Part shown: positions 1 through 57,194 of the stretch, piece by piece
How positions within the stretch are numbered: position 1 is the first letter of the stretch
Layout of the letters: each line of letters opens with the position of its first letter
From: Candidatus Poribacteria bacterium
Lineage (GTDB): Bacteria > Poribacteria > WGA-4E > WGA-3G
Reading direction: 5' to 3'
Length of the DNA stretch: 57,194 nt
NCBI GenBank assembly: GCA_022825665.1
Contig: JAJDWI010000022.1
Span: 1-57,194 of the forward strand
Notes under the pieces: model-generated
What the model was told of the DNA's origin: nothing
Database searches by the model: none
Seen by the model: the letters and a program-made list of their open reading frames with translations, nothing else
Program-made: the position numbers and the translations under genes

Positions 1-28
1 CAACTGTTTGTGCATTCCACTAATTCTC

Positions 29-140
29 ATCAAACAGGCAGGCTTAGCTGCCTAAAGTGGAGCAGATGTAAGACGTAGCTCAGATCGGCTATCCGCGAGG
101 AAACACAAGCCCCTACCTTTAGGTAGTGGGTACTATGACT
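29..140 (+). mobile_element. Right end of an IS200/IS605-type TnpB element (relic)
   Basis: Bases 29-55 encode the last eight TnpB residues (IKQAGLAA) and a TAA stop, matching the TnpB tail at the far end of the window. The homology continues through a terminal hairpin (CCCCTACC-TTTA-GGTAGTGGG, about 110-130) and ends at TACTATGACT (131-140). In this family the segment encodes the 3' part of the omega-RNA, and the flanking bases from 141 act as guide. Upstream of 29 the coding sequence is not recognisable, so the element is a relic cut near its 3' end. Confidence 0.75.
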
Positions 141-155
141 AACTCTGGAACATTA

Positions 156-581
156 TACCATTTCTAATTGACAAGTTGTCATAATGTCCTGTAGGTCGGG
201 TTGAGGAACGAAACCCATAGGTGTCAATTTAGTATGTAACGTTAGTGCATCTAATACACCTTTCGCCCCTCTGGGGCTTACAATTAGCAAGATAAACGTT
301 TACTATACACCTATCGCCTCTCCGAGGCTTTAGCAAGGTATATTTCAGCACCAGCGGTGCGAAAGGTGTATAGCACCTACAGCAAAAACTAAAGCACCAG
401 CGGTGCGAAAGGTGTGTCTTCTAGAATAGGTTGGATAAGGAATTACCACAAGAGACATGTTCTTAGATTGACACCTATGGGTTGAGAAACGAAACCCGAC
501 AAGACACTATAAAAAGTCGGGTTTCGCTACCGCTTCTACCCGACCTACGAAATAATGTCCTGTTATCATATAGAAATGGTA
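156..581. mobile_element. MITE-like element with terminal inverted repeats
   Basis: The ends are inverted copies of TACCATTTCTA (156-166 and 571-581), flanked by a possible TTA target duplication (153-155 and 582-584). The similarity extends inward: the left arm has GTCCTGTAGGTCGGGT and the right arm carries its reverse complement plus an extra hairpin near 512-540. There is no credible ORF inside. Four palindromic hairpin units occupy 256-415. A truncated left end of the same element lies at 6364-6408. Confidence 0.6.
256..415. repeat. Four palindromic hairpin units with covarying stems
   Basis: Units are centred at 265-277 (GCCCC-TCT-GGGGC), 316-328 (GCCTC-TCC-GAGGC), 348-360 and 394-406 (both GCACC-AGC-GGTGC). 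Each palindrome adjoins a conserved arm: CACCT(T/A)TCG before the first two, and its reverse complement CGAAAGGTG after the last two. Stem bases differ between units but pairing is preserved. A half unit (GCGAAAGGTGTATA) occurs near 7113. Confidence 0.6.
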
Positions 582-638
582 TTAGAATTTATCTTATTTC
601 TTTGATATTCTACTCTATGTCATCCCCAAACTATAATA

Positions 639-2519
639 ATGGCGTTTTTAAATCCTGCTGCGTTTTACTTGTTAGGAATCATTCCAATTGTGATTGCGTT
701 GCATTTTCTCAAGCTGCGCAGGCAACGTTACGTAGTTCCGAGTATGATGCTTTGGCGTGCTAGTGCTGAGGATCAGAAAGCAAACGTTCCTTTTCAACGA
801 CTACGTAATATATTGCTACCAATCATACAATCCCTTCTCTTACTTCTTATAATCACCGGTGTTGCGCGTCCTGCGCTACAAATTCCGGGCATAATACACG
901 GTAGAATAGTATATATTATTGACAACTCCGCAAGTATGTTATCAAGAGAGTTAGGAGAAACTCGATTGGCACATGCAAAACAGGAAGTGTTGAAGCATAT
1001 TGACCAAGTTTCTGCTGACGGAGGTATGATTATGGTCACGCAGGCTCCTACACCTTATATTCAACAAACATTCACAACAGATAAAGAAAAACTACGGACT
1101 GCAGTAGATAGTATTCAACCAACACACAACGGAGGAAGATTGACATCAGTTATTGATAACGCGTTGCGGTATGTTGATGCACCACAGGATCAAATATATT
1201 ATATTACCGATTCACCTGAAAACATACCTGTTACCTCTGTACCAATCAATGTTATTACGGTTGGTGATGAAGCTGAAAATATCGGAATTGTCAAATTCAG
1301 AGTGGAAAAAATTGCGAATCAATACCATGTTTTTGCTGCAATACAGAATTGGACTGACACAGATAAAGTTGTTGAGACTCATCTTAAATTAGAAGATGGT
1401 ATACCTATTAATGAAAAAATAACATCTATACCCTCAGGTGAGGTAAAAAATGTCTTCTTCAATATAAATGCTGAAGAAAGGTTAGAAGGTGTTGCTCTTA
1501 GCGTACACCTCGTTGATGTGGAAGACGATTTTGAAATTGACAATAGCACATGGGGAATACTTAATGATAAAAACCAATTCCGAATTCTTCTCGTCAGTAA
1601 CAGAAACTTACCATTCCTGAATCTACTATTGGAAAGCTATGGAGAACACGTCGAAATCCAAAAGGTTTCATCAGACGAATTTCACGGTACAGGAGATGCG
1701 GATATCGTCATTTTTGATAGAGAAGTTCTCTCGGAACAAGGACAGTTGAACATCCATCAATCTCAAGGGGCAATCTATATCAATTGGCAAGATGAATTGC
1801 CATTCCTAACAGATTCGTCTTTTGAAGTCGTAAAGACACCGGTTCGTGTTATCAAGGAAAACATAACGCATCCAATAATGCAAGACGTATCACTAATGAA
1901 TATGCCAATAAAAGAATCTGTTCAAAGAAAACTACCTTTATGGGGTGTCCCACTTGTTGAAACGGAGAAAGGTTCTATTGTATGGATTGGAGAAGATTTA
2001 GGGAGACAGTATTTGGTGTTCGAATTTGATGCGTTTAATCCAGAATTCTCTCCTCTCACAACGACTATTCCTGATGGACCATTGTTGATTTATCAATGTT
2101 TAACGTGGTTGGAGTCAGGAACACTCCCTGTTGGATCTATTGATAGACAGACTCACAATGTTGGACTGAATTTTAAAACAGGTGACCAATTAAGATTTGA
2201 ATTATCTGGTGAGGACACCTCTACCTTTCGTGTGCAAAAACCAGATTCCACTTTAGTAGAATTAGACAGTGATGTATTCACAGATACAAACCAAATAGGT
2301 GTATATTCCATACTTAATGAGGATTCAATCTATGAAAGGTTTGCTGTCAATTTACTTGATCAAAATGAATCTGCCTTAACACATTCCTCAACTGAATCAC
2401 CTGAAGTAGCAAAAGAAAAGGAAAGTCTTCAACCTATCACTCGACAGGTATGGCAATGGGTTGTATTATTCGCTGTCTGTCTGCTCATCTGTGAGTGGTG
2501 GTTCTATCACCGTCAATAA
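639..2519 (+). CDS. BatA-type membrane protein with von Willebrand A domain
   Basis: The 626-residue protein has the N-terminal aerotolerance-regulator (BatA, PF07584-like) module: two hydrophobic helices at about residues 5-21 and 57-75 around a basic stretch containing LKLRRQR. A VWA domain follows with the metal-site signature DNSAS at about residue 95. The long middle part is beta-rich, and a final transmembrane helix lies at about 603-621. Bat-type proteins sit in the inner membrane and are usually linked to MoxR ATPases, but none is present here. TATAAT lies almost on the ATG and no clear Shine-Dalgarno is visible. The last 54 bases overlap the convergent selenothioredoxin gene. Confidence 0.78.
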   Translation: MAFLNPAAFYLLGIIPIVIALHFLKLRRQRYVVPSMMLWRASAEDQKANVPFQRLRNILLPIIQSLLLLLIITGVARPALQIPGIIHGRIVYIIDNSASMLSRELGETRLAHAKQEVLKHIDQVSADGGMIMVTQAPTPYIQQTFTTDKEKLRTAVDSIQPTHNGGRLTSVIDNALRYVDAPQDQIYYITDSPENIPVTSVPINVITVGDEAENIGIVKFRVEKIANQYHVFAAIQNWTDTDKVVETHLKLEDGIPINEKITSIPSGEVKNVFFNINAEERLEGVALSVHLVDVEDDFEIDNSTWGILNDKNQFRILLVSNRNLPFLNLLLESYGEHVEIQKVSSDEFHGTGDADIVIFDREVLSEQGQLNIHQSQGAIYINWQDELPFLTDSSFEVVKTPVRVIKENITHPIMQDVSLMNMPIKESVQRKLPLWGVPLVETEKGSIVWIGEDLGRQYLVFEFDAFNPEFSPLTTTIPDGPLLIYQCLTWLESGTLPVGSIDRQTHNVGLNFKTGDQLRFELSGEDTSTFRVQKPDSTLVELDSDVFTDTNQIGVYSILNEDSIYERFAVNLLDQNESALTHSSTESPEVAKEKESLQPITRQVWQWVVLFAVCLLICEWWFYHRQ

Positions 2520-3092
2520 ACTCACAAGGATCCGTTCTACCAATCTCTCCTTCGGCATAGCCCCAAGAATTGTCCTCACAACATTCCCTTCATAGAATAG
2601 TTTGTATGTTGGTGTGCCTCGGATTTGATATTCTGCTGTTTTTATAGGGTTGTCATTCACATCTAACTTTGCTACAACGAATACATCGCGAAATTCTACA
2701 GCAATTTCAGAAACCACCGGTTTCATCAATACGCAGTAGATTCAGTAATCAGACTTGAATTCTACCAAAACAGGTAATTCTATGTCACGGATAGTGCTAT
2801 CAAAGGACTCATCTGATAACTCAAGTGGAATACCAGAATACTTTCCAAAATGACTTGCAATCAGGACTAAGTCGAGAATGTTTATAACGTTGTCTCCATT
2901 GATATCTGGATTGGGAGACAGTTCGTCATTTGGTGTTTCACCAATGTGTGAGGCTACGTAAGTCAAATCAAGTGTATTTACAACACCATCCGTATTCACA
3001 TCTGATTCAAGTAGACTATCAAATGTTGTTTCTTGTGCAGACACGACCGATACCAGGCATAGAGCAAGAATAAAGTATAAACATTGTTTCAT
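2466..3092 (-). CDS. Exported dockerin-thioredoxin selenoprotein (UxxC; TGA read as Sec)
   Basis: Reading through one in-frame TGA (2742-2744) gives a 208-residue protein with no frameshift. Residues 1-20 are a signal peptide ending VSA-QE. Two dockerin type I calcium-loop repeats follow: DVNTDGVVNTLDL at about 32-44 and DINGDNVINILDL at about 61-73. The thioredoxin fold starts around LPVLVEFKSDY; the TGA at residue 117 occupies the first Cys of the redox motif (U-I-Y-C-V-L-M-K-P beside family W-C-G-P-C-K-M-x-P). The cis-proline motif GTPTYKLF is intact further on. A hairpin at 2710-2724 fits a bacterial SECIS, and selA lies at 24881. The start at 3092 follows AGGAAAAG and is 11 bases after the E2 stop. 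Alternative: a nonsense-mutated pseudogene, which would leave the motif match and hairpin to chance. Confidence 0.8.
2698..2744 (-). promoter_or_regulatory. Candidate bacterial SECIS element after UGA-Sec
   Basis: On the minus strand, 23 bases separate TGA (2744-2742) from the apical loop of the stem GAAACC-GGU-GGUUUC (2724-2710). Published bacterial SECIS criteria ask for a loop 16-37 bases after the UGA with G among its first two positions; this loop starts GG. A lower stem can form between CUACUGC, just after the UGA, and GCUGUAG at about 2704-2698, with one U-U mismatch. In the known mechanism SelB binds such a hairpin to deliver Sec-tRNA. Confidence 0.65.
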
Positions 3093-3102
3093 ACGTCTTT
3101 TC

Positions 3103-4464
3103 CTATACAAGTAATAAATAAGGGTTTTGAATATATTGTGACACTGTTTGTAAAAACTGGGCAGCAGGAGCACCATCAATAATTCTGTGGTCAAATGTTA
3201 AGCTTAGAGTCAACATGTGCCGTATTACGATTTCATCATTGTGTACAATTGGTTTCTTAAGAATTCGACCTACACCAAGTATTGCAGACTCAGGTGGGTT
3301 TATTATAGGTGTAAATGCATCAACACCATAATTGCCAAGATTCGTCAATGTGAAAGTCCCGTCTTGAAGTTCCCCTGGCGTGAGTTGATTATTACGCGCT
3401 TTTTCTGCTAAGGATTTAACCTGGACCGAGATTTCACCTAAACCTATCTTATCCACATTACGGACAACCGGTACGACAAGTCCATCTTCTAATGCAACTG
3501 CAACTCCAATGTTGATATTTGCTAATAGGTGTATTCCTTCATCAGTAAGTGTTGCGTTTATATTTGGATGTTCACGCAAAGCAGTAGCAACAATCTTAAT
3601 TATTAGATCGGTGTAGGTGATATTTATCTCTTGTTCTTGTACTATTTCATTGAGCTGCCCGCGTAACACAACAAGGTTTGTAGCGTCTACTTCGGTATGA
3701 AGTGTGACACTTGCGTTTGTTTGAACGCTCATCGACATCCGTTCAGCAATTATTTTGCGGATACCGCTAAGTTCAATTACCTCTGATGCTGCAGGTTCTG
3801 TTCGTAACACCTGAGCAGGAATTTCATCCGCGACTTGCAGCACGTCATCGCGTACAATTCTACCTTCAGGACCTGACCCGTCAATCGTTGTAATATCAAG
3901 ACCGAATTCCTTTGCTAAACGTCGGGCAAGTGGCGAGGCTTTAAGACGTTCAGTTCCTGTTGATGTTTCCCCTCTTGTTTCAATGAAACGATTGATGTCA
4001 CTTTCAAGAATACGACCACCAGGACCAGATGCTTTGACTTGTGTCAAGTCAATGTTGAGTTTCTCCGCAAGTTCTTTTGCTGTGGGTGAAACCTTTATAT
4101 TTGAGGGTATAGTTGAAGAAGGCTGTGTTTTTGTTGTGATGGAGGGTTTGGCTGTCGTCTTCTCAGATTGGTCTGTCTGAGGTGGCACATCAATAACATC
4201 TGCTTCCACACGTTCCACCTCTTCACCAGGTGCTGCGATGACCGCTAATAGTGCATTGACAGGTACATCACTTCCTTCTTCAGGAAGAATTTGTGCAATA
4301 ACACCATCAGCAGGGGATTCCTGTTCATGAACAACTTTATCAGTTTCTATCTCTAATAGGGGTTGACCTTCCGTAACGGTATCTCCCTCCTTAACAAGCC
4401 ATTTCCCAATTTTTCCCTTCGTCATCGTCTGGTCCATTTGGAGCATTCTAAGTTCAACAGCCAT
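3103..4464 (-). CDS. Dihydrolipoyllysine acyltransferase, E2 of a 2-oxoacid dehydrogenase complex
   Basis: The 453-residue protein has the full E2 layout: an N-terminal lipoyl domain with lipoylated Lys43 in EIETDKVVHE, a Pro/Thr-rich linker, two peripheral-subunit-binding domains (around TAKELAEKLNID and ARRLAKEFGLDI), and the acyltransferase domain ending in the catalytic motif FDHRIIDGAP. It would transfer acyl groups from E1 through lipoamide to CoA. E1 and E3 are not in the window, so the substrate (pyruvate, branched-chain or acetoin type) cannot be set. ATG 4464 was chosen because AGGAGAG precedes it. It lies in an operon between a small unknown gene and the selenothioredoxin. Confidence 0.88.
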   Translation of the reverse strand: MAVELRMLQMDQTMTKGKIGKWLVKEGDTVTEGQPLLEIETDKVVHEQESPADGVIAQILPEEGSDVPVNALLAVIAAPGEEVERVEADVIDVPPQTDQSEKTTAKPSITTKTQPSSTIPSNIKVSPTAKELAEKLNIDLTQVKASGPGGRILESDINRFIETRGETSTGTERLKASPLARRLAKEFGLDITTIDGSGPEGRIVRDDVLQVADEIPAQVLRTEPAASEVIELSGIRKIIAERMSMSVQTNASVTLHTEVDATNLVVLRGQLNEIVQEQEINITYTDLIIKIVATALREHPNINATLTDEGIHLLANINIGVAVALEDGLVVPVVRNVDKIGLGEISVQVKSLAEKARNNQLTPGELQDGTFTLTNLGNYGVDAFTPIINPPESAILGVGRILKKPIVHNDEIVIRHMLTLSLTFDHRIIDGAPAAQFLQTVSQYIQNPYLLLV

Positions 4465-4490
4465 CAATCTCTCCTATATCAATTAATATT

Positions 4491-4790
4491 CTAACCTTCA
4501 GACTTTTCTATATACTGCAAGAGCAATTCTACGTTTTCATCTTTTTCCAAAATGAGTGCTAATTTATGATACTTATCTCCTTTGAAAAATGCTTGGACAA
4601 AAGGACTTAAAGCAATCAGTATTTGCGACCCTAAGAAATTTAAAGGTTTACCAGTTTCTATAATCAGAATAGCAGGGGCAGTAAGACTACGACGAACAAT
4701 CCATTGTGCAAGGTTTTCAAGTAATTCTTGCTGTTCAGATTCTGGTATGTCGTCAAGGACAACCGGTATTTCAGGTTTTGGGTTCAACAT
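4491..4790 (-). CDS. Small protein of unknown function
   Basis: The 99-residue product has no signal peptide and no motif that I recognise. It is rich in Leu and Glu, with a central hydrophobic stretch (PAILIIETGKPLNFLGSQIL) and probable helices at both ends. It sits three bases after the oxidoreductase stop and about 26 bases before the E2 start, so it is almost certainly in the same transcript. The tight spacing argues that it is a real gene. Confidence 0.6.
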   Translation of the reverse strand: MLNPKPEIPVVLDDIPESEQQELLENLAQWIVRRSLTAPAILIIETGKPLNFLGSQILIALSPFVQAFFKGDKYHKLALILEKDENVELLLQYIEKSEG

Positions 4791-4793
4791 ATT

Positions 4794-5834
4794 CTATAAA
4801 TTCAAATCGCTTAGGTAATCGGCAATGTGCTTCGGTTGACCGTCTTCGGTCGTCTCCATTGCAGCAATAACGAGAACAAAACTTTTGATGTTGTCTTCAA
4901 TACGCGTCGCAGAAGGTTCCCCACCGTCAAGCCAATCTAAAAATTCATTAAATAGGTAGTGATGTGCATAATGACTAATTGGCGGTGCTTCATATACTTC
5001 TTTCTCACCGCCAACGCGATGGATTGTTATCTGATTACCACCACCAATTTCGACTGTGCCTTCCTCAAATTCCGCACGGTAGTGTTCTCCATTCCAACAA
5101 TTGATGATACCTGCAGCGGTACTATTCCCTTCATAAGAAGTATGCACACCATTATCCATTCGCATCAGATAATATCCACTTGAAAAATGCTTGAAACTTG
5201 ACCATTCAGGATTCCATCCGAATCCAACAAGTGTTTCGCAATCACCACCAGAGAGAAAACGTAGCATATCCAAGTGATGTACTGATGCTTCAAAAAGCAG
5301 ACTAAAATCCATATCGTGTCGCCAGTCTACACCCCATGATAGATAGCGACGATAATCACATGCATACCTACCTACAATGTGTTGTAACCGACCTAATCTG
5401 CCTTCTTCTCGAATACGAACTAATTCCTGTTTATTATTGGCATAACGATAGTTTTGTATAATCGCACACGGTAAACCAGTTTTTTGTGATGTGCGAACCA
5501 TAGCCTTAGCAGCATCCAAGGTGTCTGCAATCGGTTTTTCGCTGATGACAGGCATACCGTTTTCCATTGCTGCAACTGCTGCCGGACTATGAAATGGTGG
5601 TGGCGTTGCAACCCCACAAAAATCTGCCTTTACGGTTGCACACGCTTCGTTAAAATCTGTGAAAAGCTGAGATGAACTTAGACCTAACGCTTCTCCTTGA
5701 TTTTTAAGCACATCTGGTTTTATATCTGCCAAACCGACAATTTCTACGCGATCGCTGAAGTTATTCCGGAAGTTGTGAATCCAACCCCCTGCCATACCAC
5801 TTCCACCGATCATTAAACATGTGTGTTTTGCCAT
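4794..5834 (-). CDS. Gfo/Idh/MocA-family oxidoreductase
   Basis: The 346-residue protein starts with a Rossmann fold carrying the dinucleotide motif GGSGMAGG at about residues 9-16. The family motif EKPIADTLDAA follows at about 100, with Lys in the catalytic EKP triad, and then the C-terminal alpha/beta domain. Such enzymes oxidise or epimerise sugars and cyclitols with NAD(P). No substrate can be assigned. GAGGGG precedes the ATG, and TATAAT lies about 40 bases further upstream. It is the first gene of the four-gene minus-strand operon ending with the selenothioredoxin. Confidence 0.85.
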   Translation of the reverse strand: MAKHTCLMIGGSGMAGGWIHNFRNNFSDRVEIVGLADIKPDVLKNQGEALGLSSSQLFTDFNEACATVKADFCGVATPPPFHSPAAVAAMENGMPVISEKPIADTLDAAKAMVRTSQKTGLPCAIIQNYRYANNKQELVRIREEGRLGRLQHIVGRYACDYRRYLSWGVDWRHDMDFSLLFEASVHHLDMLRFLSGGDCETLVGFGWNPEWSSFKHFSSGYYLMRMDNGVHTSYEGNSTAAGIINCWNGEHYRAEFEEGTVEIGGGNQITIHRVGGEKEVYEAPPISHYAHHYLFNEFLDWLDGGEPSATRIEDNIKSFVLVIAAMETTEDGQPKHIADYLSDLNL

Positions 5835-5946
5835 AAATACCCCTCTTCAAACTATGTTGGTGTTCTTTGTGAAATCATTATACTAAGTTTTGGACAATAT
5901 TGAAAGTACTCGTATTGCATATTTTATCAAACGTTCCGTTTCAAAA

Positions 5947-6349
5947 CCCAATGCTTTAGCTTTGGGATGTAGAAACGGCTAAAATGTTTTACTTGACAGA
6001 AAACGCCAAGTCTGTTAGTATGTTGTTAGCAGTCGGCATTGGTTGTAGTTGATGTTGTGGTAGACAGCTAAGCAGTGAAACAACTATGTAAAAGCCTTGC
6101 GATTCAATACTGCTAAAGTTACTTTGTAACATCTATTGCACGTTCAGGGAAAGAAGTTTAAATACTCATCCCGTTCAAAATCACGTGTACTAATCGTTCT
6201 TAAGACCTCCTTGTGAGGTGCAGTTGGGACATCAACTGTTGGCGTAGGCTTTGTCAGACTACTTTGTAGCAAAGGTCGTTGATCCCACGATTTCACAACG
6301 AAGATAGGGATTGAAGAATCCCACTACTTTAGTTGTGGGAGTATGTCAA
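5947..6349 (+). mobile_element. Miniature IS200/IS605-like locus (left-end hairpin, promoter, omega-RNA-like 3' end)
   Basis: A hairpin CCCAATGC-TTTA-GCTTTGGG (5947-5966) opens the locus. At the other end, CCCACTAC-TTTA-GTTGTGGG (6320-6339) is followed by AGTATGTCAA. Both have the subterminal hairpin form with TTTA loop seen in this family. A strong promoter lies inside (5993-6021). There is no tnpA or tnpB reading frame between. I read it as an internally deleted element that may still make an omega-RNA-like transcript; a plain decay product is the alternative. Confidence 0.5.
5993..6021 (+). promoter_or_regulatory. Sigma70-type promoter inside the miniature element
   Basis: TTGACA at 5993-5998 and TAGTAT at 6016-6021 are separated by 17 bases. 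Transcription would start near 6028 and run about 320 bases through a region without ORFs to the right-end hairpin. Confidence 0.55.
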
Positions 6350-6363
6350 TTTGACGTATCTCA

Positions 6364-6408
6364 TACCATTTCTAAATGATAACAGGACATTATTTAGTAG
6401 GTCGGGTA
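6364..6408 (+). repeat. Truncated left end of the MITE seen at 156-581
   Basis: TACCATTTCTA followed by TGATAACAGGACATTATTT and GTAGGTCGGGTAG matches the terminal arm of the element at 156-581. The copy stops where T-rich element A begins. Confidence 0.6.
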
Positions 6409-6410
6409 GA

Positions 6411-6832
6411 TTTAGTTGTTTTTTAGTTGTTTTTTTTATATTTTTGGATAAGTGTCCTCGATCCTGTAGTGGTAATGGTTTAAGCCGACTTATTTTGTTG
6501 GCGAAATTTAAAAAAAACAACTAAAAGCATACCGTTTAGTTGTTTTTTTTTGGTTTTTGTGTTTTGGTATGTTGTCATCGCATTGCAGAAGTTTTATTTG
6601 ATTTATTTGAAGATTTCGTTTTTGGATTTGGCTGATTGTCATTGGGTTCCTCAATTTTGTCCGTTGTGTATTGGATGTTGGGTTATATTATACTTGAGGG
6701 TCGTTTAGTTTTGTAGTGTTATTGATTTTGATAACAATATATATCCAATATGTTTGATGTGCGTTTCAGTTTTTTGGTTTAGTTTTCAGTTTTCAATATT
6801 GACTAAACCGGAATTTCGAGATAAGAGGTCGC
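6411..6832 (+). repeat. T-rich intergenic element, copy A
   Basis: Two direct copies of AGTTGTTTTTT (6414, 6425) are followed by a spacer containing CTCGATCCTGTAGTGGTA, then a perfect 16-bp hairpin (6510-6525 with 6535-6550). The tail contains ACAATATATATCCAATATG (about 6734). Copy B at 40871 has the same order of parts, and copy C lies inverted at 7150-7600. No plausible protein is encoded. Function unknown. Confidence 0.6.
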
Positions 6833-7149
6833 TCCTACAGAAGAAAGATTGCTAATCAACAACAATGGTTGGATCCAGTAATGGGATAATAATTATTAGA
6901 ATTGGTATTATATAGTTTTCGATAAAACTTCCTCATTTATTCACAAGTGTGATCATTAATAATCAGTATCGAACGTCATAACGACCATAGTGACTTCCGA
7001 CATGATATACTATTCACATAATATTCATCTCTTTTCTAGCACAAACTTTCCAGTTTGTGCCATTCAGCCACCCGCTGAATGCCATGGGAGTATTCAGCGT
7101 TGAGATTCCAATGCGAAAGGTGTATATGTGTATATATGCATTCATGTAC
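6833..7149. other. Gene-free stretch with two adjacent hairpins
   Basis: No supportable gene is seen. Two perfect hairpins sit back to back: GCACAAACT-TTCC-AGTTTGTGC (7039-7060) and CATTCAGC-CACCC-GCTGAATG (7061-7081). A half unit of the palindromic repeat (GCGAAAGGTGTATA, about 7113) follows. The stretch looks like repeat debris. Confidence 0.5.
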
Positions 7150-7600
7150 TACACACACCAATTCCCTCTTATCCTGAAAATCCTGAAATCCTGAAAATCC
7201 TGGTTCAGACAAAACTGAAAACTGACCACTAAAAACCGAAACATACATGAAACTTATGGGTCACAGATCCACAAACCCTTCCATTCTCTCTTAACACCTG
7301 TTATAATACTACCACTATGAAAAACAAAAAACTGACACAACACATAAAAACAGCAAAAACTGACACCCGTCACCCAAAAAATATCCACCAAAAAACTGAC
7401 CATAACCAGCAAATAAAAAAGATACAAAAAACAATTTTTTTTTACACCAAAAAACACCAAAAATACCGATTCCAACAACCCACAAACCCAGTTAGACACT
7501 CACTTCAGACCAACAACACAAAAAAGATACAAAAATGTTGCAAAACAACACAGTTTTGTATCTTTTTTAAAAGAGAAAAATCCATGAACTTACAAGGCAA
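7150..7600 (-). repeat. T-rich intergenic element, copy C (inverted, different hairpin word)
   Basis: Read on the minus strand it shares the CATAGTGGTAgTATTATA block with copy B, and the GTTTTCAGTTTT...GAACC...GATAAGAGG tail with copy A. Its hairpin is different: AAAAAAGATACAAAA (7520-7534) pairs perfectly with TTTTGTATCTTTTTT (7554-7568), with an inner 5-bp stem, and a further copy of the word lies at 7415-7431. Three AAAAACTGAC words occur at 7326, 7355 and 7391. ATCCTG-rich repeats lie at 7166-7210. Confidence 0.5.
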
Positions 7601-7692
7601 ACACAAACATTATACATCCCTCGTAGGACGGGGTTTCCCCTCCCATATTTAACCCACTCACCTATTTTCTGCATTCGCCTATATACAGACTA

Positions 7693-7701
7693 TGGTATAA
7701 T
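7693..7701 (+). promoter_or_regulatory. Extended -10 promoter for the sugar kinase gene
   Basis: TGGTATAAT is a TGn-extended -10 element ending at 7701. The -35 region is weak. The expected start of transcription is near 7708, shortly before the kinase gene. Confidence 0.45.
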
Positions 7702-7735
7702 GAATTAATGGTTTATGTATCAATTATGGAGTAAT

Positions 7736-8785
7736 ATGTTGATCAGTGAAGACAACTTAAAAGAAATACTTTCAAAATTCATAGATGTCAGAATTCTTGT
7801 TATCGGTGATTTTTATCTTGATGCATACTGGCACATTGACAAAACACGTTCATCATTGTCGCTGGAGACGCCTTGGCATACCAATCCAGTGGTAGAACAA
7901 CATTATAGTCCTGGTGCGGCAGGCACAGTAACAAATAATCTAAAGGCATTGGGGGTTGGAACAGTCTATTCTTTAGGTGTCATTGGAGGTGATGGTTTCG
8001 GCACAACGCTTCTTGATTGTCTACAAGAGAAAGGATGTCTTACGGATTACATGGTCATAGTTCCGGATAGAGTCACACCTACATATCTGAAACCAATCCA
8101 CCGTGGGTATGAAAATGTAGAAACGGAAGGACCACGTTTTGATATTGAAAACCAACAGCCAATGTCAGCGAGTGTTGAAAATGAAGTAATTAAAGCACTT
8201 GAGGAGAGTGTATCTCAAGTAGATGGCATTATTATTGGAGATCAGATGGCACACGATAATTTAGGTGTTATCACTGACCGAATTAGAGAAAGATTGTGTG
8301 AATTAGCTCTTTCATATCCAGATAAGATATTTCTGGCAGACTCACGTGCAAGGATAGGGTTGTATACAAATGTTATCATCAAACCGAATCGTTTTGAAGC
8401 ACAACGGGCAATAGCATCACATTCGGATGTGAGTGCAGTTGATATAAATACGGCAAAACAGTGTGCTATATCGCTTTACAAACATACACAGGAATCTATA
8501 TACATAACCCTTGGTGAAGATGGGATCCTTGTCTATAACGATGAACAATTTTCACATATTCAGGGAATTCAAATAGAAGAAAAAACAGACCCGGTTGGAG
8601 CAGGTGATAGTGTATCTGCGGGGATCGTTTCAACGCTCTGTGCAGTAGGAAAAGAGAATATAGTAGAGGCAGCATTAATTGGGAATTTAGTTGCATCAGT
8701 AACCGTAACAAAAATAGGAACTACAGGAACTGCAGCACCAGATGAAGTGCTGCAAAGGTATAGGAGTGTCTATGGACGTAATTGA
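7736..8785 (+). CDS. PfkB-family carbohydrate kinase (RfaE/ribokinase-like)
   Basis: About 349 residues with the ribokinase fold. The N-terminal strand ILVIGDFYLDAYW and GAAGTVTNNLKALG form the substrate side. The PfkB signature DPVGAGDSVSAG near residue 290 carries the anion hole and the catalytic Asp. It is closest in style to the kinase half of ADP-heptose synthases, but no nucleotidyltransferase half is present, so the sugar is unknown. ATG 7736 has GGAG four bases upstream; an upstream in-frame ATG at 7715 would add seven residues. The 3' end overlaps the nitroreductase start by 14 bases, which indicates coupling. Confidence 0.82.
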   Translation: MLISEDNLKEILSKFIDVRILVIGDFYLDAYWHIDKTRSSLSLETPWHTNPVVEQHYSPGAAGTVTNNLKALGVGTVYSLGVIGGDGFGTTLLDCLQEKGCLTDYMVIVPDRVTPTYLKPIHRGYENVETEGPRFDIENQQPMSASVENEVIKALEESVSQVDGIIIGDQMAHDNLGVITDRIRERLCELALSYPDKIFLADSRARIGLYTNVIIKPNRFEAQRAIASHSDVSAVDINTAKQCAISLYKHTQESIYITLGEDGILVYNDEQFSHIQGIQIEEKTDPVGAGDSVSAGIVSTLCAVGKENIVEAALIGNLVASVTVTKIGTTGTAAPDEVLQRYRSVYGRN

Positions 8786-9566
8786 AGCAATCACTCAAAG
8801 ACGAAGTCATCGCGGTGAATATGAGAATCGTCCTATAGATGAATCTGACCTAAACTCAATAATTGAAGCAGCACGGTGGACACCTTCACCTTTCAACGTA
8901 CAACCGTGGGAGTTAATCTTAATTGAAGAGTCAGAAGGTAAAGAGGTACTTGCCAATTTGACTGAGAAGGCAATTGTTGAACAGTTCAAGGATGCAAAGT
9001 TCTTAGATGACAATAGTGTCTGGATGTGTCTCAATGAAACAGAATGGCAAGAACGGGGTGATGGTGTACTACTTGCTGACCATGTTACGCTACCAAAGTT
9101 ACTTGAAGACGGCACAAACAAAATAACCGGTAACATTCTGAAAGGGTTGCTAAAACATGCGAAGTCTTTGACAATTTTGGGGCATTTAGGGGCAGGTAAA
9201 ATTCCTGCAAAGGATATTTCAAAACAAGTACGCGAGTCTCCACTGTTAGTTTTAATAACGATGAATACAAATAGACGACCTCCGGGTGAAGGGGCAACTC
9301 GATGGATGTGGTTGAGTATGGGTATGATGATACAGAATATGCTCCTTGCTGCAACCGCACTTGGAATTGGGGTGCAATTTGTCAGTGCTCCTTTAGAAAA
9401 AGAAACAGACCGAGATGAAATTCGTGAACATTTCGATATTCCTGATACACATGAAGTAATGACACTATTAAGGTTAGGGTATGTCAGTTCTGAGGATGGA
9501 AATTCAGTTAGATTGGATTCCTCTGAATTTGTGCATTTTGATAAAGTTAGGAATAAGGATAGTTGA
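8772..9566 (+). CDS. Nitroreductase-family FMN oxidoreductase
   Basis: The 264-residue protein begins VIEAITQRRSHRGEY, the usual FMN-phosphate-binding start of nitroreductases, followed by AARWTPSPFNVQPWE. The C-terminal half has the second FMN-binding region around GMMIQNMLLAATALGIG. Family members reduce nitro groups, quinones, flavins or enones with NAD(P)H. ATG 8772 was chosen because AGGAG lies five bases upstream and the overlap with the kinase gene favours translational coupling. The insert at about residues 60-130 is longer than in minimal family members. Confidence 0.82.
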   Translation: MDVIEAITQRRSHRGEYENRPIDESDLNSIIEAARWTPSPFNVQPWELILIEESEGKEVLANLTEKAIVEQFKDAKFLDDNSVWMCLNETEWQERGDGVLLADHVTLPKLLEDGTNKITGNILKGLLKHAKSLTILGHLGAGKIPAKDISKQVRESPLLVLITMNTNRRPPGEGATRWMWLSMGMMIQNMLLAATALGIGVQFVSAPLEKETDRDEIREHFDIPDTHEVMTLLRLGYVSSEDGNSVRLDSSEFVHFDKVRNKDS

Positions 9567-9595
9567 AGTGCTGAAACAGCTGTTGTATACAAACC

Positions 9596-10615
9596 TTATA
9601 GTTTCTGTTCTTCAACTAACTCTTCATTATATGCGAACAGGGCAGGCGTTCCACCAGTATGCAGGAAGATAACAGTATCGTTGGAATCTAATCTTCCCTC
9701 TCTGATATGATCAATAAGGCATGCCATTGCTTTCCCAGTGTAGACAGGATCAAGTAAAATACCTTCAGTGCTTGCTACCAATTTGACGGCAGCGATACAT
9801 TCTGGGGTTAAGTATCCGTATGCTTCACCGATATAATCATCTGTATTTAGGATATCTGATTCTATCACACGAGTATCAAGATTTAATATATCCGCAGCGG
9901 AATTGGCTGCATCGCATATCCGCTCGATCTTCCCTTCCCAGAGAATCGGAGCACATGCATAAGTCTTTAGTTTCATACCGAGTGCTTTTGTACCAAGCAC
10001 TAAGCCTGCTTGAGTTCCACCTACCGATGAGGCATATATCCAATCTGCGTCAATACCAATCTGATTCTGTTGTTCATTAATTTCAGCGACACACCACGTA
10101 AATGCAACCGCAGCAAGAGCAGTTGAACGGGGAAAAGTAACGACATAAGGTTTGAGTCCGTCTGCTTCTAATTTCTCAGCAAACTTCAATTTATGTTCTT
10201 CTAATTCAGGACCGAATGGGATATCCACGACTTCAACATCTGCACCTGCAAGATGGTCTAACAGTAAATTACCCTGCACGATACTTTTATGATCCCGTGC
10301 CAGACGTAGATAGCATTTTAAACCAAGTTTACTACAGGCTGCAGCTGCTTGTCGGCAGTGATTAGATTGTGACGCAGCACCGTGTACGATTGTATCTGCA
10401 CCTTGATGCACAGCATCACCAATCGTGAATGTCAATTGTCTAACTTTATTGCCACCAATAGCTAAGCCAGAACAATCCTCGCGTTTGATATAAATGTGTG
10501 GACCACCAAGTGCTTCAGATAGACGTGGGCATTCCTCAAGAGGGGTAGGGAAATGCCCAATATTCACTTGTGGAATCTGTGAGATGTTATGAAGTAATTT
10601 TTCTCGAGTAACCAC
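9596..10615 (-). CDS. PLP-dependent D-cysteine desulfhydrase / ACC deaminase family enzyme
   Basis: The 339-residue fold-type II PLP enzyme has the Schiff-base lysine in SGLAIGGNKVRQL at about residue 56, the substrate loop HGAASQSNHCRQ, and the phosphate cup SVGGTQAGLVLG at about 195. The family includes D-cysteine desulfhydrase (D-Cys to pyruvate, sulfide and ammonia) and ACC deaminase; the sequence alone does not separate them, but the general layout resembles DcyD-like proteins. The start is GTG at 10615, three bases after the stop of the upstream gene, so the two are co-transcribed. Confidence 0.8.
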   Translation of the reverse strand: MVTREKLLHNISQIPQVNIGHFPTPLEECPRLSEALGGPHIYIKREDCSGLAIGGNKVRQLTFTIGDAVHQGADTIVHGAASQSNHCRQAAAACSKLGLKCYLRLARDHKSIVQGNLLLDHLAGADVEVVDIPFGPELEEHKLKFAEKLEADGLKPYVVTFPRSTALAAVAFTWCVAEINEQQNQIGIDADWIYASSVGGTQAGLVLGTKALGMKLKTYACAPILWEGKIERICDAANSAADILNLDTRVIESDILNTDDYIGEAYGYLTPECIAAVKLVASTEGILLDPVYTGKAMACLIDHIREGRLDSNDTVIFLHTGGTPALFAYNEELVEEQKL

Positions 10616-10618
10616 TTG

Positions 10619-12244
10619 TTATTCCGCTTGAACCACGACAGCGTTTTGGATTATCCGTTCTCCACCTTTTAATTGTATACCCGGTGAAATGACTTCAACA
10701 ATCGTATCGGATTCAAATTCGCTGCTTCGTTTTTCTTTAGCCTCATGGATATTAGGGGAAAACTTTGTTTTACCCGGCTCAATAGGTATCAATTCGTAAT
10801 CCACTAAACTAAGGAACCAATTTAATCTTGTTTGGACGGACTTAAGGGAACTGTACTCAGCCACGGTTGGAAATAGTTCATCTCTAACGAATTCAAGTAA
10901 AAACTTTTTAAAAACAGAAACTCTAACTTTTTCTGCATGCTTCTGTTCAAGTGAAGCCAACTTTTTAGAAAAACGGTTGAGATAACTATCGCAGTCTTTC
11001 TGAATATGTTCAAGATCATTGTCAGATGATGCAGTTCTATCCGGGAAAAGAGTTGGGGCGGGTGCATCTATACCCCGTGTCTGTTTAAGAGTTTGCTTCA
11101 AATCCTCTTCAATCTTCTTAAGGTCCTCAGCCAGAGTTTCTTTAGTCTTACTGTTCTTTTTTGCATCCTTTTGCCATGCACTTATCTCGTTCACCATGAG
11201 ATTCAGAAGTAGTATGGCAGTCTGTTGTTCATCTAAAGAGTCAAGGTCCCAATTGTCAAGAGGTATACCGGAACCTGTATTGTAATCAGTTTCCAACTTT
11301 TCCAAATCTGCATGAAATTTCTCATGTATATGTTTGTTTTGCTCAAGATAGTGTTGCTTTTTCTTGTTCTGAGAACTAAATCCCATCACTCCTGCTAATT
11401 GAGCAAAGACACCATTTTTTTTGTTTTTACCATTTGAGGAAACAGAAGCACGTGGTGGTATAAAATTCGTTTGTTTCTTAGTAGCACTTTTTGGCATCGT
11501 AGGAACTTTAATCTTAAACCTAAGTTCAGCACTTACATCTGGTAGAAAGTCTCCAATATATTGCGACTTGCGTTTTGGTATATCGGAATCATCAGATTCT
11601 TTTGCATTAATATCTTCCTGGACTGTATCACTTTTTGAGGGATGATTTACATCAATGTCTACATTGTTATCAGAGATTTCAGCTTCTACACTCGTAGCAA
11701 CATCCGTTTCAGGATAAGCATTTTCAGGTTCACTCTCTCGTATTTCTTCTGATACAACGTCATCTACGTGTTGTGGAATTGAGGAATTATTTTCTGCCAC
11801 TGAATTTACATCATCAATTCCTTGCTGTTGTTGATTCTCTGTGTCATCAATTTCTTCAACAACATTAGGTGTTTCAAGTGCCTGGTTTTCAACTGTAGGT
11901 TCTGATGATGTCTCAGGCATTTCCACTGGATTATTGCTACTGAGCAGTCTTAACTCTTCCAATATCTTCTCAGTATAAGTGGCAATAGGTTCATGACTAT
12001 CAACATAAAATGCCAACTTGTGCGAATGTATTACCTCTGGTGGCACGACCACATCTTGTACCATTCCCGTCAATTGAAATGATGTCCAATTGACACGACC
12101 ACTAAGTGGTTGCTGTTGAAACATCACACGTAAACGTCTGCCTTCTTCTCCTGTGTTTAATACACTCATGACAATATGGGGTCCATTTTGGCTAAAACTC
12201 ACTTCGATACCCCGAAAACTACCAGATACACTGTTCGCTGCCAT
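10619..12244 (-). CDS. Unknown protein with acidic linker and GrpE-like coiled-coil C-terminus
   Basis: The 541-residue protein has three parts: an N-terminal beta-rich domain of about 110 residues, a long acidic low-complexity linker (about 115-225), and a helical C-terminal half with coiled-coil heptads (about 290-430). The last 40 residues (DTIVEVISPGIQLKGGERI and then IQNAVVVQA) resemble the beta-wing end of GrpE nucleotide-exchange factors, which act on DnaK. This is inference; a true GrpE is about 200 residues and lacks the N-terminal parts. AAAGGAG precedes the ATG. The D-cysteine desulfhydrase-like gene follows directly. Confidence 0.6.
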   Translation of the reverse strand: MAANSVSGSFRGIEVSFSQNGPHIVMSVLNTGEEGRRLRVMFQQQPLSGRVNWTSFQLTGMVQDVVVPPEVIHSHKLAFYVDSHEPIATYTEKILEELRLLSSNNPVEMPETSSEPTVENQALETPNVVEEIDDTENQQQQGIDDVNSVAENNSSIPQHVDDVVSEEIRESEPENAYPETDVATSVEAEISDNNVDIDVNHPSKSDTVQEDINAKESDDSDIPKRKSQYIGDFLPDVSAELRFKIKVPTMPKSATKKQTNFIPPRASVSSNGKNKKNGVFAQLAGVMGFSSQNKKKQHYLEQNKHIHEKFHADLEKLETDYNTGSGIPLDNWDLDSLDEQQTAILLLNLMVNEISAWQKDAKKNSKTKETLAEDLKKIEEDLKQTLKQTRGIDAPAPTLFPDRTASSDNDLEHIQKDCDSYLNRFSKKLASLEQKHAEKVRVSVFKKFLLEFVRDELFPTVAEYSSLKSVQTRLNWFLSLVDYELIPIEPGKTKFSPNIHEAKEKRSSEFESDTIVEVISPGIQLKGGERIIQNAVVVQAE

Positions 12245-12324
12245 AAGTAAGTCTCCTTTAATAAATCTGCAATTGTACCATCTTTTTCAATTTTTCTATT
12301 ATTTAATTAAGATATAAAAAGGGT

Positions 12325-12381
12325 TCCGAACGGTTAAAACTAACCTATCCAAAAAAGTCCATAATATATAAACCGTTCGGA
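12325..12381. repeat. 11-bp inverted repeat in intergenic DNA
   Basis: TCCGAACGGTT (12325-12335) and AACCGTTCGGA (12371-12381) are perfect inverted copies 35 bases apart, upstream of the GrpE-tailed gene. They could be an operator pair or a hairpin. The rest of 12245-12620 shows no gene. Confidence 0.4.
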
Positions 12382-12620
12382 CTGTCAGGATTTTTACGCA
12401 GTAAAACCACAAATGTGGATACTAACCAACAACGGGTATATGTTAAGGAAACAAGGTGTTCGCGCATAAATCCTTACCCTATTATATTCATTTTAACGTT
12501 ATTATTACCTATGGGTTACAGAAACACTTAATGTTATGGTGGGTATATGAATGAAATAATGAAAGGATATATTGATTGGATTTCTGTCAAAATATATCCT
12601 GTTATCTTTTTAAACTAATG

Positions 12621-15600
12621 CTAACGTCTTACAACCATTTTCCGGGTTTGGGAATAATCTCCTGCAGTAAGTGTATAATAATAAACACCGCTGGCGACAG
12701 GTTCACCATGCATATTCCGTCCATTCCAATAAGCAGTGTGCTTTCCAGTTCTTTGAAAACCCAATGAATGATGAAACACAAGACGACCTTGTGAATTATA
12801 TACTGACAGCGATGCATAGCTATTGTTTGCAAGTGAGTAAGGAATCCAAGTTTCCGGATTGAACGGATTTGGGTGGTTTTGGAAGAGTTGATTTGTAGGT
12901 AATGAAATCAACGGTTTAGTTTGTGAAAGAGAGTCAGTTGATACTTCTTCGACCGCAAGTTTGGAGGAGTCTGTATTAATGCGGAATGTTTTAAGTTGAA
13001 ATCTATCTGTAATATATACAGCTGTGTCGTTAACGACAAGGTCAGTAGGGGATTGCAATTGCGTATAACGTGATTGACGATGCATAGAACGAGTATCTAT
13101 AATTTGTAGTGAGTCAATATCAAGCAGGTAGAGAAAATGTCCAATAACTTCAGCTGCAATTGGTAATCGTGTATCTGTATACTCTTGGGTAAGTACGGGT
13201 TGAATAGGATTTTGTACATTTAATTGTAGTACACCGTTCAGGTTGTCTAATACAAATAGATGGTTATCATCAAGAGTGACATTTGTCGCATTACCTATCG
13301 TATTATATTGAGAAATTGGACGTGGTTGTGCTGGGTCTTCAATATCTAAAATCTGAACGCCACCATCCAACGAAGCAATATATACATGTGATGCATTATG
13401 CGTCATTCTGTATGCTGATCCAGGTAAATTTCGTTGTGATACTATTTGACTGCGGGCAAGGTCTTTTATATCAACTACAATAAGGTCCTTTGCACATAAA
13501 TATGCGTAGTCTTGAATCAAGGTAATATCCCAAACAGGATGTGTTGTTGGAATATGTACAAGTTTTTCACCCGTTCGTATATTTATGACATCCATACCAT
13601 TTTCAATTCCAACATAAACGTATGGATTTTGAAGATGAACACTTAGTACTCCCTGTTCTCCATCGAAAGACCGAGTGACCTGCGAAATCTCACCATTATA
13701 TGGATCAGTCAGTTCGGCAGTTTTCAATCCACCTATTCCGTTTGCAATTGCAATTGTAGTATTAACTCCGTTATCTTCTACATCAAGTGAATAGGCAATA
13801 CCTCCAGTATGATAGTGATTAACCCATGTTGGTATATCAGGATGTGTTACATCTATGGTTTGAATTCCTCCTTTACCATCCGCAACATACGCATAAGTTC
13901 CCTTATCTGTATCAGAATACCATAGAGCAACATCTTCAGCATTTCCAAATGTTGGAATTGAAGAAATAACACGTGGTGAATTCGTATTATTAACATTAAC
14001 GATTTGAAGTCCTGATTGACGGTCAGTCAGATATAATAACTCTTGAAAGAAATTAATTGATGAGACGTTTCCTGGCGTGTTTGCCTGAGACACGATTCTT
14101 GGTGCAATCAGATTAGCAAAATTCATTATACGAAGATCGCCAGATGCAACAAGTACAAAATTTCCCAATATATCAAAATCAGTTGCAAGAATAGAGACTA
14201 TCCCATTAACCGTAAAACCTCCAAGTTGATCTGGAGTCAATATGTATAATCCCTGAGCATTATCACTTAAATAAATTGTTCCATCATCGTTTGTTGAGAC
14301 ATTTAATGGTGTGCCAGCTGTTTGAAATGTACGTCTTGGTTGCGGTTTGTCGTGATTGTGTATATCCTGTTGATCATATATCAACAGACCCCGCACTGCA
14401 TCAAGTGCATATAAATTACCATCTGATATATATACATCAAGGGCATCTTGTAATCCTGAGAGTGTTTTTAACAATAGTGGTGATGTGGGCTGATTAACAT
14501 CAATAACATGTATTCCCGATTCCCCATCCGCGATATAGACATTATCTCCATCAATGGCGATAGCTTGAGCAATTCCGGGTGTCTCAATTTCACCAATATG
14601 TATTGGTGATGGGTTTAAAGTAAATATCTCAACACCCCAATCACTTGCAGCAAAGGCTTTATCATCCTGTATAACAATCTCGTAATAGTTGCTTGATAGA
14701 TGAATTTGTGTCATCGGTTCAAGTTTTGGAAAGTTATCTGATGGAATTAAAGATATTCCTACATTTCGTATTGTGTTAATCATTTCAGTGTTGCTTTTTG
14801 AAGGAAATGTAACTGTGTTAGGCATCCACTGTCCATCCAATGGATTTATATTTCTTTCAGGTGTATTTTGTAATATATTTATTGCTGCATTTCCCTCTCC
14901 CTGAATAGCAAGATAACGGAACGACTGTGGATATTCGGAGGTAACAATTAAAAGGATCTCTCCTTCACGTTTTAAATGCGATAGCTCCATCTTATTAATA
15001 CCTTGATTATTAGGATTGTTTGGTTCAGGTACTGATGGAACAGGAGTGATTATGGGACGATTTCTGTTGGGTTCAAAATATGCTATATTTGCATATAACT
15101 TTGATTGATTGTTTGATATCAAGGTCAATTCAAGGTTTTCTGGTAAATTCTGAAAGAGAATATATTCTACACCCCAACTGTCTATAGGTATATCATCTGA
15201 CATATACGGAAAACGAGCGATACGAGATGTGCGTTTTGTCACTTTCCGATTAGGCAGGTTTTGATAACTAAGTTGCCTACCGTTAACAGGATTGTTTAAC
15301 CAATTCGCAATACACCAATATAGAAAAACGTCAACAATGTTTTTATTATCACCTAATGAAGTATTTATCGCTGGTAGTCCGAGTGAATCTTCTGCTGCAA
15401 GTCTACGTATGAAGTCAATGCCGCCATGGTTTTCATAAAGGTATAGAAGAAACATAAATGCTGCGCCATAATAAGATTCAAAATTGTTAGCGGTCGTCAA
15501 TGATATACTTGGTTCTGCAAGGTAACCATCCACAAATAATGTATGAACAGTACCATAAACTCCCCACTCTGTTAGCGAAGCAATACCTTCCTCTAACCAA

Positions 15601-16289
15601 CGTTGATCGGTCGTCCCTCCATTCTGATACCAATTCACAAGATGTGCAAATTCGTGGGCAAGACTGCTATAGAAGGTATGCCGTGAACGTTGCTTGAATT
15701 GAAAAATGTCCAAATACAACATATCTCTTCGGTTACTTGTTGGATATGTTGGGTGCTGGTCAATTGGTGAAAAATACCCTCCGTAATCTCTGGCAGACAT
15801 ATTCATGCCAACATCGTGAAATAGGATAGTGATTTTATTGTCCCGATCTAAACCGGGTTGAAACTCTGATCCAATCCAGTGATGTACTTCAGAATATATC
15901 TTTGTATCAAAAGTATCCGCAACTGCTTCTGCTTCATTATCTGTAAGCATATCTTGGAAAGTTTCATCAATATAGATGTAGCAATGTGCACCTACTGCAA
16001 CACATTTTGCTTTGATTGATGCTGTGGGTATGTGAATAAAAAATCGGTCAATTTGTCCTTTTTTGGCAGGTGCTGCAGGTGCTGCTAATATGTTATTAAT
16101 GCTTGTACTGTTCTGTAGGTTAGCGGGGGGTATATGCTGACACAACAGCGGTGTCCCACACTTCCATGGTTCTGCGTGTAGAATTATATAGTTTCCACAT
16201 AACCATCCAATTATCAGGATAGCACAGATGCCAAACAGTTTTCGTGAGATATAAGTTGAATTTTTGAGAATATGTATAGAATTAGACAT
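12621..16289 (-). CDS. Giant exported metalloprotease-like protein with LVIVD propeller and C-terminal sorting domain
   Basis: The 1222-residue protein begins with a membrane/signal segment (about 18-36). A zincin-type protease domain follows with HEFAH at 212-216 and a downstream Glu (WLEEGIASL). From about residue 560 to 1110 there are many LVIVD-type repeats (for example SGIHVIDVNQPTSPLLL, GVQILDIEDPAQPRPIS), which build beta-propellers. The last 80 residues form a FlgD-like/T9SS type A-like sorting domain (NPFNPETWIPYSL, then ASGVYYYTL). Export followed by surface attachment or release is inferred. It stands alone between other operons. The protease is predicted active because HExxH is intact; the substrate is unknown. 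Confidence 0.8.
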   Translation of the reverse strand: MSNSIHILKNSTYISRKLFGICAILIIGWLCGNYIILHAEPWKCGTPLLCQHIPPANLQNSTSINNILAAPAAPAKKGQIDRFFIHIPTASIKAKCVAVGAHCYIYIDETFQDMLTDNEAEAVADTFDTKIYSEVHHWIGSEFQPGLDRDNKITILFHDVGMNMSARDYGGYFSPIDQHPTYPTSNRRDMLYLDIFQFKQRSRHTFYSSLAHEFAHLVNWYQNGGTTDQRWLEEGIASLTEWGVYGTVHTLFVDGYLAEPSISLTTANNFESYYGAAFMFLLYLYENHGGIDFIRRLAAEDSLGLPAINTSLGDNKNIVDVFLYWCIANWLNNPVNGRQLSYQNLPNRKVTKRTSRIARFPYMSDDIPIDSWGVEYILFQNLPENLELTLISNNQSKLYANIAYFEPNRNRPIITPVPSVPEPNNPNNQGINKMELSHLKREGEILLIVTSEYPQSFRYLAIQGEGNAAINILQNTPERNINPLDGQWMPNTVTFPSKSNTEMINTIRNVGISLIPSDNFPKLEPMTQIHLSSNYYEIVIQDDKAFAASDWGVEIFTLNPSPIHIGEIETPGIAQAIAIDGDNVYIADGESGIHVIDVNQPTSPLLLKTLSGLQDALDVYISDGNLYALDAVRGLLIYDQQDIHNHDKPQPRRTFQTAGTPLNVSTNDDGTIYLSDNAQGLYILTPDQLGGFTVNGIVSILATDFDILGNFVLVASGDLRIMNFANLIAPRIVSQANTPGNVSSINFFQELLYLTDRQSGLQIVNVNNTNSPRVISSIPTFGNAEDVALWYSDTDKGTYAYVADGKGGIQTIDVTHPDIPTWVNHYHTGGIAYSLDVEDNGVNTTIAIANGIGGLKTAELTDPYNGEISQVTRSFDGEQGVLSVHLQNPYVYVGIENGMDVINIRTGEKLVHIPTTHPVWDITLIQDYAYLCAKDLIVVDIKDLARSQIVSQRNLPGSAYRMTHNASHVYIASLDGGVQILDIEDPAQPRPISQYNTIGNATNVTLDDNHLFVLDNLNGVLQLNVQNPIQPVLTQEYTDTRLPIAAEVIGHFLYLLDIDSLQIIDTRSMHRQSRYTQLQSPTDLVVNDTAVYITDRFQLKTFRINTDSSKLAVEEVSTDSLSQTKPLISLPTNQLFQNHPNPFNPETWIPYSLANNSYASLSVYNSQGRLVFHHSLGFQRTGKHTAYWNGRNMHGEPVASGVYYYTLTAGDYSQTRKMVVRR

Positions 16290-16470
16290 TAGAACAATAA
16301 TGGATGACTCTTTATCACTTTTTGAATATAATAGTGTGAGTCTATAAAAAAGGATAGATAATCTAAAAACATCATAGTCATTGTATATTCTGTTAGTTTA
16401 CTGAAACTGATTGAGTCCTACACTTTGAGACTAAATAATGTATTTAGATCTTTGATTAAATAGTAATAAA

Positions 16471-16896
16471 ATGGTAATGAAACCTTTTGAATTCATAGAA
16501 CATACTGCCGATGCAGGTTTGCTTGTTCGGGGAGATTCGCTTATATCCCTTTTCACGAATGCAGCACACGGTCTATTTGAAATGATCGCAGTTGTTAATT
16601 CAATAGATGAAGCATCTGAAATAGACATTCACGTTCAAGCTGATACGATTGAAGCGTTAATTGTTGCTTGGTTAGATGAGTTGAATTATAGACATGAAAC
16701 GGAAGAAATGTTTTTTAAACGTGTAGAGATTCTCAATCTCAGTTCTACAGAGTTAAGTGCTAAAGTCTATGGTGAACCAACGAATTTTGATAAACATGTT
16801 GTATATACTGAGATAAAGGCGATTACATACCATCAACTATATGTGAAACAGAATCCTAACGGTGATTGGGAGGCACAGGTCATATTTGATTTATAG
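16471..16896 (+). CDS. Archease family protein
   Basis: The 141-residue product matches archease over its full length. FEFIEHTADAGL at the N-terminus supplies the family His and Asp metal-site residues, and the middle has LIVAWLDELNYRHETEEMFF. The C-terminus has the expected VVYTEIKAITYHQLYV and ends IFDL. Archease activates the RNA ligase RtcB by helping its guanylylation; rtcB is not in the window. The start is either ATG 16471 or the second ATG at 16477 (MKPFEF), which better matches family lengths. No good Shine-Dalgarno is visible. Confidence 0.85.
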   Translation: MVMKPFEFIEHTADAGLLVRGDSLISLFTNAAHGLFEMIAVVNSIDEASEIDIHVQADTIEALIVAWLDELNYRHETEEMFFKRVEILNLSSTELSAKVYGEPTNFDKHVVYTEIKAITYHQLYVKQNPNGDWEAQVIFDL

Positions 16897-16933
16897 CCAA
16901 TATCAAATTATAGTTATTCAATGTTTATATCTC

Positions 16934-18691
16934 TCACTGTCCCTCTTTTATAGATATTTTCTGATTGGGTTGGACATTAGACAATTCAGAAACTTCTCCG
17001 CTTAACCATAATACTTCTATGGATTCAATAACGGTATCACCATTTATGCCGAAAGTTGCGGTTAATTCACTCTGTGAACAGTAACTTGATCCACTTTTCA
17101 CTGTTTTTGTTTGAGTGCCAATAGACGATTTTAGTAGGATACGTGTACCAATACCGTTTCTGTTACTCTTAGTGCCAACCAGTTTGATTTTAATCCAATT
17201 ATTATTATTTCCACCATCATTACGGTATAGATGAGCAGGTCCATTTGATGTTGTTACAAGTAAATCCAGATCTCCATCATTATCTATATCACCGTAGGCA
17301 GCTCCTCTTCCAACAACAGGTTTAGCCAAATCTCCTCCAACCATGTGGAGGACATCTTTAAATATACCTCCTGACATGTTTCGGAAAAGATGTGGCTGTT
17401 GTGCGTAGGTTACCTCACTTTGGACTTTGTTAATGTCTGTTTCCACATGTCCATTTGAGGTAAAAATGTCAATATTACCATCAAGGTCAAAATCAAAGAA
17501 AAAGCAACCGAAGGTGAGTGTCAATAAACTTGTTCTACCAAGTTGTGCTATAGGGGCATCGTCATGAAAGAAATCACCTTCATTGTGGTATAGGTTCAGC
17601 ATTTCGTTAGAAAAATTACCTATTATGATACTTTCTCGTCCGCTCTTATCATAATCTGCAGCATCCACACCCATTGCTCCTGTAGCAACACCTCTTTCAT
17701 CATAAGCAACTGCTGTCAGCATTCCTACCTCTATAAAAGTACCATCACCGTTGTTCTGATACAATTTGTTTGGCTGTGTATCGTTTGCCTCAAAGATATC
17801 TGGATGTCCATCTTGATTAAAATCAAGGATACACACACCTAATGACTTACTATCAGGATCAATTATACCAGCATTACGTGATGCATCAACGAATGTTCCG
17901 TTACCGCGATTACGAAAGAGTTTACTTGCTTGTCCTTTATACGATTCAGGTGTACAGTATGCTTTATTTTTCCCATCAAGAGTACAGAAAATATCTGTCT
18001 CAATTGACCATTCAACATAATTCGCCACGTAAATATCCAGATAACCATCCAGATTGTAATCCAACCAAGCACAACTTGTGCCAAAACCTGGATTATTTAT
18101 TCCAGCTTTTTCTGTAACATCAACAAAAGTACCATCCCCACTATTTTGGAAAAGTCTATCATCTGTGAGACAACTGATATATATATCGTCGTCCCCATCA
18201 TTGTCATAATCGGCAATTGCAACACCCATACCATATAACGGCAAATTCAAACCAGCAGGTATTGTTACATCTGTGAATGTGCCATCCATATTATTTCGGT
18301 ACAGTGCTAATGTCTGACGTTTTCCTGTTGGGTGTCCTACCCAATCCATTCCATTTACGAGTAGTATGTCTTGCCATTCATCTGCATTGTAATCGAAAAT
18401 TGCACAACCTGACCCCATTGTTTCAGGTAAATACTTTTCACCGAAGGCACCATTATTATGCACAAAATCGATTCCTGCTTCCTTAGTGATTTCTGTAAAT
18501 TGTGGGAGTCTTTCTGCAAAAAGGCTTACAGTAGTCATAAAGGATGCAATCACAACGATACAAGACACCAAAGTCAACATTGTTGACTTAAAAAAAGTCT
18601 TATCGGACAATTTTTCGGGTATAAGTAACAAGACACACCTTTCACTATTTCCAATCAAGGAATAAAATCCGAAACAGAATGACATTGACAA
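16934..18691 (-). CDS. Exported FG-GAP/ASPIC-UnbV (CRTAC1-like) protein
   Basis: A signal segment (about residues 38-58, LTLVSCIVVIASFMTT) is followed by FG-GAP/VCBS-type calcium-binding propeller repeats such as ADYDNDGDDDIYIS, LDYNLDGYLDIYVAN and GDIDNDGDLDLLVT. The C-terminal ASPIC/UnbV domain covers about the last 70 residues (GIGTRILLK... to SNVQPNQKISIKEG). These proteins are extracellular and proposed to bind calcium and ligands. The real start may be ATG at 18580, just before the signal peptide; the longer ORF adds 37 residues. It follows a concanavalin-like gene by 18 bases, the same pairing seen at 32467-34933. Confidence 0.82.
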   Translation of the reverse strand: MSMSFCFGFYSLIGNSERCVLLLIPEKLSDKTFFKSTMLTLVSCIVVIASFMTTVSLFAERLPQFTEITKEAGIDFVHNNGAFGEKYLPETMGSGCAIFDYNADEWQDILLVNGMDWVGHPTGKRQTLALYRNNMDGTFTDVTIPAGLNLPLYGMGVAIADYDNDGDDDIYISCLTDDRLFQNSGDGTFVDVTEKAGINNPGFGTSCAWLDYNLDGYLDIYVANYVEWSIETDIFCTLDGKNKAYCTPESYKGQASKLFRNRGNGTFVDASRNAGIIDPDSKSLGVCILDFNQDGHPDIFEANDTQPNKLYQNNGDGTFIEVGMLTAVAYDERGVATGAMGVDAADYDKSGRESIIIGNFSNEMLNLYHNEGDFFHDDAPIAQLGRTSLLTLTFGCFFFDFDLDGNIDIFTSNGHVETDINKVQSEVTYAQQPHLFRNMSGGIFKDVLHMVGGDLAKPVVGRGAAYGDIDNDGDLDLLVTTSNGPAHLYRNDGGNNNNWIKIKLVGTKSNRNGIGTRILLKSSIGTQTKTVKSGSSYCSQSELTATFGINGDTVIESIEVLWLSGEVSELSNVQPNQKISIKEGQ

Positions 18692-18709
18692 ACAAACCAG
18701 ATCTTAATG

Positions 18710-19408
18710 TCACCTGATTTTCAGTTTTCCCCAAGTCGTTGCGAGTTTCGCTCGAGGTTCAACATCACGCGGTTTACCTGGACCACCATTTGGAATGTTA
18801 TCACCTGTTATTTCTACATCATCAAATCTGGCACGTGCATCACTAACGACGAGTCCTGCCTTCCCACCTCTTAGAGGTGTAGGATCAACTGCTGTAAATT
18901 CAAAGTCATTTATTGTGAATTTAAGCGTTCCATCCTCAGATACTGAAGCAGAAAGATCATACCATACACCTTTTTCCAGAACAAATGGTTGATTTACTCT
19001 TCCGCCCCCTGCTATACCTTTTATTATGCTTACAGTATCAGAAACAAAAAGAAGGGAAAATAGATAACGACTATTTTCATGTCCTCTATCCTGAAGTGTT
19101 AGACCAATATAAGGAGGATCATTTTTTTCTTCTTCTAACATAATTCGACAGGATACACTATAGAATCTCCAATTCATTTCTCCTGTAAGCCAAAGACTCA
19201 TGAAACCGGGTAGAAATATTTCACCAACCGCTTCACCATCATTTATCCACCATTTTTCGACTTGACGGTCGAGGTTAAATATTTCCCATTCTTTTGTGTT
19301 ATTGTCTTCAAAATCATCTCTCCATGTTCCTGCAAATGCGGACAAGACTGCACACATTGAGAAACATAGGATAAAGAGACAATAAACATAGACATTTGTG
19401 ATTTTCAC
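18710..19408 (-). CDS. Exported DUF1080/LamG-like protein with WGxLK C-terminal tag
   Basis: A 232-residue protein with a signal peptide ending near ALSAFA-GTW. One beta-sandwich domain (WRDDFEDNNTKEWEIFN onward) resembles the concanavalin-like DUF1080 fold, which usually binds or cleaves sugars; no catalytic residues can be named. The extreme C-terminus AKLATTWGKLKIR is the motif shared with four other exported proteins in the window. AAAGGAG precedes the GTG start. The FG-GAP/UnbV gene follows in the same operon. Confidence 0.75.
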   Translation of the reverse strand: MKITNVYVYCLFILCFSMCAVLSAFAGTWRDDFEDNNTKEWEIFNLDRQVEKWWINDGEAVGEIFLPGFMSLWLTGEMNWRFYSVSCRIMLEEEKNDPPYIGLTLQDRGHENSRYLFSLLFVSDTVSIIKGIAGGGRVNQPFVLEKGVWYDLSASVSEDGTLKFTINDFEFTAVDPTPLRGGKAGLVVSDARARFDDVEITGDNIPNGGPGKPRDVEPRAKLATTWGKLKIR

Positions 19409-19422
19409 TGTTTTCTCCTTTG

Positions 19423-22400
19423 TTAGTTGATTGTATACTGTTCTTCTGAATCAGCATATTGACAAGAACTACTATGTGTAAAATCATTAGTATAGGTTAT
19501 CATTTGAAGTGAAGTAATGTTATTTATACAGCGATCTATAATGTCCTGAAATTCGGTAGATCTGAAACTTTTACTTAGACATTGATTTAGTTTAGTTAAG
19601 TAATAACTAATCGTTATATTATGCTGTGTCGGATAGGATTTATGCATAAGAAGTCCAAGTAATTCCATTTCTGGCATATAGTAATCTAATTCACCTTTTA
19701 CACATGATGTATAGTTCAACCCTTGCCATAGTCCAGTTTGATCTTTATATAGTCTATCAATTGAACCTGAGATAACATGTCCATTTATGTCCGCGTAAAT
19801 ATGATGGTTTATATTACTATCAGAAGACTGAAGTGCAGTTCTCCCAATTTGGGAATTCAGAATATTATTCACATGTTCCCTTATTTTAGGTAGGTTTTCT
19901 GATATAGACGAGTCATCTGTTAAATTTGACATACTATCTAACGCTTGTAGAATAAAAGTATCTACGCGATGTGAATTTGAGACGTGTTTAACTTTAGCAA
20001 GAACATTGCGGATGATGTCGTCAATGTCCATTTCTTGTAATTGGGTTTGCCTTCCTTCCAGTTGTGGTAACTTTAGAAGATATTTAAGTTGGTAACAGAG
20101 CGGACAACGGGAAAAGTCAGCAAGCTCTTCTATAGAAACGGATGAGTCTATAGTAGAAGGATTAAGTTTGACAATTGGAAGTTTAGGAAATTCAACTGTC
20201 TCTAAATCCTCAGTCAACATATTTGCATCTTCAGTGGAAGCTATTTGTTTTATGATAGGAATATGTAGGTCAATAATCCTATTAGTTGGCTTATCGTTCC
20301 GATATATATTAATACTTACTTGTGTGTTATACGAATCTGCATCTATATCAATACCAAGATAGTCATAGAGCCATTTTTGCATGTTATCAAGTTTATTATT
20401 GTGATTAAGAGAACCTGACAAGATTAATCTATCTGTTGCGCGGGTTGCACCAACATAAAAGATTCGTTTCTTTTCTGCTTCGTCTTTTTCAGTAGCGCGT
20501 TCTTTCATCTGGTTTGTTATCTCAGGTTTGGTATTAGCATATTCATCCTCTGGTTCATAAGGATTGAAACCGATACCAAGTTTCTCATCAATAAATGGAG
20601 GATTATTAGGTTTACTTCCACGATTAAGAAACGGTAGGATTACAACTGGAAATTGTTTGCCTTTCGCAGAATGGATAGTCATTATCTCAACAGATCCACT
20701 TGTGTTTTCTATCGGTGCTTGCCCTTCAAGAGGTTCTTCATTAATTAAAATGTCTAAAAACTCAATGAAATCAGATAATGTTTGTTTGTTTTCATCGCTA
20801 TCATAATCTCTTGCGAGGTCTAATAACTTTTGGTAGTTCGCCCATCTTTGCTGCCCCTGTTTTCCTATATTCAATGTTCCTATCAGTCCTGTTTCATTGA
20901 CAATAGTGTGTATCAAGCGATTTACAGGCATCCGATGTGCATACTGCAGGTGGTTGTTTATGGTTACATTTGCTTGTTTGAGTTGGTTTGAAGGCGATGA
21001 ATAATTGTTCAATTTATTCCATAAACTTATACCGTTTTGTCTTGATATTTCATATAACTCAGTATCGGAAATACCGTATGTTGGTCCTCGGAGGATTCCT
21101 ATAAGTGATGAATCGTGTTTTTCTGGTGCGTCAAGAAAGTTGAGATAGTTCCAAATATCGTAGATTTCTTGTCTTTGATAAAAACCGACTCCGCCTGTGA
21201 TAAGGTGTGGTATATTGGCATTGAGTAACGCTTTTTCTAAATCTGATAGATGGTTTCTATTTCGAATCAGGATAGCGATATCACCATATTTTATAGGTCG
21301 AGAAGTTTCGTTACCACTTTCATTTTTTTCCCAAATCTGTACATTGTTAGCAATCATACTGTTAATGTGGTGTGCAATAATTAATGCTTCGTTACCTTCT
21401 TCGTTATTTTTGTTTCCAAGTATGATTTCGACTGCTCCATCACCATTTGTATCTCTTGCTTGTATCAGAGGTTCAAACGCAACTTCATATTCGTTCTGCG
21501 AACCATCACTCATCAATTCTTGAAAAAAGTGATTGACGACCCCAACACTATCGCGTAATGAACGAAAATTCTCTGTGAGTTTGATATCCAAACCACCATT
21601 ATCAATTATTTGCTGTTTCGTTCTATCAAAGACACGCACATCTGCACCACGAAATCCGTAAATGCTCTGTTTAGGATCACCAACGATAAACAGATTAGCG
21701 TTCTGTAACTTATTGGTAAGCAACATGACTAAGTCATATTGAACTTCGTTTGTATCTTGGTATTCATCGATCATATAGTATTTGTAACGTTCTAACAGAG
21801 TTTCTCGTATTTCATTGCTATCTTTAAGTAGATCACGTGTTTTTAACTGGAGATCATTGTAATCAAGTAGACCTTGTAAAAGTTTGGCAGAATTGTATTG
21901 ATCAAGAAGATATTCATAAAGCCTCAGAAGATGGTGTGTCGTACTTACGAGATAGTGATCATCCGTTTCTGTATCCTCTGCATCAGGTATACGTGCATCT
22001 TTTATTCTTTTTGATACAGAAACAAGGACTTCGATTTCATCTTCAAGACTGGTTGCATCAACACCCCGTCCGAGAAAATTCCCTTTTCCTATACTACCAT
22101 CTTTGTTAGTAATTAATACTGCTATATCTTTCAGTATAGTCAATACACCCGGTGAGACTGGGTTACGGTCTGGCAATAAATCTAATTTTGAGATTAAGAT
22201 ACTTACTTCGGTGACATTCTTACCGCGTGCTACTTCCAGAACTGAGTCAATACAATCGATATATTCAGTAACCTCAGTTTCAGAAGGTAAGTTAGCGAGA
22301 TAAAATGAAATCCAAGGTTCAGGTATAGATCCGTTTTGGTTTGAATACACATTTCGAATTACTTGTTCAATAACATCCCGTTTGTCTATCATTATTGTCA

Positions 22401-22905
22401 ACAGATCCACTATACCTTTGCGGTTTCCGTACCGTTGAAGGCTAATCCGCAAATCATCGTAAAGCCTATGTGTGGGATCGGTTGCTATCTCTCTAAGGGA
22501 ATTATGAAGCGTTTGCTTCATCAATAGTTTTTGGTCAATTCCTTGTATGATACTAAAATTTGCTGGAACACCTGCTTGGAATGGGAATTCTCTTAAAATA
22601 CGTAAACAGAAGGCATGAATTGTAGATATTGGAGCGACATTCATCTCTTCAAGAAACATATCACGTCCATCTATATCCGCAGCATCAGTTAGTTGTTCAA
22701 TAATGCGTCCCTTCATTTCAGCAGCTGCTTTATCTGTAAAAGTTATTGCCACAATATCTCGAGGTGCAATACATCCACGACCTTTTTTTAAAATATTGAG
22801 GTAACGGTCAACTAATACTGTAGTTTTTCCTGACCCGGCACCTGCTGTTACACAGATATGTTCGTCAATATTGAGAGCTTTACGCTGATTCAGTGTTAGA
22901 TTCAT
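19423..22905 (-). CDS. AddA/RecB-like UvrD-family helicase with degenerate nuclease domain
   Basis: About 1160 residues with the complete set of SF1 helicase motifs: Walker A TAGAGSGKTT near residue 20, Walker B MIDEYQDTNEVQYD, GDPKQSIYGFRGAD, TENFRS, MTIHSAKGKQFPVV and YVGATRATDRL. The C-terminus has the layout of a RecB-type PD-(D/E)xK nuclease (IDRLYKDQTG), but where the family has DYKT this protein has NYTS, so the Asp and Lys are missing. AddA processes double-strand breaks with AddB, which is absent here. ATG 22905 gives the standard N-terminus and starts seven bases after the ABC gene, so the two are probably coupled. Confidence 0.8.
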   Translation of the reverse strand: MNLTLNQRKALNIDEHICVTAGAGSGKTTVLVDRYLNILKKGRGCIAPRDIVAITFTDKAAAEMKGRIIEQLTDAADIDGRDMFLEEMNVAPISTIHAFCLRILREFPFQAGVPANFSIIQGIDQKLLMKQTLHNSLREIATDPTHRLYDDLRISLQRYGNRKGIVDLLTIMIDKRDVIEQVIRNVYSNQNGSIPEPWISFYLANLPSETEVTEYIDCIDSVLEVARGKNVTEVSILISKLDLLPDRNPVSPGVLTILKDIAVLITNKDGSIGKGNFLGRGVDATSLEDEIEVLVSVSKRIKDARIPDAEDTETDDHYLVSTTHHLLRLYEYLLDQYNSAKLLQGLLDYNDLQLKTRDLLKDSNEIRETLLERYKYYMIDEYQDTNEVQYDLVMLLTNKLQNANLFIVGDPKQSIYGFRGADVRVFDRTKQQIIDNGGLDIKLTENFRSLRDSVGVVNHFFQELMSDGSQNEYEVAFEPLIQARDTNGDGAVEIILGNKNNEEGNEALIIAHHINSMIANNVQIWEKNESGNETSRPIKYGDIAILIRNRNHLSDLEKALLNANIPHLITGGVGFYQRQEIYDIWNYLNFLDAPEKHDSSLIGILRGPTYGISDTELYEISRQNGISLWNKLNNYSSPSNQLKQANVTINNHLQYAHRMPVNRLIHTIVNETGLIGTLNIGKQGQQRWANYQKLLDLARDYDSDENKQTLSDFIEFLDILINEEPLEGQAPIENTSGSVEIMTIHSAKGKQFPVVILPFLNRGSKPNNPPFIDEKLGIGFNPYEPEDEYANTKPEITNQMKERATEKDEAEKKRIFYVGATRATDRLILSGSLNHNNKLDNMQKWLYDYLGIDIDADSYNTQVSINIYRNDKPTNRIIDLHIPIIKQIASTEDANMLTEDLETVEFPKLPIVKLNPSTIDSSVSIEELADFSRCPLCYQLKYLLKLPQLEGRQTQLQEMDIDDIIRNVLAKVKHVSNSHRVDTFILQALDSMSNLTDDSSISENLPKIREHVNNILNSQIGRTALQSSDSNINHHIYADINGHVISGSIDRLYKDQTGLWQGLNYTSCVKGELDYYMPEMELLGLLMHKSYPTQHNITISYYLTKLNQCLSKSFRSTEFQDIIDRCINNITSLQMITYTNDFTHSSSCQYADSEEQYTIN

Positions 22906-22912
22906 TTGGTTG

Positions 22913-23986
22913 CTAATTATTAATTGGAAGTGGAACAATCGCATCTGGAGATATTGAAATATCAACAGTATCTCCAGGTTTCTTTGTTTCAGTACCAGGA
23001 TTATGAATGATTGCTTTCAGCTTTAGTGTGTCTGATATAATGAGGGCGTACTCTTCTACTCTACCAAGATATGTGACAGCATCAACTTTAGCAGTCAATT
23101 TGTTTGATGATATATTACCATTCAGTTGAATCGTCTCCGGACGTATAGAACAACATACTTCTTCCCCGAGAGTAAAATCGTGGAATACGCTTTCCGTATG
23201 AAGGACACCAAATGGTGTTTCAATTGTAGCTTTACCATCAGCATTCTCCTTGATATTACCAGAGATAAAATTGGTCTCACCGACAAAACTTGCTACGAAA
23301 GGATCCGCTGGATGTTGATATATTTCACGCGGTGTACCGACTTGAACAAAAACACCATCATTCATAATAGCCATCCGGTCTGCCATAGAAATAGCCTCAA
23401 CTTGGTCATGGGTTACATAGATAGTTGTAATCTTCGTACGTCTATGGATGTTTTTGATTTCGTCGCGTAGATTCTGTCGTAGTGCAGCATCCAAATTACT
23501 AAGCGGTTCGTCAAGAAGCAATACACTGGGTTCAATCACTAAAGCACGGGCTAAAGCGATTCGTTGCTGTTGTCCACCTGATAATGTGTTTACGGGTCTA
23601 TTTCTGTATTCACTCATTTCCACCATTTCAAGGACTGTAGTAATCTTTTCATCACGCGTTGAATTACTGAGTTTTCGTAGTCTCAGACCGTATTCTATAT
23701 TTTCTGCCACAGTCATGTGGGGCCACAAGGCATAGTTTTGGAATACCATACCCGTATTACGTTGGTGAGGTGGAACTTTGTTCATTTCCTTATCGTCAAA
23801 CAGGAGTTTACCCGTGTCAGGTTTGTAAAAACCTGCAATCACACGGAGTAACGTTGATTTTCCACAACCAGACGGACCGAGTAAGAAAAAAAGTTCTCCT
23901 GATTCAATAGTCAATGAAATATCATTGACAGCCAACGTGGTATCAAAAGCTTTTGTAATATGGTTTAGTTGTACACTAACAGACAT
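22913..23986 (-). CDS. ABC transporter ATP-binding protein (PotA/AfuC/UgpC type)
   Basis: A 357-residue importer-type ATPase. Walker A is GPSGCGKST at about residue 36, the signature LSGGQQQRIALARAL at about 136, Walker B VLLLDEPLSNLDA, and the switch His is in IYVTHDQVEA. The last 110 residues form the TOBE regulatory/substrate-sensing domain usual in spermidine, iron and sugar-phosphate importers. Permease and binding-protein genes are absent, so the substrate is unknown. AAGGTGA precedes the ATG. It leads into the helicase gene. Confidence 0.87.
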   Translation of the reverse strand: MSVSVQLNHITKAFDTTLAVNDISLTIESGELFFLLGPSGCGKSTLLRVIAGFYKPDTGKLLFDDKEMNKVPPHQRNTGMVFQNYALWPHMTVAENIEYGLRLRKLSNSTRDEKITTVLEMVEMSEYRNRPVNTLSGGQQQRIALARALVIEPSVLLLDEPLSNLDAALRQNLRDEIKNIHRRTKITTIYVTHDQVEAISMADRMAIMNDGVFVQVGTPREIYQHPADPFVASFVGETNFISGNIKENADGKATIETPFGVLHTESVFHDFTLGEEVCCSIRPETIQLNGNISSNKLTAKVDAVTYLGRVEEYALIISDTLKLKAIIHNPGTETKKPGDTVDISISPDAIVPLPINN

Positions 23987-24060
23987 AAAATAGTCACCTT
24001 AGAAATAATCTTAGGAGGATACAGTTTTTACTTTGCAATATGTATATTTTATTTCAATAT

Positions 24061-24876
24061 TTATTGTTGTATATCCTTGACACACCTGAATCCAATCGTA
24101 CTTCCTGTTGTAAGATGATACCATCGATCAGACACGCGTAGGTCAGTCCTGCTACCACTCCAACCTCCGCCCCGCAATATACGAAAATTTTCGTCATCAG
24201 GTGCAGTTTCTCTACCGTAACGTGGATTCTGTTTAGGTGATGTCGCATACATTTCTGCGTTATACTCATCAAAACACCATTCCCAAACATTACCTGCCAT
24301 ATCATATAGACCGAACCCATTTGGAGCAAAACTACCAACAGGGGCACTCCATCTCCAAATATCTCTACCCTCTTCACCACCGAAATTGGCATCATTGCGT
24401 GTAATTATATCACCCGATGGATACATTTTTCCAACAAGATTGCCACGTGCTGCATATTCCCATTCCGCTTCAGTTGGTAACCTTTTATTTGCCCAACTTG
24501 CATATACAACGGCATCCTGCCATGTAACGTTTACTACCGGAGCATCGGGTTTATTAAATTTACTGTCGTGCCATAAAGGTGGTGGTGGATAACCCGTGGT
24601 AATAACAAACTGTTGGTATCGTGCATTTGTAACCTCATGAATATCCATGTAGAATGCATCAATAAATACTTCATGAACAGGTAACTCATCCATATCACCT
24701 ATATTTTCTTTGTGGTTACCCATCAGAAAAGTTCCAGATGGAATTAACTGCATTTCTGCGTCATCAATGTGAGATACAATTTGTTCAGGTAACGCAGTTG
24801 AGTCATAGGTATTCTGAGGTGTCTCTGTGCATCCACATAACAGACAAAGTAAAATGATTAATATACCCAACACCAT
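24061..24876 (-). CDS. SUMF/FGE-domain lipoprotein without the catalytic cysteine pair
   Basis: A lipoprotein signal (LLCLLCGC, about residues 8-15) precedes a formylglycine-generating-enzyme-type domain: LIPSGTFLMGN, EVTNARYQQF, RLPTEAEWEYAARG, NVWEWCFDEY and the closing LRGGGW...GFRCV. True FGE enzymes oxidise a sulfatase Cys using two Cys shortly after the RGG motif. Here that stretch reads GWSGSRTDLRVSDRW, with no Cys. It is therefore more likely a non-oxidase family member (binding or accessory role). The ATG lies four bases after the selA stop, so it is in an operon with selA. Confidence 0.8.
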   Translation of the reverse strand: MVLGILIILLCLLCGCTETPQNTYDSTALPEQIVSHIDDAEMQLIPSGTFLMGNHKENIGDMDELPVHEVFIDAFYMDIHEVTNARYQQFVITTGYPPPPLWHDSKFNKPDAPVVNVTWQDAVVYASWANKRLPTEAEWEYAARGNLVGKMYPSGDIITRNDANFGGEEGRDIWRWSAPVGSFAPNGFGLYDMAGNVWEWCFDEYNAEMYATSPKQNPRYGRETAPDDENFRILRGGGWSGSRTDLRVSDRWYHLTTGSTIGFRCVKDIQQ

Positions 24877-24880
24877 GATG

Positions 24881-26320
24881 TCATTTTGAATTATCTAACT
24901 TTGATGTAATCTCTTCTGCTGTCTGAATCAACAATTCCTGTTCTTCTTCATATAACGTTCGCACATCAAACCACAGTTGATCGGTTTCTATCCGACCAAT
25001 AACTGGTGTGTTGCCGTGTCTAAAATGCTCTGAAAGTGTTTCTGCAGATACTGTTTGTGGTTTAAGCACAACTGCAATACTCGGTAATGTTTCTACAGGT
25101 AGTGATCCGCTACCAATTTCCGATTGAGTTTCTGATATTTCAACTGTAACTATGTCCTCAAATATCACCTGTAGTCTGTCAGCAATATGTTCAGCAGCAA
25201 CTTGTAACTCGTCAATTGATCGAGTATACCGTTGAATCATTGGGAAATGTTCTGATAGTGTGTCATGATTCTGGTATGCTTGTAGTGTTGCAGAGAGAGC
25301 GGCGATAGTCAGCTTATCTATCCGCAGTGTACGCATTAGAGGATTCTTACGGATTTGATGAATCCAATTTGCTTTTCCAACGATTATTCCTGCCTGGGGA
25401 CCACCAAGTAACTTGTCACCACTAAATGTCACAATGTCCACGCCACTGGAAATTCTTTCTGCGACAACCGGTTCGTAAGGTAGTCCATATTGTGTCAAAT
25501 CAATCAACGCACCACTACCTAAATCTTCCATAGTTGTGATGCCACGTTCTGTACCGAGTTCTGTCAATTCATGCATTTCAGGTGTAGTGGTAAATCCTAT
25601 AATCTTATAATTACTCGGATGTACCTTCAAAATGAGTGCTGTATTCTCATTAATTGCTTCAGCATAATCGCGAATATGTGTGCGATTGGTAGTACCTACC
25701 TCTCTAAGAATCGCACCACTTGCTGCCATTACATCTGGAATTCGGAATGCACCACCAATTTCTATCAGTTCTCCTCGTGATACGATTACCTCTTTATCCT
25801 TCGCTACGGTTTGTAGGGCAATCAATACTGCTGCTGCATTGTTATTAACGACAGTTGATGCTTCACAACCGGTTAATTGTTGTAAGAACGGTTCGGTTAT
25901 CCTGTCACGGTGTCCACGTTTACCTGTTTCAAGATCAAATTCAAGATTGACATAATTCTTTGCAGCATTAACCAGACTATCACATGCAGCTGGTGATAAC
26001 AGGGATCGACCAAGGTTAGTATGTGTTACAGTGCCAGTAGCATTGATGACTTTTCGGAGTGGTGGACTTGTTATTTCTTGAATTCGTTGTAATGCTAATT
26101 CTGCATATTCTGATAACTCAGGGAGTATCAGGTCACTATCTCCTTTCAAGATTTCCGTCCGTAAATCAGAGACAATAGACCTTAAAACCTGTCTTACAAG
26201 GGTTCGTGAATAAGATGACAGTAGATTTTGTATTTCTGGTAAAGATAATAAATTATCTATCTTAGGGATTTTTCGTAGAGGATTATTATTTTTGTTTTTT
26301 TGTGATGTTTCTGATGTCAT
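24881..26320 (-). CDS. selA: L-seryl-tRNA(Sec) selenium transferase (SelA)
   Basis: About 479 residues matching SelA over its length: LRKIPKIDNLLSLPE near the start, NATGTVTHTNLGRSLLS, NNNAAAVLIALQTVA, and the PLP lysine in TFSGDKLLGGPQAG. The enzyme converts Ser-tRNA(Sec) to Sec-tRNA(Sec) using selenophosphate. ATG 26320 is preferred because 12 further upstream codons begin with a TTG and lack family similarity. selB, selD and selC were not found in the window. Its presence supports reading the TGA at 2742-2744 as selenocysteine. The SUMF gene follows after four bases. Confidence 0.92.
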   Translation of the reverse strand: MTSETSQKNKNNNPLRKIPKIDNLLSLPEIQNLLSSYSRTLVRQVLRSIVSDLRTEILKGDSDLILPELSEYAELALQRIQEITSPPLRKVINATGTVTHTNLGRSLLSPAACDSLVNAAKNYVNLEFDLETGKRGHRDRITEPFLQQLTGCEASTVVNNNAAAVLIALQTVAKDKEVIVSRGELIEIGGAFRIPDVMAASGAILREVGTTNRTHIRDYAEAINENTALILKVHPSNYKIIGFTTTPEMHELTELGTERGITTMEDLGSGALIDLTQYGLPYEPVVAERISSGVDIVTFSGDKLLGGPQAGIIVGKANWIHQIRKNPLMRTLRIDKLTIAALSATLQAYQNHDTLSEHFPMIQRYTRSIDELQVAAEHIADRLQVIFEDIVTVEISETQSEIGSGSLPVETLPSIAVVLKPQTVSAETLSEHFRHGNTPVIGRIETDQLWFDVRTLYEEEQELLIQTAEEITSKLDNSK

Positions 26321-26356
26321 TTCTTTAGTGCATGTAATAAGTTGTTTATGTATCAA

Positions 26357-26655
26357 TTTAATGGTTTGCAGTATTGAATTTGCATCACGAATTTTATCAG
26401 ATTAGACATCAAAAGTCAATTGAAGTTCAAACAATAATCAGATGCCGTAGTCGTTTTGTACGCAAACTAAAAGTTTACGCTACAAAGAAACATCCACCTA
26501 CCCAAAACCTCTTATCCTGTAAATCTTGAAATCCTGTCCATCCTGGTTCAGACATACAAGAATCACTAAATTGACGCTTATGGTTAAACGTTACGTATAC
26601 TACCTACTGTATATCAATCCATCTTCAGAAATACGAGAATAGATTGGTTATAGTA
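26357..26655. other. Gene-free spacer with hairpin and ATCCTG repeats
   Basis: An imperfect hairpin (TTTGTACGCAAACT, 26457-26470, with its partner to 26488) is followed by four spaced ATCCTG-like words at 26516-26547 and GGTTCAGACA. The latter block is also present at 7166-7210 in element C, so it is dispersed repeat debris. No gene or tRNA is seen. Confidence 0.5.
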
Positions 26656-27885
26656 CTATGTTGAAATAGCATCTAACGCTTGACCAAGGTCAGCAATGAT
26701 ATCCTCAGTATCCTCTAAGCCTATTGAGAACCTGACTAAACCGTCCGTGATTCCAGTCTGCTGACGGACTTCGGCAGGCACGTGTGAATGTGTCGTTGAG
26801 GCAGGATGACAGACTAAAGTTCGCACATCGCCTAAACTCACTGCTAATGAACAGATTTGTAGTTGGTTTACCAATGTTTCGCCTGCAGCATGTCCACCTT
26901 TGAGTTCCATCGTTATTATACCACCAAAACCGTTCATCTGGCATTTCGCAAGTTCATGCTGTGGATGACTAACTAACCCCGGATAACGCACCCAAGCCAC
27001 TGCAGGATGTTGCTCAAGGAATGTTGCAATACAGATAGCGTTCTCACAGTGCCGTGTCCACCGAAGCGGCAATGTGGGTATACCGAGTAATGTCAACCAA
27101 GCATTAAACGGACTGATGACTGCACCGAAGTTTCGCAACGCGCCCTTGTTGGCACGTTCAATGAATTCCTTATCTCCTATTATTGCACCCGCGATGACTG
27201 CACCGTTACCGCTCAGATATTTTGTCATACTGTGGAGTACCACATCAATGCCGAGAGCAATCGGTTGTTGACCACAAGGTGTCGCGAAGGTATTATCTAT
27301 GATTGAAGTTATATTATGCCTCTTTGCAATTTCTGCACAAGCAGCGAGGTCAACCAATTTGAGTAATGGATTCGTTGGGCTTTCGATGTAAATAACCTTT
27401 GTGTCAGGACGAATCGCATCTTCTATTTTGTTTGGATCAGTTGCATCAACGAATGTTATTTCTATGTCCATTCGTGGTAGGTCTTCCCTTAGCAGGTTGT
27501 ATGTGGCGGAATAGAGGGTTTCCATAGCAACAACGTGACCACCATCTGCTAAGGCGGTGAGTAGAGCAGTGCTAATTGCCCCCATTCCAGATGCAGTAAC
27601 CAGTGAGGATTCACCTGCCTCCAGTACTGCGAGTTTATCTTCCAAAACCTGTTGCGTAGGGTTACCCCATCGAGTGTAGACATAACCGCTCTCCTCGTCA
27701 ATGAATGCTGAAGCACATTCAGCAGCTGAACTAAAACGAAAAGTACTATTTTGATAAATAGGTGGGAGTAACGGAACTCCAGTTTTTGCTGACAAACCTT
27801 CTTGCGCATCTGATGGGAGAATAGTTAACGATTCCCCCGCATGTATAGCCTCGGTTGACTTACCCTTATATTTCTTATTTTCCAC
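26656..27885 (-). CDS. Cys/Met-metabolism PLP enzyme (cystathionine synthase/lyase, methionine gamma-lyase family)
   Basis: About 409 residues of the trans-sulfuration family. Motifs seen are YTRWGNPTQQVLE, the cofactor-stacking YSATYNLL, IESPTNPLLKLVD, IIDNTFATP and the PLP lysine in LHSMTKYLSGNG. Family members act on cystathionine, methionine, homocysteine or O-acylhomoserine; the exact reaction cannot be set. GTG 27885 has GAGGTG just upstream and overlaps the MGMT gene by 11 bases, so the two are translationally coupled. The next gene downstream is selA, about 330 bases away. Confidence 0.83.
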   Translation of the reverse strand: MENKKYKGKSTEAIHAGESLTILPSDAQEGLSAKTGVPLLPPIYQNSTFRFSSAAECASAFIDEESGYVYTRWGNPTQQVLEDKLAVLEAGESSLVTASGMGAISTALLTALADGGHVVAMETLYSATYNLLREDLPRMDIEITFVDATDPNKIEDAIRPDTKVIYIESPTNPLLKLVDLAACAEIAKRHNITSIIDNTFATPCGQQPIALGIDVVLHSMTKYLSGNGAVIAGAIIGDKEFIERANKGALRNFGAVISPFNAWLTLLGIPTLPLRWTRHCENAICIATFLEQHPAVAWVRYPGLVSHPQHELAKCQMNGFGGIITMELKGGHAAGETLVNQLQICSLAVSLGDVRTLVCHPASTTHSHVPAEVRQQTGITDGLVRFSIGLEDTEDIIADLGQALDAIST

Positions 27886-28465
27886 GCAACACCTCAACTG
27901 GATATCCTTCAAGCGTTAGGAAATGACGTTTGCGGTCAAGACCACCACCATATCCACCCAATTTGCCATTGCTTCTAACGACACGATGACACGGAATAAT
28001 AATTGTAATCGGATTGCTGCCAGTGGCATTACCGACAGCCCGTACCGCCTTCGGTCTACCAATCTGTTCTGCTATCCATTTGTAACTACGCACCTCACCA
28101 TACGGAATCTGATGAATCATATCCCAAACCTGATTTTGAAAGTCTGTTCCGTTCTCAATTTTAACTGGAATCTCTTGAAAATTCACCGACTCCCCAGTAA
28201 AATACCGATCCAACATATCCTTTGTACGACTCAACAACTCGGTCTGAGGGATAGATGGTGGTTCGTAATATACTGGATTGTCATTAAAGAAAATATGTGA
28301 AATATGATACTCTGTTTGAATTATGTCTATATGACCATGAGGTATCTTATATCTAAGATTCTCATTACCATAAAAATCTTGAAATACTTTCGCAACTTGT
28401 TCATTACCGTTGGGATCACTTTTTTCAAAGTTATCACGAAAAATGTGAAATGGGTTCTTAATCAT
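27875..28465 (-). CDS. Methylated-DNA-[protein]-cysteine S-methyltransferase-like protein
   Basis: The 196-residue protein ends with the MGMT domain: TDFQNQVWDMIHQIPYGEVRSY, GRPKAVRAVGNATGSNP, and the active-site IIPCHRVVRSNGKLGGYGGG with the acceptor Cys. The N-terminal 95 residues match the poorly conserved ribonuclease-like part of Ada/Ogt proteins. It would repair O6-alkylguanine by suicidal transfer. The stop overlaps the start of the PLP enzyme gene. Confidence 0.87.
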   Translation of the reverse strand: MIKNPFHIFRDNFEKSDPNGNEQVAKVFQDFYGNENLRYKIPHGHIDIIQTEYHISHIFFNDNPVYYEPPSIPQTELLSRTKDMLDRYFTGESVNFQEIPVKIENGTDFQNQVWDMIHQIPYGEVRSYKWIAEQIGRPKAVRAVGNATGSNPITIIIPCHRVVRSNGKLGGYGGGLDRKRHFLTLEGYPVEVLRGK

Positions 28466-28513
28466 TTTTTATTTGACCTTCTATATGTTATATTGTATGC
28501 TATATCGCAAACT

Positions 28514-28909
28514 ATGGCTATATTTGAAACATCAGAACAACTTCATAGTTACATTAGTGAACTATTTGAAGAAATTGCTACATTACCTGAAGCACAAGAG
28601 GCACTTGAGTCCCTAACGTTATGCGTTAGATTTAACTATTCTATGCCCGATTGTGTAATGACCTTAACTGCAGCGAATGGTGAATATATCCTTTCTTGTG
28701 ATGAATACGATAATGTTACGCCAGATGTTGAACTCACGATGACAGGAGATGTCGCATACAAATTTTGGACAGGTGAACTCAATGTTATGGGTGCTATCAC
28801 GACACGTGAGATCGGTATCAACGGTTCACTGGGTAAAATCATGCAACTAACTCCACTGATTAAAGTTGCAATTCGACATAACAAAGAACGTAACTGTATT
28901 TTAGTATAA
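28514..28909 (+). CDS. SCP2 sterol-binding-like protein
   Basis: About 131 residues from ATG 28514. The layout fits an SCP2 lipid-binding domain: amphipathic N-terminal helix, a beta-sheet (LTLCVRFNYS, CVMTLTAANGEYIL), DVELTMTGDVAYKFWTGELN, and the closing GSLGKIMQLTPLIK. The frame is open for 70 codons upstream, but that stretch overlaps the divergent MGMT gene and looks non-coding, so the shorter start is used. Function is limited to probable binding of a hydrophobic ligand. Confidence 0.7.
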   Translation: MAIFETSEQLHSYISELFEEIATLPEAQEALESLTLCVRFNYSMPDCVMTLTAANGEYILSCDEYDNVTPDVELTMTGDVAYKFWTGELNVMGAITTREIGINGSLGKIMQLTPLIKVAIRHNKERNCILV

Positions 28910-28950
28910 TAGATCATTACCTACAATTAAGTCTTCCAAAGGAGAACCAC

Positions 28951-29742
28951 ATGACTGCTGATAATTTATCAGAAACTACCAATCCTTATGTGACGCAGCT
29001 ACGTGAAGAAGGTTGGTGTGTGCTTGAGAATGTTATCCCCGCAGACGTTGTCGATTCTGTCCGTGTTGAGGTAGAAACCTCAGAAGCAGACTATAGTCAA
29101 TTTAGCAAAGACAATGGCAGATGGGCGCGTAATGTCATTAGTTTTATGCCGAACTTTGCTGAACATTTGGCAAACGAACGACTCCTTACAGTCCTTCGTG
29201 AATTATTAGGACCGTATGTACGTATTTCACAAACAGAGTATAAGATACGACCTCCACATTATAAACTGGTACGTGCATATCACTCCGATTTTCCGTATGA
29301 CTTAAACCAGAAATGGCATATAACACAGCCGTTCCCATCTGCTGTTATTGGTATCACAACACTCTGGATGCTTACCGATTTTACGACTGAAAACGGTGGA
29401 ACTTGGATTGTACCGAAATCCCATGTTGACCTCAGAAATCCGAGAGGTAAAGAGGATGGCATCGGAGACCGAAACCCCCTTACGGGTGAAATGCAAGCAA
29501 CCGGTAGCGCGGGTAGTGTACTTATCATGGATAGTCGAATATGGCATTCTAATGCGGAAAATCCGAGTGATGGTCGTCGAACCGCTGTTGTCGTGAGATA
29601 CGCTCCGTGGTGGTTGAATTTGGAACTCTTCGGTGTCAATACTGCTACGATTCCCGGTGAAACATTCGATCAATTCCCTGATGATGTAAAATTGCTTTTT
29701 GAACACCGCGCAGAAGATAGAGAACCAACTGTATGGGTCTAA
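28951..29742 (+). CDS. Phytanoyl-CoA dioxygenase (PhyH) family protein
   Basis: 263 residues of an Fe(II)/2-oxoglutarate oxygenase. The metal-binding H-x-D is in RAYHSDFPYD, and the distal His is in DSRIWHSNAENPS with a following Arg (RRTAVVVRY) for 2-oxoglutarate. Family members hydroxylate many small molecules; the substrate is unknown. AAGGAG lies eight bases before the ATG. The VOC gene follows 45 bases later with its own AAGGAG, so they are likely one transcript. Confidence 0.87.
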   Translation: MTADNLSETTNPYVTQLREEGWCVLENVIPADVVDSVRVEVETSEADYSQFSKDNGRWARNVISFMPNFAEHLANERLLTVLRELLGPYVRISQTEYKIRPPHYKLVRAYHSDFPYDLNQKWHITQPFPSAVIGITTLWMLTDFTTENGGTWIVPKSHVDLRNPRGKEDGIGDRNPLTGEMQATGSAGSVLIMDSRIWHSNAENPSDGRRTAVVVRYAPWWLNLELFGVNTATIPGETFDQFPDDVKLLFEHRAEDREPTVWV

Positions 29743-29786
29743 ATGTAGTAGACACACAACCTGTGTCGTAAAAAGGAGAATCTATT

Positions 29787-30215
29787 ATGTCAACAACGCT
29801 TGTACACATCGGTGTCCGTACAACAAATTTAGAAAAAAGTATCCGCTTCTGGAGAGATGCTCTCGGTTTGACTGTTGCCTCAACGATGAACGGATGTTAT
29901 GACCTAACAGATGGTTATCACAATTTTCGCGTGTTTCAGCATAATGGTCCTGACCGTCCAAAGCATGTCAGCGGAATGTTAGATTACCTTCACATAGGAG
30001 TCCGAGTTCCAGACCTACGCGAAGCAGCGCAACGTTGTGAGGAACTCGGTTTTGAAATTACATGGGAAGGTTTGGATGGCACTAAACCTTACGATCCGAA
30101 TTCTAACGAGTTACCATCAGAAGCTTTTAAAGTTGAAGACCCAGATGGGATTACCGTTGATATTACTGAACGAAACGATCAGTGGCCCGGTGTAGAAATT
30201 GAAAGCAAAGGATAA
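29787..30215 (+). CDS. VOC-superfamily (glyoxalase-like) protein
   Basis: 142 residues with two beta-alpha-beta-beta-beta units. VHIGVRTTNLEKSIRFWRDALG gives the first metal His and EDPDGITVDITE near the end gives the terminal Glu. The second unit starts YLHIGVRVPDLREA. Family members include lactoylglutathione lyase and dioxygenases; no specific reaction can be assigned. AAAGGAG is present. It probably shares a transcript with PhyH. Confidence 0.83.
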   Translation: MSTTLVHIGVRTTNLEKSIRFWRDALGLTVASTMNGCYDLTDGYHNFRVFQHNGPDRPKHVSGMLDYLHIGVRVPDLREAAQRCEELGFEITWEGLDGTKPYDPNSNELPSEAFKVEDPDGITVDITERNDQWPGVEIESKG

Positions 30216-30235
30216 TTTGCAAACACCCTAAATGT

Positions 30236-30254
30236 GCGCGGTGCAATGCCGCGC
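30236..30254. terminator. GC-rich hairpin between convergent genes
   Basis: GCGCGG-TGCAATG-CCGCGC lies between the convergent VOC and metallopeptidase genes. It is a strong stem in AT-rich surroundings and may act in both directions, although the T-tract is weak. Confidence 0.5.
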
Positions 30255-30267
30255 CATTTAAATCATT

Positions 30268-30966
30268 TTACTCATCCCCACCCAAAAGTCCTAACCTGAA
30301 CAGATAGTAGAGAAGCATTAATAAACTTGTTATTGCTGCAGCCAGATAGGTTAAAAATGCTGCGTTAAGCACTTTGCTTGCATGACGGTTTTCATCGGGC
30401 GAAAGCATACCCACTTCTGCCATCGCAACTTTAGCACGGCGACTCGCATCCCATTCCACCGGAAGTGTTACCAATGAAAACACCACACCTACAGAAAATA
30501 GGATTACACCTAACAATATTAGGCTCTTCAACTGGAGAAGGAATCCAGCTATCATCACAATATACGAGAAGATCGAACTAAAGTTAGTCGCTGGTACAAG
30601 CGCACTACGAAGACTTAGCATTGAATAGCCGTGTGCATCCTGCATAGCGTGTCCTGCTTCATGACATGCAACACCTATTGCTGACAGAGAATGACTTGAA
30701 TATACATCATTGGACAACCTTAGCACTTTTTTACGTGGATCGTAGTGATCGCTTAACCATCCTCCTGTATGTTCAATTTTGACACCGTCAATTCCATTTC
30801 TTTGCAGCATGAGTGCTGCTGCCTGTGCCCCTGTCATCCGCTTTTGCGATCCGACTTTTGAATATTTTGCGAATGTCGCTTTTGTCTTCCATGTTGCATA
30901 CAGAGACAGGGCAAGTCCAGGTGCAAGAAATACGAAATACATTGGATCAAACAAACCAAAAAACAT
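30268..30966 (-). CDS. YugP-type membrane zinc metallopeptidase
   Basis: The 232-residue membrane protein has helices at about 5-25, 130-150, 152-172 and 200-225. The zinc motif HEAGHAMQ is at about 100-107, after the family stretch HYDPRKKVLRLS. This matches the neutral zinc metallopeptidase family that includes YugP. The substrate is unknown. A strong GGAGG precedes the ATG. A GC-rich hairpin separates it from the converging VOC gene. Confidence 0.85.
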   Translation of the reverse strand: MFFGLFDPMYFVFLAPGLALSLYATWKTKATFAKYSKVGSQKRMTGAQAAALMLQRNGIDGVKIEHTGGWLSDHYDPRKKVLRLSNDVYSSHSLSAIGVACHEAGHAMQDAHGYSMLSLRSALVPATNFSSIFSYIVMIAGFLLQLKSLILLGVILFSVGVVFSLVTLPVEWDASRRAKVAMAEVGMLSPDENRHASKVLNAAFLTYLAAAITSLLMLLYYLFRLGLLGGDE

Positions 30967-31160
30967 GTTGGATACCTCCGAGTTCTATGTTTATATCTGT
31001 TTGAGAAAGAATTGATATGTATTGAATGCATGAATATTATACAAGATAATTGATGCATATTCAACTGATTTTATGGATGTAGAAGTGTTATTTACATACT
31101 TTAACAAACCTGTGTGAAAAACCTAAAATTAAATAATCCTATGTCATCATAAGGTTTTAC

Positions 31161-31189
31161 TTGACAAGCCATGTTCAGTTTGGTAAATT
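31161..31189 (+). promoter_or_regulatory. Sigma70-type promoter for the RspA-like operon
   Basis: TTGACA at 31161-31166 and TAAATT at 31184-31189 are 17 bases apart. The start would be near 31196, about 65 bases before the TTG start codon. Confidence 0.5.
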
Positions 31190-31260
31190 TTTGCATCAAG
31201 AGATTACAATACCACTGAACACATAGACTTCACATACCAGCAAATAGGAGAACCGCTACT

Positions 31261-32454
31261 TTGAAAATAACAGATGTCAAAACTATCTTGACTGCCCCTG
31301 ATGGGATTCGGCTTGTTGTTGTTAAGGTTGAAACAAGTGAACCCGGTCTGTACGGAATTGGTTGTGCTACCTTTACGCAACGTCCATTGGCAGTTGCAAC
31401 TGCTGTTGATGAATATCTGAAACCTTTTCTAATTGGGAAAGATCCAACTAACATAGAGGATATCTTCCAGACAAGTTTTGTCAGTTCATATTGGCGAAAT
31501 GGACCGGTACTAAACAACGCACTCAGTGGTGTTGACATCGCATTGTGGGACATCATGGGTAAAAGAGCAAACATGCCTGTTTACCAATTGCTTGGAGGAA
31601 AGTGCCGTGAGGCAGCAACACTTTATGCACACGCAGGTGGAGGAAGTTTTGAGGATGTAGAAAACAGCGTCCGAAGGTATATGGAACAAGGGTATCGTTA
31701 TGTTCGGGCACAAGTCGCAATTCCCGGATATACAACCTATGGTGCAGGCGGGGGAAAGCGGAGTTCTCCAGCATTTGAACCGACACCTTATGTCAACACA
31801 GTCATCAAACTTTTTGATCACCTACGGACAGAGTTAGGAGACGAGGTTGAACTTCTGCATGATGTGCATGAACGAATTCCGCCTATCCAAGCGATTAATT
31901 TAGCAAAAGGATTGGAACCGTACAACCTGTTTTTCCTTGAAGACCCATTTGCACCAGAGGATGTTGACTATTTCCAACTGATGCGTCAACAGACGAGTAT
32001 CCCGATTGCAATGGGAGAGTTGTTTAACAATCCCAATGAATATGTCAATCTAATCAAAGATCGTCTAATTGACTTCATACGAGTACATATTTCGCAGATT
32101 GGTGGTATTAGTCCGGCTCGTAAACTTGCTGCGTTTTGTGAATTCTTTGGGGTACGCACTGCATGGCATGGACCTGGTGATGTCTCACCTGTTGGACATG
32201 CGGCGAATGTTGCATTGGATTTAGCCTGTTATAACTTCGGAATTCAGGAACAGCATGTATTTGGAGAGAACACGAAAGAGGTGTTCCCAGGATGTCCAGA
32301 AATTAGAGACGGTTGTTTTTGGGCAAATGAGGAACCAGGACTTGGCATTGATGTCAACGAGGAACTCGCAGCAAGGTTTCCATTCCCAGAACATCCGCTC
32401 AACGGTGGTTGGGCACCAGTCAGACGGATGGATGGAACGGTTATACGACCATAG
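31261..32454 (+). CDS. Enolase-superfamily dehydratase (RspA / D-mannonate dehydratase-like)
   Basis: 397 residues with the mandelate-racemase-type capping domain followed by the TIM barrel. Characteristic sites are LHDVHERIPP (metal Asp and catalytic His), FLEDPFAPED and MGELFNNP (metal Glu residues), and AWHGPGDVSPVGH. The layout is that of RspA/ManD enzymes, which dehydrate sugar acids such as D-mannonate; many members are weak or of unknown substrate. The start is TTG with AGGAG ten bases upstream. It leads a three-gene operon with FG-GAP/UnbV and LamG genes. Confidence 0.82.
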   Translation: MKITDVKTILTAPDGIRLVVVKVETSEPGLYGIGCATFTQRPLAVATAVDEYLKPFLIGKDPTNIEDIFQTSFVSSYWRNGPVLNNALSGVDIALWDIMGKRANMPVYQLLGGKCREAATLYAHAGGGSFEDVENSVRRYMEQGYRYVRAQVAIPGYTTYGAGGGKRSSPAFEPTPYVNTVIKLFDHLRTELGDEVELLHDVHERIPPIQAINLAKGLEPYNLFFLEDPFAPEDVDYFQLMRQQTSIPIAMGELFNNPNEYVNLIKDRLIDFIRVHISQIGGISPARKLAAFCEFFGVRTAWHGPGDVSPVGHAANVALDLACYNFGIQEQHVFGENTKEVFPGCPEIRDGCFWANEEPGLGIDVNEELAARFPFPEHPLNGGWAPVRRMDGTVIRP

Positions 32455-32466
32455 GTTTTATACAAT

Positions 32467-34116
32467 ATGAAGTGGTTCACAATTATTGTAGTGACAATTT
32501 GGATTAATCTTGCGCATGCAGATATACAATTTACACGGATCACTGATGAAGCAGGTATCCAATTTCGACATTTTAATGGTGCTATAGGTGAGAAACATCT
32601 TGTAGAAACGATGGGAGGTGGTGCTGCTTTCTTTGATTACAATAATGACGATTACTTGGATATATATATGGTCAACGGGGCACCACTCACAGGGAAAACA
32701 CCTGATGTACAACCGGCAAATCATCTCTATCGTAATAACGGAGACGGCACTTTCACCGATGTGACACAACGCGCAGGTGTTGGGGATACAGGTTATGGAA
32801 TCGGGTGTTGTGTCGCAGATTACGATAATGATGGCTATCGCGATCTTTTTATTACTAACTTCGGCAAAAATATCCTTTATCGCAATAACGGGAACGGCAC
32901 ATTTTCTGATATATCCAAGCAAGTAGGAATAACAGATGAATCGCTTTTTTCTGCTGGGTGTGCCTTCGCAGATTTTAACAACGATGGATGGCTTGACTTG
33001 GTTGTTGTAAACTATGTGTTGCTTAATTTAGAAAATGCCCCAGATTGTTCACAAGACGGTGTTCCCGCATATTGTCGACCTGAAGAATTTCCACCTGCAC
33101 CTGATCGGCTTTATCGCAATAACGGTGATGGCACTTTTACCAATGTAACACAGGAATCGGGAATTAACCTACTCGGTAGAGGTCTTGGAGTAGTCTGGAC
33201 AGATATTGACAACAACGGTTGGCTTGATCTTTATATCGCGAATGACAGAGAAGCAAACTTTCTCTACAAAAATAACGGTGATGGCACATTCACTGAGATA
33301 GGCGAATTAATCGGAACGGCTCGAAACGAACACGGTGATGCTGAAAGCAGCATGGGAATTGACACTGCGGACTATGATAATGATGGTGACCTTGATATGA
33401 TTCTCACACATTACCAAGCTGAAACCAACACACTGTATCAGAATGATGGACATGGAATCTTTTGGGATGTCACCGCGCAAAGTCGCATAGGAGAACCGAC
33501 CCATCTACCGTTGGCATGGGGAACAGGTTTTGTGGATTTTGACAATGATGGATGGCTTGACCTCTTTTTTGCAAATGGACATCTGCACGACAACGTTGAG
33601 CAATTGCAAGAGGTAGGAGTTTACAAACAACAAAACCAACTCTTCCAAAATAGTGCAGATGGAACATTTACCAACATTACGGATCAATGTGGAAACGGAT
33701 TACAAATTGAAAAATCCAGTCGCGGTTCCATCTTTGGAGATTATGATAATGATGGTGATATGGACATTCTGGTCACGAATATAGGTGGGACACCTGATCT
33801 TCTACGGAACGATACTCCCCTAAATAACAGCTGGATAAGCATCAAGTTGATTGGTAAGAAATCAAACCGAGATGCTATTGGTTCAAAGGTAACATTACAG
33901 TATGGTGAAACATCAAAAATCATAGAGATAAAAAGCGGTGGAAGTTATCTCTCACACAATCAGTTTCAACTCCAAACTGGGTTAGGCACAGCAAAAATGG
34001 TTGACCAAATAATTGTAAATTGGCAAAATGGTGTTAAAGATGTAATAAAAGATACTCAATCTAATCAGCGTTTGACAATCAAAGAAGGAAATGGTATCAT
34101 TTCGCCAAAACGTTAA
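32467..34116 (+). CDS. Exported FG-GAP/ASPIC-UnbV (CRTAC1-like) protein
   Basis: 549 residues with a signal peptide ending INLAHA-DI. FG-GAP/VCBS calcium-type repeats recur through the protein (FDYNNDDYLDIYMVN, ADYDNDGYRDLFITN, FADFNNDGWLDLVVV, GDYDNDGDMDILVTN). The C-terminal ASPIC/UnbV domain begins near KLIGKKSNRDAIGSKV. It is a paralogue of the gene at 16934 and shares the same partner type. It starts 12 bases after the dehydratase with TATACA just before the ATG and no Shine-Dalgarno, so a leaderless transcript is possible. Confidence 0.85.
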   Translation: MKWFTIIVVTIWINLAHADIQFTRITDEAGIQFRHFNGAIGEKHLVETMGGGAAFFDYNNDDYLDIYMVNGAPLTGKTPDVQPANHLYRNNGDGTFTDVTQRAGVGDTGYGIGCCVADYDNDGYRDLFITNFGKNILYRNNGNGTFSDISKQVGITDESLFSAGCAFADFNNDGWLDLVVVNYVLLNLENAPDCSQDGVPAYCRPEEFPPAPDRLYRNNGDGTFTNVTQESGINLLGRGLGVVWTDIDNNGWLDLYIANDREANFLYKNNGDGTFTEIGELIGTARNEHGDAESSMGIDTADYDNDGDLDMILTHYQAETNTLYQNDGHGIFWDVTAQSRIGEPTHLPLAWGTGFVDFDNDGWLDLFFANGHLHDNVEQLQEVGVYKQQNQLFQNSADGTFTNITDQCGNGLQIEKSSRGSIFGDYDNDGDMDILVTNIGGTPDLLRNDTPLNNSWISIKLIGKKSNRDAIGSKVTLQYGETSKIIEIKSGGSYLSHNQFQLQTGLGTAKMVDQIIVNWQNGVKDVIKDTQSNQRLTIKEGNGIISPKR

Positions 34117-34141
34117 TTGTTTGAAATAGGAGGAAAATCAA

Positions 34142-34933
34142 GTGAATATGAGATTATGTTTGTTTAGTATCGTAGTTCTTCTCATCCTCGTTGCGAGTCC
34201 TTATGCAATCGGGAAAATAGACCAAGACTCCGTTGCGGGTCTATGGCTTTTTGAGGAAGGTGGTGGAGATGTTGCGAAGGATAGCTCCAATGCTGGCAAC
34301 GATGGCACTATTGTCGGTCCAAAGAAATGGCAAGAAGGAAAATTCGGTAGAGCATTGGAATTCAACGGCAATGACGTATATGTTGAGGTGGCAGCAAATG
34401 ACAGCATCATTCTTGAGGAACTAACTATAGTCGCATGGGCAAACCTGAAATCCTCACAGGGAGCGCGTTGGCAGTCTATCATGATGCGTGGACAGAATCC
34501 TCGCAACTATCTTTTGGCTGTGGATAAAGACACACAAACGCTTCAATTGAGTGTTACTAAAGGAGCAGCAGGTGCATGGGGAGGCACAAGGGGTGGACCA
34601 GTTATCACAGACGGTGATTGGCACCATCTTGCTGGTGTTTTTGGGGAGGATGGTTTTGTCATATATACTGACGGTGTAGAAGCAGGTAGACAAGCTTATG
34701 AAAAACCAAGCCTTGATGCTGATCCCTCACGTATGCGGATTGGTGATGGGTCAAACGGTGGACACCAATGTGAAGGTTTACTGGACGAAGTTGCGTTATT
34801 CAACGTTCCACTTCCACAGGAGGACATCCAGAGTATTATGAATGATGGACTTGAAAGAGCAACAGGGTTCCTTGCTGTTGAACCCGAAAGTAAGTTGACA
34901 ACAATTTGGGGTAAACTCAAAACAGGATTATAA
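34142..34933 (+). CDS. Exported LamG-domain protein with WGxLK C-terminal tag
   Basis: 263 residues: signal peptide to about residue 22 (LILVASPYAIG), then one LamG/concanavalin-like domain (GLWLFEEGGGDVAKDSSN, FNGNDVYVEVAANDSI, DGDWHHLAGVF, GLLDEVALFN). Such domains bind carbohydrates. The extreme C-terminus SKLTTIWGKLKTGL belongs to the shared motif family. AGGAGG lies upstream of the GTG start; the in-frame ATG at 34148 is an alternative. It follows the FG-GAP/UnbV gene by 25 bases. Confidence 0.83.
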   Translation: MNMRLCLFSIVVLLILVASPYAIGKIDQDSVAGLWLFEEGGGDVAKDSSNAGNDGTIVGPKKWQEGKFGRALEFNGNDVYVEVAANDSIILEELTIVAWANLKSSQGARWQSIMMRGQNPRNYLLAVDKDTQTLQLSVTKGAAGAWGGTRGGPVITDGDWHHLAGVFGEDGFVIYTDGVEAGRQAYEKPSLDADPSRMRIGDGSNGGHQCEGLLDEVALFNVPLPQEDIQSIMNDGLERATGFLAVEPESKLTTIWGKLKTGL

Positions 34934-34934
34934 A

Positions 34935-36362
34935 CTATTTCCGATGATTACGGATCTCTTTTAATCCTTCTTGATAAACTGGATTGTCAGGATCAAGTTC
35001 AATCGCTTTCAAAACTGCAGCTTCTGCCGCATCATATTTCTCGTGCTTGTAATACAACCATGAAAGTGTATTGTAGTACGGTGCTGAAGTAGGAGATAAT
35101 TCTATTGCTTTACGAGCAAAATCAATTGCTCGATTCAAATCCCGATTGTGTTGTCCGTATAGATACGCGAGTCCGTGGTGTGCACCTGCCATCTCTGGCT
35201 TCAGTCTGATAGCACGTCTATAATGTTTTTCTGCGGAATCAAATTTTCCCTCTGTTGTATAGAGTGTCCCTAACATCAGATGCGATTCTGGATAATCTGA
35301 ATTGTAAGTGAGGGCACGTTTGAACTGCTTTATTGCCTGCTTTGCATCTCGTTTCTGCATATAGGCAATACCCAGAAAGTGGTATATCTCATCTGTTTTC
35401 AACCCGAGTTGAATGGCACGGTTGTAATGTGTAATTGCTTCTGAATTGTCTCCCAGTTCCAAAGAAATTCTACCCAAACCAGAAGATATATGTGCAATAT
35501 CAACCTCTGATGTGCTGTATTTCCTGATACGTTGAAATTCGCGTCTTGCATCCGCATACATTTCATATTTTAGGTAGGTATTCGCGAGTTTGACTAAAGT
35601 CTCTACTTTGTTGTCAACATCCGCAGCAAAAACAGCTTCAAGTTGTTTCTGAATGTCCGTGTCTACTTTCTTGAGAGCATGGAACTGTTCCATTGCATTT
35701 TCTGCTTTTTGCACATCTCCAATCTGACGGTAGCATCGAGCAAGTTGATAGTGTACATTTGACATCGTTGGGGATATTGTCAATGTTTTCTGTAATGCTG
35801 AGATTGCTGCCTGCCAATCTTGTGTGCGGATATATAACACTCCAAGGTGAAAATATGCATCAGCAAAATTTGGATCACGAGAAATTGCTTGCTGGTGTGC
35901 AGCAATCGCTTTCTCTATCTCTCCACGTCCAGCATAGATTTTACCGAGGTTATGTTGAGCCTTGGAAACACCTACTGTGTCTTGCTCCACTACATTTGCA
36001 TAGAATTGAATTGCATTATCAAACTCTCCCTGTTGGTATGCAATGTACCCTAATCCAATGAAAGCTTGCGCTTTTACAACGTGGTTTTGCTGACCAAATT
36101 CTCCGTGCCTAACTAAACGAAGTACCTCCTGATATGTGTGTGTCGCTTCAGTATAGTGACCAAGTTGCGAATAGGCATATCCTATACGGATGAGTGACTT
36201 TCCAGTTAGGGGAGTGTTCTTAAAATACCTGATTGCTTGTTCATAATTACCATATTGTAATGCTTCTTCTCCCAACTCATAAGCATTTTGGGAATAGACC
36301 AACTGCACACTGCCAAAATAGAGACATACTGCGATGACTTTCCAAAGGTGTTTTCTCTTCAT
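34935..36362 (-). CDS. Exported TPR-repeat protein
   Basis: 475 residues: a signal peptide (about 1-24, ending VYSQ), then about a dozen tetratricopeptide repeats (ALQYGNYEQAIRYFK, AYSQLGHYTEATHTYQEVL, AYFHLGVLYIRTQDWQAAISA and so on to the end). TPR stacks bind protein partners; no other domain is seen. TATACA stands about eight bases before the ATG and there is no Shine-Dalgarno. It converges with the LamG gene. Confidence 0.8.
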   Translation of the reverse strand: MKRKHLWKVIAVCLYFGSVQLVYSQNAYELGEEALQYGNYEQAIRYFKNTPLTGKSLIRIGYAYSQLGHYTEATHTYQEVLRLVRHGEFGQQNHVVKAQAFIGLGYIAYQQGEFDNAIQFYANVVEQDTVGVSKAQHNLGKIYAGRGEIEKAIAAHQQAISRDPNFADAYFHLGVLYIRTQDWQAAISALQKTLTISPTMSNVHYQLARCYRQIGDVQKAENAMEQFHALKKVDTDIQKQLEAVFAADVDNKVETLVKLANTYLKYEMYADARREFQRIRKYSTSEVDIAHISSGLGRISLELGDNSEAITHYNRAIQLGLKTDEIYHFLGIAYMQKRDAKQAIKQFKRALTYNSDYPESHLMLGTLYTTEGKFDSAEKHYRRAIRLKPEMAGAHHGLAYLYGQHNRDLNRAIDFARKAIELSPTSAPYYNTLSWLYYKHEKYDAAEAAVLKAIELDPDNPVYQEGLKEIRNHRK

Positions 36363-36405
36363 ATTTTGTATAGAAGTTGGATTATGGTTAATCTATACGA
36401 ACCAT

Positions 36406-37317
36406 TTAATCAAAACCCAAACGTTTTACTTCTGTCTGTAGAGTGATTCCTGTTTTTTCTTTCACATCGTTCTGAATATATGCGACTAAGTCTAATACAT
36501 CCGATGCCGTTGCGTTATCAAGATTGAGAATAAAATTACCGTGAACTGTAGAAACTTCTGCCCCTCCGATACGATGTCCTTTTAGACCACAGACATCTAT
36601 GAGACGACCAGCAGAATCACCTGGTGGGTTTTTGAACATACATCCTGCATTCTCTTCAACAAATGGTTGTGTCGTAGTTTTTTGTTTAAATAAACTATTC
36701 ATCAGTGTTGTAATGGTATCAACATCCCCAGGTTGAAGCGTGAGGGTTGCACCAACAATGCAGAAATATGCATTCAGTCCACTATTTCGATATTCAAAGT
36801 TTGCTTCGTCATGGGTTAATTTTACGAGTTCACCTGTTTCGTCCATAACTGTAACATCTGTGACGACATCTCCGAAACTACTTCCCCATGCACCTGCGTT
36901 CATAATAAGCGCACCCCCAACAGCACCGGGGATACCGAGAGCAAATTCGACACCACTTAAACCGCCTTTAGACATCAATTTAGATAGACTCGGTAACGGA
37001 TGTCCTGCACCTACAGTGACAACATTACTATCTACCTCCAGTTCTGCTAATTCTCCGATTAACTTTACACAAATACCTTTGAAACCCTTATCACTTACCA
37101 ACAGATTTGAGCCTCTGCCTATGACCGCAACGGGAACATCCCATTTACGGTGAAAATGTGCTAACGCTGTTAATTCGTCTATTGTGCTGACTTCTATGTA
37201 GGCTTCTGCTTCTCCACCGATGCCAAAGTGTGTATGTTTTGAAAGAGGTTCTCCAAATCTGAGTCGTGCGTTAGGGTCGGTAACAATTGTCGAGAGTGCG
37301 TCTTTCCAGTCCATCAT
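36406..37317 (-). CDS. murB: UDP-N-acetylenolpyruvoylglucosamine reductase (MurB)
   Basis: About 303 residues matching type II MurB. Seen are HTHFGIGGEAEAYIEV, the FAD-binding VIGRGSNLLVSDKGFKG, GVEFALGIPGAVGGALIMNAG, the proton-donor region QPFVEENAGCMFKNPPGDSAG with its Ser, and the C-terminal GNFILNLDNATASDV. It reduces enolpyruvyl-UDP-GlcNAc to UDP-MurNAc in peptidoglycan synthesis. The start is taken at an internal ATG after AAGG; a longer frame opens at 37335. No other mur gene is near. Confidence 0.9.
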   Translation of the reverse strand: MMDWKDALSTIVTDPNARLRFGEPLSKHTHFGIGGEAEAYIEVSTIDELTALAHFHRKWDVPVAVIGRGSNLLVSDKGFKGICVKLIGELAELEVDSNVVTVGAGHPLPSLSKLMSKGGLSGVEFALGIPGAVGGALIMNAGAWGSSFGDVVTDVTVMDETGELVKLTHDEANFEYRNSGLNAYFCIVGATLTLQPGDVDTITTLMNSLFKQKTTTQPFVEENAGCMFKNPPGDSAGRLIDVCGLKGHRIGGAEVSTVHGNFILNLDNATASDVLDLVAYIQNDVKEKTGITLQTEVKRLGFD

Positions 37318-37458
37318 GTCCATCCTTTTTCTCAATTATAACATGATATGTTAGCATGTATCAATGGCTGATTAGTCCTCGTATTCAGGCAGAAACAAAA
37401 TGCGCTTTTTGCAGAAAAAGAATTAATACGAACCTTTTTAAAACAGACTTGACTAACA

Positions 37459-37491
37459 ATTGAAACGATATTGAAACGATATTGAAACACT
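37459..37491 (+). repeat. Three 11-bp tandem repeats (ATTGAAACGAT)
   Basis: ATTGAAACGAT at 37459 and 37470, then ATTGAAACACT at 37481, spaced close to one helical turn. They lie about 110 bases upstream of the Gln/Gly-rich exported protein gene and could be activator or sigma-factor contact sites. Confidence 0.4.
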
Positions 37492-37557
37492 CTTTCAGCA
37501 ACGACATTTTGCTATCCAGTAGAGAGTTAACACAATCACTATATTTGGAACGACAGT

Positions 37558-37573
37558 CTTGACATATATCAAG
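37558..37573. promoter_or_regulatory. FNR/CRP-like palindrome upstream of the 37601 gene
   Basis: CTTGACATATATCAAG is an inverted repeat with FNR-box spacing (TTGAC-N4-ATCAA, one mismatch from TTGAT-N4-ATCAA). It contains a -35-like TTGACA. The site is 28 bases from the ATG, so a bound regulator would probably repress. Confidence 0.35.
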
Positions 37574-37600
37574 GTTTCAGGTTCCGCATAGGAGAAACAG

Positions 37601-38254
37601 ATGAAACGTAAAATTGTAGCACTCAGCGCAATTGCACTTATGATAGTATCCGGTCTTTTTGTATTTGAACATGTAACGTCAGCACAACGTCCCGATAGGG
37701 ATACACAACCTGGACAGGGACAACGTGGTCAACGTCCTGGTGGTGACAGAGGAGACAGAGGCAATAGAGGTGGTATGATGGATGTAAATAATCTGATATC
37801 TATCAATCCAGTATCTATAGTTGAGAATTCTTGGACAGATTTAACGTTTAATGTTGGCGTAGATGATGAAACGCTCATGAAGGCACGTCCTATCTATGAA
37901 GCTACTCGCAAGAATTTTCAGGTAAAGATGAAAGAAATAGTTGGAAAATATTCTCCAAAGGTGACAGAGGCGTTTGCATCTGGTGACCAGCGCGCTGCAT
38001 TCCAGACATTACAGCAGATTCGGGAAGAGATCAATCAGGACTTAGGTGCTTTGCTCAAAACCAGCGGTACAGAATTTCAAGGAAGTCTCAAAAATGTTAT
38101 GAGTAAAGAGCACATGACAAAACTCAACGAATTGACAAGAGAACGGCAAGCAGCAATGCAGCAGCAACAACAGCAACGAACAAACAGATTCCGTGGCGGG
38201 GAAGGTGGACAACGCGGACAAGGTGGACAACGGGGTCAACGTCCTTCTCAATAA
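37601..38254 (+). CDS. Exported Arg/Gly/Gln-rich protein of unknown function
   Basis: 217 residues: a signal peptide (about 1-30, ending VTSA-Q), an Arg/Gly/Gln/Asp-rich segment (about 31-60), a helical core (about 85-185, Spy/CpxP-like in general character only), a Gln run, and a second RGGxxGQRGQ tail. The core could be a periplasmic chaperone or sensor fold, but that is a guess. AGGAG precedes the ATG. The gene stands alone with its own terminator downstream and tandem repeats plus a palindrome upstream. Confidence 0.6.
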   Translation: MKRKIVALSAIALMIVSGLFVFEHVTSAQRPDRDTQPGQGQRGQRPGGDRGDRGNRGGMMDVNNLISINPVSIVENSWTDLTFNVGVDDETLMKARPIYEATRKNFQVKMKEIVGKYSPKVTEAFASGDQRAAFQTLQQIREEINQDLGALLKTSGTEFQGSLKNVMSKEHMTKLNELTRERQAAMQQQQQQRTNRFRGGEGGQRGQGGQRGQRPSQ

Positions 38255-38273
38255 GGTTTAGATTCAAAAATTT

Positions 38274-38299
38274 GGTCGGGTACTTACCCGACCTTTTTT
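38274..38299 (+). terminator. Rho-independent terminator after the 37601 gene
   Basis: GGTCGGGTA (38274-38282), loop CT and TACCCGACC (38285-38293) form a perfect 9-bp stem followed by six T. Confidence 0.85.
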
Positions 38300-38357
38300 A
38301 TTCCCGACCTTTTTTATTGCAATGATTGAGATTCAATTCTTCCACAATTATTGTTTT

Positions 38358-40694
38358 CTAACGGTCATCAAGCACTTTGTTAGGATTGTAATTTAGTTCC
38401 TCAATCCATTCCCGTATCGTAGCAGTTCTCTCTATATCATTCTGTGCATCCAACCTACTTAATAATTTTGTTCCAGTATTATATAAGAGTTCTTGATGTT
38501 TTTCTGATTTGCCATTTTTTGCTTGCTGGAACTTTGTTAGTGCAGCGTCAAATTTATTCTGGTTTATCAAGCAAATTGCGAGTATGCATCGTGTCCGTAT
38601 GAGTATATCAGTTTTATTGCGTCCAAAGATTCGGTTTGCTACTTGAGCTTCAAGCGAGATGAGATTTTGATAGGTTGATCTATTGAGAGGATCCTGTGAA
38701 ATTACCTTATCAAAAACCGTCAATGCCTCGGAATATTGCCCTTGAACGAGATATAGGTAACCGATAATGTTATTGATGACAACATCTCTTTCAGTTTCAG
38801 GAATTGCGTTAAAATGGTTAAGCGCGGCAGGAAAATTCTTCTGCTGTACCAAGTCGTTCCCACGTCGAATATATAGGTTTATTTGTTCTGTTGTTGCTTG
38901 CTGGTTGTGCGGATCGCTTTTTTTCACTCGGTCAAGTTCTGTTTGAGCACGTTCATATTCACCAATGCTTTGATAGACATGCACTAAACTCAAACGTATA
39001 TTGGACTCGTTAGGTGCAATGACTAACGCTTTTTGAAGGAGTTCAATAGCGGATCCGAAATCTTTGCGATCTATCAAATGTTGTGCTGATTGATGATATG
39101 ATGCAATCAGGTTATGCCGTGCTTGAGGGGCATCGGGGTTTGCCAAATAAACTTTATGAAATTCTGTGACTGCAGCGGAATAATTACGCTTCTTGAGGTA
39201 CAATTCCCCAAGTAGACTGGAGATTTGTGTGTCTTTTGGTTGAAGTTTTTGCAATTCCAGATAGGCTTTGATAGCCTCATCTAATTGTCCAGTGTTGCGG
39301 AGAGTGTTTGCTTTTTGCCAAAAAGCATCACTTAAGTTTGTTCGGGCAATATGGAAAGCAGGATGTATTTCCAGTGCCTTGTGGTATGCAGCGATTGCAT
39401 CATCCCACTTTTTACTGTTTCTAAGAGTTACCCCATAATTGTTATATGATTGCGCAAGACCTCGTTTGGTTAATCGGCTAACAGGATTCAACTTAAGTGC
39501 TTTCTGATAGTAGTCAATAGCAGTCTTGTAAATACCCGCGCGTGCATACCCTTCACCCATCAACATATATGTGGTTGAATCCATCGGATTTAGTTGAATT
39601 ATTTTTTCACACATCTGTTTTGCTGTTTCGAAGTCTTTGGCTTTTAGTGCGTTAAGAGTCTTTTCTCTGAATAGTTGGTGTAAGTTATGCTTTGATGCCT
39701 TGTGAAAAGGTTCAAGAGCAACTGCCTTCTTAAACGCATCTATCGATCTATCGACTTCACCTCTATTGTAATAATGGATGCCGAGAGTATTGTAATCAGC
39801 AGATCTCGGTTTTTCTTTAACCCTTTGCTCAAGTAAATTGATCGCAGTTGATAACTGTCCTATTACTTCATAAGCTTTCAATAGTTTTTCAATTGCGGGT
39901 TGGAAGTGTTCATCAATTTGTAGGCAATTTTTATAACTTTCAATGGCTGATTCCATATCTCCTTTGTCATAGTAGACATTTCCGATTAGAAAGTGAGGAT
40001 AGTGCTCTCTCGGTTCTTGTATAATCTCAGTTTTTAATGCTTTAATAGCATCGTCGTGCTGAGGCGTGTTAATCGCTGTATTATAGAGTTTATGTAGTGT
40101 GTTTAAATCTCGCTGTGACGGGTGCTGTGCTGTCGCAGTAGGATAGCAAATATCGCCTGGATGTGGACTGTGTCCCCATAATCCTATTGCATGTCCGAAC
40201 TCGTGTAGGCAAACCGTTCGCATTTCTCCCTCGGACAGTTCTGTAATGATGTCATCACCCTCCAACATCAGTATTATTTCAACATTGATAATTACTTTGT
40301 TATCTATATCCGTTGCTTGTTGGTTAGTCATCCGTTTTAGTCGCGCACTGCCGAGACGGGTATCATGTATATCCATAAGACTACTGTATCCCCAACTGAC
40401 TCGGATATCTGCGTTATCAGGTGTATCGATTTCTTGGAATTGTATCAGTTTTTCAGAGGCGGTTTCCCATTCTCGCATCGCATAGCGGATTTCAGGTAGG
40501 TATGGACTCTCTTTTATAACAGATGAGATAAACACCTTAATTGGCATCTGTGTGAAGCGGGTGATTCTACCATCGGAGAAAAGGGTGATATGGTCGAAGT
40601 AGTCTGTGTTTGGAGACTCCTGTGCTGTTGCATGTGTTATAGAGATGCAGAGTATGAGGATAACAACAAGTTTGGACAATATCCTAATTGACAT
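38358..40694 (-). CDS. Exported matrixin-like metalloprotease fused to TPR repeats
   Basis: 778 residues. A signal peptide (about 1-24) precedes a matrixin-type protease domain with HEFGHAIGLWGHS at 164-176 and a following Pro-containing turn. The third His is one residue further than in classical HExxHxxGxxH. From about residue 205 to 760, tandem TPR repeats fill the rest (for example YPHFLIGNVYYDKGDMESAI). The protease probably acts outside the cytoplasm with partners held by the TPRs; this is inference. AAGGAA precedes the ATG. Confidence 0.8.
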   Translation of the reverse strand: MSIRILSKLVVILILCISITHATAQESPNTDYFDHITLFSDGRITRFTQMPIKVFISSVIKESPYLPEIRYAMREWETASEKLIQFQEIDTPDNADIRVSWGYSSLMDIHDTRLGSARLKRMTNQQATDIDNKVIINVEIILMLEGDDIITELSEGEMRTVCLHEFGHAIGLWGHSPHPGDICYPTATAQHPSQRDLNTLHKLYNTAINTPQHDDAIKALKTEIIQEPREHYPHFLIGNVYYDKGDMESAIESYKNCLQIDEHFQPAIEKLLKAYEVIGQLSTAINLLEQRVKEKPRSADYNTLGIHYYNRGEVDRSIDAFKKAVALEPFHKASKHNLHQLFREKTLNALKAKDFETAKQMCEKIIQLNPMDSTTYMLMGEGYARAGIYKTAIDYYQKALKLNPVSRLTKRGLAQSYNNYGVTLRNSKKWDDAIAAYHKALEIHPAFHIARTNLSDAFWQKANTLRNTGQLDEAIKAYLELQKLQPKDTQISSLLGELYLKKRNYSAAVTEFHKVYLANPDAPQARHNLIASYHQSAQHLIDRKDFGSAIELLQKALVIAPNESNIRLSLVHVYQSIGEYERAQTELDRVKKSDPHNQQATTEQINLYIRRGNDLVQQKNFPAALNHFNAIPETERDVVINNIIGYLYLVQGQYSEALTVFDKVISQDPLNRSTYQNLISLEAQVANRIFGRNKTDILIRTRCILAICLINQNKFDAALTKFQQAKNGKSEKHQELLYNTGTKLLSRLDAQNDIERTATIREWIEELNYNPNKVLDDR

Positions 40695-40870
40695 AAAGAG
40701 ATTCCTTAGACGAATAATGATATGTGATTGCGTAATGTAATGTAAGACACTTCTGATTCAATTATATTTCTATTTCCATATTCTGTCAAGAGCAGATTTT
40801 GGTGTATGGTAGAATGATTTACTTTCGGTATTCCTAATGCATTTTTGGACCTACGTTAAGATTAAAATAT

Positions 40871-41195
40871 ACTTTTAGTTGTTTTTAGTTGTTTTTTAGT
40901 TGTTTTTTTCGATTTTTTGCTTAGGTGTTCTCGATCCTGTAGTGGTATGGGTTTATATAGACTTTTTTTATTGACGCAATTTAAAAAAAACAACTACAAG
41001 CAAGTTTTTTTTAGTTGTTTTTTCGGTTTTTGTGTTTTGGTTTGTTGTCATTGCAATGCATAAGTTATGCGTGATTTTTTTGATTGTGTGTTGGGTGTTT
41101 GGTTTTTCATAGTGGTAATATTATATCTTATGTTTGGGTTGGTTTGTAGGTTTTCTGGGAGTGGGAACAATATATATCCAATATGTTTTATGTGT
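40871..41195 (+). repeat. T-rich intergenic element, copy B
   Basis: Three direct copies of AGTTGTTTTT (40877, 40887, 40898), then a spacer with CTCGATCCTGTAGTGGTA, a hairpin (40985-40996 with 41012-41023), GGTTTTTGTGTTTTGG, CATAGTGGTAATATTAT and ACAATATATATCCAATATG. The same order occurs in copy A at 6411. No coding potential. Confidence 0.6.
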
Positions 41196-41550
41196 TTTTA
41201 GGAAGATTGGGGTTTTTGGGATTTGTTTGAATCGCGGAAGATCACGGTTTTGAGTCTGGTTCAACACATCCCAATTCAAATCAGTCTACAACGACGTAAT
41301 AAGAAAATTCAGTAAACATATCTATGTAGGTGTTTTAGCAAACTCAAAATAGCATAATCCATAAAATCTATGATATCTGATGGGTGCGGAAACGGTAGTA
41401 TACATAAGGGACGGTGTAAGATTACCTAAAATCATGCACTTAAGCACATGTCGAATCAGATACAATACAATAATTTATTGTAAAGAGAACAATTAGAAGA
41501 GGCAGTAAGATCTTAGCACACAGGAATCTCCTCGTGCTAACGTTAGTCCT

Positions 41551-41586
41551 ATTCATAGGACGATGACTCTGCATCGTCCTATGAAT
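41551..41586. terminator. 15-bp perfect hairpin downstream of the DUF4384-like gene
   Basis: ATTCATAGGACGATG (41551-41565), loop ACTCTG, CATCGTCCTATGAAT (41572-41586). It lies just beyond the minus-strand stop at 41594. There is no T-tract on the minus side, so it may protect the 3' end of the mRNA rather than terminate. Confidence 0.45.
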
Positions 41587-41593
41587 GGTGTAT

Positions 41594-43330
41594 TTATTTT
41601 TCTTCAACGGTTAGCACCAATTGTGCCTCAACCTGCTGAAAACTGGGTTGTTTATCAATGATTGGCTTGGGACCAATAAATTGTTGTTCATTTTGCTTTT
41701 TAGGTATTCGCTTGAGACCTCGATAAATCTTGGCAGCATTTTTAGCATCTTGATCTTTGAGAAAGAAAAAACCATCCTTTTCATAAGTTTCAATATCAGG
41801 AAATGCTTCTGTCCGTGCTGCGACATTCAAGAATTCTACACCAAAAGGAGAAACACACAAGAATTCACCTATTTTTACATCAGTGTTAACATTTTCTACA
41901 CCGATATATAGATTGTCAACAAGGAGTATACGTTTTTGATGTATAGGTTTTTGATTAGCGAGGGTATAGAGCAAACGGAGATATGCGGGTTGATTCACAC
42001 GGGCGAAGATGGTCACTATGTCACCTTCTGTGTAGTACAGCGGACCTCGTCCTTTGTCTGTCCAGATGTCAATTTTTAACCCACCAGTAGGAGAAAATTC
42101 GTGTTCGATGAGTACTTCATCAGCATTCCCTCGGGGACCTTCTGTTACAAAATACCGGGGATTGAACGCTTCCTTTTCCTTTTGTGCCTGTTTATAATCA
42201 GGTCGTGTATAGGTAAGTCTATCACGCATGTTGGTTTTAATAAATTCTACGACAGAACTTGCAAGAAACTCACCTGTATTAATATTACGTAGAGTCGTTC
42301 TGATCGTAATTCCATCACCGTTAGTCCAATATGAACTACTAAGTCTCAAGGATGGATAATCTCGGTTTAATTCATCAGTGTCTATATGAGGTTTCTTCAA
42401 TTCAAGTATCGGGTCTACAAATACCCACTCAGGCATTTCCTGTAACAGTACTTCCGTAAACTTCTGGGCAAAGGGACTGAACATTTCAGAATCTTCATAT
42501 ATCAACGGATTCACCACAATTCTGTCATTATTTGGAACAATTTGTTGAGAAAGTTGAGAATCAATAACCCGACATATATCAATAAAATTAACGATAGTTT
42601 CATTCTCAAGTTTTTCTACACGTTTAATTACATTACGATGAGGTAGTGGCTTACCATTTCTTTTCGTTGCTTCATTTATCAATTGCCTAAATGCATTACG
42701 AGAATTTGGATGGCGTTGTGCTCCAATCTGAATAATTTGTGATTCTTTAAGGGACTCATAAAGCGGGTAAGTTCGCAAATACGCTTTTACTGCTTTGTTG
42801 ATATCCAAATCATCTTCTGCTGTTTTAGCGATTTTAAGCTGGTGTATTATTTCCTTTTGTAGTTTTAATTCGTGATCAGCGTAAATTCCCTTAAGTTTGT
42901 CTCTTTCAATGTAAACTACGGCAAAAGTGCCTTGTTCATCAGGAGCGTTATTTTTTAAAGATAGATTGCTATGCTTTAAACCTTCTAATTGGAGTGCTGG
43001 GGATGCGTGATGCCATGAACAGTAATCTTCTAATGCTGCGCTATAATGTTCCAGTACCGTATGGTAAAAGTCATTATCTTTATTCAAACTAATGATTCCC
43101 ATTACTTGTCGTAGAATTTGCTTGGAAATTTTTTTGCTTGCTTCAGCGATAGCTCTTTTATATGCTTCCTCTCCGGTTCCAACACTATGCCCAACATCAA
43201 AAATGAATGTTTCAAGTGGGTATCTATTTAGTTCTGGTAATATCCAATCTGGGTAAGATCCTCCACCTATAGCTGATGAAGTAAAAATTACAAAAAATAG
43301 AATTGTAATAAAAGTAGACATTTTTCTCAT
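41594..43330 (-). CDS. Exported DUF4384-like protein, partner of the caspase gene
   Basis: 578 residues: signal peptide (about 1-22), an N-terminal LPP20-like region (GHSVGTGEEAYKRAIAEASKKI), a middle helical part, and a C-terminal DUF4384-like domain (YYTEGDIVTIFARVNQPAYLRLLYTLANQ). DUF4384 modules commonly accompany caspase-like or kinase proteins in bacteria; a role as ligand or stress sensor is inferred. AGGAG precedes the ATG, 30 bases after the caspase stop, so the two genes form an operon. Confidence 0.65.
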   Translation of the reverse strand: MRKMSTFITILFFVIFTSSAIGGGSYPDWILPELNRYPLETFIFDVGHSVGTGEEAYKRAIAEASKKISKQILRQVMGIISLNKDNDFYHTVLEHYSAALEDYCSWHHASPALQLEGLKHSNLSLKNNAPDEQGTFAVVYIERDKLKGIYADHELKLQKEIIHQLKIAKTAEDDLDINKAVKAYLRTYPLYESLKESQIIQIGAQRHPNSRNAFRQLINEATKRNGKPLPHRNVIKRVEKLENETIVNFIDICRVIDSQLSQQIVPNNDRIVVNPLIYEDSEMFSPFAQKFTEVLLQEMPEWVFVDPILELKKPHIDTDELNRDYPSLRLSSSYWTNGDGITIRTTLRNINTGEFLASSVVEFIKTNMRDRLTYTRPDYKQAQKEKEAFNPRYFVTEGPRGNADEVLIEHEFSPTGGLKIDIWTDKGRGPLYYTEGDIVTIFARVNQPAYLRLLYTLANQKPIHQKRILLVDNLYIGVENVNTDVKIGEFLCVSPFGVEFLNVAARTEAFPDIETYEKDGFFFLKDQDAKNAAKIYRGLKRIPKKQNEQQFIGPKPIIDKQPSFQQVEAQLVLTVEEK

Positions 43331-43360
43331 GATATAGATCTCCTAATAGTATTTATGATT

Positions 43361-45994
43361 TTATTTTGCGAAAAATAAGAAATCGCTACCTGGTTCATCA
43401 CTGCCAAATCCACTCTCACACGGTTTAGGATTATCCAGATGTTCCATGTATTGTATTATTTCTTTAACAGTTAGAATCTTGTCAGCACCACCTTTATTAC
43501 GCATAGCTTCAAGTAATGCTTTAACAAACGGTGAATCATCAGGTACTTGTTCCTTACCACCTGATGTTAAGTATCGTCGAGTAGTATATTGAAATATTCT
43601 TGTAATATCATCCTCTGTAAGTTGCATCGTAGACGGGTCCTCGCCACCGCGCATAGCGAGTTCACGACTAAATGTTCCACTATAACAAGTATCCAACACT
43701 AAAAAGATATGTTTACAGTTCATTCTATCAATTATTTCACGAACCCTTGAATGTGATACGTAGCTCAACATTTCTCTGTCGTCTTTTGGCAACTTTGAAT
43801 CTCGTGAGACAAGGTGTCCTTCTTTGAATGTATCATCAAAGTGCCCGTGTCCAGCGAAAAAAATAAACAGCTGTGAGTCTTCTGTGTAATCCATTTCTGC
43901 ATACTCACGAAAAACCCTAAATATGTCTGCTTTGGTCGGGTTCTCAACTAACCTTGTTTTAAAGTTGTATATATTCTCTAAATCTCTTTGCAACATTTTA
44001 GCATCTGAAATTGGATTGTGAAGGTCGTCCCAATAGACATAATCATTCACAGCGAATAACAGAGCATGATCTCTCAGTCTGTTTAGAGGGCGGTAAACTA
44101 TTATTTTTTTTTCAGATTGGTTGCCTAACCTGTCAGTTGCTGTAACTTGAATAGTATTATCTTTATAATTTAATGGAACTAACTTTTCAAACTTGTTTCC
44201 TCTAACTGGGACTATTGCTCCATTAACTCTGACTTCGGAGACACCATCATCGTCTTTGACTTCTCCATATACCCGTACAAATTCATCAAAAACGATTATT
44301 ATAGGTTTGAGACCACGCATGGTATTAGTTATAGGTTCTAAAATCCGAATTTCAGGTCCAGGATTGGGTGGTGGAGTCCAATTGATATTAAATTTGCTTG
44401 TTCCCATGTTTCCTTGTGTGTCTGTTGCTGTAATATGTATTTCGTTTGCCCCACTTTTCAACTGAACATTTGTGGTAAACCTACCATCTGCATAGACCCG
44501 TACTAGTTGGTCATTAACATTCACTTCAGTGACACTACTGTCGTCAGTAACTTTACCTTCAATAGAAATTCGTTCGGTATCTGATGACGTATTACTGCCG
44601 ATAGGTGATAAGATCACAATGTGGGGTGGTGTAGTGTCTACGGGGATTGGGCGGTTAACAGTAAATCGTTTTGTACCAAGGTTCCCATGTATGTCTGTTG
44701 CTGTGACACGGATGTCATTTTCTCCTCCATAGAGTGGTACTGTCGCCGTGAATCTCCCATCAGTCAAGACCTGTGTTTCGTTGTCGTTGACTTTAACTTC
44801 ACTTATCCCATTATTATCAGTGACTATTCCTCTAACAGGAAGTTGTTCTATATCTGCTGGCACAACACGCTGCGAAGGCGTTCGAATTACAATTGCAGGG
44901 GGTGTAGTGTCTGTTGCTATATGTATTGGTTCAGGTATATCTTGTGGATTTGGTATTGGGTTGGGGACAGGTATTGGATCAGATGGAACAATGTTGTAAT
45001 GAGAGAGATCCCAGAGTAAAACAGTGCGGTCTTGACTTCCGGTCGCGAGCGTTCTTCCATCTGGTGAAAATGCGACAGATGTTACCGTCTCACGATGTCC
45101 TCTGAGTACATAAGAATGATTAAAGTCCTCAAGTTTCCACAGTCTGACGTAGTTATCATTGCATGCAGAGGCAAGGTGCTTTTTGTCGGGAGAAAACGCT
45201 ATCGCTTTTGCGGAAACATTACGATTTCTCACAACTTCAAATGATTTGTAATTCTCTTCAGTAGCAACATTCCAAAATCTAATGGTATTATCACTACTGC
45301 TGGTAGCAAATGACTCTCCATCTGGTGAAAACTTTACCGAAAGCACAACTTTATTATGTTTTGATAAAGTTTTACGCATCTTGTGAACGTTAACATCCCA
45401 TAGTTTCGCAGTCTTATCGCGGCTTGTTGATACAAGTAGCTGCCCATCAGGAGAGAATTCAATTGATTCAACGATTCCTGTATGTCCAGGAAAGGTCATG
45501 ATATGGTTATTATTAGATGAGTTTACATCCCATAGCTTAATTGAACCTTCACGATCTCCCCCACCACTTGCAAGTATTTGAGCATCAGGTGAAAAGGCAA
45601 CTGACTTCACCCAACCACTATGTGGAAAAGTTAAACCTCTACGTTTCGTGGAAACATCCCATACTCTAACAAAGCCATCAAGACATGCTGATGCAAGTAA
45701 CTTTCCATCAGGTGAAAACTTTACCGACATCACCTCTTTGTTATGTCCTGTGAAATTACCATATACATCTCCACTGTCCACATTCCATATTTTCACTGTA
45801 TTATTGTCACCACCACTCGCCAGTAACTTTCCATCAGGTGAAAAAGCTACTGCATAAACTGAAGCACCATGGTTAAATTGATTTATCACCCCTACAGGAA
45901 GGTCGTCAGCAGAGGACTGTGAAACCAATAAGGTCAGGAAGGCAAAATAAAGTGCAATGATGGTGTAACGAAGATAAGTATAGCGTTTCATCAT
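43361..45994 (-). CDS. WD40 - Ig-like - caspase (peptidase C14) protein
   Basis: 877 residues: signal peptide (about 1-29); seven WD40 repeats (about 38-328, each with SPDGKxLASG and a closing (I/L)W(N/D)V), enough for one full propeller; a Pro-rich linker; three Ig-like modules (about 365-640, repeating SEVKVND...FTATVPL); and a caspase/metacaspase domain from about 640. The catalytic His is in FFAGHGHF (about 716) and the Cys in LVLDTCYSGTF (about 770). The protease is probably exported or periplasmic. The next gene downstream is the DUF4384-like protein. Confidence 0.88.
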   Translation of the reverse strand: MMKRYTYLRYTIIALYFAFLTLLVSQSSADDLPVGVINQFNHGASVYAVAFSPDGKLLASGGDNNTVKIWNVDSGDVYGNFTGHNKEVMSVKFSPDGKLLASACLDGFVRVWDVSTKRRGLTFPHSGWVKSVAFSPDAQILASGGGDREGSIKLWDVNSSNNNHIMTFPGHTGIVESIEFSPDGQLLVSTSRDKTAKLWDVNVHKMRKTLSKHNKVVLSVKFSPDGESFATSSSDNTIRFWNVATEENYKSFEVVRNRNVSAKAIAFSPDKKHLASACNDNYVRLWKLEDFNHSYVLRGHRETVTSVAFSPDGRTLATGSQDRTVLLWDLSHYNIVPSDPIPVPNPIPNPQDIPEPIHIATDTTPPAIVIRTPSQRVVPADIEQLPVRGIVTDNNGISEVKVNDNETQVLTDGRFTATVPLYGGENDIRVTATDIHGNLGTKRFTVNRPIPVDTTPPHIVILSPIGSNTSSDTERISIEGKVTDDSSVTEVNVNDQLVRVYADGRFTTNVQLKSGANEIHITATDTQGNMGTSKFNINWTPPPNPGPEIRILEPITNTMRGLKPIIIVFDEFVRVYGEVKDDDGVSEVRVNGAIVPVRGNKFEKLVPLNYKDNTIQVTATDRLGNQSEKKIIVYRPLNRLRDHALLFAVNDYVYWDDLHNPISDAKMLQRDLENIYNFKTRLVENPTKADIFRVFREYAEMDYTEDSQLFIFFAGHGHFDDTFKEGHLVSRDSKLPKDDREMLSYVSHSRVREIIDRMNCKHIFLVLDTCYSGTFSRELAMRGGEDPSTMQLTEDDITRIFQYTTRRYLTSGGKEQVPDDSPFVKALLEAMRNKGGADKILTVKEIIQYMEHLDNPKPCESGFGSDEPGSDFLFFAK

Positions 45995-46002
45995 ATTTAC
46001 AT

Positions 46003-46030
46003 ATTATACATAGATATAGAACTGAGTCAA
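46003..46030 (-). promoter_or_regulatory. Strong promoter of the caspase gene, probably leaderless
   Basis: On the minus strand, TTGACT (46030-46025) and TATAAT (46008-46003) are separated by 16 bases. The -10 lies eight bases before the ATG, so transcription should start at or next to the start codon. No Shine-Dalgarno is possible. Confidence 0.6.
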
Positions 46031-46052
46031 GTTGTTTCGTGGAATGAAAATC

Positions 46053-47054
46053 TCACTTTATAATGGATAGTGTTTTTTGAATTTTCTGATTAAAATCACC
46101 GGATGTTGTTTTAAAGCTTATAGTTACTGTTATGTTTTGGGTAGGAATTTCTGCATCAGTACTGAATCCCATTGCTCTTGTATGTTTTGATCCTTGTGGT
46201 ATATTACCGATATTGAATTCCCAATGATCAAAGTTGCGATTAGAACTTGCTGTTGTAGCAGTGAGATCTGTTAGTCCGGTTTCACCCATATTTTCCACTG
46301 TGATTATCAATATTGCTCTTTCACCTGCACGTATTGAGTTTTCAACCCATTCTGCGTTTATTTTAACTTTTGGACTGGGAAGGTCAAGTATCGGTGCAAT
46401 GTAGTCCCGTCTATACGGTATTCCTCTATCCTCCATAGAAACTCGGAACTTAAGCTTATCAACATTCTGTAAATATGATAGATTTCCAATGTCAGACAGA
46501 AATTCCTTGATGACTATTTCCTCATTCCCTGTCAATGTTGTATAATTTTTTCCAATGTCAGCATGGTTAGGTAGTTCAATACGATATGGATGACCAATAA
46601 GTGGCTTACTATTGAGTTTTTTCTTATATTGATCAAATGGATATGCAAATGTCCAATAGAGTAAAATATCGACTGGAACACCAATAAACACTCCCCATTC
46701 CCACCATTCCATTCCGTACCAATCGAAAGTATCATCTGTAAAATCAAATGTATTATCGTGGTCCCAATTGTCGTAAAATACTAAACCCCATATTCCCACA
46801 GCAGCAAGACCTACACCGAGATCGGTATACGTTATCTTAGGTTTATATATGGCATAGGGTTGATGTGTTAAGTTAATACTCAGGCTGCGGGTTGATGGAT
46901 TATAATCAAGTTGGAAATCCAATTTTAAATCAGTTTTATTAATTTTTTTGACCCCTTCCATCATACGGGTTTGGGTTATACGAGCAACTGAACACCCCAT
47001 GACATTAATAATAATAAACACACTTAGCATGAATAAAAGCAATATTTGTTTCAT
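46053..47054 (-). CDS. Lipoprotein of unknown function upstream of the caspase gene
   Basis: 333 residues. The lipobox NVMGCS (Cys at about 21) is followed by a region with two hydrophobic stretches (LGVGLAAVGIWGLVFY and WGVFIGVPVDILLYWTFA, about 80-135) that may be membrane helices. The C-terminal 100 residues look like a CARDB-type Ig fold (VENSIRAGERAILIITVENMG). AAGGAA precedes the ATG. It is 58 bases upstream of the caspase gene, which has its own promoter. Function unknown; association is by position. Confidence 0.6.
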   Translation of the reverse strand: MKQILLLFMLSVFIIINVMGCSVARITQTRMMEGVKKINKTDLKLDFQLDYNPSTRSLSINLTHQPYAIYKPKITYTDLGVGLAAVGIWGLVFYDNWDHDNTFDFTDDTFDWYGMEWWEWGVFIGVPVDILLYWTFAYPFDQYKKKLNSKPLIGHPYRIELPNHADIGKNYTTLTGNEEIVIKEFLSDIGNLSYLQNVDKLKFRVSMEDRGIPYRRDYIAPILDLPSPKVKINAEWVENSIRAGERAILIITVENMGETGLTDLTATTASSNRNFDHWEFNIGNIPQGSKHTRAMGFSTDAEIPTQNITVTISFKTTSGDFNQKIQKTLSIIK

Positions 47055-47068
47055 TTATTTTCCTTTTA

Positions 47069-47272
47069 CTATTTTTTACACCAACTTGCAAGTTTATTTG
47101 CAAAGATACTAATCAACTCACCCAACATCAGATACCTAAAATGACTTCCAAGGTGACAAGCAGGCGGATTTTCAACCGCAATATCTACTTGATGACATGC
47201 GTGTATCAGTTTCTTGTCATCTGTTGCAAGGATGTTAGGATCACGGGAAAGTTTGAAAGTCATGTGAGACAA
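47069..47272 (-). pseudogene. Possible PIN-domain gene remnant
   Basis: A short frame contains NILATDDKKLIHACHQVDIAVENP, which resembles the C-terminal part of VapC/PIN nucleases. Upstream in another frame, AVDPTLVSHDFQ could be the continuation, suggesting a frameshifted relic. The N-terminal catalytic region is not seen. Weak call. Confidence 0.3.
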
Positions 47273-47820
47273 GGGTAGGATCTACAGCATAAGGGGTTCC
47301 TATTTTGAGTTTCTCAGTATATCTACCTCTTCATATAAACATCGGAAAAGTATACCATATCCTAAGGCAGTTTTCAATGGAATAAGTGACTTTAGAAATC
47401 GGCTGAATCCTCATCCTAAATTCCGTTGTCATTGTTTTGGTAGAACAATCCGAATTTTCAGAGTCATTCTTGACTAAATAAGTCATAATTACCCTGTAAA
47501 ACCATACAGGATATAGATTATTGGCACATCATAAAATTGTGAAATTTTCCGCTTGACTCTGAAAACTCTGAATCTATAGACTGTAAGTAATGCAAATATA
47601 ATCATATCAAAAAGGGTCTCCTTCTGGCACACAATACTATTCATTAATCGAACTCACGTTATATATTATTCTCAATACAGATTTCGCATTCAGTCTGCAC
47701 TTGCACGATACTGTGCTGCTTTAAAGTCAGAATGCACATAATTGTGCATTCTGGTGTTGTATCAAAAGAGAATCCTAATCTAAAACAGTTACATATTTGG
47801 CACAAATATTGCTGAATTGC
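47273..47820. other. Gene-free spacer with two inverted repeats
   Basis: TTTTCAGAGTCA (47455-47466) and TGACTCTGAAAA (47554-47565) are perfect inverted 12-mers. CAGAATGCACA-TAAT-TGTGCATTCTG (47728-47753) is an 11-bp hairpin. No gene is seen. Confidence 0.5.
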
Positions 47821-47829
47821 TGGTATAAT
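47821..47829 (+). promoter_or_regulatory. Extended -10 promoter of the lectin-domain gene
   Basis: TGGTATAAT, the same extended -10 form as at 7693-7701. The expected start is near 47836, before an AGAACTTACGCA relic and the Shine-Dalgarno of the next gene. Confidence 0.45.
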
Positions 47830-47882
47830 TGACAAAACAAATATATCACTTGCAGAACTTACGCAATCGGAGGTATTATCTT

Positions 47883-49943
47883 GTGTTCCATTCATACTAT
47901 ACACATATATTGATATTCCTAACGAGTCTCATACTATTATGGGCATTACCTTCTCAAAGTCTCGCTGAGTCCTTTTCTGGACGTGTTGTTGACGAAGAAG
48001 GCAATCCTGTTGCAAATGTTACAGTATCCCTTAGAGATATAAACCTCAATGCAACGGCACTATCTAAAACAGATGATAAAGGCACATTCTCAATAACCAC
48101 GACCAATTCTCCAGTGGTATTGACATTACATCCTCAGAGAAAAACAGAATATTTTATTCGGAAGGTTGATATATCAGGACTAATCTTATATCCCGACCAA
48201 CATGTAAATACTAATGAATTTTCAATATTTACAATTGTTGAAGGAGCAGAAATAAAAGATGTTGAGATTACAGTACGTAAGCGAATACAAATCAGAGGAC
48301 GTGTTCTTAACCAAGATGGCACACCATTGAAAAATATCACGGTAGAAGTAAGATTCAATGGTCATTCATTAAATGGGGAACGGATTCGTAATTGGGCAAC
48401 AAAGACCGACCTTGATGCTGAGGGGTACTTTGAAGAATATGTTAATCATCCAGGAATATATACGGTATCGGTAATACATCAAGCTCAGATAGCTACAGCA
48501 GATGAATTACATATTACAAAAGAAAATGACCTGCCTAATCTTGTGTTGATGCTTGGTGGGATAACTAATGTAAAGAACAATAATATCAGTGTCAGTCAAG
48601 TACCACTTGTAGTTAAACAACCTGAACTTCCTGAACAACCTCCTGCTATTCCTCCTGATACTGCAACAGAATCAAAGGAAAAATCAACATTGTCTGGACA
48701 TGTCGTTGATACAGATGGGAACGTTATCTCAGAGACAAAATTAGCCTTACAACCTATGCATTTCAAACACGGTATGGTTTTACCTGAGACTGAATTTTTT
48801 AATACAGGTAATGTCTCGGAATCTCGAATACCTCGTTCCACTATAAATTCACAAGTCAATTCATCGGGAACATTCTCATTCAACAATATTGAGTCTGGAC
48901 TACTTCAACTATTCATTGTATCTGAGGATTCCTCCTTTGATACTGACAATATCACATCACGACGACAGATTCTATCCCACTTAGATTCTGAATATGATAT
49001 GCAGTCTATTAAGATTGGACAATTGATTTTTGAAAACATAGTAGTTAATCCACGATTTTCCTTAAAGCAATTTATATTTGCTATTAAACCTGGGGTAACT
49101 ATTGAAAACGTGGAAATCACCGTCAAAAAACGAATACGAATAAGTGGTAAAATTGTCTACGCAAATGCATCGCCTGTTAAAGATAAATTGGTAAAGTTAA
49201 GAGTAAAAGAACCACAGAATAGAGAACTTGGACCAATTCGGTTAGGGGATGCGGATGGCTATACATTAAATAGAGAAATACGGACAAATAATAACGGAGA
49301 TTTTTCAATATTTGTTCAAAACCAAGGTGATTATTTTTTCCACGTTGAACACATAGTCCTTTCTGCAAAAGCAGGACCAATTGCGGTCAAAGATAAAGAA
49401 CAACAGAATGAATTGATATTGCAACTTAATGGTACAATAATTTTTCCAGATACTCCTAAAGAAGAAATACAACCAGATGAACCAGGATTTTCTGCCGATG
49501 AGCAAATACATGATGTGTGGGTCGTAAACCCAACAAACGGACATTCATACAAATTAATCACATGTGAAGATTGGTTTGACGCACATCGACAAGCAACACA
49601 AAACGGGGCACATCTACTCGCAATAAACGATGAAGCTGAACATAAATGGATTATGGAACTGTATGGTAGTGGATTCTTCTGGATTGGACTCAATGATTTG
49701 GATAAAGAGGGCGAGTGGCAGTGGGATGGTGGTGAACCAATTACCTACGAACATTGGGAATCAAACGAACTCTTTCCAGACATCACACTAACAGATGAAG
49801 AAAAAGATTACGCAGTCATGAACCTAAATGGTGCTTGGCAACAAACGGCACCGCAGGCTACCATCTGGATTATGACGCGTCAAGCAATAATTGAGAATGA
49901 TGGACGACTTACCACAATAAAAACGAATGCCATACCTGAATAA
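47883..49943 (+). CDS. Exported CnaB/carboxypeptidase-regulatory-like protein with C-type lectin domain
   Basis: 686 residues from GTG 47883, which has CGGAGG nine bases upstream; a TTG at 47829 in the same frame would put the promoter inside the gene. Signal peptide to about residue 29 (LPSQSLA-E). Three beta-sandwich modules of the carboxypeptidase-regulatory/CnaB type follow (SGRVVDEEGNPVANVTVSL, RGRVLNQDGTPLKNITVEV, SGHVVDTDGNVISETKL), plus a further related one. The last 150 residues are a C-type lectin fold: EDWFDAHRQATQNGAHLLAI, FFWIGLNDLDKEGEWQWDGG and EPITYEHW. Surface glycan binding is likely. Confidence 0.8.
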   Translation: MFHSYYTHILIFLTSLILLWALPSQSLAESFSGRVVDEEGNPVANVTVSLRDINLNATALSKTDDKGTFSITTTNSPVVLTLHPQRKTEYFIRKVDISGLILYPDQHVNTNEFSIFTIVEGAEIKDVEITVRKRIQIRGRVLNQDGTPLKNITVEVRFNGHSLNGERIRNWATKTDLDAEGYFEEYVNHPGIYTVSVIHQAQIATADELHITKENDLPNLVLMLGGITNVKNNNISVSQVPLVVKQPELPEQPPAIPPDTATESKEKSTLSGHVVDTDGNVISETKLALQPMHFKHGMVLPETEFFNTGNVSESRIPRSTINSQVNSSGTFSFNNIESGLLQLFIVSEDSSFDTDNITSRRQILSHLDSEYDMQSIKIGQLIFENIVVNPRFSLKQFIFAIKPGVTIENVEITVKKRIRISGKIVYANASPVKDKLVKLRVKEPQNRELGPIRLGDADGYTLNREIRTNNNGDFSIFVQNQGDYFFHVEHIVLSAKAGPIAVKDKEQQNELILQLNGTIIFPDTPKEEIQPDEPGFSADEQIHDVWVVNPTNGHSYKLITCEDWFDAHRQATQNGAHLLAINDEAEHKWIMELYGSGFFWIGLNDLDKEGEWQWDGGEPITYEHWESNELFPDITLTDEEKDYAVMNLNGAWQQTAPQATIWIMTRQAIIENDGRLTTIKTNAIPE

Positions 49944-50076
49944 AGAGTTAAATCCAATTATTTGCATAGTTTCTAACCATACCGCCATTATGCATACTAT
50001 AGATTAGAATGAGGTGCAAAATCCTTGTATGTGTAACCTAAAATCTACTCTTAAATGTCATAATCACATTCTTAAG

Positions 50077-50106
50077 TTGACAACATTGAATTCATCATGT
50101 TATACT
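50077..50106 (+). promoter_or_regulatory. Sigma70-type promoter of the CBM9-like gene
   Basis: TTGACA at 50077-50082 and TATACT at 50101-50106, spacer 18. The gene start at 50141 has AGGAGG. Confidence 0.55.
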
Positions 50107-50140
50107 TATTTTCAATATAGTCCACAGGAGGAATCATAAA

Positions 50141-50845
50141 GTGCGAAAACAGATTCTTTTGATGAGTGTACTGATGTTAATAGTTGTGTCCTTTGCTACA
50201 GGACATCTAATCGATGAGAAACTTGAAAACTTTCAATATAACGCTGAACTTGTTTCTGTTGCACCTATCGTTGATGGATATCTGGATGACCCGGTCTGGG
50301 AAGATATATTACCAGCAAAACTAAACCAAGAGATCATTACAGGACAGAAATGGCAGGATGAATACGATTTCACAGGATCTTTCAAAGCCGTCTGGCGTAG
50401 TGGGTTCCTTTATGTCGCAATAAAAATACAAGATGATCAATTTGAAAAACATCAATCTAAACTTTTTAGAGAAGATCGGCTAATCCTCCATGTTGACGAG
50501 TATCATTTTCACGGTAAAGATGACATGCATCGTTATGAAATTCCAGTTGGAATTGAGGAAAACGCGTTAAAATCATCTTTAACTTCTGTTGCTTGGGCAA
50601 ATGATGGACAAACATGTGAACTAAGATTTAGGCTTGGAAATGTCGCATCAAAAGACAATACCATCGGTTTTGGTATATCCTATACCGATGTCGATAATGG
50701 ACAAATCCAAAATAAGATCGCATGGGCACCCCATGACTATACGCAAGAAAACCCTTATCTACCCGATCTCGTTTTCACAGCAAGAATTAATCCAAATGCT
50801 CAGCAGAAATTAATCCGATGGGGGCAAATTAAGAGACTCTACTAA
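50141..50845 (+). CDS. Exported CBM9/DOMON-like protein with WGxIK C-terminal tag
   Basis: 234 residues: signal peptide (about 1-21), then a single domain with the family-9 carbohydrate-binding pattern: VAPIVDGYLDDPVWED, FKAVWRSGFLYVAIKIQDDQ, RLILHVDEYHFHGKDD and IGFGISYTDVDNG. Family domains bind cellulose/xylan ends or heme-like ligands; the ligand here is unknown. The last residues QQKLIRWGQIKRLY are a divergent member of the shared C-terminal motif. The start is GTG with a strong AGGAGG. Confidence 0.75.
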   Translation: MRKQILLMSVLMLIVVSFATGHLIDEKLENFQYNAELVSVAPIVDGYLDDPVWEDILPAKLNQEIITGQKWQDEYDFTGSFKAVWRSGFLYVAIKIQDDQFEKHQSKLFREDRLILHVDEYHFHGKDDMHRYEIPVGIEENALKSSLTSVAWANDGQTCELRFRLGNVASKDNTIGFGISYTDVDNGQIQNKIAWAPHDYTQENPYLPDLVFTARINPNAQQKLIRWGQIKRLY

Positions 50846-50855
50846 TAACATATCA

Positions 50856-50904
50856 GGGCAATTCCAACATATACAGGTGAATGAATATGCTGGGATTGCC
50901 CTTT
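50856..50904 (+). terminator. Hairpin after the CBM9-like gene
   Basis: GGGCAATTCCAACATAT (50856-50872) pairs with ATATGCTGGGATTGCCC (50885-50901) with small mismatches and is followed by TTT. The T-tract is short. Confidence 0.5.
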
Positions 50905-50919
50905 AACATTGGGTGAAAT

Positions 50920-51099
50920 GTGTATTACATTGGAAAAACATTAGAACTTATGGGAATTGCCTGTTTAGGAGCTGCGTTGTATTTAGGTTTGTTCAATCCG
51001 TATGGGTATAGTGAAGCTAAGGCAATGGGTGTTGAAATGGGTTTCTTGGCACTCGGAGTCATTGTCTTTTTTGTTGGAAGACTTATAGAAAAACAATAA
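50920..51099 (+). CDS. Small two-helix membrane protein
   Basis: A 59-residue frame from GTG 50920: helix 1 is LELMGIACLGAALYLGLF and helix 2 is GFLALGVIVFFVGRLI, joined by a short loop (NPYGYSEAKAMGVE). The end is charged (EKQ). GGGTG lies five bases upstream of the start. The hydrophobic pattern, Gly spacing and intact frame support a real gene. Function unknown. Confidence 0.55.
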   Translation: MYYIGKTLELMGIACLGAALYLGLFNPYGYSEAKAMGVEMGFLALGVIVFFVGRLIEKQ

Positions 51100-51174
51100 T
51101 AGATACATTCATCACAAAATACAGACATATATCCTACCTTCGTTGTATTGATAATCCTTATTTTATAATAATTC

Positions 51175-51328
51175 AGGACTTACGCAAAAGTGGTAGGCGG
51201 GGAATGCTAAAAAGCATTCATACCGTTGATTTGGTGCTTTGTAAGCGCGCTGGAAACCCAGAATTCTGCTAAAAAATACACCATTTTAGTCATAATTATT
51301 GAAAAATCGTGAAAAGTGCGTAAGTCCT
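51175..51328. mobile_element. 154-bp MITE with AGGACTTACGCA terminal inverted repeats
   Basis: AGGACTTACGCA at 51175-51186 and its reverse complement at 51317-51328. AATAATT occurs on both sides (51167-51173 and 51329-51335; one extra C on the left), a likely target duplication. An internal hairpin GAATGCT-AAAA-AGCATTC lies at 51202-51219. It is non-coding. A one-mismatch copy of the end sits at about 47855. It abuts the 3' end of the DUF1573 gene. Confidence 0.65.
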
Positions 51329-51337
51329 AATAATTTT

Positions 51338-52399
51338 TCAATCACTATCAGACGTTGATGTTGGTGTGTCAGTTTGATTTGTGTTGATATAACCATATAT
51401 GGGAATGTGTACAGGGATAATTGATGTATTGATAGTGAGTTCTTCACGCAACAACTCAGGTGATTGTGGTACCTGCCAAGACACCTTGAAATGTCTAACA
51501 TAATATGGGGAAACTGTCTCAGTCTTATTGTTATCGTTAATCTCAACAACATTTATATTGTCCGGAACTTGTATGTCTAATACATCAAATATCGATTGAG
51601 AATTTAGTGTGAATCTTAGGGACGGTGTAGAATCTGCATTTACTACCCCAAAATTTAGACTTTCAGGTTTTGCGATTATTGGTGCTACAAATTTTCCAAC
51701 AATCGGCAATGTTAATGTCCGATCATTTGGAAAAGCAATAGATAACAAGGCTGAAATGAGTTCGTTTTGTTTCCAATCATTTTTGGTTGCACGCATCTGT
51801 ATTGAAAGTATGTAGTAATCTGTATCTTCATCTGATAATATATTCCAAGTCAGCGTCGGATGTTCTGACGGTAGGAGGCGAATATCTTGGTGGTTTAGCG
51901 GTTCGTTGACATGTAGTTTCACTTGCTTTTCATACGATGTTTCAGGAAGTATCTCACCGAAATCGCACACCTCTGCACTGAGTGATGCAAATCGCTTTGC
52001 TTTTGCAACTATAGTAAAATAAACTTGTGGGGTTTTAATACTGTCTGTATAAAGAATTGCTGTGGCAGGAAGCACATCATCAGGCAAATATTCAGGATTC
52101 AGTATAACCTTGAATGTTGCGTCTGAATCTGCTGCAATTATCCTCGGACCTTCCATCTCAACATAAACACTTCCAGTTTGTATATTAACTATATTGACCG
52201 GACGTTTACCAGTGTTTTTTACCAAAACGGTTTTTGTTACTTGTCCCTTCCATTCAGGAACAATTCCAAAGTCAATTCTCGTTTGATCAAGCATTATCTC
52301 TCCCGATATAACTTGATGATTATTGACTAAAAATATTATCAATCCAGAGATCAACAAACTTGGAATGATAATTGTCGTGAGAATTGTGCGTTTTGACAT
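51338..52399 (-). CDS. DUF1573-type exported/anchored protein
   Basis: 353 residues with an N-terminal membrane segment (about 6-25, TIIIPSLLISGLIIFLV). Repeated Ig-like DUF1573-type domains follow; the first has DFGIVPEWKGQVTKTVLVKNTGKRPVNI at about 43-70, later units SAEVCDFGEILPETSYEKQV and LNFGVVNADSTPSLRF. These folds are extracytoplasmic and of unknown function. No clear Shine-Dalgarno. A MITE lies ten bases past the stop codon. Confidence 0.75.
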   Translation of the reverse strand: MSKRTILTTIIIPSLLISGLIIFLVNNHQVISGEIMLDQTRIDFGIVPEWKGQVTKTVLVKNTGKRPVNIVNIQTGSVYVEMEGPRIIAADSDATFKVILNPEYLPDDVLPATAILYTDSIKTPQVYFTIVAKAKRFASLSAEVCDFGEILPETSYEKQVKLHVNEPLNHQDIRLLPSEHPTLTWNILSDEDTDYYILSIQMRATKNDWKQNELISALLSIAFPNDRTLTLPIVGKFVAPIIAKPESLNFGVVNADSTPSLRFTLNSQSIFDVLDIQVPDNINVVEINDNNKTETVSPYYVRHFKVSWQVPQSPELLREELTINTSIIPVHIPIYGYINTNQTDTPTSTSDSD

Positions 52400-52591
52400 A
52401 GACTTAATCTGTTTAATAGAAAAATAAAGAATTATAGTATATCTTACCTATCCCGTTTTGACTACAGAAATATAGATGTCTGTAGTTTGAATGTTTAGTT
52501 TAACTTATACTAAGTCCGGACTACAGTCCATTTACAATTACAGAATACTTGACTCCTGTAATGGCAAACAGTATACTATGTAAGATAAGGA

Positions 52592-53326
52592 ATGAAAATG
52601 CGAACGCAACGAATCTGTCTTTGGTCAGGACCTCGGAATATATCGACTGCCTTAATGTATGCCTTCGGACAACGAAGCGATACCGAAATCATTGATGAAC
52701 CATTATATGCACATTACCTACATGTTACTGGAACAATGCATCCTGGTCGTGAAGAGGTAATGACATCAATGCAGACCGACGGTGCTGATGTGATACGTGA
52801 TGTTATCTTTGGTCCCTGTGCAATGCCTGTGCTATTCATGAAGCAGATGGCGCACCATCTCGTTGATATTGACAGATCATTCATGCAGAAAACAGTTAAT
52901 ATTTTTCTAATCCGAGACCCGAAAGAGATGTTACCTTCATTAACGAAAGTCATCGGGATTCCTACTTTGTCGGATACCGGTTTGAAAATCCAAGCCGAAT
53001 TGTATACAGAATTGCAAGGAATGGGTCAATCGCCACCTATAATAGATTCACGTGAACTGTTGTTATCCCCGAAGAATGTATTATCTAAGTTGTGTGAGCG
53101 GTTAGGGCTTCTGTTTGAGGAGTCTATGTTGTCATGGGAAAAGGGTGGACATCCATCGGATGGTGTTTGGGCACCGTACTGGTATCAGAATGTGCATCGG
53201 AGTGAAGGCTTTGTACCGTATCAACCTAAACAAGAACCATTTCCAAATGAGTTAGATGGTATCTTGTCTGAATGTTTGCCATATTATGAGTTATTACGTG
53301 ATGATGCGATATGTAGCGATTCGTAG
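52592..53326 (+). CDS. Sulfotransferase-family protein
   Basis: 244 residues. The N-terminus RICLWSGPRNISTALMYAFG is the PAPS-phosphate loop used by this branch of sulfotransferases. A second region, FLIRDPKEMLPSLTKV, matches the 3'-phosphate-binding strand and helix. The C-terminal half contains WEKGGHPSDGVWAPYWYQNV, common in these proteins. It would transfer sulfate from PAPS to an alcohol or amine; acceptor unknown. A TATACT lies about 20 bases upstream of the start. Confidence 0.78.
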   Translation: MKMRTQRICLWSGPRNISTALMYAFGQRSDTEIIDEPLYAHYLHVTGTMHPGREEVMTSMQTDGADVIRDVIFGPCAMPVLFMKQMAHHLVDIDRSFMQKTVNIFLIRDPKEMLPSLTKVIGIPTLSDTGLKIQAELYTELQGMGQSPPIIDSRELLLSPKNVLSKLCERLGLLFEESMLSWEKGGHPSDGVWAPYWYQNVHRSEGFVPYQPKQEPFPNELDGILSECLPYYELLRDDAICSDS

Positions 53327-53365
53327 GATTAGTTGTGTAGACATTTTATATAAGGCGAAGCATTT

Positions 53366-53866
53366 TTAAATCATTGTTCCATTTCCCATCACATGTTGGA
53401 TCAAAGAGTCCATCCCATATCCATGTTGTGATGAAAAGACGACTCCTACACTTGCTAACACCAAAATTAAATCTATAACAACGATAATCCAATTTGGTGT
53501 TGTCGCAACTGAAAGACCAATTTTATCTAATAGACTAAATAGTATATTGCCACAACCACAATCAACAATTGGTTGTTCTCGCAACAATACAATTACCAAT
53601 GCCACCGAAAATATCAGAAAAATTAACGCAGACAGGATACCTGCCCCACGTGAAAAATATCCAATAATCAACGTCATACCCAACGTTATTTCTGATGAGA
53701 CTATTAGATAACTCGACGGTTTAACAAGCCCTAAAGGTAGGATTTGGTAGGCAGCTACATCAGCAATGAATACACTGAAACTCGTCAGTTTAGCAATTCC
53801 AGCAAAAAGCAATATTGCCCCAAGGAATATTCTGAGAACCGTTATCAATAGACTTTGTATAGTCAT
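53366..53866 (-). CDS. MauE/DoxX-family membrane protein
   Basis: 166 residues with four predicted helices (about 8-25, 47-64, 72-92, 128-146). Helix 1 is ILLFAGIAKLTSF, as in MauE/DoxX proteins, and a conserved DCGCG loop with two Cys sits between helices 3 and 4. Such proteins are linked to disulfide or redox chemistry across the membrane. ATGA overlap with the rhodanese gene couples translation. A redox pair with the rhodanese is inferred. Confidence 0.75.
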   Translation of the reverse strand: MTIQSLLITVLRIFLGAILLFAGIAKLTSFSVFIADVAAYQILPLGLVKPSSYLIVSSEITLGMTLIIGYFSRGAGILSALIFLIFSVALVIVLLREQPIVDCGCGNILFSLLDKIGLSVATTPNWIIVVIDLILVLASVGVVFSSQHGYGMDSLIQHVMGNGTMI

Positions 53867-54369
53867 TCGGTTTCCAACGGATATTCAAATGCCTGCCAAC
53901 CTTTGATTCCACGCGGGAAAAATCGGACGTTTTGGTAACCTCGTCCCAACAACACTTCCATCAACTGATGTGCATTGGGACAATATATATTTCCACAATA
54001 TGTGATTATAGGTGTTTCTTTATCGGTAGGTAGCATTTTTAAATATGGTATAATACGGTTAATTGGGACATTTACTGCACCTGGAATGTGTCCCTGTCTA
54101 TAGTTTGCCGCAGAACGCGCATCAACGAATATCACCTCTCCACCTTTCCATATTTCATACACTTCAGGGAATTCAACTTGAAGTGTTGGATTCCCTAAGG
54201 TTTTGGATGTTGATGAAATAAGTCCAAATCTATCAATTCCCCAAAGTGTTAATGCACCAAACACAACCCAAACACAGACAATCAGTATTTCTTTTAATAT
54301 GTGTCGCAAAACATTGTTGTCAGAATAGTTTGGTAATTTGACATTAGATTGTTTTGAATTGTTACGCAT
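53863..54369 (-). CDS. Membrane-anchored rhodanese-like protein
   Basis: About 168 residues from ATG 54369. A single membrane helix lies at about residues 25-45 (EILIVCVWVVFGALTLWG). The rhodanese fold has VIFVDARSAANYRQGHIPGAVN, and the active-site loop TYCGNIYCPNAHQL contains the catalytic Cys. It could carry persulfide or act in sulfur/redox transfer outside the cytoplasm. TAATG overlap with the upstream gene and ATGA overlap with the MauE-like gene show a tightly coupled operon. Confidence 0.82.
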   Translation of the reverse strand: MRNNSKQSNVKLPNYSDNNVLRHILKEILIVCVWVVFGALTLWGIDRFGLISSTSKTLGNPTLQVEFPEVYEIWKGGEVIFVDARSAANYRQGHIPGAVNVPINRIIPYLKMLPTDKETPIITYCGNIYCPNAHQLMEVLLGRGYQNVRFFPRGIKGWQAFEYPLETE

Positions 54370-55085
54370 TAGTTTCTTTTTAGCTGTGCCCAAGATGATG
54401 TTACTTTTGCCTTGGGGGTTACGTTTAGACCAGAAATAGTAAAGGAATCAACCCATCCTTTTCCAATCCACTGATTTGCTATATTAATGCCTTCAACTAC
54501 AAATCCAAGGATGTCAACTTTATTGAAGTTTCGGTCTCGGAATTTTGCACGGAATTCGCCATCCGCGAAAAGAAGAAAGAGTCCAGAGTTAAAGTGTAAC
54601 TCCATCTCTGACAATTTGTCTGTATCCCAGCGAGTACGAGGTTCACGTGATAATCTACTATGAAAGGGATGGCTACTCCCCTTACCGTCAAAACGACGAG
54701 GCGTAATTTCATCTGTAAAGAAGACATAAAAGAACGGATCTTCCGCTTGTGTATCTGGAAAACGACGACCTACGCAGAAACCGATACGTATCTTATCACC
54801 ACCAATATCCTTTATTTTAATACTAAAATCACGGTAAGGCGTAGGAAATGCCGTAAGTTGATATAAATCGTATTGAACTGCCCAATCTCTATTTACATCA
54901 ATTCGTAAGAAACCATCTGCGACTTTCCATACATCATCGTGTCCAACAATTCTCCATGCATCTGGATTTTCAGCATCAAAATCATCATGCCAAGTTTCCG
55001 CAGATACAAGAAAAATAGAACCAATTGAAGTAATAATAAGAATCAAATTTACTAATAAAGTGATACTGAAACTTCTATTCTGCAT
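54369..55085 (-). CDS. Exported DUF1080-like protein with C-terminal tag (paralogue 2)
   Basis: About 238 residues from ATG 55085: a signal peptide ending LVSA-ETW, then a concanavalin-like sandwich (WHDDFDAENPDAWRIVG, DIGGDKIRIGFCVGRRF). It is clearly paralogous to the gene at 55852 (same order of DIGGDK/ENIGGND, DIIGFV/DILGFV and ISGL). The C-terminus AKVTSSWAQLKRN belongs to the shared motif. It is coupled to the rhodanese gene by TAATG. Confidence 0.75.
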   Translation of the reverse strand: MQNRSFSITLLVNLILIITSIGSIFLVSAETWHDDFDAENPDAWRIVGHDDVWKVADGFLRIDVNRDWAVQYDLYQLTAFPTPYRDFSIKIKDIGGDKIRIGFCVGRRFPDTQAEDPFFYVFFTDEITPRRFDGKGSSHPFHSRLSREPRTRWDTDKLSEMELHFNSGLFLLFADGEFRAKFRDRNFNKVDILGFVVEGINIANQWIGKGWVDSFTISGLNVTPKAKVTSSWAQLKRN

Positions 55086-55090
55086 TGTTT

Positions 55091-55837
55091 TCAATTTAGT
55101 TTGATACAATCAAACCAACGGTTTGTTCGCCTACCTTTACGACTAATCACACCCGGTTTTCGTTCAACGGGAGTTCCAAAATCACCATATCTCTGTGCCA
55201 AGACGTTCCAGTCAGGTGGAAACCATGTTCGGAGAGTTTTACAATGCACTTCAAGACTCTCACCTTGCCAGCCTCCGATTTTGTAATACATCGGACAGAT
55301 CCACCGTTCACCTCTGCGAGAATACTGCCGCCACCCCATCACTGAAGCTTGCGCACGTATAATATTACCATCACGCCAATGTCTTTCAATGCCACTCCAA
55401 GGATAACCTGTCGTGCCTCCTCTTCCCGTGTGAATTTCACTCCATCCGAGGTCATCACGTAACGTTATATAGAAGTAGTCTGTTCCCCAAGGTGTATCGT
55501 CGTTAGCAAATTGCCACTGTTGACGACGGTACCAATGTAAAGCACCATCAATTCTTGATTTTGACACAACCGCATTCTCAATCGTCTCTACAATGTCAAA
55601 AAACCCTCTATTGTTATATGGATTATGCACACCCTTACAAAGCGTTAAGGAGTTGATCTCAGGACCGAACCACCTTCCATTTTTCCCCGGAGTCCTATAA
55701 TAAGCACCCGAGTCAGCAGGTTCAGCACTCTCACTTGGATTCAATTTAGCTTTCGCGTAAGTACTCCAAAACCCAATACTTAACACCGTAATTAATAAGA
55801 ATGCATCAATAATCAGATCAATATTTCTTTTTAACAT
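55091..55837 (-). CDS. Exported protein of unknown function in the paralogue operon
   Basis: About 248 residues from ATG 55837: an N-terminal membrane/signal segment (DAFLLITVLSIGFW, about 9-23), then a Trp/Gly/Arg-rich exported region (PGKNGRWFGPEINSLTLCKG, WGTDYFYITLRDDLGWSEI, GWRQYSRRGERWICPMYYK). No family is recognised. It lacks the WGxLK tail although both neighbours have it. It starts 14 bases after the upstream paralogue's stop. Confidence 0.6.
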   Translation of the reverse strand: MLKRNIDLIIDAFLLITVLSIGFWSTYAKAKLNPSESAEPADSGAYYRTPGKNGRWFGPEINSLTLCKGVHNPYNNRGFFDIVETIENAVVSKSRIDGALHWYRRQQWQFANDDTPWGTDYFYITLRDDLGWSEIHTGRGGTTGYPWSGIERHWRDGNIIRAQASVMGWRQYSRRGERWICPMYYKIGGWQGESLEVHCKTLRTWFPPDWNVLAQRYGDFGTPVERKPGVISRKGRRTNRWFDCIKLN

Positions 55838-55851
55838 TATGTATTTTATTC

Positions 55852-56547
55852 TTACAGTTGTTCCTGTTTTAGTTGGCCCCAGATAGTGGTTACTTTCCGT
55901 TTGGAGGAGACAGGAAGCCCTGAAATCGTTATCTTTTCTGCCCATGCACTGCCGGTACTTGCAATATTTGTAACATAACCAACCATAACAAAGCCGATGA
56001 TATCAATTTTCGTCATATTTGCATCCAAAAAATCCAAACGAGCTTCAGCATCTCCAAACAATTGAAACCTTCCATCGTCAAATTGCAACACCATCTCATT
56101 TAGAGCATCTGTATGCCAACGTTTGCCAGGGCTTAGAAACACTTTGCCATTCCTTGACGCTTGCATATCATTTGTAAAAAACAGATAATAACCGATCTCC
56201 TCAACTTCTCCATCATCATTTAGGAAACGTTTACCAAGTGCAATGCCGAATCGGACATCATTTCCACCAATATTTTCAATTTTAACCGTGATGTTATTAT
56301 ATGGACCAGAGATTGCTATGAATTGATATAGTTCAAATATGGTTTGCCACTGTTTCTTAGTCTGTATTTCTGTCCTTAAATACCCGTGTTCAATGTACCA
56401 CACTGAATCTTTACCTTGAAACAGCCAGTTATCTTCTGTTTCCTGATTAAAGTCGTCCTGCCATGTAACAGCAATAGCGAATGTATGCAAAAAAAAGAAC
56501 GTAATTATCGTAATAAAAAATCTCAATGTTTTTGCTCTATTTCTCAT
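55852..56547 (-). CDS. Exported DUF1080-like protein with C-terminal tag (paralogue 1)
   Basis: 231 residues: signal peptide (about 1-27, ending AIA-VTW), one concanavalin-like domain (WQDDFNQETEDNWLFQG, ENIGGNDVRFGIALGKRF), and C-terminus RKVTTIWGQLKQEQL. It is the first gene of an operon running through the unknown protein, the second paralogue, rhodanese and MauE/DoxX. Its product is predicted to be exported; ligand unknown. Confidence 0.75.
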   Translation of the reverse strand: MRNRAKTLRFFITIITFFFLHTFAIAVTWQDDFNQETEDNWLFQGKDSVWYIEHGYLRTEIQTKKQWQTIFELYQFIAISGPYNNITVKIENIGGNDVRFGIALGKRFLNDDGEVEEIGYYLFFTNDMQASRNGKVFLSPGKRWHTDALNEMVLQFDDGRFQLFGDAEARLDFLDANMTKIDIIGFVMVGYVTNIASTGSAWAEKITISGLPVSSKRKVTTIWGQLKQEQL

Positions 56548-56622
56548 GTGGTGTGTTGAAGTTTGGCTTGTTTATCTATTATTAATAACTCTGTAAACTC
56601 AATTATAACAATTAATTCTCAC

Positions 56623-57054
56623 TTAAACCTTTGCTGGATCAACTACTACTATTCCTTCAGGCGCGTAGCGGTGGAAGTCTGATGTATTAAAAGTCAGAAT
56701 ATGTGTTACTCCATGAACTATCATCGTGGCAACAAGCCGCGCATCGTGAACTTGTACACCAGAAACTTCGTATTTCTCAATAAGTTCTCGCCATACAGCA
56801 TAAACAGCTGGAATATCAGGAAGCAAGGGAAAAAGTTGCTCGGCACGACGTAGGGGACGGATTGCTTCCGAAGGTATAAGTCCCATTCCATTTTGCTGAA
56901 TTGGACGAGTTGATACATTCCAGAATTCCATGAAATTTTGTGATGTGGATTGAAGTCGATTACCACTTGCTGTGATATTACGTACTGCAGATTGAGCGAT
57001 TGGAGATATAGGATCGGTACTATGCAGAACACGCAATAATACATTGGTATCAAG
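56623..57054 (-). pseudogene. PIN-domain (VapC-like) gene split by a TnpB element
   Basis: The frame from 57054 reads LDTNVLLRVLHSTDPIS with the first catalytic Asp, then the acidic FMEFWNV, VHDARLVATMI and TFNTSDFHRY, the four acidic positions of PIN nucleases. Reading upstream it meets TGA inside the IS200/IS605 right end (57057-57055), so the first few codons and the natural start are displaced. A TTG at 57036 could start a product missing the first Asp. No antitoxin gene is visible in the window. Confidence 0.7.
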
Positions 57055-57137
57055 TCATAGTACCCACTACCTAAAGGTAGGGGCTTGTGTTTCCTTGACA
57101 ACAGCCGATCTGAGCTACGTGTTACGTTGTCTCCACT
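57053..57137 (-). mobile_element. Right end of a TnpB element (omega-RNA 3' region)
   Basis: The region between the tnpB stop and the PIN gene is homologous to 56-140 in reverse orientation. A stem forms between GTTGTC/GACAAC segments (57126-57131 with 57097-57102, plus coordinates). The terminal hairpin carries a TTTA loop, and the element ends at ...TATGACT (57053). The following PIN-gene bases would be the guide. Confidence 0.75.
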
Positions 57138-57194
57138 TTAGGCAGCTAAGCCTGCCTGTTTGATATTGATAGCAGCGTTTATGTCTCTGTCGTG
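57138..57194 (-). CDS. tnpB: TnpB C-terminus (partial, runs off the window)
   Basis: The last 18 codons before TAA read HDRDINAAINIKQAGLAA, the RuvC-III end of IS200/IS605 TnpB nucleases, with the catalytic Asp in DRDINAA. The rest of the gene lies outside the window. TnpB uses its omega-RNA to cut DNA at sites matching the flank, and here its 3' end is directly followed by the right end. Confidence 0.85.
   Translation of the reverse strand, partial: HDRDINAAINIKQAGLAA

Follow-up and report, generated by a model that had tools for sequence, protein, structure and literature searches.

A dockerin-fused thioredoxin family of sponge-associated Poribacteria with a probable selenocysteine in its active site

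The window analysed here is a stretch of 57,194 nucleotides (assembly GCA_022825665.1, contig JAJDWI010000022.1, positions 1 to 57,194) from a sponge-associated member of the Poribacteria, and it carries a gene in which an in-frame TGA is very probably decoded as selenocysteine (Sec), through SelABCD and a hairpin, in a predicted exported dockerin-thioredoxin. Judged from its sequence, the product is most likely an extracytoplasmic selenothiol-disulfide oxidoreductase. Standard gene calling would end the gene at the TGA, and ordinary annotation would in this way cut the protein at its active site. The prokaryotic selenoproteome would gain an exported, dockerin-bearing Sec-thioredoxin family that is expanded in sister lineages.

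The gene and its reading frame

2466..3092, minus strand: dockerin-selenothioredoxin gene, 208 codons plus TAA, UGA as probable Sec at residue 117 (frame, Pfam, orthologues)
2742..2744, minus strand: probable Sec codon, in-frame TGA (sequence and orthologue column)

The gene, for which the first-pass annotation had given no strand, runs on the minus strand from an ATG at 3092-3090 to a TAA stop at 2468-2466, and its product has 208 residues if the lone in-frame TGA at 2744-2742, which is residue 117, is read through. The TGA had been placed at the first Cys of the thioredoxin CxxC, with no frameshift around it, and both statements were borne out. In sequence matches to solved thioredoxins of the PDB, residue 117 fell on the first Cys of the active site and Cys120 on the second one (U117-I-Y-C120), and Pfam searches of the read-through product found Dockerin_1 and Thioredoxin in one unbroken frame, TGA included.

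Domains, docking and redox role

3033..3092, minus strand: predicted signal peptide, about residues 1-20, MKQCLYFILALCLVSVVSAQ, SPI-like, without lipobox (read from sequence; orthologue N-termini)
2856..3005, minus strand: type I dockerin, residues 30-79 (Pfam PF00404, alignment)
2529..2825, minus strand: thioredoxin domain, residues 90-188 (Pfam PF00085, PDB match, AlphaFold model, Foldseek)

A signal peptide had been suggested ahead of the dockerin, and a probable one could be read by eye, with visible n, h and c regions, a VSA/QE junction and no lipobox Cys; the three regions can also be recognised in the orthologues, whose alignment keeps the hydrophobic N-terminus. The dockerin itself was confirmed (Dockerin_1, E 1.1e-9, 38.8 bits against a cut-off of 22.9), but what had been described as two dockerin repeats is a single type I domain made of two F-hand halves, with loops D31-N33-D35-D42 and D63-N65-D67-D74 whose calcium ligands are invariant in 25 sequences. 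The thioredoxin domain scored 70.1 bits (E 1.8e-19, cut-off 23.5), with the active site in the context YUIYC and a cis-Pro motif at T160-P161-T162; U117, C120 and P161 are invariant in the 25 sequences, in an alignment that writes Sec as C. An AlphaFold model covered the dockerin and the thioredoxin domain with confidence (mean pLDDT 85) and superposed on E. coli thioredoxin 2trx_A with a TM score of 0.92 by target length (Foldseek). The TrxA equivalog models of NCBIfam were missed, at 69 against a cut-off of 138 and 62.9 against 96.8, and the WCGPC signature is absent. With YUIYC and sub-cut-off TrxA scores, the protein is thus best described as a thioredoxin-domain protein and not as TrxA.

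In the mechanism proposed, the host's own SelABCD would decode the TGA as selenocysteine, assisted by the hairpin just downstream, and the product, with its signal peptide, calcium-binding type I dockerin and U-x-x-C thioredoxin domain, would be exported. Outside the cytoplasm the selenol would attack a disulfide or an oxidised thiol in proteins of the envelope or the surface, the selenylsulfide would be resolved by Cys120, DsbD would re-reduce the U117/C120 pair, and the dockerin would hold the protein on cohesin-bearing partners. Export, redox partner, docking and substrate are what we infer here; the proposed links to DsbD and to cohesins, like the substrate, draw on presence in the genome only.

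Attachment to cohesin is favoured by the invariance of both calcium loops and by the occurrence of cohesin domains above the Pfam cut-off in 39 of 40 related genomes, that of the window included, which has 11 matches. It is nonetheless quite conceivable that the dockerin serves as a calcium-dependent folding or surface-retention module without cohesin binding. Cellulosomal dockerins usually have Ser/Thr pairs at loop positions that are occupied by Ile, Leu or Thr in the window protein, and dockerins are also found in this group N-terminally in a solute-binding protein and within proteins that have a cohesin of their own. The former is of the dipeptide/oligopeptide type (L137, 777-2498) and has its dockerin directly after the signal peptide, so that a dockerin in this position has the look of a module used generally by exported proteins of the group. 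An example of the latter is one exported protein in which a cohesin match is combined with a dockerin at the C-terminus (L136, 180-1541), which suggests chains of cohesin-dockerin contacts.

The redox role is open to a second reading, a possible though not the favoured one, in which Sec is correctly assigned but the protein is an oxidant or isomerase (DsbA/DsbC-like), or a partner of a peroxide or methionine-sulfoxide reductase, and not a general disulfide reductase. In the thioredoxin fold the potential is set by the two residues that separate the redox pair, and exported thioredoxin-fold proteins fill all such roles; with YUIYC in place of WCGPC, and so with IY where TrxA has GP, the redox potential may well differ from that of TrxA, and the protein may act as an oxidase or isomerase or in sulfenic-acid or peroxide chemistry. 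A reductive role would fit the nearest solved relatives of the domain, which by PDB sequence match are cytoplasmic thioredoxins, and the full-length DsbD gene of the genome, which has a CAAC C-terminal domain.

Conservation of the probable Sec codon and of the sequence beyond it

Orthologues were compared from 54 Poribacteria genomes, one per genome and with the window included (n=54). The first-pass annotation had proposed that the TGA would be kept or would align with Cys, and at the residue-117 column the codon was TGA in 50 of the 54, TGT in two (L053/G011 and L054/G008) and TGC in two (L085/G019 and L098/G022), with no other codon. All 36 aligned paralogous thioredoxin domains of sister genera also have TGA at the active-site column. 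Random stops elsewhere in the orthologues, which had been named as grounds for rejecting the Sec reading, were absent, with no further stop in frame 0 over the 72 codons after the TGA in any of the 54; the other two frames held 1-10 and 1-7 stops, at least one in every sequence. The dN/dS ratio after the TGA was about 0.16 (median of 102 within-genus pairs) versus 0.13 upstream, and on these ratios selection past the TGA is purifying.

It could be argued that the TGA is a real stop, in a pseudogene, through a sequencing error or at the end of a dockerin protein of only 116 residues, as gene calling would have it and as the use of TGA as a stop elsewhere in the genome might suggest. With the same codon in 50 independent genomes, Cys in four, and purifying selection on a stop-free sequence past it, this is very improbable; retention of the same TGA by dozens of species points to a real selenoprotein family and not to a broken gene.

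In a tree test the Cys orthologues did not group as a single clade (p-AU 0.032, on a tree that excluded row L010). Since the two Cys pairs are thus separate, Sec and Cys have, on this tree, exchanged at least twice. Loss of the Sec machinery was considered as the cause and rejected: G008, G011, G019 and G022 all have tRNA-Sec, so that Sec is replaceable and species went over to Cys without having been compelled to by a lost Sec apparatus. Such natural exchanges in close orthologues make the cost and gain of extracytoplasmic Sec comparable in matched proteins. TAG stops inside some relatives were also considered as a second recoding. Among the examples that were read, no TAG lies at the active site, where these paralogues carry Cys (TGT/TGC), and it was taken as the gene's own terminator.

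A bSECIS-like hairpin after the UGA

2710..2724, minus strand: bSECIS-like apical hairpin, GAAACC-GGU-GGUUUC (folding, covariation, published criteria)

The window hairpin has a 6-bp stem and a GGU loop 23 nt after the UGA, and the first 60 nt fold with -16.1 kcal/mol. A published model of the bacterial SECIS specifies a loop of 3-9 nt with G in the first two positions, a stem of 4-16 bp, a distance of 16-37 nt from the UGA and an MFE of -7.5 or below (PMC13188914), and the window hairpin fits it. These criteria are loose: they were passed by 38 of 44 distinct Sec orthologues and 1 of 4 Cys orthologues, and also by 60% of synonymous recodings. Per sequence the hairpin test was weak (p 0.053 for the window), as it was in the paralogues, and a test of local folding energy was moderate, with a mean z of -1.29 in Sec orthologues, +0.45 in Cys orthologues and -0.61 to +0.37 in controls. 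The case for the hairpin rests, for this reason, on the named stem together with covariation, and with modest single-sequence statistics and loose criteria it is the covariation that carries weight.

Among the 32 orthologues with the window's stem type, changes on both sides of a pair were found in 22 cells, against a shuffled mean of 9.4 (0/500), whereas controls in slid registers gave at most 2. Stem pair 23/33 occurs as AU, GC, GU and CG, and pair 22/34 as CG, AU and GU; within the genus, the choice among synonymous Val codons (GTT, GTC, GTG) tracks Lys, Arg or Ala on the opposite arm. The covariation partly follows clades. Stem scores in Sec orthologues were 13.8 observed versus 8.0 after synonymous recoding, and in Cys orthologues 4.5 versus 4.5; an acceptable hairpin is absent from three of the four Cys orthologues, and the fourth, L098, passes the loose test. 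Another subclade has CUGU-GGUC-ACAG in a slightly shifted position.

Selenocysteine machinery and the use of TGA

24881..26356, minus strand: selA, selenocysteine synthase (TIGR00474, 612 bits; Pfam SelA, 4.7e-158)

The machinery to be expected with a Sec reading was found in full: a canonical tRNA-Sec (78 bits, anticodon UCA), selB 60 bp upstream of the tRNA-Sec gene (selC), selA, and selD, whose own product requires Sec. The active site of this SelD is CAGU, which serves as an internal control for the reading of TGA as Sec in this genome. Within the window, selA is separated from the selenoprotein gene by about 22 kb and adjoins a gene for an FGE-sulfatase-domain protein (24061-24876); selB-selC are on another contig (G000:C140). 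In order-level relatives (G063, G065-G069) the SelA model gave 6-9 matches, which are SelA-like PLP enzymes, versus 1-3 in the window's family.

Some candidate bacterial lineages recode TGA, but a reading as Trp or Gly, be it throughout the genome or through a suppressor tRNA, is negligibly probable here, with TGA ending 9 of the 37 long ORFs of the window (and hence no global recoding), no internal TGA in SelA, SelB, E2 or DsbD, Cys as the only alternative residue at the column, and the canonical tRNA-Sec. Of the further read-through candidates listed for the window, four were scanned, and in none of these did a Pfam domain continue across the TGA.

Gene neighbourhood and the 3' overlap

3093..3105, minus strand: RBS-like AGGAAAAG, overlapping the E2 stop codon (sequence, synteny)
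3103..4467, minus strand: 2-oxoacid dehydrogenase E2 (lipoyl, E3-binding, acyltransferase), upstream neighbour (domains, synteny)
639..2519, plus strand: BatA/VWA protein, convergent neighbour (domains, synteny)

The E2 stop and the ATG of the selenoprotein gene are 10 nt apart, and with this short gap and the RBS-like element overlapping the E2 stop, translational coupling of the two genes is likely. E2 adjoins the selenoprotein gene in all orthologous loci examined of genus g1 and is absent beside it in g2 and g3, where the BatA neighbour is kept. At its 3' end the gene overlaps the BatA/VWA gene in antisense by 54 bp (2466-2519), and at the codons nearest the C-terminus, in and beside this overlap, codon identity within the genus reaches 98%. 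This conservation was considered as support for the Sec reading and set aside; the overlap explains it better and is probably its cause, consistent with dual coding. Elsewhere in the window, the intergenic region at 240-420 contains short imperfect inverted and direct repeats (CACCAGCGGTGCGAAAGGTGT, related ACACCTTTCGCCCCTCTGGGGCTT) that resemble a dispersed palindromic repeat.

Family range and paralogues

In a profile search of 85 genomes of the phylum, the gene was confined to the family to which the window belongs (f1); outside it there were only thioredoxin-domain matches of marginal score, and on this search the dockerin-selenothioredoxin is specific to one Poribacteria family. Its active site reads U-x-[YF]-C, in most cases UIYC or UPFC. 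Sister genera have longer, exported-type paralogues in which a predicted signal peptide, a dockerin and beta-rich repeats precede a C-terminal UxxC thioredoxin, and such large paralogues (L106, L108, L084, L087, L089, L092 and others) often lie directly beside the short gene. A further paralogue carries Cys (CPFC). In genus g2, lipoprotein-like thioredoxins with a lipobox (GC) have an in-frame TGA in WUGAC or WUGVC (L105, in tandem at 4280 and 4878; L129, 6920-7237; L131, 789-1106), and they would be a further type of exported Sec-thioredoxin.

Slaby et al. (2017) reported selA and selB in most sponge-symbiont bins and found them missing in most close references (PMC5649159). An expanded set of exported Sec-thioredoxins is, as a hypothesis, one candidate use of this symbiont Sec machinery. 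A more speculative and rather unlikely proposal is that several of them (dockerin-thioredoxin, dockerin-repeat-thioredoxin and lipoprotein thioredoxin) act together in a cell-surface redox system of Poribacteria held by cohesin-dockerin contacts; if true, such a system could partly explain the enrichment of Sec machinery in sponge symbionts.

Comparison with known systems

Thioredoxins with a UxxC active site are an established selenoprotein family (PMC9312934, PMC13188914), and the GOS survey described Trx-like selenoprotein families and several domain fusions of Trx-fold selenoproteins (PMC2398784). The window protein shares with UxxC selenoprotein thioredoxins the thioredoxin fold, a probable Sec at the first active-site Cys, Cys homologues and a bSECIS-like hairpin after the UGA, and differs from them in its predicted export, its dockerin fusion, an active site of the U-x-[YF]-C and not the UGPC-like type, and its restriction to one Poribacteria family. 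The HUIPC-motif family NF047660 and SaoT (NF040730) are likewise small Trx-fold UxxC selenoproteins, but no NCBIfam selenoprotein model reached its cut-off for the window protein; NF047660 scored 16.5 bits against 105, and SaoT was not among the NCBIfam matches.

Exported DsbD-dependent proteins of the thioredoxin fold include TlpA/ResA and DsbC/DsbG, whose extracytoplasmic thiol chemistry, fed by DsbD, would be shared if the proposed role holds; by sequence the window protein has a classical thioredoxin domain and is not a member of the TlpA or DsbC/G families. With type I dockerin proteins (PF00404) it shares two F-hand calcium loops, predicted export and cohesins in the same genome, but its dockerin is attached to a redox selenoprotein and not to a carbohydrate-active enzyme. 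The first-pass annotation had regarded the fusion of dockerin and selenothioredoxin as an undescribed architecture, and no description of one was found in the open-access literature searched or among the NCBIfam models. Taken with these systems, this is very probably a real selenoprotein family, new in its architecture and lineage and known in its chemistry and decoding.
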